From contig CACHRI010000002.1 of assembly GCA_902582155.1 (NCBI GenBank), positions 1 through 64,000 on the forward strand: a stretch of DNA of 64,000 bases, written 5' to 3'. Of the stretch, positions 1 through 64,000 are shown piece by piece. A program made the translations under genes and the position numbers. Origin of the DNA: an uncultured Pelagibacteraceae bacterium (GTDB lineage Bacteria > Pseudomonadota > Alphaproteobacteria > Pelagibacterales > Pelagibacteraceae). The notes below the pieces were generated by a model, which had not been told where the DNA came from, searched no databases, and saw nothing but the letters and a program-made list of their open reading frames with translations. Positions within the stretch are counted from its first letter, which is position 1. Each line of letters opens with the position of its first letter.

Positions 1-653
1 CTGGACCGTTGGAAAGGGGAATATATGGTAAAGCAATAAGCAAAGGCTTATGGGATTTAAAAACTGTAAATATAAGAGACTATACAAATGATAAACATAA
101 AACAGTTGATGATACTGTTTTTGGAGGGGGCAATGGTATGTTGCTAAAGGCCGATGTTTTAGCAAAAGCGATAGATACAAATATCAAAAAAGATGAAAAA
201 ATAATTTATCTCTCTCCGAAAGGTAAAAAATTCGACCAAAGTATTGCTAAATCTCTAAGCAGACTTAAAAATATAAATTTAATCTGTGGCCGTTTTGAAG
301 GTGTAGATGAGCGATTAATTACTTCAAGAAATTTAGAGGAATTAAGTATTGGTGATTACGTTCTCTCAGGAGGTGAAACAGCCGCATTAGTAATGATCGA
401 TACAATATTGCGCTTAGTGCCTGGAGTTTTAGGCAATCAAAATTCCATACATGATGAAACATTTGAAAATGGCCTATTAGAGTATCCTCAATATACAAAA
501 CCCAAAATTTGGGAAGGTAAAAGTGTTCCAGAAGTGCTATTTTCAGGTGATCATGCGAAAATTAAAAGCTGGCGTTTGTCTCAATCAGAGGCTATAACAC
601 GTCGCCAGAGGCCTGATCTTTGGGAAAAATATATTAAAAATAAAAAACAATGA
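1..653 (+). CDS. trmD: tRNA (guanine-N1-)-methyltransferase TrmD, 5' end outside window
   Basis: TrmD transfers a methyl group from S-adenosylmethionine to N1 of G37 next to the anticodon, which prevents +1 frameshifting. The reading frame is already open at the first bases (Gly-Pro-Leu-Glu before the TTG at 9), and [12 protein letters not shown] matches an internal stretch near the TrmD N-terminus. I therefore treat the gene as truncated by the window edge, not as starting at TTG 9. Visible motifs are VFGGGNGML, the knot segment [13 protein letters not shown] and [13 protein letters not shown], which form the SAM-binding trefoil knot. The C-terminus ends in RRPDLWEKY as in the family. The stop overlaps the rplS start (ATGA), the usual trmD-rplS coupling. 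Confidence 0.96.
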
Positions 654-1180
654 AAAATATTGAAGATATAAATAGAGAAGCGGTTAAAAAGATAATAGCT
701 TCAAAAAAAGTTGTAGAATTCTCCCCTGGAGACACGATTAAAGTTGGAGTTAAGATAGTCGAGGGTAAAAGAGAGAGAATTCAATATTTTGAGGGAGTTT
801 GCATTGCAAAAAAAAATAGAGACATCAATTCATCATTTACTGTGAGAAAAATTTCTTTTGGTGAAGGCGTAGAGAGAACTTTTGCACTATACAGCCCGAA
901 TGTAAGCTCAATTAAAGTTATAAGATCAGGAAAAGTAAGAAGAGCTAAACTTTATTATTTAAGAGACAGAAAAGGTAAATCTGCACGTATAGCCGAAAAA
1001 ATTAAAAAGAAGATTGGAATCGATGTATCATCTGATCCTAAACAAATATTAAAAAAACCTACTACAGATGAAAACATAAAAGATATTCCAGTTATTGAAA
1101 AGGATAAACAAGATATATCAAAAGTTAAAAACCAGACTTCTGATAAAAAATTGGAAGCCGAGAATAAACCGAAAAAATAA
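650..1180 (+). CDS. rplS: 50S ribosomal protein L19 with long charged C-terminal tail
   Basis: L19 sits at the interface of the 30S and 50S subunits. Residues 1-115 carry the family core: [42 protein letters not shown] and [14 protein letters not shown]. Typical bacterial L19 is about 115-130 residues. Here a further ~60 residues follow, rich in Lys, Asp and Glu with no recognisable fold, probably a disordered extension. The start overlaps the trmD stop by four bases and leuC begins ten bases after the stop, so it is read as part of the same transcript. The core identity is certain; a role for the tail is unknown. Confidence 0.96.
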
Positions 1181-1189
1181 TATTCTCAT

Positions 1190-2590
1190 ATGCCAAAAAC
1201 ACTCTACGATAAAATTTGGGATGATCACCTTGTTCACGAAGACAGTGATGGAACAGCTTTACTTTATGTTGATAGACATCTTGTTCATGAGGTCACTAGT
1301 CCCCAAGCTTTTGAAGGATTAAGAATTCAAGGCAGACAAGTTAGAAAACCAAAACTTACTTTAGCCGTTCCCGATCACAATGTTCCAACTACTGATAGAT
1401 CAAAAGGTATATCTGATAAGCAATCTAAAATTCAAGTTGATACTTTAAGAAATAATTGTAAAGAATTTGGAATAAATTTATTTGATGTTAATGATAAGCG
1501 ACAAGGGATAGTCCATATTATTGGACCGGAGCAAGGTTTTACACAACCAGGGACAGTAATCGTATGTGGAGATAGCCACACAGCTACGCACGGAGCTTTT
1601 GGGTCTCTTGCATTTGGTATAGGAACGTCTGAAGTAGAGCACGTTTTAGCTACTCAAACCTTAATTCAAAAAAAATCAAAAAATTTTAGGGTAAATATAA
1701 ATGGACGTTTACCAGCAGGAGTTACGTCTAAAGATGTTATCCTTAAAATAATTGGAACAATAGGAACCGCGGGTGGAACAGGATATGTAATTGAATTTGC
1801 TGGTGAAGTAATTAGAAATTTAAGTGTAGAACAACGTATGACTATTTGCAATATGACTATAGAAGCCGGTGCTAGAGCAGGATTAATAGCTCCAGATGAT
1901 AAAACTATAGAGTACTTTAAAGATAGGCCGATGTCTCCAAAAGGCGAGAACTGGATAAAAGCAATTGCACATTGGAAAAAGCTTTTTTCTGATAGCGATG
2001 CGAAGTTTGATAAAGAAATAAACATTGATGCAAAAGACATTGAACCATTAGTTACATGGGGAACATCTCCCCAGGATGTCTCTCCAATTACTGGAGAAGT
2101 GCCAGATCCAGAAAAGGAAAAAGATAAAGATAGAAGAACAGCAATGTACAGATCCTTAGAATACATGGGTTTAAAACCTAAAATGAAAATTTCTGATATA
2201 AAAGTAGACAAGATCTTTATTGGTAGCTGTACTAATGGAAGAATAGAAGATTTAAGGCTGGCCGCAAAACTATTAAAAGGAAAAAAAATAGCAAGCGATG
2301 TGAGTGCGATGGTTGTACCAGGATCTGGCTTAGTTAAGAAACAAGCTGAAGAAGAAGGTATTGATAAAGTTTTTAAAAATGCGGGATTTGAATGGAGAGA
2401 ACCAGGGTGTTCAATGTGTTTGGGAATGAATGAAGATCAGCTTTCCTCAAAAGAAAGATGCGCATCAACTTCAAATAGAAATTTTGAAGGTAGACAAGGA
2501 AGAGGTGGCAGAACTCATCTTGTAAGCCCAGGAATGGCCGTAGCTGCAGCCATAAAGGGCTATTTAGCTGATGTAAGAGAAATTAATTAA
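1190..2590 (+). CDS. leuC: 3-isopropylmalate dehydratase large subunit
   Basis: LeuC, with LeuD, isomerises 2-isopropylmalate to 3-isopropylmalate in leucine synthesis through a [4Fe-4S] cluster. The 466-residue length is normal. The three cluster cysteines are visible at about residue 347 (GSCTNGR) and about 407 and 410 ([10 protein letters not shown]). The N-terminus reads [13 protein letters not shown] and the substrate region has [13 protein letters not shown]. The stop is directly followed by the leuD ATG, so the two subunits are probably translationally coupled. It is the first gene of a leuC-leuD-leuB set placed behind the ribosomal gene rplS. Confidence 0.98.
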
Positions 2591-3187
2591 ATGGAAAAAT
2601 TTATAAAATTAAAAAGTATACCTGCACATATTCCTTTAATGAATATAGATACGGATATGATTATTCCTAAGCAATTTTTAAAAACTATAAAAAGAACTGG
2701 TTTAGGGAAAAGTTTATTTTATGAAATGAGATATGATGAAAGCGGAAAATTAATTAGTGAATTTATATTAAATAATGATCCATATTCAAAATCAAAAATT
2801 CTTTTAGCAGGAAAAAATTTTGGTTGTGGTTCCTCCAGAGAACACGCCCCATGGGCCTTACTTGATTTTGGTATAAGATGTGTAATAAGTCCTAGTTTTG
2901 CTGATATCTTTTATAATAACTGTTTCAACAATGGTATTCTTCCTATAATTATTGATGAAAAATTAATTCAAGAATTATCAGAATACTCTAAAAGAAAAGA
3001 AGAGATCGAAGTCAATTTAACTGAGCAAATGATTCTTTATGGGAACAAAAAATTAACTTTTGATATAGAGCCAGCAAAGAAAAAAAGACTTTTAGAAGGT
3101 TTAGATAATATAGGCCTCTCACTTAAAAAAATACCTAATATAGAAAAATTTGAAAATTCTATGAATAAAACAAAACCTTGGATTTAA
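2591..3187 (+). CDS. leuD: 3-isopropylmalate dehydratase small subunit
   Basis: LeuD is the swivel-domain partner that completes the isopropylmalate isomerase active site with LeuC. The 198-residue protein shows the family motifs NIDTDMIIPKQFLKTI near the N-terminus and KNFGCGSSREHAPWAL around residues 75-90, followed by SFADIFYNNCFNNGILP. The length is typical of the bacterial leucine-pathway type, not the short archaeal type. It starts immediately after the leuC stop and ends three bases before leuB, so all three leucine genes share one mRNA. Confidence 0.98.
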   Translation: MEKFIKLKSIPAHIPLMNIDTDMIIPKQFLKTIKRTGLGKSLFYEMRYDESGKLISEFILNNDPYSKSKILLAGKNFGCGSSREHAPWALLDFGIRCVISPSFADIFYNNCFNNGILPIIIDEKLIQELSEYSKRKEEIEVNLTEQMILYGNKKLTFDIEPAKKKRLLEGLDNIGLSLKKIPNIEKFENSMNKTKPWI

Positions 3188-3190
3188 ATA

Positions 3191-4297
3191 ATGGCAATAT
3201 CTAACACTAGAAAATTACTATTATTACCTGGAGATGGCATTGGGCCTGAGGTAGTAAGAGAAGTAAAGAAAATTATTGAATGGTTAAATAAAAATAAATC
3301 TTTAGACTTTAAAATTGAAGAGGAATTAATCGGAGGTGCATCGATAGATGCGCACAAAATTCCTATTACAGACGAAGTTTTTTATAAATCTTTAGAGTGT
3401 GATGCAGTTATATTGGGAGCATGTGGAGGACCTAAATGGGATAAATTAGAATTTTCAAAAAAACCCGAAAGAGCTCTTTTAAAATTAAGGAAAGAATTAA
3501 AACTATTTGCAAATTTAAGACCAGCAATCTGCTTTGAACAATTGGTCGACTCTTCTACTTTAAAACCTGAAATAGTTTCAGGATTAGATATTATGATTGT
3601 AAGAGAACTTACAGGCGGCATATATTTTGGAGAACCACGTGGAATAGAACCAATAAAAAATAACGAACGTAAAGGAATTAATACACATACGTATACTACC
3701 ACTGAAATTAAAAGAATAGCTAAAGTGGCGTTTGACCTTGCTAAAAAAAGAAAAAACAAAGTAACTTCTTGCGAAAAATCGAATGTAATGGAAGCTGGAG
3801 TCTTATGGCGAGAAGAAGTTCAAGACTTGAAAGATAAAGAATATAAAAATGTTGAGTTAGAGCATATGTTAGCAGATAACTGTGCGATGCAATTATTGAG
3901 AAATCCAAAACAATTTGATGTAATCTTAGCTGATAATTTATTTGGGGACATGCTATCAGACGAGGCGGCTATGTTAACTGGTTCTTTAGGTCTTCTTCCA
4001 TCTGCCTCCTTAGGCTCCAAAGATAAAAATGGAAAGCTGAGATCACTTTATGAACCTGTTCATGGGTCAGCTCCAGATATAGCAGGAAAAAATGTTGCCA
4101 ATCCGATTGCAACAATTCTTAGTTTGTCTATGGCTCTAAGATATTCCCTGGACCTGGATAAAGAGGCTGATTTATTGGATCAAGCTGTTCAAAAAGTTTT
4201 AAATGATGGTTTTAGAACAAAAGATATCGTATCTAAGGGCAAGAAAGAAGTCACCACTTCTCAGATGGGTGATGCAATTATATCAAAATTAAATTAA
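3191..4297 (+). CDS. leuB: 3-isopropylmalate dehydrogenase
   Basis: LeuB oxidatively decarboxylates 3-isopropylmalate to 2-oxoisocaproate using NAD+. The N-terminal nucleotide motif [13 protein letters not shown], the substrate-binding [18 protein letters not shown] and the metal-site segment [18 protein letters not shown] are all present, and [10 protein letters not shown] near residue 295 matches the family's adenine-binding region. At 368 residues it is full length. It lies three bases after leuD. leuA is not in this window, so the committed step is encoded elsewhere. Confidence 0.98.
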
Positions 4298-4307
4298 TAT
4301 TAATAAA

Positions 4308-5306
4308 ATGAAATTTGCGATTATTGGTGCTACTGGAAACGTAGGAAGAAAAACGATTGATATTTTAGAAAATTCTAAACTAGATGTTGAACAATTACAT
4401 TTAGTTGCTTCAAAAAAAAGTTCGGGAAAAAAAATAAAATTCAAAGGTAATGATCTAACTGTAGTTGCTTTAGAAGATTTTGATTTTGAAAAAGCAGATA
4501 TAACCTTTTTTGCTGCGGGAAGCTCTATCGCAGAAAAATATGCTAAAAAAGCTTCAAAAAAAACTGTCGTAATTGATAATTCAAAATTTTTTAGGATGGA
4601 TAAAGATGTTCCTCTTATCGTACCCGAAGTTAACTCAGAGGATATAAAAAAGCATAAAAATATTATTGCAAATCCAAATTGCTCTACTATTCAAATGGTT
4701 TTGGCACTTGAACCACTTCATAAAAAATTTAAAATTAAAAGAGTAGTAGTTTCAACGTATCAAGCTGTTTCTGGAGCTGGAAAAGCTGCAATGGATGAAC
4801 TAATGAGTCAAACAAAAGATTTTTTAGAACAAAAAAAAATTAAATCAACAAACTTTACTAAACAAATAGCTTTTAATTTAATTCCTCATATAGATGTATT
4901 TGTAGAAGATGGATACACCAAAGAAGAGTGGAAGATGGAAAATGAAACAAAAAAAATATTAAGTGAAAATATAAAAGTTTCCGCAACCTGTGTAAGAGTT
5001 CCAGTTATTACATCGCACTCTGAATCAGTAAATGTAGAATTTGAAAAAAATTATGATATCAATGAGGTCAAAAAATTATTAAGTGAGACCCCTGGTTGTA
5101 AGCTTGTTGATGAACCAGTTGACGGTGGATATATTACTCCACTAGAAGCTCAAGATGATTATAAAACATATATTTCTAGAGTAAGAAAAGATAGGTCTAA
5201 TGAAAAAGCAATTAATATGTGGATAGTTTCAGATAATCTTTTGAAAGGAGCGGCACTTAATTCAGTGCAAATTGCAGAAACATTAGTAAAATATGGTATC
5301 AATTAA
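4308..5306 (+). CDS. asd: Aspartate-semialdehyde dehydrogenase
   Basis: Asd reduces aspartyl phosphate to aspartate semialdehyde with NADPH, the branch point toward lysine, methionine, threonine and cell-wall diaminopimelate. The N-terminal Rossmann segment is FAIIGATGNVGRKTIDIL. The nucleophilic cysteine lies in NPNCSTIQMV near residue 125, and STYQAVSGAGKAAMDEL and the active-site histidine region SHSESVNVEF follow. The 332-residue length fits. It lies ten bases after leuB and six bases before sdhC. The lysine gene lysA and methionine gene metX elsewhere in the window draw on its product. Confidence 0.97.
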   Translation: MKFAIIGATGNVGRKTIDILENSKLDVEQLHLVASKKSSGKKIKFKGNDLTVVALEDFDFEKADITFFAAGSSIAEKYAKKASKKTVVIDNSKFFRMDKDVPLIVPEVNSEDIKKHKNIIANPNCSTIQMVLALEPLHKKFKIKRVVVSTYQAVSGAGKAAMDELMSQTKDFLEQKKIKSTNFTKQIAFNLIPHIDVFVEDGYTKEEWKMENETKKILSENIKVSATCVRVPVITSHSESVNVEFEKNYDINEVKKLLSETPGCKLVDEPVDGGYITPLEAQDDYKTYISRVRKDRSNEKAINMWIVSDNLLKGAALNSVQIAETLVKYGIN

Positions 5307-5312
5307 TTTTAT

Positions 5313-5690
5313 ATGGAATACGAAAAAAATCCTTTAACACCACATTTGCAAATATATAAATGGCAAATTTCATCTTTATTATCTATAACCCACAGAATAA
5401 CGGGTGTAATTAATGCTATAGCTATAAGTGCGATATGTTTTTGGTTTTTATTTGCAATTAATAATGAAAAAATTTTATTAGAAAATATTTTAAATAGTTT
5501 TCTTGGGAAATTTATATCTATCTCATTATGTTGGACATTTAGTTTTCATATACTAAATGAAATAAGACACTTAATTTGGGATGCAGGATATGGCTTTGAT
5601 CCAAAGATTTCCAAAATAACAGGATATATAACTTTGATTTCATCTTTTTTATTAGCAATAATTATTTACTTGTTAGGAGTAAATCTTTAA
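5313..5690 (+). CDS. sdhC: Succinate dehydrogenase cytochrome b556 subunit SdhC
   Basis: SdhC is one of two membrane anchors of respiratory complex II and carries heme b and part of the quinone site. Its 125 residues hold three hydrophobic helices. The signature SITHRITGV lies near residue 25, and FHILNEIRHLIWDAGYGFD near residues 75-95 contains the histidine that normally serves as an axial heme ligand. The gene order sdhC-D-A-B is standard. The gap to sdhD is two bases. The partner anchor SdhD lacks its own heme histidine (see findings). Confidence 0.95.
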   Translation: MEYEKNPLTPHLQIYKWQISSLLSITHRITGVINAIAISAICFWFLFAINNEKILLENILNSFLGKFISISLCWTFSFHILNEIRHLIWDAGYGFDPKISKITGYITLISSFLLAIIIYLLGVNL

Positions 5691-5692
5691 TT

Positions 5693-6016
5693 ATGAATAA
5701 GTCTACAAAAAAATGGCTATCAATTAAGTTAAGCTCTTTGTTTCTAATTCCTTTTATGGCATGGTTTATTGTAAATTTTGTTTCTATCCTAAATAATGAC
5801 TATAATAAGTTAATGTCCTTTCTGAGCGAGCAGCCTTCTAAAATTTTGTTCTCAATTTTCGTATTTTTGTCATTTTTTTTCTATTCTTTAACGATAAGTG
5901 AGATATTTGAGGACTATGTAAGTAACGAAAGAATCAAAAATGTCGCAAACAAGTTAGTTTATATTTTTGCTATACTATTGTCTTTAGGCACTATAATAAC
6001 CATTTATAAATTATAA
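5693..6016 (+). CDS. sdhD: Succinate dehydrogenase membrane anchor SdhD, no histidine present
   Basis: This 107-residue protein has three predicted membrane helices (about residues 13-33, 50-70 and 85-105). It sits between sdhC and sdhA, so SdhD is the clear assignment. The family feature EDYV, the start of the quinone-side loop after helix II, is present near residue 76. Canonical SdhD has a heme-ligating histidine eleven residues before that Asp. Here the position is Phe, followed by Tyr, and the whole protein contains no histidine. The reading frame is intact and well placed, so this looks like a real substitution and not a sequencing error. Heme content of the complex is therefore uncertain. 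Confidence 0.88.
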
Positions 6017-6017
6017 A

Positions 6018-7793
6018 ATGAAAAGCTATAAAGTTATTGATCATGAATACGATGTAGTTGTCCTTGGGGCCGGTGGATCTGGTCTTAGGGCTGCAGTAGG
6101 TTTATCTGAAGCTGGGTTAAAAACTGCATGTGTGTCGAAAGTATTTCCAACTAGAAGTCATACATCAGCAGCTCAGGGCGGAATATCAGCGGCACTAGGT
6201 AATATGGGCGAGGATGATTGGAGATGGCACATGTATGATACTGTAAAAGGTTCTGATTGGCTAGGAGATCAAGACGCAATTGAATATCTCTGCAAAGAGG
6301 CTCCTAAGGCAGTTAAAGAGTTGGACAAATATGGAGTACCATTTAGCAGGACTGAAGACGGAAAAATTTATCAAAGACCATTTGGAGGAATGACAAAAAA
6401 TTATGGCAACGGAACTGTACAAAGAACATGTGCAGCAGCAGATAGAACTGGTCATGCCATATTACATACTCTTTATGGCCAAGCCTTAAAACACAATACA
6501 GAATTTTTTATTGAGTATTTTGCATTAGATTTAATAATGAAAAATGGTGAATGCAAAGGCATAATAGCTTGGAATTTAAATGATGGCACAATTCATAGAT
6601 TTAAGTCACATATAACTATAATTGCTACAGGAGGTTATGGAAAAATTTATTACTCTGCTACCTCTGCTCATACATGTACAGGTGATGGAAACGGCATGGT
6701 ATTAAGAGCTGGATTACCATTACAAGATATGGAATTTGTTCAATTCCACCCTACGGGAATATATGGTGTAGGATGTCTTATTTCAGAAGGAGTTAGAGGA
6801 GAAGGAGGATTTTTATTAAATTCTAAGGGTGAAAGATTTATGGAAAGATATGCACCTAGCGCAAAAGATCTTGCCTCAAGAGACGTGGTCAGCAGATCTA
6901 TAGCTATTGAAATTAATGAGGGAAGAGGTGTAGGAAAAGAAAAAGATCACGTACACTTGCACTTAGACCATTTAGATCCAAAGGTCATTGATGATAGATT
7001 ACCAGGAATAGCTGAATCAGCGAAAACTTTTTCAGGTGTTGATGTAACTAAAGAGCCTATACCCGTAGTGCCAACGGTCCACTATAATATGGGTGGAATA
7101 CCTACAAATTACAAAGCAGAAGTTTTGACTTTAAATGGATCTGAGAAAACAGTTCCTGGACTTATGGCTATAGGAGAAGCTGCTTGCGTCTCAGTACATG
7201 GTGCAAACAGATTAGGCTCAAATTCTTTAATAGACTTAGTAGTTTTTGGTAAAGCTGCAGCTAAAAGAGCAGCTGAGCTGGTAAAACCGAATACACCTCA
7301 CGAAGATTCACCTCAAAGTGAACTAGATAAATGTTTGGATAGATTAGATAGAATAAGAAATTCAAAAGGTGAGACAAGCACCTCTAAACTTAGATTGTCA
7401 ATGCAAAAAACTATGCAAAGCAAATGTGCAGTTTTTAGAACTGAGAAAACATTAAAAGAGGGTGTGGAAGAAATTAGAAAGCCTTACGAGGGGTTAGAGG
7501 ATATATCTGTTAAAGATAAATCGCTTTTATTTAATACAGATCTAGTAGAGTCCTTAGAATTTGATAATTTAATTAGGCAAGCTATGACTACCATGGATTC
7601 TGCCTATCACAGAAAAGAAAGCCGTGGAGCTCATGCTAGGGAAGATTTCTCAAAAAGAGATGATAAAAAATTTATGAAGCATACTTTGGCATGGCAAGAT
7701 GGCAAAGAGGTTAAAGTAAAATATAGAGATGTTCACGCTAGGACATTGACTAATGACGTTCAATATTTTCCACCGAAGGAAAGAGTCTATTAA
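6018..7793 (+). CDS. sdhA: Succinate dehydrogenase flavoprotein subunit
   Basis: SdhA oxidises succinate to fumarate and passes electrons through a covalently bound FAD. The FAD-binding motif [20 protein letters not shown] lies at about residues 14-33. The histidine that attaches FAD is in [17 protein letters not shown] near residue 46. The active-site region reads [20 protein letters not shown] and the C-terminal part has RGAHAREDF. The 591-residue length is typical of alphaproteobacteria. Its stop codon overlaps the sdhB start by one base (TAATG). Confidence 0.98.
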
Positions 7794-8569
7794 TGGCTGA
7801 GTTTACTCTTCCAAATAACTCAAAAATAGTTAAGGGAGAATATTACAAAGATAAAACTGGTTCTAATAACATAAAAAAAGTTAACGTTTACAGGTGGAAT
7901 CCTGATGATGGAAAAAATCCAAGAATAGATACTTTTGAAGTTGATATGGATAATTGTGGACCAAAAGTTTTGGATATTCTTTTTAAAATCAAAAATGAAA
8001 TAGATTCATCACTGACTTTTAGAAGGTCATGTGCACATGGTGTCTGCGGATCTTGTGCTATGAATGTTGATGGAGTTAATACATTATCATGTATAAAATC
8101 ACACAGCGACATAAAGGGGGAATTAAATATTTATCCACTTCCTCATTTAAAAGTTGTTAAAGATTTAATAGGAGATTTAAGTAATTTGTATAAACAATAT
8201 GAGTCGATTCAACCCTGGCTTAAAACCTCTAAAACAGACACAGAAAAACATGAAATCCTTCAATCTCAAAAAGATAGATCTAAACTTGATGGATATTATG
8301 AATGTATACTTTGTGCTTGCTGCTCTACTTCTTGCCCTAGTTACTGGTGGAATGGCGATAAATATCTTGGACCAGCTGTTTTACTTCAAGCATATAGATG
8401 GATAAGTGACAGTAGGGATGAAGAAAAAAAAGAAAGATTGAAAAAAGTAGCAGATGAACTGAAACTTTACAGATGTCATACTATAATGAATTGTACAAAT
8501 TCTTGTCCTAAAGGACTTAATCCAGCTAAGGCTATTGGCTCTATAAAGAAAATGCTTGCATCAAGCTAA
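7793..8569 (+). CDS. sdhB: Succinate dehydrogenase iron-sulfur subunit
   Basis: SdhB carries electrons from the flavin to the quinone through three iron-sulfur clusters. The [2Fe-2S] cysteines are in [18 protein letters not shown] with a further Cys shortly after. The [4Fe-4S] and [3Fe-4S] ligands are in [16 protein letters not shown] and [17 protein letters not shown]. All expected cysteines are present, so the electron path up to the membrane anchors is intact. The 258-residue length is normal. It closes the sdhCDAB cluster and is followed 21 bases later by mmsA. Confidence 0.98.
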
Positions 8570-8590
8570 AACCTTATTTATTCAAATACT

Positions 8591-10084
8591 ATGAAAACAA
8601 TTGAACACTTTGTTAATGGTAAAATTTATTCTGGAAGTTCTGAGAAATTATCGTCAGTTTTTAACCCAGCTACGGGCGAAGAAACCGCTAAAGTAAAACT
8701 CGGGGTGTCAAAAGATCTTGATTACGCAGTAGAAAAAGCTCACGAAGCTTTTAAAGATTGGTCGAATACTCCACCATTACAAAGAGCAAGAGTTTTATTT
8801 AAATTTAAAGAACTTATCGAAAAAAATGAAGATGAACTCACTAAAATAATTGTTTCAGAGCACGGAAAAGTTTACGAAGACGCTAAGGGTTCACTAACAA
8901 GAGGTCTTGAAGTTGTAGAGTATGCTTGCGGAATACCTCAAATGCTTAAAGGTGAATTTACTGAAAATGTTGGAAGAAATGTTGATAGCTGGTCTTTAAG
9001 ACAACCTCTTGGAGTTTGTGCTGGCATAACTCCTTTTAATTTTCCTGCAATGGTACCAATGTGGATGTTCCCAATGGCAATTGCGTGTGGAAATACGTTT
9101 ATTTTAAAGCCATCAGAAAAAGACCCATCATGTTCACTTAAACTTGCTGAATTATTTAAAATTGCCGGACTTCCAGATGGCGTTTTTAATGTTGTTAACG
9201 GAGATAAAGAGATAGTAGACGCTATAATAAACAACAACTTTATTTCTGCTGTAAGTTTTGTTGGATCAACACCGATAGCAAAATATATTTACGAAAATTG
9301 TGCTAAAAATGAAAAAAGAGTTCAGGCGTTGGGTGGAGCAAAAAATCACTGTGTTGTAATGCCGGACTGTGATTTAGATCAAGCAGTTAATGGTTTAATG
9401 GGAGCTGCGTATGGTTCAGCAGGGGAAAGATGTATGGCTCAATCTGTTGCAGTAGCTGTAGGAAATGTTGGCGATCCTTTAGTTAAAAACCTTAAATTAA
9501 AAGTAGAAAAATTAAAAGTTGGTCCTGGAATGGATAAAAACTCTGAGATGGGCCCTCTTGTTACTAAAGATCATTTAGAAAAAGTAAAAAAATATGTTGA
9601 TGTAGGTGTTGAAGAAGGCGCTGAATTAATCGTTGATGGTAGAAAATTAAAACTTCAAGGTTATGAAAAAGGTTACTACATGGGAGGCTGTTTATTTGAT
9701 AAAGTAACTAGTAAAATGAGGATCTATAAAGAGGAAATTTTTGGACCAGTTTTGTCAGTTGTAAGAGCGAAAGATTTTGAAGAAGCTCTTAGTTTGGTCA
9801 ATGACCATGAATTTGGTAATGGCGCCAGTATATTCACTAGAGATGGTGACGTAGGAAGATCTTTTTCTAACAAAGCCAAAATAGGGATGATCGGAGTAAA
9901 TATTCCTATACCCGTTCCTATGGCATTTCACAGTTTTGGTGGATGGAAAAGATCTCTATTTGGAGATCAACATATGCATGGTCCGGAGGGAGTAAGATTT
10001 TACACAAAATTAAAAACAGTAACTTCAAGATGGCCCGATGGATTAAAATCGGATACTGAATTCGTAATGCCAACAATGAAATAA
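8591..10084 (+). CDS. mmsA: CoA-acylating methylmalonate-semialdehyde dehydrogenase
   Basis: MmsA belongs to the aldehyde dehydrogenase superfamily and converts methylmalonate or malonate semialdehyde to propionyl-CoA or acetyl-CoA. The N-terminus IEHFVNGKIYSGSSEK is typical. The nucleotide segment GITPFNFPAMVPMWM, SFVGSTPIAKYIYE and the catalytic Cys in GSAGERCMAQS (about residue 280) are visible, and the ending PIPVPMAFHSFGGWKRSLFG is diagnostic for this subfamily over general ALDHs. It lies between sdhB and mdh, which suggests its acyl-CoA products enter the same oxidative route. The physiological substrate (valine, inositol or malonate semialdehyde) cannot be told from sequence. Confidence 0.93.
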   Translation: MKTIEHFVNGKIYSGSSEKLSSVFNPATGEETAKVKLGVSKDLDYAVEKAHEAFKDWSNTPPLQRARVLFKFKELIEKNEDELTKIIVSEHGKVYEDAKGSLTRGLEVVEYACGIPQMLKGEFTENVGRNVDSWSLRQPLGVCAGITPFNFPAMVPMWMFPMAIACGNTFILKPSEKDPSCSLKLAELFKIAGLPDGVFNVVNGDKEIVDAIINNNFISAVSFVGSTPIAKYIYENCAKNEKRVQALGGAKNHCVVMPDCDLDQAVNGLMGAAYGSAGERCMAQSVAVAVGNVGDPLVKNLKLKVEKLKVGPGMDKNSEMGPLVTKDHLEKVKKYVDVGVEEGAELIVDGRKLKLQGYEKGYYMGGCLFDKVTSKMRIYKEEIFGPVLSVVRAKDFEEALSLVNDHEFGNGASIFTRDGDVGRSFSNKAKIGMIGVNIPIPVPMAFHSFGGWKRSLFGDQHMHGPEGVRFYTKLKTVTSRWPDGLKSDTEFVMPTMK

Positions 10085-10087
10085 TAT

Positions 10088-11050
10088 ATGAAAAAAAAAA
10101 TTACTTTAATAGGCGCAGGACAAATAGGTGGTACGCTAGCTCATCTTATCGCTCTTAAAGGTTTAGCAGATGTAGTTATGTTTGACGTAGCAGAGGGAAT
10201 TGCCAAGGGAAAGGCACTTGATATTGCTCAGTCATCACCAATTGAGGGATTCGATATAAGTTTAAAGGGAACAAACGACTACAATGAAACTAAAAACTCA
10301 GATGTTATAATAATTACCGCTGGTGTACCAAGAAAGCCAGGAATGTCCAGAGATGATTTATTGGGAATTAACCTTAAAATTATAAAGCAGGTCGCAGAGG
10401 GTATAAAAAAAACATCACCAAATGCATTTGTAATTTGTATTACTAATCCTTTAGACGTAATTGTAATGGCATTACAAAAATACTCTGGACTCCCAAAGAA
10501 TAAAGTTGTTGGTATGGCAGGAATACTAGATTCTTCAAGATTTATTTATTTTATATCGGAAAAACTGAATTTAAGTGTTAATAAAATAAAATCATTTGTA
10601 TTAGGTGGTCACGGGGACTCAATGGTTGCAATGTTAAATCACACAAAAATTGATGGTATCCCTATTCAAAAGATTATAGATGAAGGCAAATTATCTCAAC
10701 AAGAGTTGGATAAATTGGTTGAGAGAACAAAAAAAGGAGGAGCTGAAATCGTAAAATATCTAGAAAAAGGTTCTGCTTTCTATGCCCCTGCAGCTGCTGG
10801 CGTTGAAATGGCTGAGAGTTATTTGAAAGATTTAAAAAAGGAACTTCCATGCGCAGCCTATTTAAATGGTGAATATAACACAAAAGGTATTTACGCAGGA
10901 GTTCCAGTTATAATAGGAAAAAACGGTGTAGAAAAAGTTATAGAAATAAAACTATCGTCAATTGAAAAAGATCAATTTGATAAATCGATAAAAGCTGTGC
11001 AAGAATTATTTAATGCAGCAATAAAAATAGATAAAAATTTAGAAAAATAA
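10088..11050 (+). CDS. mdh: Malate dehydrogenase (LDH-like type)
   Basis: Mdh oxidises malate to oxaloacetate with NAD+. The 320-residue protein is of the lactate-dehydrogenase-like malate dehydrogenase group common in alphaproteobacteria. Motifs are the Rossmann loop [20 protein letters not shown], the mobile-loop segment [14 protein letters not shown] with substrate-binding arginines, [13 protein letters not shown], and the catalytic histidine in LGGHGDSMV near residue 175. The start is three bases after mmsA. The gene immediately after it is an unrelated membrane protein, which breaks the common mdh-sucC adjacency. Confidence 0.97.
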
Positions 11051-11051
11051 A

Positions 11052-12590
11052 TTGTATAATTATATAAGAAACAACTATCACTTTCATATTCTATTAATAA
11101 TATTTTCATTTGGATTTGTTTTATTTTATGGTTTTAAAGGCGTTTACCCTATTGATAGTTTTATAATTTTTAACAGTGCATATAATGTATTAAATGGAAT
11201 TCACCCCTTTAAAGACTATTGGAGTATAAGCGGACCAATACTTGATTATATACAAGCGTTATTTTTCATTATATTTGGATTAAACTGGAGTAGCTATGTA
11301 ATACATTCATTTTTTATTAATATACTTATTGTTTCTACCTCATTTTATTTTTTTCAAAAATTAAAAATTAATAATTATTACTCTTTCTTTTATTCTCTAA
11401 GCATTGCAATTTTAGCTTATCCCCAAATTGGCACCCCATTTATGGATCACCATGCTTTTTATTTTTCATATTTATCAATTATCTTCTTTAGTCTAGGAAT
11501 TATGACTAATAGAAGATTATTTTGGTTCTTAATTCCGATTACACTTTTCATTTCTTTTTTTTCAAAACAGATACCGTCTAGTTATATATTAATCTTATCT
11601 ACAATATTTTTGATTTATTATCTTCAAATCAATAAAAGTAAATCTAAAAATATAATATCAGGATTACTTTTTGGTGTAGCTATTGCATCATTTATTTTTT
11701 TATTTTGGATATTTTTTGCAGATATACCTATAAAAAGTTTTTTAGTACAATACCTTAACTATCCAATGAGTATCGGTGACTCAAGAATTGGTCAAATAAA
11801 ATTTGATATCAATAGTTTTGTTTTACAATATAAGTTTATTTATTTATCTTTTTTAATACCTTTTATATATATTATTAAAAGTTTTAAAAAAATAAAAATT
11901 AAAGATTTTTATTTCAATTTTTTTATTTTAAATATTATCTTATTCTGTTCTTTTATTTTTTCTCAAACTATTACTAAAAACCAAATCATAATTTTTTTTC
12001 TTATTCCTTACTTTTTAGCAGTATCTCACTATTTTATTTCAATAAATAAAGGTAAATCACTATATTATTTTCCCATAATAATATTACTTGTAATTACTAC
12101 TTTTAAGTATCACGACAGATTCAATAATAATAAAAAGTTTATGGAATTGGTGGATGCGAATTTTGATAATGCTATTGACGCAAGTATAATTGATGAAAAA
12201 TTCAATGGATTGCAATGGATAACAAACAAATTTATTGATAATCCGAAGAAAGAATTGAGTCTTTTAACTGAAAGTAAAGATGTGATGATAAATAGCGATT
12301 TTAACTATATAATAATTACAGACTACCAATTTTTTCCAGCTTTTCTGAACTTAAAAACTGTCTCACCTGCAAAATGGTATGACGCTATGAGTGTTCCTAA
12401 CAAAAAAAATATTTATCACAATCAATTTAAAAATTTTTTTATGAAAAGTCTTAATAAACAAAAAATTAAATATATATATATAATTGGAAAAGATAAGTTT
12501 CCTCTCGATTATATGTATAAAGATCAAAATTGCGTAGTATTTTCAAAACTGAACGAAATTTTATATTTAAGCGATATAAGTAAGTGTTAA
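11052..12590 (+). CDS. Polytopic membrane protein, GT-C glycosyltransferase-like
   Basis: This 512-residue protein has about 10-12 hydrophobic segments. An early extracytoplasmic loop has the pattern GIHPFKDYWSISGPILDY, which resembles the first loop of lipid-linked-sugar glycosyltransferases (GT-C/GT39-like). That resemblance suggests transfer of a sugar from a polyprenyl carrier on the outer face of the inner membrane, but the acceptor is unknown. Only a TTG start is available right after the mdh stop, without a clear ribosome-binding site, so the start is provisional. It is extremely AT-rich and overlaps the stop of the convergent neighbour by four bases. The glycosyltransferase call is inference from topology and one loop. 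Confidence 0.6.
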   Translation: MYNYIRNNYHFHILLIIFSFGFVLFYGFKGVYPIDSFIIFNSAYNVLNGIHPFKDYWSISGPILDYIQALFFIIFGLNWSSYVIHSFFINILIVSTSFYFFQKLKINNYYSFFYSLSIAILAYPQIGTPFMDHHAFYFSYLSIIFFSLGIMTNRRLFWFLIPITLFISFFSKQIPSSYILILSTIFLIYYLQINKSKSKNIISGLLFGVAIASFIFLFWIFFADIPIKSFLVQYLNYPMSIGDSRIGQIKFDINSFVLQYKFIYLSFLIPFIYIIKSFKKIKIKDFYFNFFILNIILFCSFIFSQTITKNQIIIFFLIPYFLAVSHYFISINKGKSLYYFPIIILLVITTFKYHDRFNNNKKFMELVDANFDNAIDASIIDEKFNGLQWITNKFIDNPKKELSLLTESKDVMINSDFNYIIITDYQFFPAFLNLKTVSPAKWYDAMSVPNKKNIYHNQFKNFFMKSLNKQKIKYIYIIGKDKFPLDYMYKDQNCVVFSKLNEILYLSDISKC

Positions 12591-14239
12591 TACTTATTCT
12601 TCTTGAAGACTTCATAAATTAATACATTATTAATCACTAATTCATCAATCTTTTTAAAATTGCTTGGTATTTTATATTTATTATTTCTCGTTGAGTCCAC
12701 TTCAGTGATATTATTTGAAAATATGTATTCAGCGTTCTTATAATTTTGACCTACAATATTGATTCTACTTTTTATAGAATCATCTAATAACGCTATACTT
12801 CTTTCTAGAGGGACCCATGAAGCTACGCCAATATTTATTATTTTATTTTTTTCAATTTTAACTATCTCATTAAGAAATTTTTTTCCTGATAAACCCCAAT
12901 AGTCAACTTCAAATTTTGTATGTACATCTTTTGGAGACAAGTTGTTAAAATACAAACTCTGATATGGATGAATTTTGTAAATATTATAAAAAATAGCTAT
13001 AAGAAAAAAAATTATAGTTACGTAAAAATATTTACTAAACTTCTTAATTTGTGAAATATTATTTACTAAAGTATTTATTCCGTAAGAAGTAAAATAAATA
13101 ATAAATACATTGAGAAAATAAATTTGTCGCCAACCATTATAAAGTACAGCTTTAAATAGAATTAAGTATATTAAAATAATTGTTAAGTTGAAAAAAATGA
13201 AAAAATCTTTTTTTTCATCTACGTTTTCCCATAAACTATTATATTCATTTTTTTCAATATTGATTAATCTCTTATAAAAAATTTTAATGTAAAATAAGTA
13301 TCCAATTAAAAAAAGAAACTGCGTTACAATTGGTGTACTAATTAAAATCCACACAGGTAAATAAGTATAAGGTAAAAATTTTGATGAAATAAAATCCCCA
13401 TTAAAGAGAAATTTGATATCAATTATATAATTTGAAAAAATTGAAAAAGCTTTTGCAAAATTTGTTAGGGGATTAGACCACAGGTAAGGCCAAAATAAAA
13501 TAGTTAGGATAAAATACAATACTACTAATACTAAAATTTTAATAATAAATTGTCTGTCAATTTTTTTATCTAAACTGTCAAAGAAAAAAATCGCAAGTAA
13601 TGCAAGCGGTAAAAAAATCCCTAATATTCTTGAACCTGTTGCAATAGCGCTAAATAATGAAAATATAATTATATTTTTGTAATTAAAATCTTTGAATAGC
13701 TTAAAACAATAAAAAAGCGCTATTGTTATAAGAGATAGAAAAATTATATCTTTATTATTAAAAAAGCTGTCACCAAAAATTCTTGGCGAACCTACATAAA
13801 ACATCAAGCCTAAATTTGCAATTAGATCATTATTAAATCTATTTTTCAAAATAAGAAAAAAATATATTGAACTGAGATAAAATATTATGAAATTAAAAAA
13901 ATGCCTTATTAAAAAGTAATTTTTGGATTGCTCTATTCCTAGAACTACTTCTAGTAGTGCTAGCGGTAAGTCGAATATTACACCGTAAAATGGAAAATCT
14001 ATTGGGTTTGGAAGGGTGAATCCTGAAATTGAATTAAATTTAACATCAACTAATAATTTTAGTTCTTCTAAATTTGTAAAACTGAGAACATACTTGAGCC
14101 AAAAAAAACCAGAAAATCTCTGAAATTCTTCATCGGTTGTAATACCGTAATCTGTGAAAATTAGCAGTCCAACAAAGAAATAAATAACAAAAAAAATTGG
14201 TGTAAAATATTTTAAAAAGACGTTTGATCTAATTCGCAT
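12587..14239 (-). CDS. GT39-like membrane glycosyltransferase
   Basis: A 550-residue polytopic membrane protein with about 11-13 helices. After the first helix the loop GITTDEEFQRFSGFFWLKY carries an acidic DE pair, typical of the catalytic first loop of PMT/ArnT-like (GT39) enzymes that use polyprenyl-phosphate sugars. A second family-like segment is SPRIFGDSFFNNKDI near residue 155. The C-terminal ~100 residues look soluble, as in related enzymes. It converges with the previous glycosyltransferase-like gene and diverges from sucC with only 50 bases between. Protein, lipid or glycan acceptor cannot be predicted. The pair may be a small surface-glycan insertion in the TCA cluster. Confidence 0.68.
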   Translation of the reverse strand: MRIRSNVFLKYFTPIFFVIYFFVGLLIFTDYGITTDEEFQRFSGFFWLKYVLSFTNLEELKLLVDVKFNSISGFTLPNPIDFPFYGVIFDLPLALLEVVLGIEQSKNYFLIRHFFNFIIFYLSSIYFFLILKNRFNNDLIANLGLMFYVGSPRIFGDSFFNNKDIIFLSLITIALFYCFKLFKDFNYKNIIIFSLFSAIATGSRILGIFLPLALLAIFFFDSLDKKIDRQFIIKILVLVVLYFILTILFWPYLWSNPLTNFAKAFSIFSNYIIDIKFLFNGDFISSKFLPYTYLPVWILISTPIVTQFLFLIGYLFYIKIFYKRLINIEKNEYNSLWENVDEKKDFFIFFNLTIILIYLILFKAVLYNGWRQIYFLNVFIIYFTSYGINTLVNNISQIKKFSKYFYVTIIFFLIAIFYNIYKIHPYQSLYFNNLSPKDVHTKFEVDYWGLSGKKFLNEIVKIEKNKIINIGVASWVPLERSIALLDDSIKSRINIVGQNYKNAEYIFSNNITEVDSTRNNKYKIPSNFKKIDELVINNVLIYEVFKKNKY

Positions 14240-14289
14240 TTGAATGTATCTACTTAAATCAAATTTAAACTATATTACAAGTAATTTTT

Positions 14290-15450
14290 ATGAATATACA
14301 CGAACATCAAGCTAAAGAATTATTATCAGAATTTGGTGCCCCAGTTTCAAAAGGTATAGTTGTTTATAAGTTAAGTGATATTGATGAAAAAATTGAAGAA
14401 TTAAAAACAAAAAAATTTGTTTTAAAAGCTCAAATTCATGCCGGAGGGAGGGGTAAAGCTGGCGGTGTAAAATTAGTAAACAGCGTTGATGAATTAAAAA
14501 AAGAGGCCAAAATTTTACTAGGAAAAAAGTTAATAACTCCACAAACTGGTAATGAGGGAAAAAAAGTGCAAAGACTTTACGTTGAAGAAGCATCGGATAT
14601 TAAAAACGAGTATTATCTTTCATGTCTGGTTGATAGACAAAGTTCCAAAATAGCATTTATAAGCAGCAAAGAGGGCGGAATGGATATTGAGGAAGTAGCA
14701 ATCAAAAAACCAAAAAAAATTATTACCACGAGGGTAGAATTTTCAAAAGAGATTGGAAAAAACGATATTGAAAAAATTTTAAGACCCTTTGAGCTGACAA
14801 ATCACCAAAAAGAAGAGGGATTTAATTTAATAAAATCTTTGTACAAAACTTTAATCTCCAAAGATGCTAGCTTAATAGAGATCAATCCATTGATAATTAC
14901 TAAAACTGGTAAAATAATTTGCTTAGATGCTAAAATAAATTTTGATGACAATGCTCTTTTTAGAAGACCAGAAATATTAAAGCTGAGAGACTTGAACGAA
15001 GAAGATCCAAAAGAAATTGAAGCAAGCAAACATGATTTAGCATATATAAAATTAGAAGGAAGCATTGGCTGCATGGTAAACGGTGCTGGTTTAGCTATGG
15101 CAACAATGGATATAATAAAACTCTATGGCAAGGAACCTGCAAATTTTTTAGATGTAGGTGGAGGAGCGTCAAAAGAAAAAGTATCAGCAGCTTTCAAGCT
15201 TATACTTTCAGACAAAAATGTTAAGGGTATCCTTATAAATATCTTTGGTGGAATAATGAGATGTGATGTTCTAGCACAAGGAGTTGTTGAGGCTGCTAAA
15301 GAAACTAAATTAGATGTTCCATTAGTTGTAAGACTAGCCGGAACTAATTTCGAAGAAGGGAAAAAAATTTTAGATGACTCAGGGCTTAAAATTTTATCTG
15401 CTTCTGACCTAAATGATGCTGCAAAAAAAATAGTGGAAGCTATAAAATAA
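14290..15450 (+). CDS. sucC: Succinyl-CoA synthetase beta subunit (ADP-forming)
   Basis: SucC binds the nucleotide and, with SucD, converts succinyl-CoA to succinate with substrate-level phosphorylation. The N-terminal [18 protein letters not shown] and the ATP-grasp element [15 protein letters not shown] are visible, and the C-terminal CoA-ligase part has [16 protein letters not shown]. The 386-residue length is standard. The upstream spacer contains a TATATT at 14271-14276 that could be a -10 element, giving a very short leader, but no good -35 was found. The sucD ATG starts directly after the stop. Confidence 0.98.
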
Positions 15451-16326
15451 ATGTCAATATTGATTAATAAAAATACAAAAGTTATCTGCCAAGGTTTTAC
15501 TGGAGCGCATGGAACTTTTCATTCTGAGCAAGCTCTAAAATATGGAACTCAATTGGTGGGAGGCGTAACCCCTAAAAAAGGTGGACAAACACATTTGGGC
15601 TTACCTGTTTTCAATTCTGTATCAGAGGCGAAAGAAAAAACTAATGCAACAGCCACGATGATTTACGTTCCCCCTAAGTTTGCAGCATCAGCTATAATAG
15701 AAGCAATAGAATCTAAAATGGATTTGGTTGTTTGTATAACAGAGGGAATTCCTATTATCGATATGATAAATGTAAAAAAATTTTTAAAGCAAAGTAAAAC
15801 AAGATTGGTTGGCCCTAATTGTCCTGGAGTAATAACGCCAAATGAGTGTAAGATTGGAATTATGCCTGGAAGCATTCATAAAAAAGGATCAGTAGGAATT
15901 GTATCAAGATCTGGAACCTTGACATACGAGGCTGTCGCTCAAACTTCGTCAAATGGTTTAGGTCAGTCAACATGTATCGGTATAGGAGGAGACCCGATTA
16001 ATGGAACAAATTTTATCGATTGTCTTGAACTTTTCTTAAAAGATGATGAGACAAAATCCATTGTTATGATAGGAGAAATAGGTGGAACAGCAGAGGAAGA
16101 AGCCTCAGAATTTATAAAAAAATCAAAAATTAAAAAGCCAATGGTCGGTTTTGTAGCAGGATTGACTGCTCCGCCAGGCAGAAGAATGGGGCATGCAGGT
16201 GCAATAATATCTGGTGGTAAAGGTGGTGCAAATGACAAGATAGAGATGATGAAATCAGCAGGAATAACTATTTCAAAATCTCCAGCAGATATAGGAAGAA
16301 CGCTATACGAAAAACTAAAAGCTTGA
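15451..16326 (+). CDS. sucD: Succinyl-CoA synthetase alpha subunit
   Basis: SucD binds CoA and carries the phosphorylated active-site histidine. The CoA-binding N-terminus shows [40 protein letters not shown] is the family signature, and the phosphohistidine lies in [16 protein letters not shown] near residue 247. The 291-residue length is normal. It abuts sucC without a gap and precedes sucA by 32 bases. Confidence 0.98.
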
Positions 16327-16358
16327 TTTTAGAGTATTTGTGATATTATTAGAAAACG

Positions 16359-19244
16359 ATGTCAGTCGATAAGAGCAATCAAACATTTAAAAAAACATCC
16401 TTTTTAACTGGAGTTAATAGTGATTACATTGAGGAATATTATTCACTCTATCTTCAGAATCCTGATTTATTACCAAAAGATTGGATTGAATTTTTTGACG
16501 GTCTTAAGGAAGACTCTAAAAACATTATAAAAAATATTAAAGGTCCAAGTTGGAGCCCAAAAAAAGTTAATATTTCATTTGTTGAAAATTCCTTAAAAAA
16601 TAAAAAAGTTGAAGAAATACCTGATCTAAATTCGAGTAAACAGGCATCTAAAGATTCAGTAAGAGCAATAATGTTAATTAGAGCTTATAGAATTAGAGGT
16701 CACTTAACAGCAAATCTAGATCCATTAAATTTACAAAGAAAAGAGGAGCATCCAGAGTTAAAACCTGAAACTTATGGTTTTGAAAAAAAAGATTATAACA
16801 GAAAAATATTTTTGGATGGTGTTCTAGGCTTACAATACGGCAGCCTCAAAGAGATATTGCAAATACTTAAAAAAACTTATTGTTCAACTATCGGCTATGA
16901 GTTTATGCATATGAGTGATCCTGATGAAAAAGCCTGGGTGCGTAACAGAATTGAGGGTCCAGAAAAAGAAGTAAATTTTACTGATAATGGAAAAAAAGCT
17001 ATCCTTAATAAAATTATTGAAGCTGAAGGATTTGAAAATTATCTACAAATTAAATTTGTTGGAACAAAAAGGTTTGGTTTAGATGGCGGAGAGTCGTTGA
17101 TACCTGCCCTTGAGCAAATAATAAAAAGAGGGGGAAATTTAGGAGTCAAAGAAATTAAAATTGGCATGCCCCACAGAGGAAGACTTAATGTTCTTGCAAA
17201 TGTAATGGGAAAATCTTATCAAGCAATTTTTAGTGAGTTTTTTGGTAAAGGCATATCTGCAAAAGAAGATTTTGAGGGAGATGTAAAATATCATTTGGGA
17301 GCCTCTTCTAACAGAGAATTTGATGGAAACATTGTTCATATTAGTTTAACAGATAATCCCTCTCACCTAGAAGCTGTAAATCCTGTTGTCCTTGGCCAAG
17401 TGAGAGCTAAACAATTTTTTCATAATGATCCAAGCAGAAAGTCAGTTGTTCCTGTTTTAATTCATGGTGATGCTGCATTTGCAGGGCAAGGTGTAGTTGC
17501 TGAATGTTTTGCTATGTCTGGACTACCAGGCCATAATATTGGAGGAACAATTCATTTAATTGTTAATAATCAGATAGGCTTTACCACAGCTCCAAGATAT
17601 GCGAGGTCTTCACCTTATCCTTCGGATGTTGCAAAATTATCCCAAGCTCCAATTTTTCATGTTAATGGAGATGATCCCGAAGCAGTAGTCCATTGTGCAA
17701 AAATAGCAACAGAGTACAGACAAAAATTTAATAGAGATGTAGTTATTGATATGGTTTGTTACAGAAGGTATGGACATAATGAGGGAGACGAACCCTCATT
17801 TACGCAACCAATAATGTATAAAAAAATAAGATCTCATCCGACAACTTTAAAAATTTACAGTAAAAAAATTTCTTCCGAGGGCTTATTGAATGAGACGCAA
17901 ATAGATCAAAAAAAACATGAATTTAAAAAATTTTTAGAAAATGAGTTTAACTCATCAAAAAATTATAAATCTGAATTGAAATGGTTTGATGGGGTATGGT
18001 CAAGATTCAAACCAGGTTTAGGTAAAGATAAGCGAGGTGTTAGTGGAGTAGATAAAAAAATGATAATTAATGTAGGAAAAAAATTGTCAGAAATACCTAA
18101 AGACTTTAGTATTCACAAAACTTTAGTTAAAATATTACAACAAAAGCAAAAAATATTTACGGAGGAAGCACCAATAGATTGGTCAACAGCGGAGTCATTG
18201 GCTTTTGGCACATTATTAATTGATGGCTTTTCAGTAAGATTATCTGGCCAAGATTCTGCACGAGGCACATTTAGTCAGCGTCACTCTGTATTAAGAAATC
18301 AAGAAAATCATGAAAGATATGTTCCTCTAAACAACTTAGGCAAAAAGCAGAAAAAATTTGAAGTTATAGATAGTTTGCTCTCAGAACTAGCAGTATTAGG
18401 TTTTGAATTCGGTTATTCATTATCAGAACCAGAGACGTTAGTATTATGGGAAGCACAATTTGGAGATTTTGCAAATGGAGCCCAAGTAATTATAGATCAA
18501 TTTATCACTTCAGGAGAATCTAAATGGGGAAGAGCTAGTGGTATAGTTTTATTGTTACCACACGGATATGAGGGCCAGGGACCAGAACATTCTTCAGCAA
18601 GATTGGAAAGATTTTTACAAATGTGTGCTGGTGAAAATATCCAAGTTGTTAATTGTACCACCCCAGCAAATTATTTTCACGCATTAAGAAGACAAATGCA
18701 TAGAGCATTTAGAAAACCTTTGATTGTAATGACTCCAAAATCTTTGTTAAGAAACAAAAGATGTGTTTCATCGATAGATGATTTTTTAAAAAAAAATAGT
18801 TTTCATAGAGTCCTTGAGGACCATGCTTATATAAAAAATTCTAAGATAATAGAATTAAAAAAGGATAAAAATATTGAAAAGGTAGTTTTATGTTCTGGAA
18901 AAATTTATTTTGATTTATTAGAGGCAAGAGAAAAATCAAAAAATGATAAAGTGACATTTATTCGAATTGAACAATTATATCCTTTTCCAGCAAAAACATT
19001 AGCAAAAATTTTAAAAAGATACGAAAATGCAGAGTTTATTTGGTGTCAAGAAGAACCCAAAAATATGGGCGCATGGAATACTGTAAGAAACTACATTGAT
19101 AGAACACTAGATATAATTGAATTTAAAAAAATTAGAGTAAAATATATTGGAAGAAACGCCTCATCCACAACTGCGACCGGAAATTACAATAAACATCTTG
19201 CAGAACAAAAAAAAATATTAGAAAAGGTAGTTGGGAAACATTAA
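16359..19244 (+). CDS. sucA: 2-oxoglutarate dehydrogenase E1 component
   Basis: SucA is the thiamine-diphosphate-dependent E1 that decarboxylates 2-oxoglutarate and reductively succinylates the lipoyl group on SucB. The N-terminal E2-docking helix YIEEYYSLYLQNPDLLPKDW is present. The 2-oxo acid binding region has GMPHRGRLNVLANVMGK and the ThDP/Mg site has GDAAFAGQGVVAEC through to VNNQIGFTT. The C-terminal half contains SGQDSARGTFSQRHSVL and LLPHGYEGQGPEHSSARLER. At 961 residues it is full length. It lies in the order sucC-D-A-B-lpdA, which groups the whole complex with the next TCA enzyme. Confidence 0.98.
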   Translation: MSVDKSNQTFKKTSFLTGVNSDYIEEYYSLYLQNPDLLPKDWIEFFDGLKEDSKNIIKNIKGPSWSPKKVNISFVENSLKNKKVEEIPDLNSSKQASKDSVRAIMLIRAYRIRGHLTANLDPLNLQRKEEHPELKPETYGFEKKDYNRKIFLDGVLGLQYGSLKEILQILKKTYCSTIGYEFMHMSDPDEKAWVRNRIEGPEKEVNFTDNGKKAILNKIIEAEGFENYLQIKFVGTKRFGLDGGESLIPALEQIIKRGGNLGVKEIKIGMPHRGRLNVLANVMGKSYQAIFSEFFGKGISAKEDFEGDVKYHLGASSNREFDGNIVHISLTDNPSHLEAVNPVVLGQVRAKQFFHNDPSRKSVVPVLIHGDAAFAGQGVVAECFAMSGLPGHNIGGTIHLIVNNQIGFTTAPRYARSSPYPSDVAKLSQAPIFHVNGDDPEAVVHCAKIATEYRQKFNRDVVIDMVCYRRYGHNEGDEPSFTQPIMYKKIRSHPTTLKIYSKKISSEGLLNETQIDQKKHEFKKFLENEFNSSKNYKSELKWFDGVWSRFKPGLGKDKRGVSGVDKKMIINVGKKLSEIPKDFSIHKTLVKILQQKQKIFTEEAPIDWSTAESLAFGTLLIDGFSVRLSGQDSARGTFSQRHSVLRNQENHERYVPLNNLGKKQKKFEVIDSLLSELAVLGFEFGYSLSEPETLVLWEAQFGDFANGAQVIIDQFITSGESKWGRASGIVLLLPHGYEGQGPEHSSARLERFLQMCAGENIQVVNCTTPANYFHALRRQMHRAFRKPLIVMTPKSLLRNKRCVSSIDDFLKKNSFHRVLEDHAYIKNSKIIELKKDKNIEKVVLCSGKIYFDLLEAREKSKNDKVTFIRIEQLYPFPAKTLAKILKRYENAEFIWCQEEPKNMGAWNTVRNYIDRTLDIIEFKKIRVKYIGRNASSTTATGNYNKHLAEQKKILEKVVGKH

Positions 19245-19247
19245 TTA

Positions 19248-20582
19248 ATGTCAGAAAAAATTGTCGTACCTACACTTGGAGAGTCAGTAACAGAAGCTAC
19301 AGTTGCTAAATGGCTTAAAAATAAAGGTGATAAAGTAACATCTGATGAACCATTAGTTGAATTAGAAACTGATAAAGTTAACGTCGAAGTCCCGTCCCCT
19401 TCAAATGGAATATTAGAAAATATTTCAGCGAAAGAAGGTGAAACAGTGAATGTCGGTGCTTTGTTAGGATCTATTTCTAATGTAAAATCCTCTGTTCCAA
19501 AAGTTGATAATACACAAAAAGAAAAAAAATATACACCACCCAAAATAAAAAAAACAACTGAAGAAAAAAAAATTAAAGTTGAACCTTTAGTTCTTGAAGA
19601 AGAAAAAAAAGTTTTTGATGAAGAACCCCTAGTGTTAGACAATGTTCATGAAGATAGTAGCGAAGTAGTAGAAAAAAAAGGTGTTATAGAAAAAAAAGTT
19701 AATAAAAATAAAACTTCTTATAATGAGCTTAGAGTATCCCCCTCCGCAAGAAAACTTGCTCATGAAAGCAATATTGATATTGAAAAAATTGAAGGAAGTG
19801 GAAAAAAAGGACTTGTATTAAAAGAAGATGTAATGCGATTGATGGGTGTCAAGCCAGCTCCCTCAGAGCGAAGAGCAGCACATGGTCCAGAGGAAAGAAT
19901 AAAGATGACTAGATTAAGATTAACTATAGCAAAAAGATTAAAAGAAGCTCAAGAAAAAGCTGCGATGCTTACAACTTTTAATGAAATAAATATGCATGAG
20001 ATTATTAAGATGCGAAGTGACTATAAACAAGAGTTTCAAGATAAATATTCGGTGAAACTTGGATTTATGTCGTTTTTCGTCAAGGCTTGTATTATCGGAC
20101 TAAAAAATTATCCAGCAATCAATGCCGAGATACAAGGAGATGAAATTGTTTATAAAAACTATTATAATATAAGCATTGCTGTTGGAACGGATAAAGGTCT
20201 TGTAGTTCCAGTTATAAAAAACTCAGATGAACTTTCTTTTGCAGAAATTGAAAAACAGATTAGTTCTATGGGTGAGAAGGCACGAAATGGAAAAATAACA
20301 ATTGAAGACCTCCAAGGTGGAACTTTTACTATTACGAATGGAGGTATTTATGGCTCAATGTTATCAACACCAATACTTAATCCTCCTCAATCAGCTGTGT
20401 TAGGAATGCATAACATTATAGAAAGACCAGTTATTGAAAACGGGGAAATTGTTATTAGACCAGTAATGTACTTAGCATTATCTTACGATCATAGAATTAT
20501 AGATGGTAAAGAGGCCGTGTCTTTTTTAAAAATAGTAAAGGACTCACTAGAGCAACCAAAAAGATTATTTTTAAATTTGTAA
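19248..20582 (+). CDS. sucB: Dihydrolipoyl succinyltransferase E2 of 2-oxoglutarate dehydrogenase
   Basis: SucB forms the core of the 2-oxoglutarate dehydrogenase complex. One lipoyl domain occupies residues 1-75, with the lipoylated Lys at 43 in [14 protein letters not shown] long Lys/Glu-rich linker (about 85-160) replaces the usual Ala/Pro linker. The E3-binding domain (about 160-200) has [11 protein letters not shown] and [13 protein letters not shown]. The catalytic domain ends with the active-site motif [13 protein letters not shown], His near 415. The total of 444 residues is somewhat long because of the linker. sucA ends four bases upstream and lpdA starts three bases downstream. Confidence 0.97.
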
Positions 20583-20585
20583 ATT

Positions 20586-21983
20586 ATGAGTGATAAATTT
20601 GATTTAATAGTTATCGGAGGTGGTCCAGGAGGATATGTTTGTGCTATCAGAGCTTCTCAACTAGGACTTAAAACAGCTTGTATTGAAAGTAGAGGATCAC
20701 TAGGAGGGACCTGCCTTAATGTAGGATGCATTCCATCAAAAAGTTTACTGAATCTTTCTGAAAATTACCATAAAGCAAAAAAAAATTTTTTTGATCAAGG
20801 AATAGAAGTATCCAATATTAAGTTAAACATAGATAAGATGATGAAAAATAAAAATAAGTCCGTTCAAGTCTTAACCAAAGGTATTGAATTTTTATTTAAA
20901 AAAAATAAAGTTACTTATATCAAAGGAAAAGGAGTAATTTTTTCAAGCCAGAATGTTGTTGTGTACGACGAGGGTAAAAAAACATCTTATAACACTAAAA
21001 ATATTGTGATTGCTACCGGGTCGTTTCCGTCATCTCTCCCGGGCATAGAAATCAATGAAAAGAATATAATATCATCTACAGCAGCGCTATCTCTTAGCTC
21101 AGTGCCAAAATCTTTAGTAGTTATAGGCGGAGGATATATAGGGTTAGAAATGGGATCTGTGTGGAAAAGATTAGGGGCTGAAGTAACTGTGATAGAAAAT
21201 TTACCATTTATCACACCGGGAATGGATCGAGAAATATCCGAAGAATTTAAAAAAATTTTAATAAAACAAGGTATTAAGTTTCAATTAAATTCGAAAGTTT
21301 TATCAATTAAAGACACAGGGACACAGGTTCAGATTTCGTATCAAACAAATGAAAAAAAATTCAAAATATCTGCAGATAAGGCTTTGGTTGCAGTCGGAAG
21401 AAAACCTTACACTGAAGGTCTTAATTTAGGCAAAGTAGGCATCAAAAAAGATGAAAAAGGAAGAATTAAAGTTAACAAAAAGTTTCAAACAGATTTACAA
21501 AATATTTATGCAATAGGTGATGTTATAGATGGACCAATGTTAGCTCACAAAGCCGAGGAAGAAGGTATTGCAGTTGCAGAGTCTTTGGCTGGGCAGTCAG
21601 GACATGTAAACTATGATGTGATACCCGGAGTAATTTATACCTCACCCGAGGTTGCATACGTAGGTAAGACTGAAGAACAATTAAAAAGAGACTCTATTGA
21701 ATATAAAGTTGGGAAATTTCCTTTTTTAGCAAATTCAAGAGCTAAGGTTAATAATGAGACAGAGGGCTTTGTAAAAATTTTAGCTGATAAAAAATCTGAC
21801 CGTGTTTTGGGTGTTCATATTATCGGACCACATTGTGGAGACATGATTGCTGAAATGGCCTTAGCTATGGAATTTGGTGCAAGCGCTGAAGATATTGCTA
21901 GAACTTGCCATGCACACCCTACCCATACAGAGGCTATTAAAGAAGCTGCATTAGCTGTTGATAAACGACCAATTCATTTCTAA
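20586..21983 (+). CDS. lpdA: Dihydrolipoamide dehydrogenase E3
   Basis: LpdA reoxidises dihydrolipoyl groups with NAD+ through a redox disulfide. The FAD motif VIGGGPGGYVCAIRASQLG is at about residues 9-27, the disulfide cysteines are 43 and 48 in GGTCLNVGCIPSKS, and the NAD-binding segment is VVIGGGYIGLEMGSVW. The C-terminal catalytic His-Glu pair is in CHAHPTHTEAIKEAA. The 465-residue length is normal. No second lpd accompanies aceF-aceE at the right end of this window, so this E3 may serve both complexes, although that is an inference. Confidence 0.98.
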   Translation: MSDKFDLIVIGGGPGGYVCAIRASQLGLKTACIESRGSLGGTCLNVGCIPSKSLLNLSENYHKAKKNFFDQGIEVSNIKLNIDKMMKNKNKSVQVLTKGIEFLFKKNKVTYIKGKGVIFSSQNVVVYDEGKKTSYNTKNIVIATGSFPSSLPGIEINEKNIISSTAALSLSSVPKSLVVIGGGYIGLEMGSVWKRLGAEVTVIENLPFITPGMDREISEEFKKILIKQGIKFQLNSKVLSIKDTGTQVQISYQTNEKKFKISADKALVAVGRKPYTEGLNLGKVGIKKDEKGRIKVNKKFQTDLQNIYAIGDVIDGPMLAHKAEEEGIAVAESLAGQSGHVNYDVIPGVIYTSPEVAYVGKTEEQLKRDSIEYKVGKFPFLANSRAKVNNETEGFVKILADKKSDRVLGVHIIGPHCGDMIAEMALAMEFGASAEDIARTCHAHPTHTEAIKEAALAVDKRPIHF

Positions 21984-22011
21984 TTGTAAGAAAATTTAAT
22001 AAAATTAAACT

Positions 22012-23970
22012 ATGGAAGTTCCCGTTTTATTACCTAAAATATTTGATCATCCTTTTACTTATCTAAATAATTCAAACTTTACTAACAGTTTAAAGCAGGG
22101 CGATATCGTAATTGTTCCTTTTGGAAAAAAAAAGGAGATAGGAGTAGTATGGGACAAAGTTAATTCAACTAAAAAAAAAATTAAACTAAAAAAAATAGAA
22201 AGGAAAATAAAGAATTTAAACTTAAATACTAAGCTAATAAAATTTATAAACTGGTTCTCAGTTTACAATCTTGTACCAAAAGGGATGATTTTAAAAATGT
22301 GTTTAGGAAATTTAAAAAATTTCGAGAGAAAAAAAACTAATCTTTTAAAAACAAACTTAGAAACTACAAAATACAACCTCAACAAAGATCAAAAAAATGC
22401 TCTAGAAAATCTTGCAAAAATTAAAAATAAATTTAATGTCTCAGTTTTATTAGGTGTCACCGGTTCAGGAAAAACTTTAGTTTACTTTGAAAGAATTAAA
22501 AAGATTATAAAAGAAAATAAACAGGTTTTAATTTTAATTCCTGAGATATTCCTCACCACTCAATTCAAAAACAGATTTAAGTCTTTTTTTGGATACGAAC
22601 CCTCTATATGGCATTCAAAAATTACCAAAAAACAAAAGGAAGAAATATGGCTTTCAATTTTAAACAATGATACTAAAATAGTATTAGGTGCAAGATCTTC
22701 ATTATTTTTACCTTTTAAAAACTTAGGTTTAATAATTGTGGATGAAGAACATGACTCATCATATAAACAGGAAGAAACTGTTATTTATAATGCGAGGGAT
22801 ATGGCAATTTCAAGAGCTTCTATTGAAAACATACCAATACATCTTATAACCTCAATTCCTTCTTTAGAAACTTTTAATAATATAATTAAAAAAAAATATA
22901 CAAAAATAGAACTAAAAAAACGTTACGAAAATTATCCATTACCAAAAACAAGAGTTGTAAAAATTGATATTAAAAAAAATAATAAAAAATCAATTTCTAA
23001 TGAAACAATAGAAATTGTTAAAGAATATTTAGAAAAAAACAATCAAATACTTTTTTTCCTTAATAGAAGAGGTTATGCTCCATTTTTAATTTGTAAAACC
23101 TGTGGTTTTAGACATGTTTGTCCAAACTGTTCAGTATATTTAACTTACCATAAAATTTCAGAAAAATTAATTTGTCATCATTGTGGACACAAAGGTGAAA
23201 AAAAAAGACTTTGTACTGAAAAAAATAAAGATTGTGATTTTTATATGTATGGACCCGGTGTTGAAAAGGTTTTTGATGAACTAAAAGATATTTTTCCAGA
23301 TAAAGAAATAAGAATATTTTCTAGCGATTATTTAAATAAAAAAAAACAGGCTGAAAGCTTTATTAGTCAAATAAGCGAGAGAAAAATAGATATTCTAGTA
23401 GGCACTCAAATGATCTCTAAAGGCTACAATTTTCCAAAACTGAATTGCATCGTCGTTATTGATGCTGATTTTTCAGGGAAAGGATATGACCTCAGAACTA
23501 CTGAAAAAAATATACAGCTTTACAATCAGCTAAGTGGTAGAGCTGGAAGATTTAGCAATGATTCTATTATTATATATCAAACAATAAACCCAAATCATCA
23601 AGTTCTTAAAGATGTACTTGAAAACAACCCTGAAAAGTTTTTCTTAAATGAGTTAAAATTAAGAAAAGAAAATAATTTACCCCCGTTTTCTAGACTAATA
23701 TCATTAATTATTTCCTCCAATTCAAAAGAGTATAGTTACAAAGGTGCAATAGAAATAAAGAAAAAGATAGAACAATTAAATAATGTGCAAATACTAGGAC
23801 CTGTCGAGTCGCCAATTTTGAAGAAAAAAAAAAAATTTAGAACCAGATTATTAATAAGATCTAGTATTAAAAATATATGCCAAATTCAGCTAGCTAAAAT
23901 TTTGGGAAATCTCAAAATTTCGAGTAAAATTAAACTTACAGTTGATGTGGATCCAATAAATTTCACATAA
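22012..23970 (+). CDS. priA: Primosomal protein N' (replication restart helicase PriA)
   Basis: PriA recognises stalled replication forks and reloads the replisome. The 652-residue protein has the helicase Walker A loop LLGVTGSGKT near residue 147, the DEEH box (VDEEHDSSYKQ) near 243 and a zinc-binding insertion from about 362 with CKTCGFRHVCPNC, CHHCG and two further cysteines. Motifs LVGTQMISKGYNFP and QLSGRAGRF lie in the second helicase lobe. It is shorter than the roughly 730-residue enterobacterial protein, mainly in the N-terminal DNA-binding part. It follows lpdA by 28 bases on the same strand. Confidence 0.96.
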   Translation: MEVPVLLPKIFDHPFTYLNNSNFTNSLKQGDIVIVPFGKKKEIGVVWDKVNSTKKKIKLKKIERKIKNLNLNTKLIKFINWFSVYNLVPKGMILKMCLGNLKNFERKKTNLLKTNLETTKYNLNKDQKNALENLAKIKNKFNVSVLLGVTGSGKTLVYFERIKKIIKENKQVLILIPEIFLTTQFKNRFKSFFGYEPSIWHSKITKKQKEEIWLSILNNDTKIVLGARSSLFLPFKNLGLIIVDEEHDSSYKQEETVIYNARDMAISRASIENIPIHLITSIPSLETFNNIIKKKYTKIELKKRYENYPLPKTRVVKIDIKKNNKKSISNETIEIVKEYLEKNNQILFFLNRRGYAPFLICKTCGFRHVCPNCSVYLTYHKISEKLICHHCGHKGEKKRLCTEKNKDCDFYMYGPGVEKVFDELKDIFPDKEIRIFSSDYLNKKKQAESFISQISERKIDILVGTQMISKGYNFPKLNCIVVIDADFSGKGYDLRTTEKNIQLYNQLSGRAGRFSNDSIIIYQTINPNHQVLKDVLENNPEKFFLNELKLRKENNLPPFSRLISLIISSNSKEYSYKGAIEIKKKIEQLNNVQILGPVESPILKKKKKFRTRLLIRSSIKNICQIQLAKILGNLKISSKIKLTVDVDPINFT

Positions 23971-24051
23971 ATTTAATATATCATCTTGAAGGGGCTTATT
24001 AGCTGTGTTAGGACCTGATATTTCTTATATTATTCTTAAACAGGATTAAAA

Positions 24052-24609
24052 TTGAGCGGAGTAAAAACATTTTCAAATGAGACATCAGAGCGTTACGCTT
24101 TAGCTCTGTTTGAGCTTGCAAAAGAAAATTCAGAACTTGATAATATCGAAAAACAAGTATCTCTTCTTTTAAAAACTTGTGAAAAAAACGATATTTTTGC
24201 AAATTTTCTCAAAGATCCAACAAATCAACCCAAAGTACAAAAACAAGTTTTCACTGAGATATCAAAAATAATGAGTTTTAATAAAATTTTAATTAATTTT
24301 TTAAATTTAATAATAGAAAAAAGAAGAATTTATTTTTTAGATAGAATCTTAGATAAATTTATAAATTTAAGCTCAAAAAAAAGAGGTAAAATTGTTGCAG
24401 AGCTTATTTCATCTAAAAATCTTACTGATGCAGAAAGAGAAAAAATTAACTTAGAAATTTCTAAGTCTATTAAATCGAAAATAGACTTTACTTATAAAAC
24501 TGATAAAAGCTTAATTAGCGGTATTAAGCTACAACTTGGCAGTTTATTGATAGACACTTCGTTGAAAAACAAACTAAAAAAGCTAAAACATATAATGGTA
24601 AATAATTAA
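24052..24609 (+). CDS. atpH: ATP synthase F1 delta subunit
   Basis: The delta subunit joins the F1 head to the peripheral stalk. The sequence [15 protein letters not shown] near the N-terminus is typical, and the C-terminal part has [22 protein letters not shown], the conserved delta signature. The best start is TTG at 24052, preceded by AGGA at a suitable distance and by an in-frame stop shortly upstream; the next ATG would remove conserved residues. The preceding 81 bases have no coding sequence and may hold the operon promoter, though I find no convincing -35/-10 pair. F0 genes are not in the window. Confidence 0.94.
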
Positions 24610-24610
24610 A

Positions 24611-26140
24611 ATGGAAATAAATCCCTCAGAAATTACAAAATTACTTAAAGAACAAATTAAAAATTTTGGTCAGAAAGCTGAAATTTCAGAAGTAGGCAAG
24701 GTGCTCACAGTTGGAGATGGTATTGCGAGAGTCTATGGTTTAGATAACGTACAAGCTGGAGAAATGGTAGAATTTAACGACGGATCAAAGGGTATGGCAC
24801 TAAATCTTGAAAGCGATAATGTAGGAGTAGTAATTTTTGGTGATGATAGAAAAATAAAAGAAGGCGATACAGTTAAACGAACAAATTCAATCGTAGATGT
24901 TCCAGTTGGTAAAGAATTATTAGGTAGAGTAGTAGATGGTCTAGGTGTGCCAATTGATGGAAAGGGAAATTTATCAACAAAGATACAAAGGAAAAGAGTT
25001 GAGGTAAAGGCTCCCGGTATTATTCCGCGTCAATCGGTTAATGAGCCGATGCAAACAGGTCTTAAAGCTATTGACACCTTAATACCAATTGGAAGAGGAC
25101 AAAGAGAACTTATTATTGGAGATAGACAAACAGGAAAAACTGCTGTTGCAGTTGACACAATAATAAATCAAAAAGCAATAAATGAGTCTAGCGATGAAAA
25201 GAAAAAACTTTATTGCGTATACGTGGCCATTGGTCAAAAAAGATCTACAGTAGCGCAAATTGTAAAAACCTTAGAGGATGCAGGTGCAATGAAATATACT
25301 ACAGTTGTTTCTGCAACAGCCTCTGACTCCGCGCCTTTACAATTTTTGGCTCCATATACTGGCTGCACGATAGGTGAGTTTTTTCGAGATAACGGCATGC
25401 ATGCATTAATAATTTATGATGATCTATCAAAACAGGCAGTTGCTTATAGACAAATGTCACTACTATTAAGAAGGCCACCAGGAAGAGAAGCATATCCTGG
25501 TGATGTATTTTATTTGCATAGCAGACTTTTAGAGAGAGCTGCAAAACTTAATGAAAAAAATGGAGGCGGATCTTTAACAGCTCTCCCAATTATTGAGACT
25601 CAAGCAGGTGACGTATCTGCTTATATTCCAACCAATGTTATTTCAATCACAGACGGACAGATATTTTTAGAAACTGAATTATTCAATCAGGGGATCAGGC
25701 CCGCTGTAAACGTGGGATTATCGGTTTCAAGGGTTGGATCTGCAGCTCAAACAAAAGCAATGAAAAAAGTAGCTGGGTCAATTAAATTAGAATTAGCTCA
25801 ATACCGTGAAATGGCCGCTTTTGCTCAATTTGGTTCTGATTTGGATGTTTCAACTCAAAAACTTTTGAACAGAGGATCTAAACTTACTGAATTGCTAAAA
25901 CAAAATCAGTATTCACCTTTAACTGTAGCAGAGCAAGTTATTTCTATATTTACCGGTGTAGGTGGATATCTTGATAATATTGAACTTAATAAAATCAAGA
26001 AATTTGAAGCAGATTTACTCGATAAAGTTAAAAACGAACAACCTGAGATTATTGATAATATAAATTCTACGGGAAAACTTGAAGATACCGAAAAGAATAA
26101 ATTAATTGAAATTATTGAGGGGTTGAAAAATAAGAAATAA
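24611..26140 (+). CDS. atpA: ATP synthase F1 alpha subunit
   Basis: The alpha subunit alternates with beta in the F1 hexamer and binds non-catalytic nucleotides. The 509 residues include [19 protein letters not shown] in the beta-barrel domain, the P-loop [13 protein letters not shown] near residue 170, [20 protein letters not shown] and the family signature [17 protein letters not shown]. It begins one base after the atpH stop and ends two bases before atpG, consistent with a single F1 transcript. Confidence 0.99.
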
Positions 26141-26142
26141 AA

Positions 26143-28436
<2,294 letters not shown>

Positions 28437-28441
28437 ACTTA

Positions 28442-28822
28442 ATGTCACAAGCATTTAGCGTTGAAATAATTAGTCCAAAAGAAAAAATTTTTGAAGGTAA
28501 AGCCGAAGAAGTTATTTTACCTTGCTATGAGGGACAAGTGACAATTTTAGCTAATCATATACCTTTGATTACATTTCTAAGACCTGGTTTAATTGAAATT
28601 GAAAAAAATGATAAATTTTATACTGAGGAAGGAACTGTGGAGTTTTCGAACGATAAACTGATCATATTATCAGCTAGCATTTTAAAGTTAGGTGATATGA
28701 AGAGCGAAAAAGTAAGAGATATGATTGAACTTTCAAAAAAACAAATTTTAGATAATGAGATTTCAGATAAACAAAGATATTTACTTAATCATAAAATAGA
28801 TACCTTAAAACAAATTATTTAA
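28442..28822 (+). CDS. atpC: ATP synthase F1 epsilon subunit
   Basis: Epsilon links gamma to the c-ring and can inhibit ATP hydrolysis. The N-terminal beta-sandwich is recognisable from SVEIISPKEKIFEGKAEEV, LPCYEGQVTILANHIPLIT and LRPGLIEI. The C-terminal helical part is short, so the protein is 126 residues, near the lower end for the family. It ends the F1 gene set. Its 3' end overlaps the convergent rppH gene by eight bases, and no hairpin terminator is visible. Confidence 0.95.
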   Translation: MSQAFSVEIISPKEKIFEGKAEEVILPCYEGQVTILANHIPLITFLRPGLIEIEKNDKFYTEEGTVEFSNDKLIILSASILKLGDMKSEKVRDMIELSKKQILDNEISDKQRYLLNHKIDTLKQII

Positions 28823-29282
28823 CAAAATTATCAATCTCAATTTTTAATTTTTCATAAACTTTCTTCTTAAAATCTACAATAACTTCAGGTAATAAATTAT
28901 AATCAATCCATTTCCATTCGATAAATTCAGGGTTTTTTGTTTCTAAATTAATTTCATTATCGATGCCGGTAAATTTAACAATAAACCACTTTTGTTTTTG
29001 ACCCCTATACTTACCTTTCCAGATTATACCTAAAAGATTAGGAGGCAGTTCATAGTCAAGCCAATTATTGAGTTCTTTTAAAATCTTTATATTGACTATA
29101 CTAGTTTCCTCGGCCAACTCTCTTTTCATTGCTATTAACGGAGTCTCATTCTTATCAATACCACCTTGGGGCATCTGCCACCTATCGACTGGATTGTCTT
29201 TTCTTTTACCCACAAATACTTGGTTGTACTGATTAAGAACAATTATACCAACACCTTTTCTCATTGGTAATTTTTTACTCAT
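28815..29282 (-). CDS. rppH: RNA pyrophosphohydrolase (Nudix)
   Basis: RppH removes pyrophosphate from 5'-triphosphate mRNA ends, opening them to RNase decay. The Nudix box is GGIDKNETPLIAMKRELAEETSI at about residues 41-63, with the metal-binding Glu residues present. RKGVGIIVLNQYNQVFVGKR at the N-terminus and WQMPQGGI are the RppH-specific features. The 155-residue length is normal. It is the last gene of the minus-strand run and starts three bases after ctpA. Confidence 0.95.
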   Translation of the reverse strand: MSKKLPMRKGVGIIVLNQYNQVFVGKRKDNPVDRWQMPQGGIDKNETPLIAMKRELAEETSIVNIKILKELNNWLDYELPPNLLGIIWKGKYRGQKQKWFIVKFTGIDNEINLETKNPEFIEWKWIDYNLLPEVIVDFKKKVYEKLKIEIDNFVK

Positions 29283-29285
29283 TTT

Positions 29286-30428
29286 TTAAGACTGAAAAAG
29301 TTTAAGGGCATAATTTAATTGATTATCGTTTGAAGATCCTATCTTAAATTCATCTTCCTCCCTCACTAATATGTCGGGGGATACACCAACTTCTGAAATT
29401 GATTTGCCCGATGGTAAATAATATTTGGAAATTGTTAATCTAATACCACCGCCATTCCTTAAAGGGATAATAGATTGAACTGATCCTTTCCCGTATGAAT
29501 TTTCACCCAATATAATTGCTCTTTTATGATCTTTTAGCGCCCCAGCAAAAATTTCTGAAGCCGATGCAGACCCATTGTTAATCAAAACTATCACTGGTTT
29601 TCCTTTAACGCCATCACCTGATTTAGCAAAAAATTTTCTTGTTTCACTTATCTTTCTACCTTTTGTAGAAACTATTTCACCTGCATCTAAGAAAAAATCT
29701 GTTATACTTATTGCTTGCGTAAGTAGACCGCCAGGATTATTTCTCAAATCTATAATGTAACCAAGAAGTTTATTCTCTTTTTCGTATTTTTTTATTTCTT
29801 TTATAAACTGTTTATCACTATTTTCATTAAACGACTTTAATTTTACATATCCTATGTTTTTATTTTTACCCAAAATGTTTGCTTCAACAGATTTAACTTC
29901 TATAATTTCTCTTTTGACATTAAATTTGAGAGGTTTTCTCTCTCCTTTTCTTCTAATCGTTAATTCAATGCTTGAACCTACTGGACCACGCATTAATTTG
30001 ACAGCTTCCATGAGTGTTTTACCTTGGACTTGAATATCATTTATTCTTACGATGTAATCGCCTGCCTTTATTCCAGCTTTTTCAGCAGGAGTATCAGCAA
30101 TGGGAGATATGACTTTAACAACACCTGACTCCATACCAATCTCTATTCCCAGGCCGCCAAACTCACCTCTAGACTCTGTCTGCATGCTATCAAAAAGCTC
30201 GGGCGACATATAAGCTGAATAAGGATCTAATGATTGTAAAACCCCATTAATTGCTGAATCCATCACATCAGCCTGATCTATATCATCAACATATTCTTTT
30301 TTTATCTTTTCTAAAACTTCACCAAATAAATCTATTTTTTCATATAACTTTTCGCCAGTTTTTGATTGTACATCTGTTGAAAAAATAAATAAAAAAATAC
30401 ATATAAAACCTAAAAATTTTTTTCTCAT
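29286..30428 (-). CDS. ctpA: Carboxyl-terminal processing protease (S41 family)
   Basis: This periplasmic serine protease cleaves C-terminal segments of exported proteins. I place the start at ATG 30428 because it overlaps the rsfS stop (ATGA) and opens directly onto a signal peptide (RKKFLGFICIFLFIFSTDVQS); the frame is open to 30464 but that adds a basic stretch before the signal. A PDZ domain (about 80-160) has GFGLGIEIGMESG-like GGLGIEIG and AGIKAGDYIVRINDIQV. The S41 domain holds the catalytic Ser in NNGSASASEIFAGAL near 284 and Lys in GENSYGKGSVQ near 308. About 380 residues, typical for the family. Confidence 0.95.
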   Translation of the reverse strand: MRKKFLGFICIFLFIFSTDVQSKTGEKLYEKIDLFGEVLEKIKKEYVDDIDQADVMDSAINGVLQSLDPYSAYMSPELFDSMQTESRGEFGGLGIEIGMESGVVKVISPIADTPAEKAGIKAGDYIVRINDIQVQGKTLMEAVKLMRGPVGSSIELTIRRKGERKPLKFNVKREIIEVKSVEANILGKNKNIGYVKLKSFNENSDKQFIKEIKKYEKENKLLGYIIDLRNNPGGLLTQAISITDFFLDAGEIVSTKGRKISETRKFFAKSGDGVKGKPVIVLINNGSASASEIFAGALKDHKRAIILGENSYGKGSVQSIIPLRNGGGIRLTISKYYLPSGKSISEVGVSPDILVREEDEFKIGSSNDNQLNYALKLFQS

Positions 30429-30772
30429 ATTAGAGCTTTTTCTTTTGGAAGATTTTCTGACCACATTTTTTCCAAATCATAGAAAGATCTTTTTTCTGGA
30501 TGAAACAAGTGAACTATTATATCAATTGCATCCACTAGTTTCCAATCATTGCTTTCATATCCCTCAATTCTGCAATTATCAAAACCTAATTTTTTAAGTT
30601 CAATTACCAAATTTTCTGATAATGATTGCAGATGTCTTGATGAAGTTCCAGATGCAACAATCATATAATCAGCTATATGCGATTTTTTTTTCAAATCTAT
30701 TGTTACTATATTATTTGCCTTATTTTTATTAAGTGAATTTTCAATTATTTTTTTTATTCTTTTAACTTCCAT
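30425..30772 (-). CDS. rsfS: Ribosomal silencing factor RsfS
   Basis: RsfS (Iojap/YbeB) binds ribosomal protein L14 and blocks subunit joining when nutrients are short. The 115-residue protein has the family pattern DLKKKSHIADYMIVASGTSSRHLQSL and EGYESNDWKLVDAIDIIVHLF, ending with RSFYDLEKMW. It overlaps nadD by 11 bases, the neighbour with which it is classically paired, and overlaps the chosen ctpA start by four bases. Confidence 0.96.
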   Translation of the reverse strand: MEVKRIKKIIENSLNKNKANNIVTIDLKKKSHIADYMIVASGTSSRHLQSLSENLVIELKKLGFDNCRIEGYESNDWKLVDAIDIIVHLFHPEKRSFYDLEKMWSENLPKEKALI

Positions 30773-31301
30773 TAATAATTTTATTCCTTAAATGGGTTGA
30801 AGATATATTAATCTTCAGATTATTTATAAATATAATATTTTTTTTATTCAGAGTCTTCATTATAACAGATTTTTTTGCTTTTGTGTTAAATCCTTTTCTA
30901 GAAAAAACTATGATTTTACTGATTTTTAATAACTCTTTATAGTTTCGCCATTTATGAAAGTTTATAAGATTATCCGCTCCCATTATAAAAAAAATTCTGC
31001 ATTTGTTGATTTTTTTTAAATAATTTACAAGAGAAAAAGATGTTTTTGATTGTAACTTATGTTCATAATGTCTGAGGCAAATTTTTTGGTTACCTTGAAT
31101 CATCTTAAGACACATCTTTTTTCTCTTATTTAAAGTGAATAGGGGTTTTTTTTTAAAAGGATTTTTTTTTGTTATAGCCCAAATTATTTTTTCTAATTTA
31201 AATAATCTTAAACTTTTCCTACTTATGAATAAATGACCTTTATGGGGAGGGTCGAAACTTCCGCCAAGTATTCCAATATTTTTTAAATTATTTTTGGCCA
31301 T
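30762..31301 (-). CDS. nadD: Nicotinate-nucleotide adenylyltransferase
   Basis: NadD adenylylates nicotinate mononucleotide in NAD synthesis. The nucleotidyltransferase motif is GILGGSFDPPHKGHLFIS near the N-terminus, FIMGADNLINFHKWRNYKEL is the nicotinate-site region, and ISSTHLRNKI near the C-terminus is the ISSTxIR-type motif. At 179 residues it is slightly short. It lies between proA (eight-base gap) and rsfS (overlap). Confidence 0.94.
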   Translation of the reverse strand: MAKNNLKNIGILGGSFDPPHKGHLFISRKSLRLFKLEKIIWAITKKNPFKKKPLFTLNKRKKMCLKMIQGNQKICLRHYEHKLQSKTSFSLVNYLKKINKCRIFFIMGADNLINFHKWRNYKELLKISKIIVFSRKGFNTKAKKSVIMKTLNKKNIIFINNLKINISSTHLRNKIINGS

Positions 31302-31309
31302 ACATTATT

Positions 31310-32551
31310 TTATGGTCTAATAATTCCTTTACCCCGTACAATATATTTATATGACGTTAATTGGTTTAATCCGACAGGTCCTCTAGGTGGCAGTTTGTTT
31401 GTAGAAATACCTATTTCACCACCAAATCCAAACTCACCGCCATCAGCAAATTGTGTCGATACATTATGCATTGCTATTGAGCTATTTACACTGCTTAGAA
31501 AAAAATCTACATTTTTTTTATTATTTGAAATAATACAATCCGTATGCATCGTTCCATATTTGAGTATATGATTAACTGCTTCTTGTACATTTTTTACACT
31601 CTTAATTGATAACTTTGCATCTAAATATTCAGTTTTCCAATCTTTTTCCCTTGCTAATGGTAAATTATTGTTAAAAAATTTATTTATCTTTTTATCAACT
31701 AAAACCTTACATTCATTTTTTATTAAAGATTTAATTATCTCAACACCTTTTGTTTTTAAAACTTTTTCATTAATTAAAAGAGTTTCCAAAGCACCACATA
31801 TACTTGTTCTTCTCATTTTTGCATTTATTATAACTCTTAGAGCTTCATTTAAATTACTTTCTTTATCTAAGTATATATGGCAAAGGCCTTCTAAATGTCC
31901 AATTACGTGAATATTAGAATATTTCTGTACTTTTGACACTAATCCCTTGCCTCCTCTTGGCACTATTACATCCACAAAATTGCTCATTTTTGACAATAAA
32001 AAATCAACAACTCTTCTATTCCTGCTTTCTATGAATTGTAAAGAGTTTGGATCAATCCTATTTTTTTTTAAACATTTTCTAAATAAATTTGATAAAATCT
32101 TATTTGAGTAAAAAGCTTCACTTCCTCCCTTCAAAATCGCACAATTACTAGACTTTAGACATAATGCTGCTACGTCCGCGGTCACGTTTGGTCTACTTTC
32201 ATAGATAATACCAATTACTCCTATTGGTGTAGTTACTTTTTTTATTCTTAGTTTGTTTTTTCCTGTCCAACGCTCTAAAGTTTTACCAATCGGGTTAGGA
32301 AATTTTCTTATTTCTTTGATAGATTTAACTATTCCTTTTATTCTTTTATCGTCTAAAATTAGTCTATCTAAGATATTTTTTCTTTTTAAATTCTTTAAGT
32401 CTTTAGCGTTTTCTTTCATAATCTTTTTTTTGTTGGCAAGAATTAATTTTATATAATCCTCCAAAGTATCATTAATTTTTTTATGATTTACTTTTTTAAG
32501 ACTTTCAAAAGCAGTTTTTGATTTTTTACCGATTTCTATTATTTTTTTCAT
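31310..32551 (-). CDS. proA: Gamma-glutamyl phosphate reductase
   Basis: ProA reduces gamma-glutamyl phosphate to glutamate semialdehyde with NADPH, the second step of proline synthesis. Motifs are VTTPIGVIGIIYESRPNVTAD, CAILKGGSEAFYSNK, the catalytic Cys region RRTSICGALETLL and the C-terminal FGFGGEIGISTNKLPPRGPVGL. The 413-residue length is normal. It directly abuts proB, its upstream pathway partner, with which it probably exchanges the unstable acyl phosphate. Confidence 0.97.
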   Translation of the reverse strand: MKKIIEIGKKSKTAFESLKKVNHKKINDTLEDYIKLILANKKKIMKENAKDLKNLKRKNILDRLILDDKRIKGIVKSIKEIRKFPNPIGKTLERWTGKNKLRIKKVTTPIGVIGIIYESRPNVTADVAALCLKSSNCAILKGGSEAFYSNKILSNLFRKCLKKNRIDPNSLQFIESRNRRVVDFLLSKMSNFVDVIVPRGGKGLVSKVQKYSNIHVIGHLEGLCHIYLDKESNLNEALRVIINAKMRRTSICGALETLLINEKVLKTKGVEIIKSLIKNECKVLVDKKINKFFNNNLPLAREKDWKTEYLDAKLSIKSVKNVQEAVNHILKYGTMHTDCIISNNKKNVDFFLSSVNSSIAMHNVSTQFADGGEFGFGGEIGISTNKLPPRGPVGLNQLTSYKYIVRGKGIIRP

Positions 32552-33643
32552 TTAAAGTTTTACCATATCATCTTTGTGAATCACTTCTGTTTTACTTGAA
32601 TAACCAAGAATTTTCTCTATTTCATTACTCTGTCTGCCCTTTATTTTTTCAATTTCTTTTGATGAAAATGAAGCCAATCCTCTAGCTAATTTATTATTTT
32701 TTTCGTCCTCAATAACAACATTTTCACCTTTATTAAACTTACCTTTTATTGACTTTATACCAGCGGCCAATAAACTTTTTCCACTTTTTAAAGCATCAGC
32801 AGCACCCTTATCAATATAAATTGTCCCAGTAGAACTCAAAGAACTAACTATCCATTTTTTTCTGGCCGCCATCGTAGAAATTTTTGGAATGAATTTTGTA
32901 AATTTTTTTTCTAAAATCATTTTTTTTATTGGATTTTTTCTATTCCCGTTACCTATAAACATATGACAGCCAGCATTTATACAAATATTTGCAGCTTCCA
33001 ACTTCGTTATCATTCCCCCAGAACCATAATTATTTATTTTTGTGTCGGCTAATTTATATATATCATTTGTAAGATTATGAACTGATCTAATTAATCTGCC
33101 TTCTTTTCCGTGGTCGTATAAACCATCTACATCTGACAATATGATAAGCGTATCGGCACCTATGATTTGAGCCACCCTTGCAGCTAACCTGTCATTATCT
33201 CCATATTTTATTTCAGAAGTTGCAGTAGTATCATTTTCATTTACAATCGGGATTGCTTTTAATTTAAACAAATTATCGAAAGTTCTTTTTACATTTAATG
33301 CTCTTTTTCTTTGTTCTGTGTCATCTGGTGAAATTAAAATCTGACCTACTCTAAAATTATTTTCTTCAAACACCTTTTGAAATTCTTCTGCTAAATGAAT
33401 TTGGCCAATAGATGCAATCGCCTGACTCATTTCAAGTTTAATTTTTTTTTTTTTAATTTTTAGATAACTTTGACCTAATGCTATAGCCCCAGATGATACA
33501 ATAACTATATCCTTTTTCTTTCCATATTTTTTTATATCTTTTATTAAAGTATTTACCCAACTTTTTTTAAATTTGCCTTTTTGATCTATAACTGTTGAAG
33601 AGCCCAATTTGATAACAATTTTTTTTGAATTATCTATTAACAT
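32552..33643 (-). CDS. proB: Glutamate 5-kinase with PUA domain
   Basis: ProB phosphorylates glutamate to start proline synthesis and is normally the step inhibited by proline. The amino-acid kinase domain (about 1-260) shows KIVIKLGSSTVID, IVIVSSGAIALG, NENDTTATSEIKYGDNDRLAA and DVDGLYD. The C-terminal PUA domain (about 275-355) includes IDKGAADALKSGKSLLAAGI. The 363-residue length is typical. It overlaps the upstream obgE gene by 14 bases, so obgE, proB and proA are on one mRNA. Confidence 0.97.
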   Translation of the reverse strand: MLIDNSKKIVIKLGSSTVIDQKGKFKKSWVNTLIKDIKKYGKKKDIVIVSSGAIALGQSYLKIKKKKIKLEMSQAIASIGQIHLAEEFQKVFEENNFRVGQILISPDDTEQRKRALNVKRTFDNLFKLKAIPIVNENDTTATSEIKYGDNDRLAARVAQIIGADTLIILSDVDGLYDHGKEGRLIRSVHNLTNDIYKLADTKINNYGSGGMITKLEAANICINAGCHMFIGNGNRKNPIKKMILEKKFTKFIPKISTMAARKKWIVSSLSSTGTIYIDKGAADALKSGKSLLAAGIKSIKGKFNKGENVVIEDEKNNKLARGLASFSSKEIEKIKGRQSNEIEKILGYSSKTEVIHKDDMVKL

Positions 33644-34616
33644 TTGAAATAAGCATTTTTTTTATAGTTTTTAAATCCTCTTTTTTAAATACAGATATAA
33701 TCTTGTATTTACTTTTAATTCTAGTTTTAAATTTATATATTTTATCATCTAGTTCCTTTTTCTCAATAAGATCTGATTTATTAAAAAAAATTATTTCTTT
33801 CTTTTTAAATAAAGATAAGTCATATTTTTTTAGCTCGGATCTTATTTTAAGATAATTTTCAATCAAATTATCTTCTGTAATATCAATTAAATGAAGCAAT
33901 ATTTTGCATCTTTCTATATGTCTCAAAAATTTTACACCCAAACCAATACCTTTATGAGCTCCCTCTACAAGACCAGGTATGTCAGCTAATGTAACTTCTT
34001 TATCATTATAATAAGTTACACCCAAATTTGGGTTAATTGTTGTGAATGGATAATTAGCAATCTTTGGCTTGGCTCTTGTTAAGGCTGCTAATAAACTAGA
34101 CTTGCCCGCATTGGGTAGACCAATAATTCCAACATCTGCAATTATTTTTAATTGAAGCCATACCCAAAATTCCTCACCATCTTTACCATTAGTTTTTTTT
34201 TTAGGAGCTCTATTAGTTGAGCTTTTGAATCTGACGTTTCCCAATCCTCCTTTTCCACCGGAAGCAATCAAATATTTTTCTTTATTTTTTTTGAAATCGT
34301 AAATTAAAGTATTATTGTCCTCTTCGTATATTTGAGTGCCTACTGGTACTTTTAAAATAAGATCTTTACCATTAGCCCCAGTTTTATTTCTCTTGCTTCC
34401 TGACTTTCCATGCTGAGCCTTAAAATGTTGGGCATATCTAAAATCAATTAAAGTATTCAAATTTCTCTCAGCTTCAAAAATTATCGACCCTCCATCTCCT
34501 CCATCTCCTCCATCAGGACCGCCAAATTCGACAAATTTTTCTCTTCTAAAGCTAGCTGAGCCTGAGCCGCCATTTCCTGCTTTTAAATTGATTTTTGCTT
34601 GATCTAAAAATTTCAT
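33630..34616 (-). CDS. obgE: GTPase ObgE/CgtA
   Basis: Obg is an essential GTPase tied to late 50S assembly and the stringent response. The glycine-rich Obg fold (1-158) has GGNGGSGSASFRREK-type AGNGGSGSASFRREK and GGPDGGDGGDGGSIIF. The G domain (from about 160) has the P-loop GLPNAGKSSLLAAL, switch I NYPFTTINPN, DIPGLVEGAHKGIGLG and NKSD. The acidic or OCT C-terminal extension found in longer relatives is absent at 328 residues. It follows rpmA, as in many bacteria with rplU-rpmA-obgE. Confidence 0.97.
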   Translation of the reverse strand: MKFLDQAKINLKAGNGGSGSASFRREKFVEFGGPDGGDGGDGGSIIFEAERNLNTLIDFRYAQHFKAQHGKSGSKRNKTGANGKDLILKVPVGTQIYEEDNNTLIYDFKKNKEKYLIASGGKGGLGNVRFKSSTNRAPKKKTNGKDGEEFWVWLQLKIIADVGIIGLPNAGKSSLLAALTRAKPKIANYPFTTINPNLGVTYYNDKEVTLADIPGLVEGAHKGIGLGVKFLRHIERCKILLHLIDITEDNLIENYLKIRSELKKYDLSLFKKKEIIFFNKSDLIEKKELDDKIYKFKTRIKSKYKIISVFKKEDLKTIKKMLISNVNR

Positions 34617-34652
34617 TGTATCGATATAAATAATTTTTTGTTATTTATATTT

Positions 34653-34907
34653 TTAATTGGGGATTACAGATACAAATGTTCTGTTAAGTTTAGATTTTTT
34701 GAATTTTACTTTTCCTTTAATTAAGGAAAAAATAGAGTGGTCCTTACCCATTCCCACGTTATTTCCAGGGTGAATTCTAGTACCTCTCTGCCTTACAATT
34801 ATATTTCCAGGTATTACGTTTTCATCACCGTATCTTTTAACACCTAGTCTACGGCCTTTACTGTCTCTTCCGTTTCTTGATGATCCACCTGCTTTTTTTG
34901 TTGCCAT
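34653..34907 (-). CDS. rpmA: 50S ribosomal protein L27
   Basis: L27 reaches toward the peptidyl-transferase centre and stabilises P-site tRNA. The 84-residue protein has [21 protein letters not shown] at the N-terminus and [21 protein letters not shown] in the middle, both diagnostic. No N-terminal cleavable extension is present. It sits nine bases after rplU and 36 bases before obgE on the minus strand. Confidence 0.98.
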
Positions 34908-34916
34908 TTAGGTTCC

Positions 34917-35324
34917 TTACTTTTTTTTCTCTTTTTTTATATCTTTTTTCTCTTTTTTAATAGTCTTCTTTTTTTCTAATATTTTAGCTTCATCAATAAC
35001 TTTTCCACCTTTAGACAATATTTTTAAAATTTGTATCTTAGAGTGACGCTGCCTATGTCCATTTTTTTTTCTTGAGTTTTTTCTTCTTCTTTTATGAAAT
35101 ACTAAAATAGTTCTATCTTTAACAGTTTCTAATAATTTTGCTTCAACTGTTGCACCTTCAATACTTGGGTTACCTATTTCTGTATTTTTACTATCATTCA
35201 GTAGTAAAACTTTTTTGAACTTAATTGTCTCACCAACCTTTGCGTCAAGCTTTTCTATTTCTAGTATTTTGCTCGCAGTAACCTTATATTGCTTTCCACC
35301 AGTTTCTATAATTGCAAATGACAT
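34917..35324 (-). CDS. rplU: 50S ribosomal protein L21 with lysine-rich tail
   Basis: L21 binds 23S rRNA with L20. Residues 1-103 show the family pattern FAIIETGGKQYKV, LDAKVGETIKFKKVL and KRRRKNSRKKNGHRQRH. About 30 extra residues follow, ending in a run of Lys-Lys-Glu units; typical L21 stops near residue 103. It is the first gene after a clear promoter (35351-35378), so the rplU-rpmA-obgE-proBA set most likely starts transcription here. Confidence 0.97.
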   Translation of the reverse strand: MSFAIIETGGKQYKVTASKILEIEKLDAKVGETIKFKKVLLLNDSKNTEIGNPSIEGATVEAKLLETVKDRTILVFHKRRRKNSRKKNGHRQRHSKIQILKILSKGGKVIDEAKILEKKKTIKKEKKDIKKEKKK

Positions 35325-35350
35325 AAAATATATTTTTTTTGTTTCCAGGC

Positions 35351-35378
35351 AATATAGCTCTAAGTACTTTCAAGTCAA
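35351..35378 (-). promoter_or_regulatory. Sigma-70-type promoter for rplU-rpmA-obgE
   Basis: On the minus strand TTGACT (35378-35373) and TATATT (35356-35351) are separated by 16 bases, close to the sigma-70 consensus. The predicted start is about 20 bases before the rplU ATG. It is the only good match in the 65-base gap after gloB. Confidence 0.65.
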
Positions 35379-35389
35379 GAATATTGAGG

Positions 35390-36148
35390 TCAAAAAGCGT
35401 CCTTTAAACCTCTCAATTTGTTAAATATTTCTTGATCAGAAGCCTGATTATATCCTAGACCCTTTTTAAGCTCATGATTATCACATCTAAGGAAAATGTT
35501 TGTTTTCAATTCTTCTTCAATTGTGGTGGGGATTGTAGGTAGAGAATTATTTAATTTTGAATTAATGAATTTTGCTTTCTCAACTAATTGAGAATTTGAA
35601 TTATCATATTTTAAGCAAAAATCTAAATTTTTTTTTGTATACTCATGACCACAGAATACTTTTGTATTAATCGGAAGGTTTTTAAGTTTTATTAATGATT
35701 GATACATTTCTTTATTTGTGCCTTCAAAAACTCTGCCGCAACCTAAGGAAAATAATGTATCACCGGTGAAAACAACTTTTTCATCCTCAAAATAAAAAGC
35801 TATGTGGCCACTAGTATGACCAGGTACATGAATTACCTTAAATTTAAGATTTCCAATTTTTGATACTTCGCCGTCTTTTAATAAAAAATCAATTCCTGGA
35901 ATACGATTTTTATCATTTTTAAATCCAAAAATTTTTGCTTTGTATTTTTCTTTGAGCTTCAAATTTCCATCGACGTGATCAGAATGATGATGAGTATTTA
36001 AAATATAGTCTAGTTTTTTATATTTACTAATTATCCGATCACATGAGGAAAATTCTGATGGATCGATTATAGAAACTGTATTAGCTTTTTCGTCAAATAT
36101 TAAATAACTATAATTATCACTTAAACAGTGTATCGTTTCAATTTTCAT
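35390..36148 (-). CDS. gloB: Hydroxyacylglutathione hydrolase (glyoxalase II)
   Basis: GloB hydrolyses S-lactoylglutathione in methylglyoxal detoxification. The metallo-beta-lactamase motif NTHHHSDHVDGN (about residues 52-63) binds two metals. VIHVPGHTSGHIAFYF, FTGDTLFSLGCGRVFEGT and FCGHEYTKKNLDF match glyoxalase II rather than general hydrolases. The 252-residue length is typical. It ends the metX-metW-gloB minus-strand run, one base after metW, and is followed by the rplU promoter region. Confidence 0.95.
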   Translation of the reverse strand: MKIETIHCLSDNYSYLIFDEKANTVSIIDPSEFSSCDRIISKYKKLDYILNTHHHSDHVDGNLKLKEKYKAKIFGFKNDKNRIPGIDFLLKDGEVSKIGNLKFKVIHVPGHTSGHIAFYFEDEKVVFTGDTLFSLGCGRVFEGTNKEMYQSLIKLKNLPINTKVFCGHEYTKKNLDFCLKYDNSNSQLVEKAKFINSKLNNSLPTIPTTIEEELKTNIFLRCDNHELKKGLGYNQASDQEIFNKLRGLKDAF

Positions 36149-36149
36149 T

Positions 36150-36743
36150 TTAGCTTATTAAAAAAATTCCTAATTTTGAGATAAGATTTTTTATCTCTAA
36201 ATTACTCCTTTTTATTATTGAAGTTTTATCTTCATTAAGTCCAATGACTTTAATAATATTAATTTTTTTTTCGTCACAAAAATCGAATAAGTCCTTTATT
36301 GTACACATGTGTAAATTGGGGGTGTTGTACCAAGTATTTGGTAATGTTTTTGTTACTGGCATTTTCCCAAAAAATAATAATTTTACTCTTACTTTCCAAA
36401 AGCCGAAATTTGGAATAGAAATTATGACTGATTTACCAATTCTTAATAGCTCTTTTAATACTTTATCAGGATCATAGAAAGCTTGAAGTGTCTGACTTAA
36501 AACTACATAGTCGAAAGATTTTTTTGGAAATTGGTGTAATTCTGTCTCTGCATTTCCTTGTATAACGGGTAAACCTTTGGTAATGCATTTTTGAACATTA
36601 TCTTTGTTAAGCTCTAATCCTCTTACTTCAATATTTTTATTGTCTTTTAAAAAACTCATTAAAGAGCCGTCTCCACACCCGACATCAAGGACTCTTGTGT
36701 TATTTTCCAACAAATCTGCAATTACCCTAAATTCTTTTTTCAT
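36150..36743 (-). CDS. metW: MetW, methionine biosynthesis methyltransferase-like protein
   Basis: MetW is a small class I methyltransferase-fold protein found next to MetX in many proteobacteria; it supports the homoserine acylation step, but its precise reaction is not settled. The SAM-binding glycine motif VLDVGCGDGSLMSF is at about residues 18-31, and VVLSQTLQAFYDPDKVLKEL and SIPNFGFWKVR are diagnostic for MetW. The 197-residue length fits. Its start overlaps the metX 3' end by 17 bases, so it shares the SAM-II-controlled transcript. Confidence 0.94.
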   Translation of the reverse strand: MKKEFRVIADLLENNTRVLDVGCGDGSLMSFLKDNKNIEVRGLELNKDNVQKCITKGLPVIQGNAETELHQFPKKSFDYVVLSQTLQAFYDPDKVLKELLRIGKSVIISIPNFGFWKVRVKLLFFGKMPVTKTLPNTWYNTPNLHMCTIKDLFDFCDEKKINIIKVIGLNEDKTSIIKRSNLEIKNLISKLGIFLIS

Positions 36744-37866
36744 TTTTTAATTTTTCATACATTGAGTCTATAAATCCCTTTAATGTTTTTAAAAATTCAG
36801 TTTCATCAACTAGGAAAGAATCATGGCCCTTATCAGTTATTATCTCTGAGAATGAAACGTCAGCACCAGATGCATTCAAAGCTATTACAATATCCTTATT
36901 TTCTCTAGTTGTGTACAACCAATCAGATGAAAACGATATAACTAAAAATTTAGTTTTTTGATTTTTGAAAGCTTCTGTTAATCCACCTTGAAATTGTTTT
37001 GAAAGATCAAAATAATCCATTGCCCTTGTTATATAAAGAACTGAATTAGCGTCAAATCGCTCAACAAAAGTATTACCTTGGTGTCTTAAATAACTTTCAA
37101 CTTGAAAATCTGCATTAAAACTGAATTCATAATCTGCCTTTTCTTGCAACTTCCTACCAAATTTTTCTTGCATACCTTTTTCTGATAAGTAACTTATATG
37201 ACCAACCATTCTAGCTACTGCCAACCCATTTTTTGGCTGAATATTTTTTTTTAAATATTTTCCATTTTCCCATACTGGATCTGCCATAATTGCTTGGCGA
37301 GCCAATTCATTTAGCGCTATATTTTGAGCACTATGACTTGAACTACAAGCTATGGGAATAGCTGAAAAAGTTTTATCAGGGAAAGTCGCACAAAATTGTA
37401 ATAATTGCATTCCACCCATTGACCCCCCTGTTGCACAAAGAAGTTTTTTTATTCCAAGATGCTCAAGTAAAGATTCTTGGGCTCTAACCATATCTCTTAT
37501 TGTAATAACAGGAAAATCTAAACCATATGGCTCCTTAGTTTCAGGATTTATGTTTCTTGGGCCAAGCGAACCCATACATCCACCAATTACGTTTGCACAT
37601 ATTACGAAATACTTGTCAGTATCTAGTGCCTTACCGGGTCCAACTGCTGTAACCCACCAACCTTCTTTTTTGGTAATTGGATTCATACCGGCTACAAACT
37701 GATCACCTGTTAGAGCATGAAATACAAGAATAGCATTGTCTTTCTCAGAATTTAAAGTTCCAAAAGTTTCGTAAGCTAACGGAAAGTTATTAATTGTCTT
37801 TCCGCAATCTAACTTTAGTGGTTTAGAGACATTAAGTTTTTTTATATTCTCAATTTTTATATTCAT
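36727..37866 (-). CDS. metX: Homoserine O-acyltransferase MetX
   Basis: MetX acylates homoserine (acetyl or succinyl donor) as the first committed step of methionine synthesis. It has an alpha/beta-hydrolase fold with the nucleophile in GGSMGGMQLLQF near residue 149 and the C-terminal His in DKGHDSFLVDE. The sequences PLAYETFGTLN and VGPGKALDTDKYFVICANV match the family. The 379-residue length is typical. Its ATG lies only two bases beyond the U-tract of an intrinsic terminator, with no proper Shine-Dalgarno in between, which fits riboswitch-controlled transcription. Acyl-donor choice (acetyl or succinyl) cannot be read with confidence. Confidence 0.95.
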   Translation of the reverse strand: MNIKIENIKKLNVSKPLKLDCGKTINNFPLAYETFGTLNSEKDNAILVFHALTGDQFVAGMNPITKKEGWWVTAVGPGKALDTDKYFVICANVIGGCMGSLGPRNINPETKEPYGLDFPVITIRDMVRAQESLLEHLGIKKLLCATGGSMGGMQLLQFCATFPDKTFSAIPIACSSSHSAQNIALNELARQAIMADPVWENGKYLKKNIQPKNGLAVARMVGHISYLSEKGMQEKFGRKLQEKADYEFSFNADFQVESYLRHQGNTFVERFDANSVLYITRAMDYFDLSKQFQGGLTEAFKNQKTKFLVISFSSDWLYTTRENKDIVIALNASGADVSFSEIITDKGHDSFLVDETEFLKTLKGFIDSMYEKLKNEKRI

Positions 37867-37868
37867 CC

Positions 37869-37895
37869 AAAAAAAAAGCCCAGCTAAACCGGGCT
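37869..37895 (-). terminator. Riboswitch-controlled intrinsic terminator before metX
   Basis: On the minus strand, AGCCCGG-UUUAG-CUGGGCU forms a 7-bp hairpin (37895-37877) followed by eight U residues (37876-37869). The loop side contains GUUUAGCU (37889-37882), the exact complement of AGCUAAAC (37910-37903) at the 3' end of the SAM-II aptamer. Pairing of these two would break the hairpin, giving an antiterminator when the aptamer is unoccupied. Confidence 0.88.
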
Positions 37896-37897
37896 AT

Positions 37898-37950
37898 CTC
37901 CTGTTTAGCTACATTTATCAAGCGCCTGCAATTTGGTTAAATCGGCGCCT
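37898..37950 (-). promoter_or_regulatory. SAM-II riboswitch controlling metX-metW
   Basis: The minus-strand RNA contains the SAM-II core in order: P1 AGGCGCC with GGCGCUU, GAUUUAACC in loop 1, AUUGCA, then GAUAAAUGUAGCUAAA at the 3' pseudoknot side. This matches the known SAM-II consensus (alphaproteobacterial and marine metagenome examples) almost base for base. It lies directly after the promoter start point and directly before an intrinsic terminator. SAM binding should therefore end transcription before metX. Identification rests on my recognition of the consensus. Confidence 0.93.
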
Positions 37951-37958
37951 TGTTAAAA

Positions 37959-37987
37959 TTAATACTAAATAGTCTTAAACTTGTCAA
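37959..37987 (-). promoter_or_regulatory. Strong sigma-70 promoter for metX transcript
   Basis: Minus strand TTGACA (37987-37982) is a perfect -35, and TATTAA (37964-37959) lies 17 bases further. The predicted transcript start falls just before the SAM-II aptamer, so the leader begins with the riboswitch. Confidence 0.85.
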
Positions 37988-38044
37988 ATTCATATGTAAT
38001 GAAACTAGCAAAACTCAAGCTTTTTATATATTAACTAAAATAAA

Positions 38045-39121
38045 ATGAATTTACCAAAGCCAAAAAAAATTAATGCGGAAAAGTACATTGCTGGATTAAG
38101 TCTATTTAAGCAGAAAGTAGTAAAAATCAAACTATCTGCCAATGAGTCTGCATTGGGTCCAAGTCCAAGGGCAATAAAAGAATTTGTGAAAGTATCTAAA
38201 AATTTGAAAAGATATCCCGACTCTGATGGTATTTTTCTCAGAAATGTACTAGCTAACAAATTTAAACTTGATTCAAGAAGAATTATACTAGGAGCAGGCT
38301 CTGACCAAATATTTGAACTAATATGCAAATCATTTCTTAATAAAAATGATGAAGTAATTGTCCCTGAATTTAGTTTTATAATTTATAGAATTTATAGCAA
38401 AATTTATGGGGCAAAGATTAAATATGCTAAAGAAAAAAATTATAAAATATCTATTAATAATATTCTTTCTAAGGTAACTAAAAGAACAAAGATTATTTTT
38501 TTAGCTAACCCTAACAATCCAACTGGAACAATTATTAATAAAAAAGAATTATTAAAATTAAGAAAAAAGTTAAGAAGAAATATATTATTAGTCGTTGATG
38601 ATGCTTACTTTGAATATGTAAAAGATAAAAATTATTTGTCGGGCATGAAATTGTTCTCTAATTCTAAAAACGTAATTGTAACAAGAACGTTTTCAAAAAT
38701 TTATGGTCTTGCTGGACTAAGAGTTGGATGGGGATATGGTCCAAAAAATTTGATAGATGTATTAAATCAAGTTAAGCCACCTTTTAACATTAATAGAGCT
38801 GGTTTATTTGCTGCCGTGGAGTCGATTAAAGATGTTAACTGGTTAAACAAGGAAATCAAACACGTTAAAAGATGGGTAAAAATTTTTTATAATAATTTTA
38901 AAAATCTAGGTATAGAAACTAATTTTAGTCATGGAAATTTTTTATTAATTAATTTTAATAAGATTAGGGGAAATTCAAAAAAAATATTTTTAAAATTAGC
39001 TAAAAGTGGAATTCTGGTTAGAAAAATGGATGTTTATAAGATAAAAAATTCTTTAAGAATCACCATTGGAAATAATTTAGAAAATAAAAAATTTCTAAAG
39101 ACTTTAAGGAAGATAATTTAA
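38045..39121 (+). CDS. hisC: Histidinol-phosphate / aromatic aminotransferase (HisC-like)
   Basis: A class I/II PLP aminotransferase of the HisC family. Recognisable parts are KLSANESALGPSPRAIK near the N-terminus, FLANPNNPTGTIINK for cofactor binding, and the PLP lysine in TRTFSKIYGLAGLRVGWGYG near residue 219. At 358 residues it is typical. It diverges from the metX riboswitch region and overlaps tyrA by one base. The pairing with prephenate dehydrogenase suggests that it transaminates phenylpyruvate-type substrates, possibly as well as histidinol phosphate; that is inference. Confidence 0.9.
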   Translation: MNLPKPKKINAEKYIAGLSLFKQKVVKIKLSANESALGPSPRAIKEFVKVSKNLKRYPDSDGIFLRNVLANKFKLDSRRIILGAGSDQIFELICKSFLNKNDEVIVPEFSFIIYRIYSKIYGAKIKYAKEKNYKISINNILSKVTKRTKIIFLANPNNPTGTIINKKELLKLRKKLRRNILLVVDDAYFEYVKDKNYLSGMKLFSNSKNVIVTRTFSKIYGLAGLRVGWGYGPKNLIDVLNQVKPPFNINRAGLFAAVESIKDVNWLNKEIKHVKRWVKIFYNNFKNLGIETNFSHGNFLLINFNKIRGNSKKIFLKLAKSGILVRKMDVYKIKNSLRITIGNNLENKKFLKTLRKII

Positions 39122-40026
39122 TGTTTGAAAAAATAACTATAATTGGTTGCGGCTTAATAGGCTCATCAATTCTGAGAAATATAAATAATAATGAAATTAG
39201 TAAAACGATTACAGTTTTTGATAAATCAAAGGATGTTATTGAAACTATTAAAAAAGAAAATTTATGTAGTAACGTCTCACTAGATATTCAATCTGCGGTA
39301 AAAGACTCAGATCTAATAATTCTTGCTATCCCTCTAAGTTCTTATAAAGAAGTTTTGTTATCTGCAAAAGACACGTTTAAAAAGGGCGCTATAATTACAG
39401 ATACTGGATCGGTAAAAAAAGAAGTAAATAAAATATTTGAAAATTTTAATTTAACAAGTATTTCCTGGATACCATCTCATCCTATAGCGGGAACCGAGGA
39501 GAGCGGTCCTTCCGCTGGTTTTAAAGATTTGTTTAAAAATAGATGGACAATAATTTGTGACACCAAAAACTCTAATAAAGATAAAGTTGAAAAATTGAAA
39601 AAATTCTGGGAATTTTTAGGAAGCAAGGTAAAATTAATGAGTATTGATGAGCACGACCATATACTTGCTCTAACTAGTCATTTGCCTCACGCGGTAGCAT
39701 ACAATATTGTTATAACTGCAATAAACACCGATGAAAAATTCAAAAATGAAATTATCAAGTATAGTGCAGGAGGTTTAAGAGACTTTACTCGTATTGCATC
39801 TTCAGATCCTTTAATGTGGAAAGATATTTTTATTGATAATAGTGAAAATATTATAAAGATTTTAGATGAATTTTCGAAAAACATTGATGATTTTAAAAAA
39901 GCTATCACAGAAAAAAATGGCGATAAACTTTTGAAATTATTTGCCTCAACCAAGAATGTTAGAAAAGAAATTGTTAAAGCTGGTCAAGATGTCGAGTCCC
40001 CTGACTTTGGAAGAAAAAAAAATTAA
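39121..40026 (+). CDS. tyrA: Prephenate/arogenate dehydrogenase
   Basis: This enzyme oxidatively decarboxylates prephenate or arogenate in tyrosine synthesis. The nucleotide motif ITIIGCGLIGSSILRNI opens the protein, TDTGSVKKEV and SHPIAGTEESGPSAG are family signatures, and LTSHLPHAVAYNIV contains the substrate histidine. The 301-residue length is that of the monofunctional alphaproteobacterial TyrA/TyrC without chorismate mutase. It is coupled to the aminotransferase gene (TAATG overlap) and overlaps the convergent plsC gene by four bases. Confidence 0.94.
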   Translation: MFEKITIIGCGLIGSSILRNINNNEISKTITVFDKSKDVIETIKKENLCSNVSLDIQSAVKDSDLIILAIPLSSYKEVLLSAKDTFKKGAIITDTGSVKKEVNKIFENFNLTSISWIPSHPIAGTEESGPSAGFKDLFKNRWTIICDTKNSNKDKVEKLKKFWEFLGSKVKLMSIDEHDHILALTSHLPHAVAYNIVITAINTDEKFKNEIIKYSAGGLRDFTRIASSDPLMWKDIFIDNSENIIKILDEFSKNIDDFKKAITEKNGDKLLKLFASTKNVRKEIVKAGQDVESPDFGRKKN

Positions 40027-40730
40027 TTCAAATTATCAATTGAAGAATATATTTTAGTCTCTAATTCACTTAAAAAAATATTTTTATCTTTTCCAGGCTC
40101 AATTGGTTCTAAGAAAGTTATTTTAATGTCGTGATTATATTTGAAAAAACTGCTTTTTGGCCAAACTTTTCCAGTATTTAATGCAACAGGAACACAAGGC
40201 AAATTTAATGCCTCGTAAATTCTACCAGCACCTTTTTTAAATGGTAGTCTTTCACCAAATTTCACTCTTGTCCCTTGAGGAAAAATTAACAGAGGTCTTT
40301 TACTACTTTCAATATTATTTTTGATTTTATTGAAAAAATTTAAATTATCTTTTGTAGTAGTGTCTCTTACAATATCAATTGAACCAATTTTTTTTAAATA
40401 CCAACCAAATAATGGAATTTTTAAAAGCTCCTTTTTAAGAATAAAAATGGGATATTGCAAAGGAGCTTGGAGTATAAATGTTTCAAGTAAAGATTGGTGC
40501 GCACTTGCAACAAAAAAACTTTCATTTTTCTTTAAATTTTCTATTCCAGAAAAAGTAACTTTAACTCCCAATATAAACCTTAATAAAAATATGATTATAT
40601 GTGCCAATATCTTTCCGCAGATTAAAGTAGCTTTACTAGGTAAAATCAATGTTGGTATAGCTAAAACAAAAACTAATATTAAGGTTAAATAAAATAATAT
40701 GGTAAATAAGACCGATCTTATAGATTGCAT
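40023..40730 (-). CDS. plsC: 1-acyl-sn-glycerol-3-phosphate acyltransferase
   Basis: PlsC acylates lysophosphatidic acid to phosphatidic acid at the inner membrane. It has N-terminal hydrophobic helices, then the acyltransferase motif SAHQSLLETFIL; HX4E replaces the more common HX4D, as is usual in alphaproteobacterial homologues. FPQGTRVKFGE and PCVPVALNTG are further motifs. The 235-residue length is normal. Its start overlaps the lysA stop, so it is the end of the argH-lptM-lysA-plsC operon. Confidence 0.9.
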   Translation of the reverse strand: MQSIRSVLFTILFYLTLILVFVLAIPTLILPSKATLICGKILAHIIIFLLRFILGVKVTFSGIENLKKNESFFVASAHQSLLETFILQAPLQYPIFILKKELLKIPLFGWYLKKIGSIDIVRDTTTKDNLNFFNKIKNNIESSKRPLLIFPQGTRVKFGERLPFKKGAGRIYEALNLPCVPVALNTGKVWPKSSFFKYNHDIKITFLEPIEPGKDKNIFLSELETKIYSSIDNLN

Positions 40731-41959
40731 TATAGGTTGAGTAAACTTTTTATATCCTGTTTTTTTCTAATTACTCTCGCTTTAGATTTATTTATAATTA
40801 TTTCAGCTATTAAAGGTTTAGTATTATAATTAGAGGACAAAGAAGCTCCGTACGCTCCAACGTCTGAAATAGCAACGTAATCAGATTGATTAAGTTTTTG
40901 GTATTTATTATATTTGATAAATTTGCAAGTAGTCTCACATATTGGACCGACAAATTCTAAAGGCCCATCATTTTTTTTACCATTTTTAATTACTGGAATT
41001 ATGTTATGTACAGCATCATAAAGTGCAGTTCTCATAAAATCATTCATACCAGCATTTAAAATTGCAAATGTTTTATTAGAACCTTTTTTTAAATATTGAA
41101 CTTTACTTACCAAAATAGCTGTATCGCCCACAATCGCCCGTCCTGGTTCAAAAATAATGTTACAATTATATTTTTTTCTAAACTTTTCTACTAAATTTGA
41201 ATAGTTTTTAAGATTTATTTTTCTGTCATTTTTTTTATAAGTAATACCAAATCCACCACCAAGATCTACGAACTTGAAATTAATTTTTGTTTTATTAATT
41301 ATTTCCTCTAAGACTTTTAAAGTCCTTTTAAAAGGATTTTCACTTAAGATTTGACTCCCAATATGTACACTTATTGCATTTAGTCTCAAATTTTTCAATT
41401 TTTTAATATTATGACAAAATGAAATCAAATTTGTTTTCGAAAGACCAAATTTGTCTTCCGCTTTACCCGTAGAAATTTTTTTATGAGTTGGTGCATTGAT
41501 ATCAGGATTTAGTCTAATACCGATAGCAATCTTTTTTTTTAAGTTACCCGCGATTTTATTAATCAATATAGCCTCATTTTCAGACTCCACATTTATTAAT
41601 AAGATATTATTTTTTATAGCCAATCTTATTTCTTCCTCTGTTTTACCAACTCCAGAGAAAACAATTTTACTGGGTTGTATGCCAGATCTAATAACTTTAA
41701 GTAATTCACCCCCTGAGACCACGTCTGCACCTGATCCCATTTTTTTTAAAACTTTTAAAATTTGAATATTTGAATTCGCTTTTACTGAAAAACAAATTAA
41801 TGGTTTAGATTTTTTAAAATTATTCGAAAATGATTTATAATTTCCAATAATATTACTCTCTGAATAAAGGTAAAAAGGGGTGCTAAATTTTGATGCCAGT
41901 TTTTTCACAGAGACATTTTCCACAAACAGATTATTATTTTTATATCTTATATAAGACAT
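40730..41959 (-). CDS. lysA: Diaminopimelate decarboxylase
   Basis: LysA decarboxylates meso-diaminopimelate to lysine with PLP. The PLP lysine is in CFSVKANSNIQIL near residue 60. SGGELLKVIRSG, the HIGSQ motif in ISVHIGSQIL, DLGGGFGI, FEPGRAIVGD and GPICETTC are all visible. The 409-residue length fits. It lies three bases after a small lipoprotein gene and argH, an arrangement common in alphaproteobacteria. Confidence 0.96.
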   Translation of the reverse strand: MSYIRYKNNNLFVENVSVKKLASKFSTPFYLYSESNIIGNYKSFSNNFKKSKPLICFSVKANSNIQILKVLKKMGSGADVVSGGELLKVIRSGIQPSKIVFSGVGKTEEEIRLAIKNNILLINVESENEAILINKIAGNLKKKIAIGIRLNPDINAPTHKKISTGKAEDKFGLSKTNLISFCHNIKKLKNLRLNAISVHIGSQILSENPFKRTLKVLEEIINKTKINFKFVDLGGGFGITYKKNDRKINLKNYSNLVEKFRKKYNCNIIFEPGRAIVGDTAILVSKVQYLKKGSNKTFAILNAGMNDFMRTALYDAVHNIIPVIKNGKKNDGPLEFVGPICETTCKFIKYNKYQKLNQSDYVAISDVGAYGASLSSNYNTKPLIAEIIINKSKARVIRKKQDIKSLLNL

Positions 41960-41962
41960 GTA

Positions 41963-42073
41963 TTAAATTATTTTTGTAAAACTATTAATAGATCCTTGGT
42001 ACTGTGGATCTGATTTTTTCCCACATGATCCTAGCATAAACATTAATAATACTAGAGTAATAACAAATTTCAT
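41963..42073 (-). CDS. lptM: Small lipoprotein, LptM/YifL-like
   Basis: A 36-codon gene (ATG 42073, TAA 41963) coupled to argH by an ATGA overlap and ending three bases before the lysA start. The peptide has a hydrophobic signal of 16 residues and a lipobox MLGSC with the acylated Cys at 17, followed directly by GKKSDPQYQGS, which resembles the CGxKGPLYxP start of LptM. LptM assists oxidative maturation of the LPS translocon LptD in enterobacteria. Both the sequence pattern and the argH-lysA location support this family; the function in this organism is inferred. Canonical Gly-Pro-Leu is altered to Ser-Asp-Pro. Confidence 0.8.
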   Translation of the reverse strand: MKFVITLVLLMFMLGSCGKKSDPQYQGSINSFTKII

Positions 42074-43458
42074 TTCAGTTCCTTTTTGTACTTACTTATC
42101 ATATTTTTTATATTTCTTTCAGAGGTTCCACCATAAGAATTTTTTGAATTCATAGAGTGCTTAACATTAAAAATTTTTAAAACATTATTATCCAAGTTTT
42201 TGTAAAACTTCTTTATTTCATTTAAAGTTAATTCATCCAAATTTTTTTTATTTTTTTCGGCATAATTAACAATTTTTGAGGATATTTTATAAGCTTCTCT
42301 AAATGATAGTTTTTTATCTTTTACAAGGTAGTCGGCAAAATCCGTTGCCGTCGTATATCCAGTTTTTGCCATATCGGACATTCTAGTTTTACTTGGGTTA
42401 ACATTTTTAATTAGTTCATTGCTCATGAGCAAAGTATCTTTCAAAGTATCATAACCATCAAATACTAACGCTTTATCATCTTGTAAATCTTTAAAATATG
42501 AAATTGGAAGACCTTTCATTATTGTTAAAATAGAATTTAGCTTCCCATAATTAATTCCAGTTCTGCCTCTTATTAGTTCTGCAGGATCAGGGTTCTTTTT
42601 TTGAGGCATTATAGATGAACCTGTAAGCATTTTATCATTAAAGCTAATTAACTGATAAGCGTCAGAATTTAATATAATAAAGTCTTCAGCCAGTCTTGAT
42701 AGATGCATTGCACACACAGCACAAGCGTAAAGAAAATCTATTGCAAAATCTCTATCCGAAACTGTATCAATCGAGTTATTTGTTGGTTTTTTAAAACCTA
42801 ACTTTCTAGAAGTAAAGTTTCTATCTATATTGTAAGAAGTCCCAGATAAAGCTGCAGCACCAAGTGGAGACTCGTTTATTAATTCTAAATTATTATAAAA
42901 TCTTTGCTTATCTCTTTTTAACATCTCATAATAGGCTAGTAGATAATGAGCAAAAGATACAGGCTGAGCGTTCTTAAGATGAGTAAAACCTGGCATAACA
43001 GTTCCTACGTTTTTATCTGCTTTAATTATTAAATTTTTCATTAAAGAATTTAATTCTTTGATTAATACTAAAGATGAATCTTTTACCCAAAGCTTAAAGT
43101 CCGTCACTACTTGGTCATTTCTTGATCTTGCAGTATGCATATAACCCGCTGAGTCTCCAATTATTTCATATAATTTTTTTTCTATATTTAAATGAATATC
43201 TTCGAACTTTTCTTTAAATTTAAATTTACCGCTTTTAATTTGTCTTTTAATTTTATCAAGTCCTTTAATTATTTTTTTTCCTTCTTTAGCAGGAATTATT
43301 TTTTTTTTAATTAGCATTTGAGTATGAATTTTTGAGGCAAAAATATCCTGTTCGTAGAGTCTTTTATCCACGTTTATTGAAGCCCCAATTCTTTGAAATG
43401 ATTGAGAAGGTGAGTTTTTAAATCTACTCGACCAAACTGTCTTATTTTTATTTGTCAT
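42070..43458 (-). CDS. argH: Argininosuccinate lyase
   Basis: ArgH splits argininosuccinate into arginine and fumarate. Motifs are WSSRFKNSPSQSFQRIGAS near the N-terminus, HTARSRNDQVVTDFKLW, GFTHLKNAQPVSFAHYLLA and the superfamily signature GSSIMPQKKNPDPAELIRGR near residue 280. The 462-residue length is typical. It is the first gene of a minus-strand operon with lptM, lysA and plsC, and diverges from the tlpA-type gene with 29 bases between. Confidence 0.97.
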   Translation of the reverse strand: MTNKNKTVWSSRFKNSPSQSFQRIGASINVDKRLYEQDIFASKIHTQMLIKKKIIPAKEGKKIIKGLDKIKRQIKSGKFKFKEKFEDIHLNIEKKLYEIIGDSAGYMHTARSRNDQVVTDFKLWVKDSSLVLIKELNSLMKNLIIKADKNVGTVMPGFTHLKNAQPVSFAHYLLAYYEMLKRDKQRFYNNLELINESPLGAAALSGTSYNIDRNFTSRKLGFKKPTNNSIDTVSDRDFAIDFLYACAVCAMHLSRLAEDFIILNSDAYQLISFNDKMLTGSSIMPQKKNPDPAELIRGRTGINYGKLNSILTIMKGLPISYFKDLQDDKALVFDGYDTLKDTLLMSNELIKNVNPSKTRMSDMAKTGYTTATDFADYLVKDKKLSFREAYKISSKIVNYAEKNKKNLDELTLNEIKKFYKNLDNNVLKIFNVKHSMNSKNSYGGTSERNIKNMISKYKKELK

Positions 43459-43487
43459 AATCTATGCTATTTTTAATTTAAATTAAT

Positions 43488-44021
43488 ATGAAAATTAGTA
43501 AATCTTTTAAAATCATAACATTCATTTTTATTGGTTTTTTATTTGTTAATAACCCATTTACCTATGCAGAGCTTCCTGCCAATCTAGTAATTCATGATAA
43601 ACCAAAAAAAATTAACAATATAACTTTTAAAGATATTAATCTTCAGGATGTGGATTTATCCAAGAATAAAGGCAAGATCATGGTGCTAAATTTTTGGGCA
43701 ACCTGGTGTGCGCCTTGTAAAAAAGAGATGCCGTCACTTGAAAAACTTGCTCAAAATTTACCTCAAGTAGATGTTTACCCTATCAACATGGAGCCACCAA
43801 ATAAACTTAGAGTGAGAGATTGGCTGCAAGATATTGGTGTTGTCAGTTTAAATACTTATTTTGATCCTAAATTGGATTTAGCTAAAAAATTCAAGCTGAT
43901 TGGAATGCCAACCACAGTTTTATTAGACAAAGATGGAAATGAGTTTGGAAGAATTATGGGCGAGTTTGATTTTAGCGAAAATAACTTTTTAAATTTTTTG
44001 AAAAATAAAGCTAGTCTTTGA
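43488..44021 (+). CDS. TlpA-family thiol:disulfide oxidoreductase
   Basis: A membrane-anchored periplasmic thioredoxin-fold protein of 177 residues. An N-terminal hydrophobic segment (about 8-27) acts as a signal or anchor. The thioredoxin domain carries the active site FWATWCAPCKKEMPSL near residues 70-85 and the cis-Pro region GMPTTVLLDKDGNEFGR. TlpA-like proteins reduce disulfides for cytochrome maturation or copper-site assembly; which of these applies here cannot be told. It starts opposite argH and overlaps the convergent HIG1-like gene by 11 bases. The location next to argH is seen in other alphaproteobacteria. Confidence 0.9.
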   Translation: MKISKSFKIITFIFIGFLFVNNPFTYAELPANLVIHDKPKKINNITFKDINLQDVDLSKNKGKIMVLNFWATWCAPCKKEMPSLEKLAQNLPQVDVYPINMEPPNKLRVRDWLQDIGVVSLNTYFDPKLDLAKKFKLIGMPTTVLLDKDGNEFGRIMGEFDFSENNFLNFLKNKASL

Positions 44022-44211
44022 AAAAATAGGCTAATAAAACCAAAACAATAATTGCTATAAATTGAAGTAATACCCTTAACTGCATTAATTTATTTGAATA
44101 TTTTTTACTAGTACTACCACCTTTGAATAAAGTATAAATACCTAATATTAATACTATGGCAACAGCACCTAAAAGAGAAAAACCGATAAAGTTAAATAAG
44201 AGTTCAGACAT
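44011..44211 (-). CDS. HIG1-domain twin-transmembrane protein
   Basis: A 66-residue protein with two transmembrane helices (about 8-28 and 46-63) joined by a basic loop. The loop KKYSNKLMQLRVLLQFIAI matches the HIG1-type pattern in alphaproteobacterial twin-TM proteins. Mitochondrial HIG1 relatives (Rcf1) bind cytochrome c oxidase and supercomplexes, so a role in respiratory complex assembly is possible, but this is transferred from distant relatives. It ends within the 3' end of the tlpA-like gene. Confidence 0.8.
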   Translation of the reverse strand: MSELLFNFIGFSLLGAVAIVLILGIYTLFKGGSTSKKYSNKLMQLRVLLQFIAIIVLVLLAYFFKD

Positions 44212-44226
44212 AATTAGATATATATA

Positions 44227-44880
44227 ATGAGCTACTCACTAAATACAACTATAATTAATTCATCTGAGAAACAAAAACCTGATAACGCTGTAATACTTTG
44301 CCACGGATACGGAGGAGATGGAAATGATATTTCAATCTTAGCAAATTATTGGAAAAACTATCTTCCAAAAACAGTTTTTATATGCCCAGATGCACCAGAG
44401 AGATGTGCTGTGAGCCCAAACGGTTTTCAATGGTTCGATTTAATGGACCAAACAAGTGATGAAATTTTGACGAAATCACTGGTTGCGGAAATAAAATTAA
44501 ATAAACTCATCGATGAAGTTAAAATAGAATACAAATTACCAGCAAACAAAATTATTTTATGTGGTTTTAGCCAAGGATGTATGATTAGTTTGCAAACTGG
44601 CTTGAAAAGGGAAGATAAGATTAATTCAGTAATTGGTTATTCAGGAAAAATAATTGACATTAAACATATAGAAAACAATATTAAATCTAGACCTGATATT
44701 ATATTGATGCATGGGGAGAAAGATGAAGTGGTCCCAGTAAGTTTTTTACTTGAAGCAATAGAGCTATTCAACAGAATTGATTATAAGATACAAACTAAGA
44801 TTTTCAAAAACTGTGAGCATAGAATACCTCAAGAGGGCTCGAGTCTTGGCCTTGAGTTTATAAAAAAAAAATTATACTAA
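44227..44880 (+). CDS. Carboxylesterase/phospholipase family alpha/beta hydrolase
   Basis: A 217-residue single-domain hydrolase of the Abhydrolase_2 group (carboxylesterase, lysophospholipase-like). The oxyanion region ILCHGYGGDGNDISILA is near residue 22, the nucleophile elbow ILCGFSQGCMISL near 114, the Asp in HGEKDEVVPVSF and the catalytic His in NCEHRIPQEG near 200. It has no signal peptide, so it is cytoplasmic. Natural substrate is unknown. It stands alone, 15 bases from the divergent HIG1-like gene. Confidence 0.88.
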   Translation: MSYSLNTTIINSSEKQKPDNAVILCHGYGGDGNDISILANYWKNYLPKTVFICPDAPERCAVSPNGFQWFDLMDQTSDEILTKSLVAEIKLNKLIDEVKIEYKLPANKIILCGFSQGCMISLQTGLKREDKINSVIGYSGKIIDIKHIENNIKSRPDIILMHGEKDEVVPVSFLLEAIELFNRIDYKIQTKIFKNCEHRIPQEGSSLGLEFIKKKLY

Positions 44881-44939
44881 CAACAATATGTCACAAAATT
44901 ATAACTTGATTTAATTTTTTATATCATTTAGCTTTAGAT

Positions 44940-45509
44940 ATGATTATTTCTGCAAATGAGAAAGTACCTTTAGAAAAATGTCCTGCTTTAGTTTTAAATG
45001 CAGATTTCAGGCCCTTAAGCTACTACCCTCTATCTTTATGGTGTTGGCAAGATGCAGTTAAGTCTGTTTTTTTAAATAGAGTAAGCATAGTTTCAAATTA
45101 TAAAAGAAAAATTAGAAGCCCATCTTTCGAAATGAATTTACCTAGTGTCATAGCATTAAAAAATTTTATTAAACCATCAGATAATCCAAATTTCACAAGA
45201 TTTAATGTTTTTTTAAGAGATAAATTTACTTGTCAATATTGCGGAGATAAAAAAGATCTAACTTTTGATCATCTTTTACCTAAATCTAAAGGAGGGATTA
45301 CAGACTGGGAAAATGTCGTAACAGCATGCTCAACTTGCAATGTTAAGAAAGGCGGAAAATTATTTGAAGTAAGTGGAATGAAATTGTTTAACAAACCTTA
45401 TAGGCCCACAGTAGACGATCTACATAAAAATGGAAGAAACTTTCCACCAAATTTTTTACATGAAAGCTGGATGGATTATTTATACTGGGATATTGAGTTA
45501 GAACCTTAA
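44940..45509 (+). CDS. HNH endonuclease family protein
   Basis: A 189-residue protein with an HNH nuclease domain at about 90-140. FTCQYCGDKKDLTFDHLLP supplies the first Cys pair and the histidine, and ENVVTACSTCNVKKG supplies the catalytic-core Asn and second Cys pair. The N-terminal part (ALVLNADFRPLSYYPLSLW) matches a widespread chromosomal HNH family of alphaproteobacteria and cyanobacteria that is not part of an intein or restriction system. No methylase or mobile element is near it. The biological role is unknown. It abuts the convergent coq7 gene with no gap. Confidence 0.9.
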   Translation: MIISANEKVPLEKCPALVLNADFRPLSYYPLSLWCWQDAVKSVFLNRVSIVSNYKRKIRSPSFEMNLPSVIALKNFIKPSDNPNFTRFNVFLRDKFTCQYCGDKKDLTFDHLLPKSKGGITDWENVVTACSTCNVKKGGKLFEVSGMKLFNKPYRPTVDDLHKNGRNFPPNFLHESWMDYLYWDIELEP

Positions 45510-46043
45510 TTAAATTTTTTCTGAAATTGCAATTGCTACTCTTGAGGAAGTTTTTATAACTTTATCTAAAACACTATATAAACCTTTTTTAGTAGCCCCA
45601 CTTTCGTAGGCTATATCTTTATGATCTAGTTCATCTTGTCTGAACTTCATAATTTTCTTTTTTAATTCTTCTTCATCTTCTCTTAGTTTATAGGTCTGAT
45701 CTTTGTAGTGTCCGTCGATTACTTCTTCTACAGAAGCTGTGCACAACATTGCTGCTTTTTTCCCCATCATGGCAGTGCCAAATCCTAATGTTATACCCAT
45801 TAAGTCCCATAAAGGTAAAAGCCTTGTAGGTTTGATATTTCTTTTTTGTATTTCCTTATCAAAAAATTCGTAATGCTCTTTCTCGTGCTCTCGCATATCT
45901 TCAATTTTTCTTTTTAATTCTTCGTCTTGTTTAAAGGTTTTCAAAGCCAATAATTGACCTTCATAAATCTTAATTGCTCCTCGCTCACCAGCGTGGTCCA
46001 CTCTTATAATTTCTTCTAAAGTTTTTTTATCTGTTTTGTTCAT
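45510..46043 (-). CDS. coq7: Demethoxyubiquinone hydroxylase Coq7
   Basis: Coq7 is a diiron hydroxylase that performs the penultimate step of ubiquinone synthesis. The diiron ligands appear in the motifs RVDHAGERGAIKIYEGQL, MREHEKEHYEFFD, TASVEEVIDGHY and RQDELDHKDIAYE; the six carboxylate/histidine positions appear intact. The 177-residue length matches the short alphaproteobacterial and mitochondrial form. It overlaps dsbB by four bases (ATGA), so dsbB and coq7 are co-transcribed. Ubiquinone links functionally to complex II encoded earlier in the window. Confidence 0.96.
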   Translation of the reverse strand: MNKTDKKTLEEIIRVDHAGERGAIKIYEGQLLALKTFKQDEELKRKIEDMREHEKEHYEFFDKEIQKRNIKPTRLLPLWDLMGITLGFGTAMMGKKAAMLCTASVEEVIDGHYKDQTYKLREDEEELKKKIMKFRQDELDHKDIAYESGATKKGLYSVLDKVIKTSSRVAIAISEKI

Positions 46044-46504
46044 TTTTTTAAAACTAACTTAAGTAGTATATAACTTATTAAAATAGATAAAACTGCATTA
46101 AATGTAGCAAGTGATAAACCAAAAATCCTAAAAGTCACATCTTTACAACTTATTGGGGTTTTTTCTAAACTTTTTAAAAGATCGTTTGTATTTTGGATGT
46201 TAGTGTTTATACCAAGCTCGCACAATAAACTTTCGTTAAAAATACCTTGTTCAATACCTACATGATATACTGACGTAACTGCCCCAAAAATGAATAACAA
46301 TAAAACTACAATTAAAATAGATTTTTCCCATTTTTTTGTAAAAATTAAAAATGAAATTAGTATAATAGTTCCAATGTAAGGAATACGTTCTATTTTACAA
46401 AGATTACAAGGTTCGTGACCCAAAACAAATTCAACAAAATAAGCAAAACTTAATGCTATAAAACAAAAAAAAATTAATGAATTTAAAATTATTTTTTTAT
46501 TCAT
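46040..46504 (-). CDS. dsbB: DsbB-family disulfide bond formation protein
   Basis: DsbB-type proteins pass electrons from periplasmic disulfide formation to quinone. The 154-residue protein has four membrane helices. The first periplasmic loop has GHEPCNLCKIERIPY with a CxxC near residues 32-35. The second loop has LLCELG and ISCKDV, giving the second Cys pair. HEPCxxCxxER is typical of alphaproteobacterial DsbB. It lies between coq7 (overlap) and a YqaA-like gene one base upstream. Confidence 0.9.
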   Translation of the reverse strand: MNKKIILNSLIFFCFIALSFAYFVEFVLGHEPCNLCKIERIPYIGTIILISFLIFTKKWEKSILIVVLLLFIFGAVTSVYHVGIEQGIFNESLLCELGINTNIQNTNDLLKSLEKTPISCKDVTFRIFGLSLATFNAVLSILISYILLKLVLKK

Positions 46505-46505
46505 A

Positions 46506-47102
46506 CTATTTAAAATAAAAATACAATCCTAAAATAATTATAACAATTAAAATTCCTACTATTGTAAACCATTTAAAACCCTCCTTTTTCAGAAGTATTT
46601 CGAATTTATCACCAAACTTCATTGAAAAATATGAGACAATAAAAAATCTCAATCCCCTAGAAATTAAGCTTATTATTATAAATATATAAAGATTAAAACC
46701 GATAAAACCACTTGTGATGGTAAAAACTTTGTAGGGCAGAGGAGTAAAGCCAGCTAAAAACAATGTACCTATCCAAAAAACTAAACCAGCTTTATTAGAA
46801 AGCTTCTCTTGTAATTCAAATACTTTGTCCTCATAATTATAAAATTCTATGATGGACATAGAAAACTCTAAAAATAGACTACCTAAAAAATAACCAAAAA
46901 CTCCACCTAAAACTGAAAAAATTGTAGCAATTAAGAAAATTTTTAAATAATCTTCTTTTTTTGCAAGTACCATTGGCACAATCATTACATCAGGTGGAAT
47001 AGGAAAAAATGAACTTTCGATAAAAGAGACAAAACCAAGGATTGGCTTAGCAAATTTATGTCTAGCTAAATTTAAACACTTGTCATATAATTTCTCTAAC
47101 AT
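46506..47102 (-). CDS. YqaA/DedA-family inner membrane protein
   Basis: A 198-residue membrane protein with about four to five hydrophobic segments. FVSFIESSFFPIPPDVMIVPMVL and GGVFGYFLGSLFLE match the SNARE-associated/VTT domain seen in DedA and YqaA, and GTLFLAGFTPLPYKVFTITSG is a second signature with the conserved Pro and Lys. DedA relatives help recycle or flip polyprenyl or phospholipid carriers; the substrate of this one is unknown. It is the first gene of the yqaA-dsbB-coq7 operon and diverges from the double-HTH regulator with 17 bases between. Confidence 0.88.
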   Translation of the reverse strand: MLEKLYDKCLNLARHKFAKPILGFVSFIESSFFPIPPDVMIVPMVLAKKEDYLKIFLIATIFSVLGGVFGYFLGSLFLEFSMSIIEFYNYEDKVFELQEKLSNKAGLVFWIGTLFLAGFTPLPYKVFTITSGFIGFNLYIFIIISLISRGLRFFIVSYFSMKFGDKFEILLKKEGFKWFTIVGILIVIIILGLYFYFK

Positions 47103-47119
47103 TAATCACTCTTATAAGC

Positions 47120-48205
47120 ATGTCAGAAAAAAAAGAAATAAAAAATTTGAACAATCTAACGAAAGTAGATTTTAAAAAAAAACAGAGCGAATTTAAAGAA
47201 GAATTTATTAGCAAACAAGAAGTTCATTCAATATTATCAGCTAATTTTGGACGAATAAGTGATCATTGGTTCAAATTTTCTACTACGTGGAATTATAATG
47301 CATATCAAACATTTATGGATATGGATAAATACCTTATTTTAATTTATCTAGTCCAAAAGTCCTTCCGACATTATGCAGATATATTGATCATTCACTCAGA
47401 AGAACAATTCTATACCAAAGAAGAATTTGAAATTGAAAAGATTAATTTAATTGAAATTTCTGATGATCTTATGATTGCAAAAGAGACAGTGCGAAGAAAA
47501 ATAAATGAGTTGAATTCAGAGAAAATAATTATTCGTAAAGGAAAAAAAATTATTTTACAACCTTTAACTTTTGTTCACCAAAGACCAAAACATTCTATAA
47601 AAACACTATCACAATTTCTACATGTCTGTTCTAAATACCTAGCCACACAGGATTGGTTCGGTTCTCCTGTAGAAGCGAAAAGTATAGAAGAATTTACTAG
47701 AGAAAACTTTACTTTAGTCTGGAGATTTTTCTTTAGATTTAAAATTCCTTTTTTAATAAGACAAAGAAAATTTCATGGAGATTTAGAAACTTTTATTGTT
47801 GCAGGAACAATATTTGCTAACAATATTGTTAGATTAAAAGAAAAATATAAAGATAATCCGATAACTAAAAAAACTAATACAAATGATTTTGGCGAAGAGA
47901 ATTTTGTTGAATGGGCAAAATTAATAATATTATCAAAGGAAGATATTCTTGGAATGAATGCTTCATCAATTTCTGAAATTACAGGTATTCCAAGAGCGAC
48001 AGTAATTAGAAAACTTAGAATTTCAGAAAAGACTGGCATGATACATAAAGATAAACGTCAGCTTTATACAATCGGAAAAACATATAAGTCTAAATTGAAA
48101 GATCTTGGAAGAGTATTTTCTGAAAATCAAATTGATTTATGCAAGTTTGTGTCTACATTTTTCGAACTTTATAGAAATCCAAATATTAACAAAAATCTTA
48201 AATAA
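47120..48205 (+). CDS. Unrecognised protein with two helix-turn-helix units
   Basis: I do not recognise a named family. The 361-residue protein has a charged N-terminus (1-35) and two segments that read as winged helix-turn-helix units. The first is at about 111-150 (ISDDLMIAKETVRRKIN), the second at about 279-325 (ISEITGIPRATVIRKLR). Both have the pattern IS-x4-I-x3-TV-x-RK and both follow an amphipathic helical region, so the protein may be an internal duplication. It is probably a DNA-binding regulator, since it has no membrane segment and no sensor domain I can name. It is followed by the tRNA-Leu gene on the same strand. Confidence 0.72.
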   Translation: MSEKKEIKNLNNLTKVDFKKKQSEFKEEFISKQEVHSILSANFGRISDHWFKFSTTWNYNAYQTFMDMDKYLILIYLVQKSFRHYADILIIHSEEQFYTKEEFEIEKINLIEISDDLMIAKETVRRKINELNSEKIIIRKGKKIILQPLTFVHQRPKHSIKTLSQFLHVCSKYLATQDWFGSPVEAKSIEEFTRENFTLVWRFFFRFKIPFLIRQRKFHGDLETFIVAGTIFANNIVRLKEKYKDNPITKKTNTNDFGEENFVEWAKLIILSKEDILGMNASSISEITGIPRATVIRKLRISEKTGMIHKDKRQLYTIGKTYKSKLKDLGRVFSENQIDLCKFVSTFFELYRNPNINKNLK

Positions 48206-48246
48206 ACTGTTTATTTAAAGTAATATTTCATAATATAGTTATACTA

Positions 48247-48333
48247 GGGCGAATGGTGGAACTGGTAGACGCGCCGGACTCAAAATCCGGTGGTAGCAAT
48301 ACCTTGAGAGTTCGAGTCTCTCTTCGCCCACCA
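48247..48333 (+). tRNA. tRNA-Leu (anticodon CAA)
   Basis: An 87-base class II tRNA with encoded CCA. The acceptor stem GGGCGAA pairs with TTCGCCC, followed by discriminator A. The anticodon stem CCGGA/TCCGG encloses the loop CTCAAAA, giving anticodon CAA for UUG codons. The variable arm (about TGGTAGCAATACC) is long as in leucine tRNAs, and the T-loop is TTCGAGT. A TATAGT at 48234-48239 could be a -10, but no good -35 precedes it. The next gene begins four bases after CCA. Confidence 0.97.
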
Positions 48334-48337
48334 AGTT

Positions 48338-50014
48338 ATGGAAATAAATAAATTAAATAGTCTTGTAGAATTATATTTTAAGAAATTCAAAGAAGTAAAC
48401 TCTAATAAGCTTTTTTTAAAATGGTTAAAGCCAGGTAAACTTGATTATAACTGGAAAGATATTACTGAGAGAATATTTAAACTAACTCATGAGATAAAGT
48501 CTTTAATTGAAGATGGTGATAGGTGTTTAATTTTATCAGAGAACAGACCATATTGGCTTATGGCCGATTTAGCAGTGATGAATGCAGGCGGTATTTCAGT
48601 TCCCATTTTTACTACTTATTCATCTGAAGATTATAAATATATTTTAAATGACTGTAAGCCATCAGTTATAATTGTCTCGAACAACCAACAATTTGCAAAA
48701 ATAAAAGATTTTTTGAATTCAGAAGTTAAAAAGATAATTTCTTTTGAGGAGATAGAAGCTGAAAGTTTAACCATAAATGAAATTTTTAAAAACAGAAAAT
48801 CAGAAAAAATAATTAACAATAATTTAACCAGAAGCCATCCAGCTTGTATAATTTACACATCAGGAACCTCAGGAAACCCGAAGGGAGTAATTTTAAGCCA
48901 TGGAGGAATTTTGTCAAATTGTGAGGGAGCCTTTGATTTATTACAACCGCTCATAAAATTAAAAGACCCTATATTTTTAACTTGGCTACCATTATCACAT
49001 TCGTATGAACACACTGTCCAGTATGTCCAAATATTATTAGGAGCAAAAATATTTTATGCAGAAAGTTTAGAAAAACTTTTATCAAATATGACAATCGCTA
49101 AACCAACTATTATGACAGCCGTACCTAGATTTTATCAAAATTTATATAATAAAATTTTATCTAATTTTTCTAGGCAAAAAGGTTTAAAAAAAAAGTTAAT
49201 TGATAATACAATTTTTCTGGGCACGAAAATTCTTAAAAAAGAAAAACTGAGTTTAAGAGAAAAATTAATTAATATCTTATGTGATATTTTAGTAAGGAAA
49301 AAAGTTAAAAAACAATTTGGCGGTCAATTACAAGCCTTTGTTTCGGGGGGTGGAGCTCTTGATCAGAAAATTGGAGAATTTTTAAACTCTATAGGTTTAC
49401 CTACTTTACAGGGTTATGGTTTAACTGAGGCTTCACCCGTAGTTAGTTGCAATTTAACACAAAATATCAAAGTTGATACAGTAGGACCACCCTTCAGAAC
49501 AAATAAAGTAAAAATTGAAAAAGATGGAGAAATTTTGATTAAAGGTGAAAATGTAATGATTGGTTATTGGAATAAAAAAAAGGAAACTGATGAAATAATT
49601 AAAGATGGTTGGCTACATACAGGGGATATAGGGCAATTTGATAAAGATGGAAACTTAAAAATTACAGATAGAAAAAAAGAATTAATTGTAAATTTAGGTG
49701 GGGATAATATCTCTCCAACAAAAATCGAAAATATATTATGTTTAAATGAATATATTAAACAAAGTTTTGTTTACGGCGACAAAAAAAACTATTTAGTTGC
49801 AATTATTGTAACTGATTCGTTATCAAACGAAGAAGATATTAAAAAATTTATTGAACATACGAATAAAAATCTTTCATTAATTGAAAAAATTAAAAAATTT
49901 AAGTTAATTACGGAAGAATTTACAATTTCAAATAGAATGTTAACACCAACATTAAAGTTAAAAAGAAAAGAAATTTTAAAAAATTATAAACAAGAAATAG
50001 ATAATCTTTATTAA
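48338..50014 (+). CDS. Long-chain acyl-CoA synthetase (AMP-forming)
   Basis: A 558-residue ANL-superfamily enzyme that activates fatty acids to acyl-CoA through acyl-AMP. Motifs are the P-loop IYTSGTSGNPKGVILSHGG near residue 172, WLPLSHSYEHT, QGYGLTEASPVVSCN near 365, and the hinge region LHTGDIGQFDKDGNLKITDRKKE. The overall pattern resembles the FadD15/long-chain subgroup rather than acetyl-CoA synthetase. The start at 48338 fits the family N-terminus (LVELYFKKF). It lies four bases after a tRNA gene, leaving no room for a ribosome-binding site on its processed mRNA. Exact chain length is unknown. Confidence 0.9.
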   Translation: MEINKLNSLVELYFKKFKEVNSNKLFLKWLKPGKLDYNWKDITERIFKLTHEIKSLIEDGDRCLILSENRPYWLMADLAVMNAGGISVPIFTTYSSEDYKYILNDCKPSVIIVSNNQQFAKIKDFLNSEVKKIISFEEIEAESLTINEIFKNRKSEKIINNNLTRSHPACIIYTSGTSGNPKGVILSHGGILSNCEGAFDLLQPLIKLKDPIFLTWLPLSHSYEHTVQYVQILLGAKIFYAESLEKLLSNMTIAKPTIMTAVPRFYQNLYNKILSNFSRQKGLKKKLIDNTIFLGTKILKKEKLSLREKLINILCDILVRKKVKKQFGGQLQAFVSGGGALDQKIGEFLNSIGLPTLQGYGLTEASPVVSCNLTQNIKVDTVGPPFRTNKVKIEKDGEILIKGENVMIGYWNKKKETDEIIKDGWLHTGDIGQFDKDGNLKITDRKKELIVNLGGDNISPTKIENILCLNEYIKQSFVYGDKKNYLVAIIVTDSLSNEEDIKKFIEHTNKNLSLIEKIKKFKLITEEFTISNRMLTPTLKLKRKEILKNYKQEIDNLY

Positions 50015-50142
50015 TATAAATTTATTTTATTTAAATTATATGAAAAAAACATTGATATTGCTTAATTATTTAAACTTTAATTAATTTTATAAATTTAATT
50101 AAAAAATTTTAAATTTCAAAAAAATTACACTTTACTTTGTGT

Positions 50143-50170
50143 TTGACATCAAAGAAAAAAAACTTAAAGA
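50143..50170 (+). promoter_or_regulatory. Sigma-70-type promoter for the 23-codon basic peptide gene
   Basis: TTGACA at 50143-50148 is a perfect -35, and TAAAGA at 50165-50170 lies 16 bases further. The predicted leader is about 45 bases and ends with AGGGAGA before the ATG at 50221. The rest of the 206-base gap after the acyl-CoA synthetase gene is A/T-rich spacer in which I see no other gene. Confidence 0.65.
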
Positions 50171-50220
50171 TTAATTAACAAAACGAATCATAAAGATTTG
50201 TTTATAAACAGGGAGATAAG

Positions 50221-50292
50221 ATGGCTAAAAGAAGAAAAAAAGCTAAAAAGAAAAAAGCTAAAAAAGCAAAAAGAAGAAGAAGAAGAAGATAG
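50221..50292 (+). CDS. 23-residue Lys/Arg-rich peptide
   Basis: A short gene, ATG to TAG, coding for Met-Ala followed almost only by Lys, Arg and Ala, ending in six consecutive Arg. Eighteen of 23 residues are basic. It has its own promoter (50143-50170), a good ribosome-binding site (AGGGAGA, about 7 bases before ATG) and a long hairpin terminator just downstream, so it is a stand-alone unit. The composition resembles histone H1-like tails or a nucleic-acid-binding peptide; binding DNA, rRNA or acidic proteins is inference. It matches no family I can name. A non-coding RNA reading of the same unit cannot be excluded. Confidence 0.68.
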   Translation: MAKRRKKAKKKKAKKAKRRRRRR

Positions 50293-50315
50293 TTACCTTC
50301 TAAATTCTTTTAATT

Positions 50316-50349
50316 AAACGCCCTTTTTAAAACTTTAAAAAGGGCGTTT
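50316..50349. terminator. Bidirectional intrinsic terminator
   Basis: AAACGCCCTTTTTAAA at 50316-50331 pairs with TTTAAAAAGGGCGTTT at 50334-50349, a near-perfect 14-16 bp hairpin with T runs on both outer sides. It ends the basic-peptide transcript on the plus strand and the carD operon on the minus strand. Confidence 0.88.
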
Positions 50350-50355
50350 TAATTA

Positions 50356-51027
50356 TCAGCCCTCTAATAAATTTTTATTTCTTCCTAATGCTTTGTCCAT
50401 TTTCTTTTGAACTTCCTCTGGACCTGTTTTAAGAACTGCTTCAAATTCTGATTTTAATCTATCATAAGCCTTTTCAAACAACTGTCTTTCGGAATAAGAT
50501 TGATCTGCAATGATATCTGTATTCTTATTAAGATCTTTTACAACTTCAGCTAATTCGTAAATTTTACCGGAATTAATTTTCTGATCATATTCCTGGGCTC
50601 TTCTACTCCACATAGTTCTTTTGATTTTGGGTTTAGTTTTTAAAATCGATACACATTTGTTTATTTGATTGATAGATGAAATTGGTCTTAAATTGGACTG
50701 TTGATTGATCGGCACTGTCAAAGTTAGTTTTTCTTTCTCTATAAAAATTTTGTAAAATTGAATTTCAATTTGTCCAATATTAGCTTTTTCAATTGCAGTT
50801 ATTTTTCCTACTCCGTGTTTTGGGTAAACTACGAAATCCTTAACATTATACTCTCTTTTTTCTGTAGCTTGCTTTTTTATCTTCTTAATTTCTGGCTTTT
50901 CATCTTGACTTAGATTTGTTTGCCTTTTTACGGCAACCTCTACTTTAGATTTTTTATCAAGAATTTTTTTAAGTTTTTTTGTTTTTTTTACTTTTTTTTG
51001 TTTTTTTATTTTTTTCTTTTTTGGCAT
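50356..51027 (-). CDS. carD: CarD-family transcriptional regulator
   Basis: CarD proteins bind RNA polymerase beta and stabilise open promoter complexes, notably at rRNA promoters. The CarD/TRCF interaction domain (about 58-120) is visible from YNVKDFVVYPKHGVGKITAIE and FYKIFIEKEKLTLTVPIN, and the helical C-terminal part from MWSRRAQEYDQKINSGKIYELAEV. The first ~55 residues are an added, almost pure Lys stretch not found in typical ~170-residue homologues. It is two bases after the ferredoxin gene, the usual alphaproteobacterial order. Confidence 0.92.
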   Translation of the reverse strand: MPKKKKIKKQKKVKKTKKLKKILDKKSKVEVAVKRQTNLSQDEKPEIKKIKKQATEKREYNVKDFVVYPKHGVGKITAIEKANIGQIEIQFYKIFIEKEKLTLTVPINQQSNLRPISSINQINKCVSILKTKPKIKRTMWSRRAQEYDQKINSGKIYELAEVVKDLNKNTDIIADQSYSERQLFEKAYDRLKSEFEAVLKTGPEEVQKKMDKALGRNKNLLEG

Positions 51028-51029
51028 AG

Positions 51030-51368
51030 TTATTTAAATGGTTTTTCAGAAAAGTGATCTTTTAGCTTATTTTTAACTTTCTCGTATTTTTTATGTTCTG
51101 GCATAGGATCTTTTTTTTTATTAATATTAGGCCATATTGCAGAAAACTTTTTATTTAGCAACAACCATTTATCTTTATTTTCTATAGTTGCTGTGTCTGG
51201 TACTATTGCTCCTATTGGACATTCTGGTTCACAAACCCCACAATCAATACATTCATCAGGATTTATAGCTAGCATGTTTTCTCCTTCGTAAAAACAATCA
51301 ACCGGACATACCTCTACGCAATCAGTAAGTTTGCATTTTATACATTCGTCTTTTACTATATAAGTCAT
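51030..51368 (-). CDS. fdxA: 7Fe/8Fe ferredoxin FdxA
   Basis: A 112-residue ferredoxin with two cluster motifs in the N-terminal half: [17 protein letters not shown] and [15 protein letters not shown]. The family (FdxA, [3Fe-4S][4Fe-4S]) has a C-terminal extension of about 50 residues, which is present and includes [12 protein letters not shown]. Electron partners are unknown. It lies between the TerB-like gene (overlap by four bases) and carD, in the helicase-ferredoxin-carD order typical of the class. Confidence 0.95.
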
Positions 51369-51757
51369 TTTGTTTTAATTAATCTCATTTTTATTTCACC
51401 AGACTCTTTATCAGAGAAATATATCAGTCCACAAATTCTTCTCATTAAATTCGACTCGTAAATGTCGACAGTATTATCTGATATAAGTATTTTCCACAAT
51501 TCCTCAATGATCTTACTTTTTGTCTCTAGAGAACTATCTTTAATTATTTTAGTATAATTTAGTAACTGGTTCGAGTTTGACTCAAGATTTTCTGCCTCTG
51601 ATAATATTTTTTCAGAGTCAGACACTTCTTCAATATTATTTTTTATAAAATTAAAAATAATTTTTTTTTCTTTTTCCGAATAAATTTCGTCAATCTTAGC
51701 AGCATGGATAAGTAAAGCTGATATACCAATTATTTCTTTTTTTTCAAATTTACTCAT
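51365..51757 (-). CDS. TerB-like helical protein
   Basis: A 130-residue, fully helical acidic protein. The first helices, [20 protein letters not shown] and the IFNFIKNNI stretch, resemble the TerB (tellurite-resistance B) fold, with an acidic DxxYSxxEK metal-binding-like loop near residue 22. A second repeat-like element is [18 protein letters not shown]. No ter operon is present, so tellurite resistance is not implied. It overlaps the ferredoxin start and is one base from the helicase gene; in other alphaproteobacteria an S4 RNA-binding protein often fills this position. Confidence 0.72.
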
Positions 51758-51758
51758 T

Positions 51759-54224
51759 CTATTTTAGGTTTAAATTTAAAAGTTTTTTAAAAGGATTTTC
51801 ACTTTTATTCATATTAATAAACTTATTTCTTTTTTTACTTTCCCCAGTGTAATAATAAGTATCAGTTTCCTTAGTTTTTTTATAATTCATACTTAACATT
51901 AAACTATAAAAATCTTCTTTATTGCAACCAAGTAAATTAATCATATCTGAGTCTATTTTAAACTTTCTTTTTTCCGTTTTGTTTAAAATTCTAATAAACA
52001 ACTTTTCTAAAATGTCTATACGAACATAATGATTTTTAAACTTCTCAAATCCGCACAGTAAGAGGAAGTTTTTGTTATATTTTTTATCAATTAGGTAATT
52101 TAATCCTGATCGAGGAATACTTTGATTTGAAGCAAGTTGATAAAATAATCTCCATAAAGATATTCGAAGAGTAACAGCTTTAGGCTTTAGCATTTTTGGA
52201 AGATATATGTGGTATCTTCCAATTTTAATACCTAACTCCCAAACTTTCTTTCTCTCATCAGTTTTAATTGATTTTATAATATCATTAACATCCTCTCTTT
52301 TAATTACACCGTTATTTTCAAAAAGTTGAAACATAAGTGCACGAATATACTTATTATCTACATTTTCTCTATTTAAATTTAATAAATCTTCAAGAACTTC
52401 TTTAACATGAAGGTCAACCCAATTTTTTAAGAAAGACCCCAGCCTAACTTTTGAGCTATCATTTAGAGCATCGTCAGCCAATATATCAATTTCAGGATTT
52501 AGATAATTATTACCTTTTTTAAGTCTAGCAATAACATTATTATTCCAAATAATTTTACAATCTTCATTTAGTTCAATTTTTTGATCTTCGATTATTTTAT
52601 TAACTCTTTTTTCCAATTCCTCTTCAACGCCTTTTCTAGCAGCTTTTTTAATAGATTTTATATCTGTATCCAAAGTTTTGGATGTGTGAGCTATTAAAAA
52701 CTTTAGACCCTTAAGTTCTCCAACATATTGCCCGTTAATTAATATTTTATCATTTTCGTCAATTTTAGTATCAAGGACTAAATCTTGCTTAAGACTTCTG
52801 GATAAAATACTAATTTTTTTATCTATGAAGCTGTTAGTTAATTCTTGGTGCAATTTATCAGATAACTTATCTTCAATTCCTTTTGTAAGCTGCACCCAGT
52901 AGTCAGAATTTTCTACCCAGTTTTTCTTATTAGAAACATAAGACCAAGTTCTAACGTTTGAAATTCTATGAGATAAAACATCAATATTTCCATGTTCTTT
53001 CTCTAAGCCCTTAAGTTGTTCTTTCATATAATCATTAGGTATCATCTTTTTTCTTGTTGAAAGATATTTAAAAACTTTATCAATAATATTGATATGTTGA
53101 CCGTAGGCTTTTTTCTCAAAATCAGGTATTTGACAACACTCCCACAGTAATTCTAAATTTTTAACATACAGGTTGTTATTACTCCCAAGTTTTAAAAAGT
53201 GCCTTAAAACACTTTCATCAATTGAGTCTTGAGCTCTTATTAAAGAGGGATTATTAGGTCGTTTTTCTAAAGAATTTATAAGCTGTTCTGGATTAGTAAA
53301 ATTTAAATTTGAATTTCTCCAATATATCATTTTGGTTTCAGGAAGATTGTGATTTTCAATATTTTCAATTTCATCAGAATTCAAAACTTCACAATCACCT
53401 GTAGTGCCAAAAAAACCATCATTTTTATATCTTCCTGCTCTTCCAGCTATTTGAGATATTTCGACCAAGTTAAGTCTTCTAGTTTTCTTTCCATCAAATT
53501 TTTTTAAATTAGAAAAGTAAATTTCATTGATATCCATATTCAGTCCCATTCCTATTGCATCAGTTGCAACTAAATAATCAACATCACCAGATTGGTACAA
53601 TTCTACTTGAGAATTTCGGGTTTTCGGACTTAGCGATCCCATTATTACAGCTGCCCCACCTTTTTGACGTCGTATTAATTCTGCTATAGCGTAAACATCC
53701 TCAATCGAAAAAGCAATTATAGCTGTTTTTCTTTCTAATCTTGAAACTTTTTTAAATCCGCTATAAGTAAGTTTTGAAAATCTCTCTTTATTTTCAAACT
53801 CCACATCATCTATTAAATCGTTAATTACACTCTTCATAACTTGCGATCCAAGAAACATAGTTAGCTTATTTCCTCTAAAATTCATTAATCTGTCGGTAAA
53901 TATATGGCCTCGCTCTCTATCAGCACACATTTGAATTTCATCAATTGCCACAAAGTCTACATTCTTATCTTTGGGCATAGACTCTACAGTGCATATAAAA
54001 TAATGAGCAGTGCTAGGTATAATTTTTTCTTCACCGGTAATCAGGGCCACATTTTCAGGGCCAACTTTTGATACGCATTTATCATAAACTTCTCTTGCCA
54101 GTAATCTTAATGGAAAACCAAATATACCACTTTTAAATTTTAACATTTGTTCAATTGCTACAAATGTTTTTCCAGTATTTGTTGGACCTAATAAAGCGAT
54201 AATTTTATTTGATGAGTTTTCCAT
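51759..54224 (-). CDS. SUV3-like ATP-dependent RNA helicase
   Basis: An 821-residue superfamily 2 helicase related to mitochondrial SUV3. The P-loop IALLGPTNTGKTFVAIEQM lies near residue 8, followed by FPLRLLAREVYDK, the DEIQ box in VAIDEIQMCADRERGH, FLGSQVMKSVI, and later VATDAIGMGLNMDI and QIAGRAGRYK. The C-terminal half (about 300-821) has no motif I can name but matches the long tail of alphaproteobacterial homologues. SUV3 unwinds RNA for degradation by PNPase; a similar role is inference. It is first in the operon with the TerB-like gene, fdxA and carD. Confidence 0.9.
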   Translation of the reverse strand: MENSSNKIIALLGPTNTGKTFVAIEQMLKFKSGIFGFPLRLLAREVYDKCVSKVGPENVALITGEEKIIPSTAHYFICTVESMPKDKNVDFVAIDEIQMCADRERGHIFTDRLMNFRGNKLTMFLGSQVMKSVINDLIDDVEFENKERFSKLTYSGFKKVSRLERKTAIIAFSIEDVYAIAELIRRQKGGAAVIMGSLSPKTRNSQVELYQSGDVDYLVATDAIGMGLNMDINEIYFSNLKKFDGKKTRRLNLVEISQIAGRAGRYKNDGFFGTTGDCEVLNSDEIENIENHNLPETKMIYWRNSNLNFTNPEQLINSLEKRPNNPSLIRAQDSIDESVLRHFLKLGSNNNLYVKNLELLWECCQIPDFEKKAYGQHINIIDKVFKYLSTRKKMIPNDYMKEQLKGLEKEHGNIDVLSHRISNVRTWSYVSNKKNWVENSDYWVQLTKGIEDKLSDKLHQELTNSFIDKKISILSRSLKQDLVLDTKIDENDKILINGQYVGELKGLKFLIAHTSKTLDTDIKSIKKAARKGVEEELEKRVNKIIEDQKIELNEDCKIIWNNNVIARLKKGNNYLNPEIDILADDALNDSSKVRLGSFLKNWVDLHVKEVLEDLLNLNRENVDNKYIRALMFQLFENNGVIKREDVNDIIKSIKTDERKKVWELGIKIGRYHIYLPKMLKPKAVTLRISLWRLFYQLASNQSIPRSGLNYLIDKKYNKNFLLLCGFEKFKNHYVRIDILEKLFIRILNKTEKRKFKIDSDMINLLGCNKEDFYSLMLSMNYKKTKETDTYYYTGESKKRNKFINMNKSENPFKKLLNLNLK

Positions 54225-54249
54225 TTTTGTGTCTGAATATTTTTATAAT

Positions 54250-54277
54250 ACTATATATAGATCGCCTCTGAGAACAA
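54250..54277 (-). promoter_or_regulatory. Candidate promoter for the helicase-fdxA-carD operon
   Basis: Minus strand TTGTTC (54277-54272) and TATAGT (54255-54250) with a 16-base spacer. The -10 is good and the -35 moderate. Predicted start is about 20 bases before the helicase ATG. Confidence 0.45.
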
Positions 54278-54337
54278 AGTAAGATTAAAACATGACCGAA
54301 TCAATTTGTCAAATGTTCTAGTTTTTTAAACTTTTAA

Positions 54338-54367
54338 TTGACTTAAATCATAGAGTCCCCGTATGGT
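54338..54367 (+). promoter_or_regulatory. Candidate promoter for the aminotransferase gene
   Basis: TTGACT (54338-54343) and TATGGT (54362-54367) with an 18-base spacer, giving a leader of about 20 bases before ATG 54396. The 171-base divergent gap to the helicase gene holds no other feature I can support. Confidence 0.5.
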
Positions 54368-54395
54368 TAAAAATAGCTTTTATTAAAAAGCTTAT

Positions 54396-55631
54396 ATGAC
54401 GGATTTTACTAAAAAAAACATATTAAAACTAAAACCATCTTCAACTTTAGTAATTAATGAAAAGTCCAAAGAATTGATTGCAAAAGGAAAAAAGGTCTAC
54501 AGCTTTGGTTTTGGCCAATCACCTTTTCCGGTTCCAAATAGCATTGTCACAAAATTAAAAGAAAATGCCCATAGGAAAGAGTATTTACCAATCCAGGGAC
54601 TTGTAGAACTTAGAAATTCAATCTCTAAATATTTATTAAAAAAAACAGGAATTTCATATCCTGCAGAAAATATTCTAATAACACCAGGATCAAAAGAGGC
54701 AATGTTATTAATGCACGTTGCTTTTAATGGTGAGATAATTTTGTCAGCTCCTAGCTGGGTATCGTATGAACCTCAGGCAATAATTGGAAGAAATAAAGTA
54801 CATTGGATACAAACAACAAGAGAAAATAATTGGTTTCCAACAGCTTCTCAACTTGAAAAGAAAATTAAATCTTTAAATAAAAAAAATTTAATATTTATTT
54901 TAAATTCTCCAAACAATCCTTCAGGCACAACATGTAATAATTTAAGAGAACTTGCAATTATTGCCAAAAAATATAATTTATTAGTTCTTTCAGATGAAAT
55001 TTATACTGACTTAACATTTTGTAATAAATACGAATCTATTTCAAAATATTATTCAGAGGGTACTTTTATCAGTGGAGGATTAAGTAAATGGTGCGGAGCG
55101 GGAGGTTGGAGAGTAGGATTTTTTGCTGTACCAAAAAAACTTTCAAAATTTTTAAAAACAATTGTAACATTAGCAAGTGAGTCTTACTCAACAGTAAATA
55201 CTCCGGCCCAATACGCTGCTGTTCAAGCTTATGATGGAGACTTTACAGATTACAAAGCAAAAACATTAAATATTCTAAGATCGGTTGGAAATTATGTTTA
55301 TAATAATTTAAAATCCAACAAAGTATTAATTAACCAACCACAAGGAGCATTTTATTTAATGCCAGAATTCTTAAATAAAAAATTTAAAAATTCGTCTCAT
55401 CTCTGTGAAACTGTTTTAGAAGAAACAGGTGTTGCAATGCTCCCAGCTTCAGATTTTGGTTTTAACCCGAAAAGATTACTTACAAGGTTATGTTATATAG
55501 ATTTTGATGGAAATGAATTTTTGAAAGCAGATATTAATGGAAAATTGTTAAGTGATAAAATAATTGAGAAGTACGCACCAAATGTAGTCGAAGGTGTACA
55601 AAAATTATCAAATTGGGCTAAAAATTTATAA
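54396..55631 (+). CDS. PLP-dependent class I aminotransferase
   Basis: A 411-residue fold-type I aminotransferase. Features are FGFGQSPFPVPNSIV near the N-terminus, NSPNNPSGTTCNNL for cofactor binding, LSDEIYTDLTF with the PLP-contacting Asp and Tyr, the PLP lysine in SGGLSKWCGAGGWRVGF near residue 231, and TRLCYIDFDGNEF containing the substrate-carboxylate Arg. It is related to aspartate aminotransferases but differs in detail, so the substrate is left open. It stands upstream of the TAXI-TRAP transporter; both have separate promoters, so a shared substrate is only suggested by position. Confidence 0.88.
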   Translation: MTDFTKKNILKLKPSSTLVINEKSKELIAKGKKVYSFGFGQSPFPVPNSIVTKLKENAHRKEYLPIQGLVELRNSISKYLLKKTGISYPAENILITPGSKEAMLLMHVAFNGEIILSAPSWVSYEPQAIIGRNKVHWIQTTRENNWFPTASQLEKKIKSLNKKNLIFILNSPNNPSGTTCNNLRELAIIAKKYNLLVLSDEIYTDLTFCNKYESISKYYSEGTFISGGLSKWCGAGGWRVGFFAVPKKLSKFLKTIVTLASESYSTVNTPAQYAAVQAYDGDFTDYKAKTLNILRSVGNYVYNNLKSNKVLINQPQGAFYLMPEFLNKKFKNSSHLCETVLEETGVAMLPASDFGFNPKRLLTRLCYIDFDGNEFLKADINGKLLSDKIIEKYAPNVVEGVQKLSNWAKNL

Positions 55632-55640
55632 AGATTCTCT

Positions 55641-55669
55641 TTGACCTCAACCTTTATCCATAGTTAAAT
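55641..55669 (+). promoter_or_regulatory. Sigma-70-type promoter for the TAXI binding protein
   Basis: TTGACC (55641-55646) and TTAAAT (55664-55669) with a 17-base spacer. A GGGGG ribosome-binding site lies a few bases before ATG 55697. Confidence 0.6.
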
Positions 55670-55696
55670 TATGGCTATTAACAAACGGGGGTACAT

Positions 55697-56692
55697 ATGA
55701 AAAAACTAATGTCATTGATTTCAGCGTTTTTAGTGATGTTCGCTTTTGCGAGTCCAATCGCTAAATCAGCAGAATTCTTTACTATAGGTACTGGTGGACC
55801 AACTGGAGTATATTTCCAAACTGGTAACGCCATTTGTAAAATGTTACACAAGTCAGCAATAAGTGCTGAGCACGGTAGAAAAAAAGGTACAGCTAAAGCT
55901 TACAGATGTACTGCGCCTTCAACAGGTGGTTCTAACTATAACATAGGACAAATTAAAGATGGTGAGTTTCAATTTGGTGTTGCTCAGTCAGACTGGCAGT
56001 TCCATGCTTACAACGGTTCAAGCAAATGGGAAGGAAAACAGTTCGGTGATTTAAGAGCTGTATTTTCAGTTCACAACGAACCTTTCCAAATTTGGGCAAG
56101 TAAAAAATCTAAAATAAAAGATTTTAAAGGCTTAAAAGGAAAAACAGTAAACATTGGTAATCCAGGTTCTGGTCAAAGAGGAACTATGGAAGAGCTAATG
56201 AAAGCTATGGGAGCAGATATGAGTATGTTTAAAGCAACTACTGAACTTACTTCATCTGAGCAAGTAAAAGCTCTTTGCGACGGTAAAATAGATGCATTCG
56301 GATATTCTGTAGGATTTCCTAATGGTGCTATGGAGCAAGCAGCAACTTGTAAAGCAAAAGCTAGCCCAATTAATTTAACTGGAGCACCAGTTCAAGGTTT
56401 AATTGACGGAGCTGACTATTATGCTAAAGCAGTAATTCCTGCAGGGACTTACTCAAATCAGAAAAAAGATGCTACAACATTTGGTGTAAAAGCTACAGTT
56501 GTAACAAGTGCTAATGTTTCTGAAGAATTAGTATACTTAGTTGTAAAAGCAGTAATGGAAAACTTTGATGATTTCAGAGCTCAACATCCTGCTTTTGGAC
56601 CTCTTGAAAAGAAAAATATGATAGCTGATGGTTTATCAGCTCCATTACACCCAGGAGCGATTAAGTATTATAAAGAAGCTGGATTAATGTAA
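55697..56692 (+). CDS. TAXI-family TRAP transporter solute-binding protein
   Basis: A periplasmic binding protein of 331 residues with a clear signal peptide (1-24, cleavage after AKSA). The family segment FFTIGTGGPTGVYFQTGNAIC follows at once, then RCTAPSTGGSNYNIGQIKDG, QFGVAQSDWQFHAY and NIGNPGSGQRGTMEELM. TAXI proteins bind small carboxylates or amino acids such as glutamate and hand them to the TRAP permease; the ligand here is unknown. Codon use is less A/T-biased toward rare forms and the gene has its own promoter and terminator, consistent with high expression. Confidence 0.95.
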   Translation: MKKLMSLISAFLVMFAFASPIAKSAEFFTIGTGGPTGVYFQTGNAICKMLHKSAISAEHGRKKGTAKAYRCTAPSTGGSNYNIGQIKDGEFQFGVAQSDWQFHAYNGSSKWEGKQFGDLRAVFSVHNEPFQIWASKKSKIKDFKGLKGKTVNIGNPGSGQRGTMEELMKAMGADMSMFKATTELTSSEQVKALCDGKIDAFGYSVGFPNGAMEQAATCKAKASPINLTGAPVQGLIDGADYYAKAVIPAGTYSNQKKDATTFGVKATVVTSANVSEELVYLVVKAVMENFDDFRAQHPAFGPLEKKNMIADGLSAPLHPGAIKYYKEAGLM

Positions 56693-56712
56693 TCTTTCTT
56701 CATAATTAAAAT

Positions 56713-56746
56713 AAAAAGGCCCAATATTTTTTGGGCCTTTTTTTTT
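56713..56746 (+). terminator. Intrinsic terminator between TAXI binding protein and permease
   Basis: AAAAAGGCCCAA (56713-56724) pairs with TTGGGCCTTTTT (56731-56742) around a six-base loop and runs into a long T tract. It separates the binding-protein gene from the permease gene 22 bases later, so the permease is probably made from partial read-through. Confidence 0.92.
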
Positions 56747-56768
56747 ATAATATTGTATCTTCTCATTA

Positions 56769-59096
56769 ATGAGTCAAAATATAAAAGACAGTATTAAACG
56801 AAAAATTTCTGAAGATATCTCTCCGACTAAAAATTTATCCGGTTTACATTTAAAGATTGTCATGGGAATAGCTATAATTTGGACGTTGTTTCAACTTTGG
56901 TACGCTTCTCCATTTCCGTTTTGGTTTAATTTTGGCATGTTCAAGGGTTTGCCAGCTAGAGCAATTCACTTAGGATTTGCGCTTACACTAACATTTCTTA
57001 TATTTCCAATAGTAAGAGGAAAAAAAATTTCCTTTTTAGATATTCTAATTAGTTTAGTTGCAGCTTTTTGTTGTCTTTATATCTATTTTTTCTACGACGA
57101 TTTAGTTAATAGGGGAGGGATTTTATTAGTTAAAGAATTTTTTGGCTTTAAAGTTCCAGTTGAATTAATTATTGGTACTTTTGGTATTTTAATATTATTA
57201 GAAGCAACAAGAAGAGCTATAGGCTTGCCTTTGGTTATTATTGCGATTTGTTTTCTGCTATTTTCATATTTTGGAAAATATGCGCCAGATATTATTTCTC
57301 ATGGTGGTCTTTCTCTAAAAAGATTAGTAGGTTTTCAATGGTTTGACCAAGAGGCGATATTCGGAATTCCAATTGGTGTTTCAGTTGATTTTATCTTTTT
57401 GTTCGTTTTATTTGGAGCATTATTAGAAACCGCTGGTGGTGGAAAATATTTTTTAGATTTAGCTTTTGCAATGGTTGGTAAAATGCGAGGAGGTCCAGCT
57501 AAAGCTGCGATTCTTGGTTCGGGAATGACAGGAATGATTTCTGGATCTTCGATTGCAAACACCGTTACGACTGGAACATTTACAATTCCAATTATGAAAA
57601 AAACTGGTTTCTCACAAGAGAAAGCTGGAGCAATAGAAGTCTCATCCTCAGTGAATGGCCAAATAATGCCACCTGTAATGGGTGCTGCTGCTTTTGTTAT
57701 GGCAAGTTTTATCGGTGTCACTTATTTTGAAGTAGTTAAACACGCTTTCTTACCTGCAGTAATTTCATATATTGCCCTGTTTTATATTTCTCATTTGGAG
57801 GCATTAAAATTAGGTCTTAGAGGAATGGATGATGCAGACGTTCCTCATTTAAAGAAAACTTTTCTTTCTGGCTTACATTTTTTAATACCAATTTTTGTCC
57901 TAATTTTTTTACTTGTTTATATGAGATACACAGCGGGATTTTCAATTTTTTATGCAACTTTATCTTTGATCTTAGTAAATTTAGTAAATCGCATAATTAA
58001 AAATCCAGACTTTAAAACTGGTTTAACTGACTGGTATAATCAAACAATTGTTGGACTTCAAAAGGGTGCAATTAATATGGTTGGAGTTGGTATTGCGATT
58101 GCAACAGCAGGTATAATTGTGGGCGCTGTTGGTTCAACGGGACTAAGTACTAATTTAATTATAGTTATAGAAACAATAGCTAGAGACAATGTAATCATCC
58201 TAATTTTACTTACTATTATACTTTGTTTGTTGCTTGGTATGGGTCTCCCGACAACTGCGAATTATGTTGTTGTAGCATCTCTTATGGCAACTGTTCTTGT
58301 CGATGTTGGAAATGCATCCGGTTATATCTTTCCACTAATCGCTGTTCACTTGTTTGTATTTTATTTCGGTTTAATGGCTGATGTAACGCCACCGGTTGGT
58401 TTGGCATCGTATGCAGCAGCTGCAATTTCTGGAGGTGATCCTCTCAGAACTGGCCTACAAGCTATTTGGTACAGTTTAAGAACAGGTATTTTACCTATAG
58501 TTTTTTTATTCAATCACGAACTTTTACTAATCGGCGTAGATAATATTTGGCAAGCATTAATAGTAATAGTTACATCTTTAATTGGAATTTTAGTTTTTAC
58601 TGCTGCAACACAGCAATGGTTTATTAACAAATTAAAGTGGTATGAAATTATAGCCTTTTTAATTATATCGCTATCTTTTTTGGCCCCAGATTATGTTTTA
58701 GGTAAATTTTATCCAAAGTTTAATGAGCAGAAACTTATAGCCGAAAATATTCAAAATCTTTCTTTTGACCCAGCAAAAGAAGTTCATATTAAGGTAACTA
58801 GAGTCACTGAATACGGAGAAAGATATAAACTATTTGTAATTGACAGAGAAAAATTTGAAAAAGAATTCAATTTAGAAGAATATGGAATAACTTTATCTCA
58901 ACAGAACGATCAACTAACAATAGATAAATTAAATTGGAAGGGTGAGGCTAAAAAATCAGGAATGCAAATGGGTGATATCATAAGTAATTTTAAAATTGAA
59001 AACCCTGATAGACCAAATAAAGCAATAGTTTACCCGTTTTCATTTTTGTTATTATTAATTTTTGGGTATAATAATTACAGGAGAAAACTAGAGTGA
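56769..59096 (+). CDS. TRAP transporter fused permease (DctQM type)
   Basis: A 775-residue inner-membrane protein that fuses the small (4-TM, about 25-150) and large (about 12-TM, about 165-620) TRAP subunits, the form that pairs with TAXI binding proteins. The large domain shows GSGMTGMISGSSIANTVTTG, VSSSVNGQIMPPVMGAAAFV and LLGMGLPTTANYVVVASLMA. After the last helices there is a soluble extension of about 110 residues (about 660-760) that resembles the DUF3394 tail with a PDZ-like end (GEAKKSGMQMGDIISNF), then a final helix. Uptake is Na+ driven in known members. Substrate unknown. Confidence 0.94.
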   Translation: MSQNIKDSIKRKISEDISPTKNLSGLHLKIVMGIAIIWTLFQLWYASPFPFWFNFGMFKGLPARAIHLGFALTLTFLIFPIVRGKKISFLDILISLVAAFCCLYIYFFYDDLVNRGGILLVKEFFGFKVPVELIIGTFGILILLEATRRAIGLPLVIIAICFLLFSYFGKYAPDIISHGGLSLKRLVGFQWFDQEAIFGIPIGVSVDFIFLFVLFGALLETAGGGKYFLDLAFAMVGKMRGGPAKAAILGSGMTGMISGSSIANTVTTGTFTIPIMKKTGFSQEKAGAIEVSSSVNGQIMPPVMGAAAFVMASFIGVTYFEVVKHAFLPAVISYIALFYISHLEALKLGLRGMDDADVPHLKKTFLSGLHFLIPIFVLIFLLVYMRYTAGFSIFYATLSLILVNLVNRIIKNPDFKTGLTDWYNQTIVGLQKGAINMVGVGIAIATAGIIVGAVGSTGLSTNLIIVIETIARDNVIILILLTIILCLLLGMGLPTTANYVVVASLMATVLVDVGNASGYIFPLIAVHLFVFYFGLMADVTPPVGLASYAAAAISGGDPLRTGLQAIWYSLRTGILPIVFLFNHELLLIGVDNIWQALIVIVTSLIGILVFTAATQQWFINKLKWYEIIAFLIISLSFLAPDYVLGKFYPKFNEQKLIAENIQNLSFDPAKEVHIKVTRVTEYGERYKLFVIDREKFEKEFNLEEYGITLSQQNDQLTIDKLNWKGEAKKSGMQMGDIISNFKIENPDRPNKAIVYPFSFLLLLIFGYNNYRRKLE

Positions 59097-59102
59097 GCAA
59101 TT

Positions 59103-59255
59103 ATGTTAAAGCAGATTTACAGATGGTTCTGCTATATTGGAATTCATAGATACGACATTATTGATACCAAATATGGTTTCGGTGCAGCAGGCTCAACCGA
59201 AACAGTTAAATGTAAGGACTGTGGTATCATAAAAATAAGATCAAAAAAAAATTAA
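59103..59255 (+). CDS. 50-residue CxxC (zinc-ribbon-like) protein
   Basis: An ATG-to-TAA frame of 50 codons that begins six bases after the TRAP permease stop, with GTGAG as a weak ribosome-binding site. The peptide starts MLKQIYRWFCYIGIHRYDII and ends TVKCKDCGIIKIR plus a basic tail. One CxxC plus His/Cys upstream suggests a single metal-binding knuckle. It resembles small proteins with a HRY...C-x2-C layout, but I cannot name its family. It overlaps the convergent thioesterase stop by four bases, as other gene pairs here do, which supports it being real. Confidence 0.62.
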   Translation: MLKQIYRWFCYIGIHRYDIIDTKYGFGAAGSTETVKCKDCGIIKIRSKKN

Positions 59256-59647
59256 CTATTAAGAATTTTCCAAGTTCCAGATGCAGTAGCAACTATATCG
59301 TTAGAATTTAATATCTTACAGTTAATAAAAACTAAAGATTTTGTTCTTTTAAGTACTTCGACTTTTCCTGTAAGTGTGTCACCCTGCTTACTTGCTGAGA
59401 TAAACTTTATATCTAGATTTATTGTTACCGATCTTTTGTTTCCAGCTGCTATATGAGCAGCATTTCCCATACCAGTGTCAGCTATAGTTGCAATAAAACC
59501 CCCATGGGCGATTTTGCCTGTATTAAGAAATTTTTCTTCCACTTTAATACTAAATTCAAAATTAGTTTCATCTATCTTTTTAAAAGATAGATCGCCAATA
59601 TTTTGCATAAAACCTTTTTTAGTTTCGTCCATATATTTTTTTACCAT
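59252..59647 (-). CDS. PaaI-family hotdog thioesterase
   Basis: A single hotdog-fold domain of 131 residues. The family segment is KIAHGGFIATIADTGMGNAAH near residues 45-65, where the Asp acts in thioester hydrolysis, and TINLDIKFISASKQGDTLTG forms the second half. Acyl-CoA substrate is unknown. I place the start at ATG 59647 rather than the upstream TTG 59659; ATG 59632 is a further option. Either choice leaves an overlap with the end of the upstream EamA gene, so the two are probably translated from one mRNA. Confidence 0.86.
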   Translation of the reverse strand: MVKKYMDETKKGFMQNIGDLSFKKIDETNFEFSIKVEEKFLNTGKIAHGGFIATIADTGMGNAAHIAAGNKRSVTINLDIKFISASKQGDTLTGKVEVLKRTKSLVFINCKILNSNDIVATASGTWKILNS

Positions 59648-60521
59648 AGATTGGAGCAAGTTGAGAGAAAATAACTGCGGACAATATTATTATAATCCCT
59701 AAGACTTTAAACTCGTTTAGATATTGATCTAGTAAAATCCAAGCCGCGACAGATGCAAAAACTCCTTCTAAAGAGAAAATTATTGCGGCAGGTGCAGGCG
59801 ATAAGTGTTGTAGCGCGATAATTTGAAGTAAAAATGCTAAGCCACTTGATAGTACTCCAGCGTATATAAGTTCACCAGCTTCCAAAGATAAAAGTTTTAA
59901 GGAAATGAATTCAATCGAAACTGCAGGCACAGCTGAAAACATTGCAGCGACTAAACATTGAAACGTAGCAATAGTTATTGGGTAATTAAATATTTTTAAA
60001 AATTTTGATACGTAGACAATATGAAGCGCCCAAAAAAAAGCTCCAATTACAACGAGAGAATCTCCAAGTCTCACTCTATAGTTATTTAATTCGCTTAAAA
60101 GTAAACCTCCTAATAAACACATAATTACAGCAGGCCAAACAGATTTATGTATTTTTTTAGAAAAAAGAAAATAAGCTAATACTGGAACAATCACTACATA
60201 CAAAACAGTAAATACCGCTGAGTTAGCTACGTCTGTATATATTAGAGAAATTTGTTGGAATATATTTCCTCCTGCTAAAAAAAATCCTAACAAAAGCATA
60301 TTAAAAATGATTATTTTTAAATTTGATTTGATTGCTTTTATTTTTTTGAATTCAAAAATAAAAAAAAATGGCAATAAAGCAAAAAACCCCAAAAGCAATC
60401 TTGCAGCTGAGAAAGTCCAAGGTCCTATATAATCCATCCCAGTATCTTGTGCTATAAAAGCTGTACCCCACAAAAAAGAGCAAGTGATAGCACAAGTTAA
60501 AGCGATGAATTTTTTATTCAT
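59619..60521 (-). CDS. EamA/DMT-family transporter
   Basis: A 300-residue inner-membrane protein with ten hydrophobic helices in two EamA repeats. The N-terminus CSFLWGTAFIAQDTGMDYIGP is typical, with PAVIMCLLGGLLLSE at the repeat boundary and LSPAPAAIIFSLEGVFASVAAWILL in the second repeat. DMT proteins commonly export amino acids or metabolites; the substrate here cannot be predicted. It is 23 bases downstream of aceF on the same strand and overlaps the thioesterase gene. Confidence 0.9.
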   Translation of the reverse strand: MNKKFIALTCAITCSFLWGTAFIAQDTGMDYIGPWTFSAARLLLGFFALLPFFFIFEFKKIKAIKSNLKIIIFNMLLLGFFLAGGNIFQQISLIYTDVANSAVFTVLYVVIVPVLAYFLFSKKIHKSVWPAVIMCLLGGLLLSELNNYRVRLGDSLVVIGAFFWALHIVYVSKFLKIFNYPITIATFQCLVAAMFSAVPAVSIEFISLKLLSLEAGELIYAGVLSSGLAFLLQIIALQHLSPAPAAIIFSLEGVFASVAAWILLDQYLNEFKVLGIIIILSAVIFSQLAPIYGKKIYGRN

Positions 60522-60544
60522 GCTCTTTATTATTGTAATTTAAA

Positions 60545-61786
60545 TTAAACGGCAAGCTTGAAAGCAAAGTCTTTACCGAGACTTTTATTTAAATGAACAC
60601 AAAATCTTACACCCTCTGCACCATCTATAATTCTATGATCATAAGATAATGAAATTGGCAAAATTTTTCTTGAAACTATTTGACCTTTTATCTTAACCAA
60701 CCTATCAAAACTTTTTCCAACTCCCAAAATAGCTACCTCAGGTGGATTAATTATAGGCGTGAAAAAAGTTCCGCCAATCCCTCCTAAACTAGAAATAGTC
60801 ATCGACCCGCCGAAAAATTCTTTTTTATTTATTTTTAGATCTCTACACTCTCTACTTACTCTTCTTAACTCATCTCCAATTTCTTTTATATTCATTTGGT
60901 CAACATCTCTTAATTTTGGAACCATCAGCCCGTGTGGCGTATCTACTGCAAAACCTACATGATAATATTTTTTATAAACTATTTTATTTTTTTCAGGATC
61001 AATAGAACAATTAAAATTAGGAAAATCTTTTAAAGCATTTACAACTGCCCTAGTTATAAAAGCTAAAGGTGTTACAGAAATTTTTTCTCCAGTGTAATGA
61101 TCAATTAGTGATGTTCTAAATTGCTCCATTTCTGTAATATCAATTTCATCATGTTGAGTTACATGTGGTATTTCAGTCCACGACCTAACTAATTGTGGCC
61201 CTGAAAGTTTTTTTACCCTTGGCATATCTTTAACCTCAATTTCTCCAAATTCTTCATGCGAATATTCATCTTTATATTTTTTTGGTTCGACTTTACCTTG
61301 ATTGACAGAAACTTGAGATTTAACGAATTTCTTTACATCATCTTCTGTAACTCTTCCTGATCTTTGTGAACCTTGTATTTGCGTTACATTTGCTCCAAGT
61401 TCCCTTGCAAATTTTCTGACCTTAGGGCTAGCTAATTTTACACCAGTTGTAGATTGAACAACAGGCGAAGGTGCAGGATCCGGCGTTTTTGATTTAACTT
61501 TTTTAGTTTTTCTTTCTTGTAATGGTTTTATTTTTTCATTTGTTTTTGACTCTTCACTAACAGTAAGTATAAGATCACCTTCGCTTACTTTATCACCTAT
61601 TTTAATATTAATTTTCTCTATAACTCCATCTGATGTAGAAGGTACTTCAACGCTTGATTTGTCACTTTCGATTGTAATTAAAGAATCATTTTTTTTAATT
61701 TTTTGTCCAGTTTTAACCAGAACCTCAATGACTTCAACATCTTTAAAATCACCTATGTTTGGAACTAAGATATCTTTAGAGGACAT
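60545..61786 (-). CDS. aceF: Pyruvate dehydrogenase E2 (dihydrolipoyl acetyltransferase)
   Basis: AceF forms the core of the pyruvate dehydrogenase complex. One lipoyl domain (1-75) has the lipoylated Lys43 in TIESDKSSVEVPSTSDG. The peripheral-subunit binding domain (about 118-155) has LASPKVRKFARELGANV and GSQRSGRVTEDDVKKFV. The catalytic domain ends with [16 protein letters not shown]. Many homodimeric-E1 systems have two or three lipoyl domains; this one has one in 413 residues. It follows aceE by one base, and no E3 gene is adjacent. Confidence 0.96.
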   Translation of the reverse strand: MSSKDILVPNIGDFKDVEVIEVLVKTGQKIKKNDSLITIESDKSSVEVPSTSDGVIEKINIKIGDKVSEGDLILTVSEESKTNEKIKPLQERKTKKVKSKTPDPAPSPVVQSTTGVKLASPKVRKFARELGANVTQIQGSQRSGRVTEDDVKKFVKSQVSVNQGKVEPKKYKDEYSHEEFGEIEVKDMPRVKKLSGPQLVRSWTEIPHVTQHDEIDITEMEQFRTSLIDHYTGEKISVTPLAFITRAVVNALKDFPNFNCSIDPEKNKIVYKKYYHVGFAVDTPHGLMVPKLRDVDQMNIKEIGDELRRVSRECRDLKINKKEFFGGSMTISSLGGIGGTFFTPIINPPEVAILGVGKSFDRLVKIKGQIVSRKILPISLSYDHRIIDGAEGVRFCVHLNKSLGKDFAFKLAV

Positions 61787-61787
61787 T

Positions 61788-64000
61788 TTATAATTTCGTT
61801 GGAAACACTTTTTCTTTATTTATTTTGTATTTTTTAATCGCTTTTTCTGCATGCTTTGATGCAATTAATTGTTCTTTTGCTAATGCACTCAGAGTGTAAG
61901 CAACAATATGTTCTTTATCAACTTCAAAAAACTTTCTCAGATTTTTTCTTGTATCACTTCTTCCATATCCATCAGTTCCGAAAGAGTAAAAAGGTTTATT
62001 TACATATGGTCTAAGCTGATCTGAAAATGATCTAATATAATCAGAAGCTGCAAACACAGGGCCTTCTCGTTTTTCTAAACATTTTTCAACGTAAGATTTC
62101 TTCTTTTTTCCATCGGGATTTAATAAGTTCCATCTTTCAGTTTCCATCCCGTCTTTTCTGAGCTCATTGAAACTTGTGACACTCCAAATATCAGAGTCAA
62201 TTCCATATTCTTTAGAAAGAATTTCAGCAGCACCCATTACCTCACGCAGGATTGTACCAGAGCCTAGAAGTTGGACTCTAGTCTTTCCTTTATTTCTTGT
62301 CTCTTTAAGCAAATACATGCCCTTTAAAATACCCTCGTCAGAGTCTTTAGGTTTAGCAGGATGAGGATAGTTCTCATTCATTGCTGTAATATAGTAAAAA
62401 ATATTCTCTTTTTTCTCATGCATTCTTTTCATTCCATCCCTTAAGATTACTGCCATCTCGTATGCGAAAGTTGGATCGTAACTTACACAATTTGGAATAT
62501 TAGAGGCCATAAGATGACTGTGACCGTCTTGGTGTTGCAATCCTTCCCCAGCTAAAGTTGTTCTTCCAGCCGTAGCACCAATTAAAAAACCTCTAGCTTG
62601 AGAGTCTCCTGCAGCCCAGGCCAAATCACCAACTCTCTGAAATCCAAACATAGAATAAAATATATATATAGGTATCATCTCTATATCATGATTGGTGTAT
62701 GCTGTTCCTGCAGCAATCCAAGATGACATCGCCCCTGATTCTGTTATTCCTTCCTCTAAAACCTGTCCACTCTTATCTTCACGATATGAACTAAGTTGTT
62801 CAGAGTCGACCGGCTCATATTTTTGTCCTTCATGAGCGTAAATTCCTATCTTTTGAAAAAAACCTTCCATACCAAATGTTCTAGCTTCATCTGGAATTAT
62901 TGGAACTAATCTTGGCGATACATTTTTATCTCTTAATAGAGCAGTAAGCATTCTTACTAAGGCCATGGTAGTAGACATTTCTTTTTCACCTGTCGACTTC
63001 ATAAAACTATCAAAAATATCTTTTGGAGGAGTTTTAATTGCTTTCGCAAAAGACGTACGCTCTGGGATAAATCCACCTAATTTTATTCTACGATCTTTAA
63101 GGTATTTAATTTCTTCTGAATTTTCGTCCGGTCTATAATACTCGATATTTTTGACTTGCTTGTCAGTTAGTGGAACACCAAATCTATCTCTATAATATAA
63201 CAAATCTCCCTCATCCATTTTTTTCTGTTGATGAGTGGTATTTATACTTTCACCGGATTTACCCATTCCGTATCCTTTAATTGTTTTTGCAATAATAACT
63301 GTCGGCGAGCCTTTATTTTTCATAGCTGCATCGTACGCGGCATAAACTTTATGTGGATCGTGACCACCTCTATTTAATTTCCATATATCTTTATCTGTTA
63401 AAGTAGACACTAATTCTTTTAACTCTGAGTATTTACCAAAAAATTTTTCCCTAACATAATTCCCTCCTTTTGCCTTGAAAGCTTGATACTCACCATCTAC
63501 ACACTCGTTCATTCTTTTTATTAAAAGCCCACTCTTGTCTTTTGCTAAAAGTTGATCCCAATAAGAGCCCCAAATTACTTTAATCACGTTCCATCCTGTT
63601 CCTCTAAAACTACCCTCAAGCTCTTGAATAATTTTACCGTTTCCTCTAACAGGACCGTCAAGTCTTTGTAAATTACAATTAATTACAAATATTAAATTGT
63701 CCAATTTTTCTCTAGCCGCAAGACCAATTGCACCTAATGACTCTGGTTCATCCATTTCTCCATCTCCTAGAAAAACCCAAATCTTCCTCCCTTCATCTTT
63801 GATTAGCCCTCTATTAATCAAATATTTTAAGAATCTCGCTTGATATATACCCATTATTGGACCGAGACCCATAGATACAGTTGGGAACTGCCAAAAATTT
63901 GGCATTAACCATGGGTGAGGATAAGAAGATAATCCATCTTTTCCAACTTCTTGTCTGAAACCGTCTAGTTGTTTAGCAGTTAGTCTTCCCTCTAAAAATG
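61788..64000 (-). CDS. aceE: Pyruvate dehydrogenase E1 (homodimeric), 5' end outside window
   Basis: AceE decarboxylates pyruvate with thiamine diphosphate and acetylates AceF. The frame stays open to the right window edge, beyond the Met at 63905, and the residues there (FLEGRLTAKQLDGFRQEVG) continue the AceE family pattern, so the gene is truncated by the window. Visible parts include FLGDGEMDEPESLGAIGLA (ThDP/Mg site), INTTHQQKKMDEGDLLYYRDRF-type TTHQQKKMDEGDL, and EGLQHQDGHSHLMASNIPN. This is the single-chain ~890-residue type, not the PdhA/PdhB heterotetramer. About 737 residues are inside the window. Confidence 0.96.
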   Translation of the reverse strand, partial: FLEGRLTAKQLDGFRQEVGKDGLSSYPHPWLMPNFWQFPTVSMGLGPIMGIYQARFLKYLINRGLIKDEGRKIWVFLGDGEMDEPESLGAIGLAAREKLDNLIFVINCNLQRLDGPVRGNGKIIQELEGSFRGTGWNVIKVIWGSYWDQLLAKDKSGLLIKRMNECVDGEYQAFKAKGGNYVREKFFGKYSELKELVSTLTDKDIWKLNRGGHDPHKVYAAYDAAMKNKGSPTVIIAKTIKGYGMGKSGESINTTHQQKKMDEGDLLYYRDRFGVPLTDKQVKNIEYYRPDENSEEIKYLKDRRIKLGGFIPERTSFAKAIKTPPKDIFDSFMKSTGEKEMSTTMALVRMLTALLRDKNVSPRLVPIIPDEARTFGMEGFFQKIGIYAHEGQKYEPVDSEQLSSYREDKSGQVLEEGITESGAMSSWIAAGTAYTNHDIEMIPIYIFYSMFGFQRVGDLAWAAGDSQARGFLIGATAGRTTLAGEGLQHQDGHSHLMASNIPNCVSYDPTFAYEMAVILRDGMKRMHEKKENIFYYITAMNENYPHPAKPKDSDEGILKGMYLLKETRNKGKTRVQLLGSGTILREVMGAAEILSKEYGIDSDIWSVTSFNELRKDGMETERWNLLNPDGKKKKSYVEKCLEKREGPVFAASDYIRSFSDQLRPYVNKPFYSFGTDGYGRSDTRKNLRKFFEVDKEHIVAYTLSALAKEQLIASKHAEKAIKKYKINKEKVFPTKL

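Follow-up and report, generated by a model that had tools for sequence, protein, structure and literature searches.

The 341-bp gap between an acyl-CoA-ligase-like gene on the plus strand and carD on the minus strand raises the question of whether it holds a gene of its own and, if so, what a product of this size could do. SAR11 bacteria are the most abundant heterotrophs of the ocean and serve as a model for minimal genomes, and so small a gene that is conserved in a lineage discarding nearly everything presumably has an important role. A sequence-only reading of the window (the whole 64,000-nucleotide stretch analysed here) had proposed a stand-alone transcription unit for a 23-residue Lys/Arg peptide, with promoter, ribosome-binding site, start, stop and terminator of its own.

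Layout of the unit beside carD

The gap contains the whole peptide unit. Its parts and neighbours are, in window coordinates:

48338-50014, plus strand: upstream AMP-binding (acyl-CoA-ligase-like) gene (PF00501, 9.9e-64)
50143-50148, plus strand: -35 box TTGACA, seen in the sequence; TTGACAT is kept across the genus
50165-50171, plus strand: weak -10 region, about TAAAGA/TAAAGAT, placed by its spacing
50181-50203, plus strand: 5′-leader hairpin AAACGAATC-ATAAA-GATTTGTTT of 9 bp with a 5-nt loop, containing CGAATCA at 50184-50190
50210-50215, plus strand: Shine-Dalgarno sequence AGGGAG, 5 nt upstream of the ATG; GGGAG is nearly invariant
50221-50292, plus strand: open reading frame from ATG to TAG, 23 residues, MAKRRKKAKKKKAKKAKRRRRRR; frame intact in relatives
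50319-50346, both strands: palindromic terminator stem CGCCCTTTTT...AAAAAGGGCG, a strong predicted stem that aligns with itself on the minus strand
50356-51027, minus strand: carD (CdnL/CarD transcription factor; PF21095, 1.4e-19; PF02559, 5.8e-13), the convergent neighbour and synteny anchor

The reading frame with its start, stop and ribosome-binding site was thus located as proposed. For the promoter the agreement is partial: the -35 box is present, and the block TTTGACAT forms conserved columns in this region among 83 leaders, but the -10 region is weak and was missing from the list of a consensus promoter scan for that reason. The unit stands alone as claimed, but its terminator is not private. 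Since the stem is palindromic and placed between convergent genes, it probably terminates carD as well, and would be common to both genes.

Two further features lie next to the unit. A tRNA gene (48247-48330, plus strand; Rfam 54.3 bits) precedes the acyl-CoA-ligase-like gene, with its end 7 nt from that gene's start codon. CarD of SAR11 carries a long Lys-rich N-terminal tail (MPKKKKIKKQKKVKKTKKLKK...), encoded in the window within 50356-51027 (minus strand) and also seen at loci L191, L342 and L345; it is even longer in the sister family and represents a second polycation adjoining the peptide gene.

Codon-level constraint and distribution

In the 64-kb window this is the sole ATG-initiated reading frame of 20-60 residues with at least 50% Lys plus Arg. 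Markov-resampled windows of the same dinucleotide make-up contained 0.017 such frames at the 50% threshold and none in 60 at 60-70%. Together with the conservation described below this rules out a chance reading frame.

The frame is intact in all 90 loci extracted from the genus, which comprise 42 different coding sequences for 30 different peptides of 20-25 residues, and the length differences among them are whole codons only. Peptide changes are limited to Lys/Arg exchanges, Ala/Thr exchanges or silent substitutions, and the second codon, GCT, is invariant across the genus. Acidic residues are absent from the peptides: about 1,630 Lys/Arg codons include not one GAA, GAG or GGA, and the whole set holds a single Gly codon and none for Glu. 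Changes at codon position 2 (Lys to Arg or the reverse) and position 3 (AAA/AAG) are common. An A-to-G change at position 1 should arise just as easily, yet Glu codons are absent. In some lineages AGA has been replaced silently by CGT or CGA, the former a two-base change. The proposed comparison of synonymous and non-synonymous changes at Lys/Arg codons came out as expected for a translated sequence, with silent AGA replacements and with amino acid changes between Lys and Arg.

According to the sequence-only reading, frameshifts or stop codons in relatives, with the RNA structure alone preserved, would have indicated a non-coding RNA. The intact frames, whole-codon indels and restricted substitutions answer this in favour of a peptide-coding sequence. 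As the structure of the leader RNA is conserved as well, the gene combines coding function with a structured leader. It is highly improbable that the locus works solely as a small regulatory RNA, bounded by a hairpin at each end, in which the reading frame is incidental. Both the leader hairpin and the terminator are strongly conserved, as such an RNA would require, but translation is required by the constraint on codons, the silent changes, the in-frame indels and a repeat expansion to 58-91 residues, and Rfam offers no match. While the codon-level constraint rules out a non-coding RNA as sole function, a dual-function RNA, coding and regulatory, is conceivable. We conclude that the locus is an unannotated SAR11 gene predicted to encode a nearly pure Lys/Arg peptide of about 23 residues.

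When 151 genomes of the genus were searched at the DNA level, 106 contained the unit (matches with E values below about 1e-15 being counted). A separate search detected carD in the same 106 genomes, without a single discordant case. The expectation that the unit would lie upstream of the carD terminator in other SAR11 genomes held for every one of these 106 and extends over two families. Pattern and carD searches placed the reading frame opposite carD-fdxA, in convergent orientation, in ten Pelagibacteraceae genera; many of the surveyed genomes are incomplete, and the carD-based survey left out genera g6, g10, g11 and g14. The partner that stays constant is carD; upstream, the neighbour is an acyl-CoA-ligase-like gene in the Pelagibacteraceae and a different gene in the sister family.

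In three genomes of the same genus with 93-98% completeness (G006, G134, G150) the unit and a carD match are both lacking, as judged for G134 from the two match lists, neither of which includes it; the linked pair may have been lost together or may fall into an assembly gap. Seven draft contigs (G046:C16, G086:C22, G058:C6, G121:C2, G144:C2, G116:C9 and G149:C10) start inside or just before the unit, as if assembly often broke there, at the AAG-rich repeat or the variable upstream spacer. Other pattern matches in g2/g3 (L101, L109, L113, L155, L158) have a MAKRSKKKKR-like start and lie near a distant AMP-binding match; they represent a different gene. A phage or mobile origin was considered and rejected, as no viral contig with the exact pattern and no similar phage record was found.

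The peptide varies in length between lineages. It has 19-25 residues in genera near Pelagibacter, 23-35 in g4, 20-32 in g5 and 29-38 in g7/g9. In g12 it reaches 34-58 residues and turns into AKKKVAKKPAKRKVAKKKPAAKKRKPA-like repeats of the AKKKxPAAKKRKPAKKK type. At the same locus the sister family (f2) encodes a Lys/Ala/Pro-repeat protein of 40-91 residues, MEELKVIFAKARKKAKKKAAPKKKRKAAKRKPAKKK..., with variable repeat number, to which the short peptide is related by locus and leader. In a carD plus fdxA tree the sister family split off (support 100) from two Pelagibacteraceae clades (99 and 87). The long forms in the sister family and the shortest ones on the Pelagibacter side suggest that the peptide shrank; as searches beyond the order yielded no homologue, this direction is not proven. 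No corresponding gene lay beside carD in 28 loci of other alphaproteobacterial orders, and a pattern built on the N-terminus and leader found in the sister family had no match in 142 genomes across the class.

The CGAATCA leader hairpin

A conserved leader hairpin at 50181-50203, overlooked in the sequence-only reading, is the new element described here. Its 9-bp stem has a predicted folding energy of -7.4 kcal/mol (z -3.6), and its conservation equals that of the reading frame. CGAATCA is present in all 152 extracted leaders of both families (151 distinct loci, as one is listed twice; 82 distinct leaders), although these loci were selected by peptide or carD and not by the motif. In every one of them the peptide and the CGAATCA hairpin are encoded together. 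The distance from the start of TTGAC to the start of CGAATCA is 39-41 nt in 147 of the 152, which, given normal initiation, would place the motif around transcript positions +4 to +6. The hairpin is thus presumably located at the 5′ end of the mRNA.

CGAATCA opens a hairpin in every lineage, while the 3′ arm varies yet keeps pairing. The pair preceding the motif is A-U, G-U or G-C, and the G of CGAATCA pairs with U in 43 and with C in 24 of the 82 distinct leaders (67 paired). Compensating changes accompany an upward shift of the pairing in g5, g7, g9 and g12, where it involves TCACTTA/TAAGTGA or TCACATA/TATGTGA, and CGAATCA remains fixed. In g4 the repeat is the near-perfect palindrome AACGAATCA-ATT-TGATTCGTT. 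The constancy of the 5′ arm against a changing partner strand suggests that some protein or RNA reads this sequence as such, within the hairpin.

Instead of forming an RNA hairpin, the inverted repeat could serve as a DNA operator to which a repressor binds at the start site; we consider this somewhat unlikely, although it would be compatible with our preferred explanation of the peptide. The palindrome in g4 and the fixed distance to the -35 box fit an operator, but the repeat occurs only once in the one genome that was pattern-searched, 43 of the 67 paired unique leaders have G-U as the second pair, and the register moves upward in g5/g7/g9/g12 with pairing kept and CGAATCA unchanged. The RNA hairpin stays our preferred interpretation of the leader.

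The pattern search of this genome returned the leader motif as a single occurrence. Strong matches to the leader model R1 among 58 genomes of the order fell on the peptide locus or, for a few drafts, on contig ends, and all others had E values of at least 0.0018. R1 is a sequence-only model that failed to recover the g1 copies, so that the negative result for second copies is weak in g1. Across the class R1 gave five matches, one of them a true family member; the other four are taken as chance because they contain neither CGAATCA nor a basic reading frame. A motif found only at the peptide gene suggests gene-specific control, perhaps autogenous, and seven bases unchanged through two families offer a specific, testable handle on it.

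Two patterns suggest a further conserved stem, located at the ribosome-binding site: in g7/g9/g12 (L127, L129-L133, L134-L136, L161-L163) CTCC pairs with GGGAG/GGAG of this site, and sister-family leaders (L191, L341-L349) show a change from CCC...GGG to CGC...GCG beside it.

Possible role and comparison with known systems

We assign a probability of about 0.5 to the explanation that this Pelagibacterales gene encodes a minimal Lys/Arg polycation of the histone H1-tail type, likely to bind and compact nucleic acid and with its synthesis set by the leader hairpin. The gene would have a promoter of its own and a strong ribosome-binding site for translation, and its transcript would end at the terminator common with carD. 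The peptide could then bind nucleic-acid phosphate without sequence preference, as H1 tails and AlgP do, and thereby compact or charge-neutralise the nucleoid (or RNA) of a very small cell. Such a polycation would need tight dosage control, which the gene-specific hairpin at the presumed extreme 5′ end of the mRNA could supply. Judged from sequence, DNA or RNA compaction is the most likely role. The sequence-only reading had offered DNA coating, rRNA binding or neutralisation of acidic proteins as possible functions; the longer relatives favour an H1-tail- or AlgP-like reading.

Some observations count against it. The peptide of the window has only 23 residues, arranged in Lys/Arg/Ala blocks, and no Pro; the Lys/Ala/Pro repeats typical of H1-like proteins are clear in the sister family and g12. 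The genome of the window also encodes two HU/IHF-fold proteins, so that the need for another compactor is not obvious. Furthermore, the forms of 23, 27, 31, 58 and 85 residues had no match in Pfam and NCBIfam at E ≤1, described H1-like families included, and the peptide none in the PDB (E ≤1 or 10); none of the searched libraries has a family for the gene. Profile searches are weak for such low-complexity sequences, a 23-residue query having low power. Thus, the likeness to H1 is one of composition, repeats and disorder-type sequence, which convergence reaches easily, and the product appears H1-type by composition without belonging to a described H1-like family by sequence.

bTHX, bS22 and mS38/AURKAIP1-COX24 are very short Lys/Arg-rich ribosomal proteins. 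A ribosome- or RNA-associated micro-protein of this kind, with the hairpin serving autogenous control as for ribosomal proteins, is a rather unlikely explanation of our peptide. It shares with them its tiny size and Lys/Arg-rich composition; in addition, the GCT second codon invariant in the genus, the strong Shine-Dalgarno sequence, the MAKR start, the single copy and the structured leader all fit, and cis-acting leaders precede rpsB and rpsL in SAR11 (Meyer et al. 2009; PMC2704228). Nevertheless, no small ribosomal protein family was matched in Pfam, NCBIfam or the PDB (E ≤1 or 10; low power with 23 low-complexity residues), position-specific aromatic or hydrophobic residues are absent, and a length range of 19-58 residues in the Pelagibacteraceae and 40-91 in the sister family, with variable repeat number, is unlike a protein fitted to one ribosomal site.

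For the leader, the closest parallels are the SAR11 leader RNAs (the rpsB, rpsL and ffh motifs and SAM-V), which are likewise cis-acting leaders before nucleic-acid-binding or translation genes. The peptide locus differs from them in being outside Table 1 of Meyer et al. (2009), a list of candidate intergenic regions limited to GC-richer regions (PMC2704228), and in its leader being unmatched by Rfam covariance models, which at gathering threshold recovered only the tRNA in the whole window. Our search of the SAR11 literature found no paper on the peptide locus. If polycation and leader act on each other, the peptide would recognise the CGAAUCA hairpin of its own mRNA, and about 150 nt of DNA would form a complete, autogenously controlled nucleoid- or RNA-binding polycation; we regard this as unlikely. 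A chromosomal SAR11 analogue of phage N-peptide/boxB, which such binding would imply, is equally doubtful; Tat/TAR is another pair of arginine-rich peptide and cognate hairpin with which the unit would compare.

Among bacterial H1-like proteins, chlamydial Hc1/Hc2 and others are Lys-/Ala-rich disordered polycations thought to condense the nucleoid. The SAR11 peptide is likewise a Lys-rich polycation, but it is much shorter, comes from another phylum and has no Pfam match. The closest analogue is AlgP of Pseudomonas aeruginosa, a DNA-binding protein with a separate N-terminal domain and a 154-residue repeat region, whose KPAA-repeat tail is similar to histone H1 (PMC9239181). AlgP also associates with polyphosphate granules (PMC9239181), as would suit a peptide acting on a different polyanion, be it polyphosphate, acidic proteins or free RNA, by neutralising or organising it. 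Such a role is quite improbable; against it, a search of 21 genomes of the genus and order for the polyphosphate kinase PPK2 (PPK1 left aside) found none. For the H1-tail-like polycation that we prefer, AlgP provides the model of low-complexity Lys/Ala(/Pro) repeats, variable repeat number and a strongly basic character, a likeness strongest for the sister-family forms of 40-91 residues. The Pelagibacteraceae peptide differs from AlgP in its 19-58 residues, its Arg-rich C-terminus and the lack of an N-terminal domain. It may thus be among the shortest histone H1-type polycations known, and could help to explain DNA packing in tiny cells.
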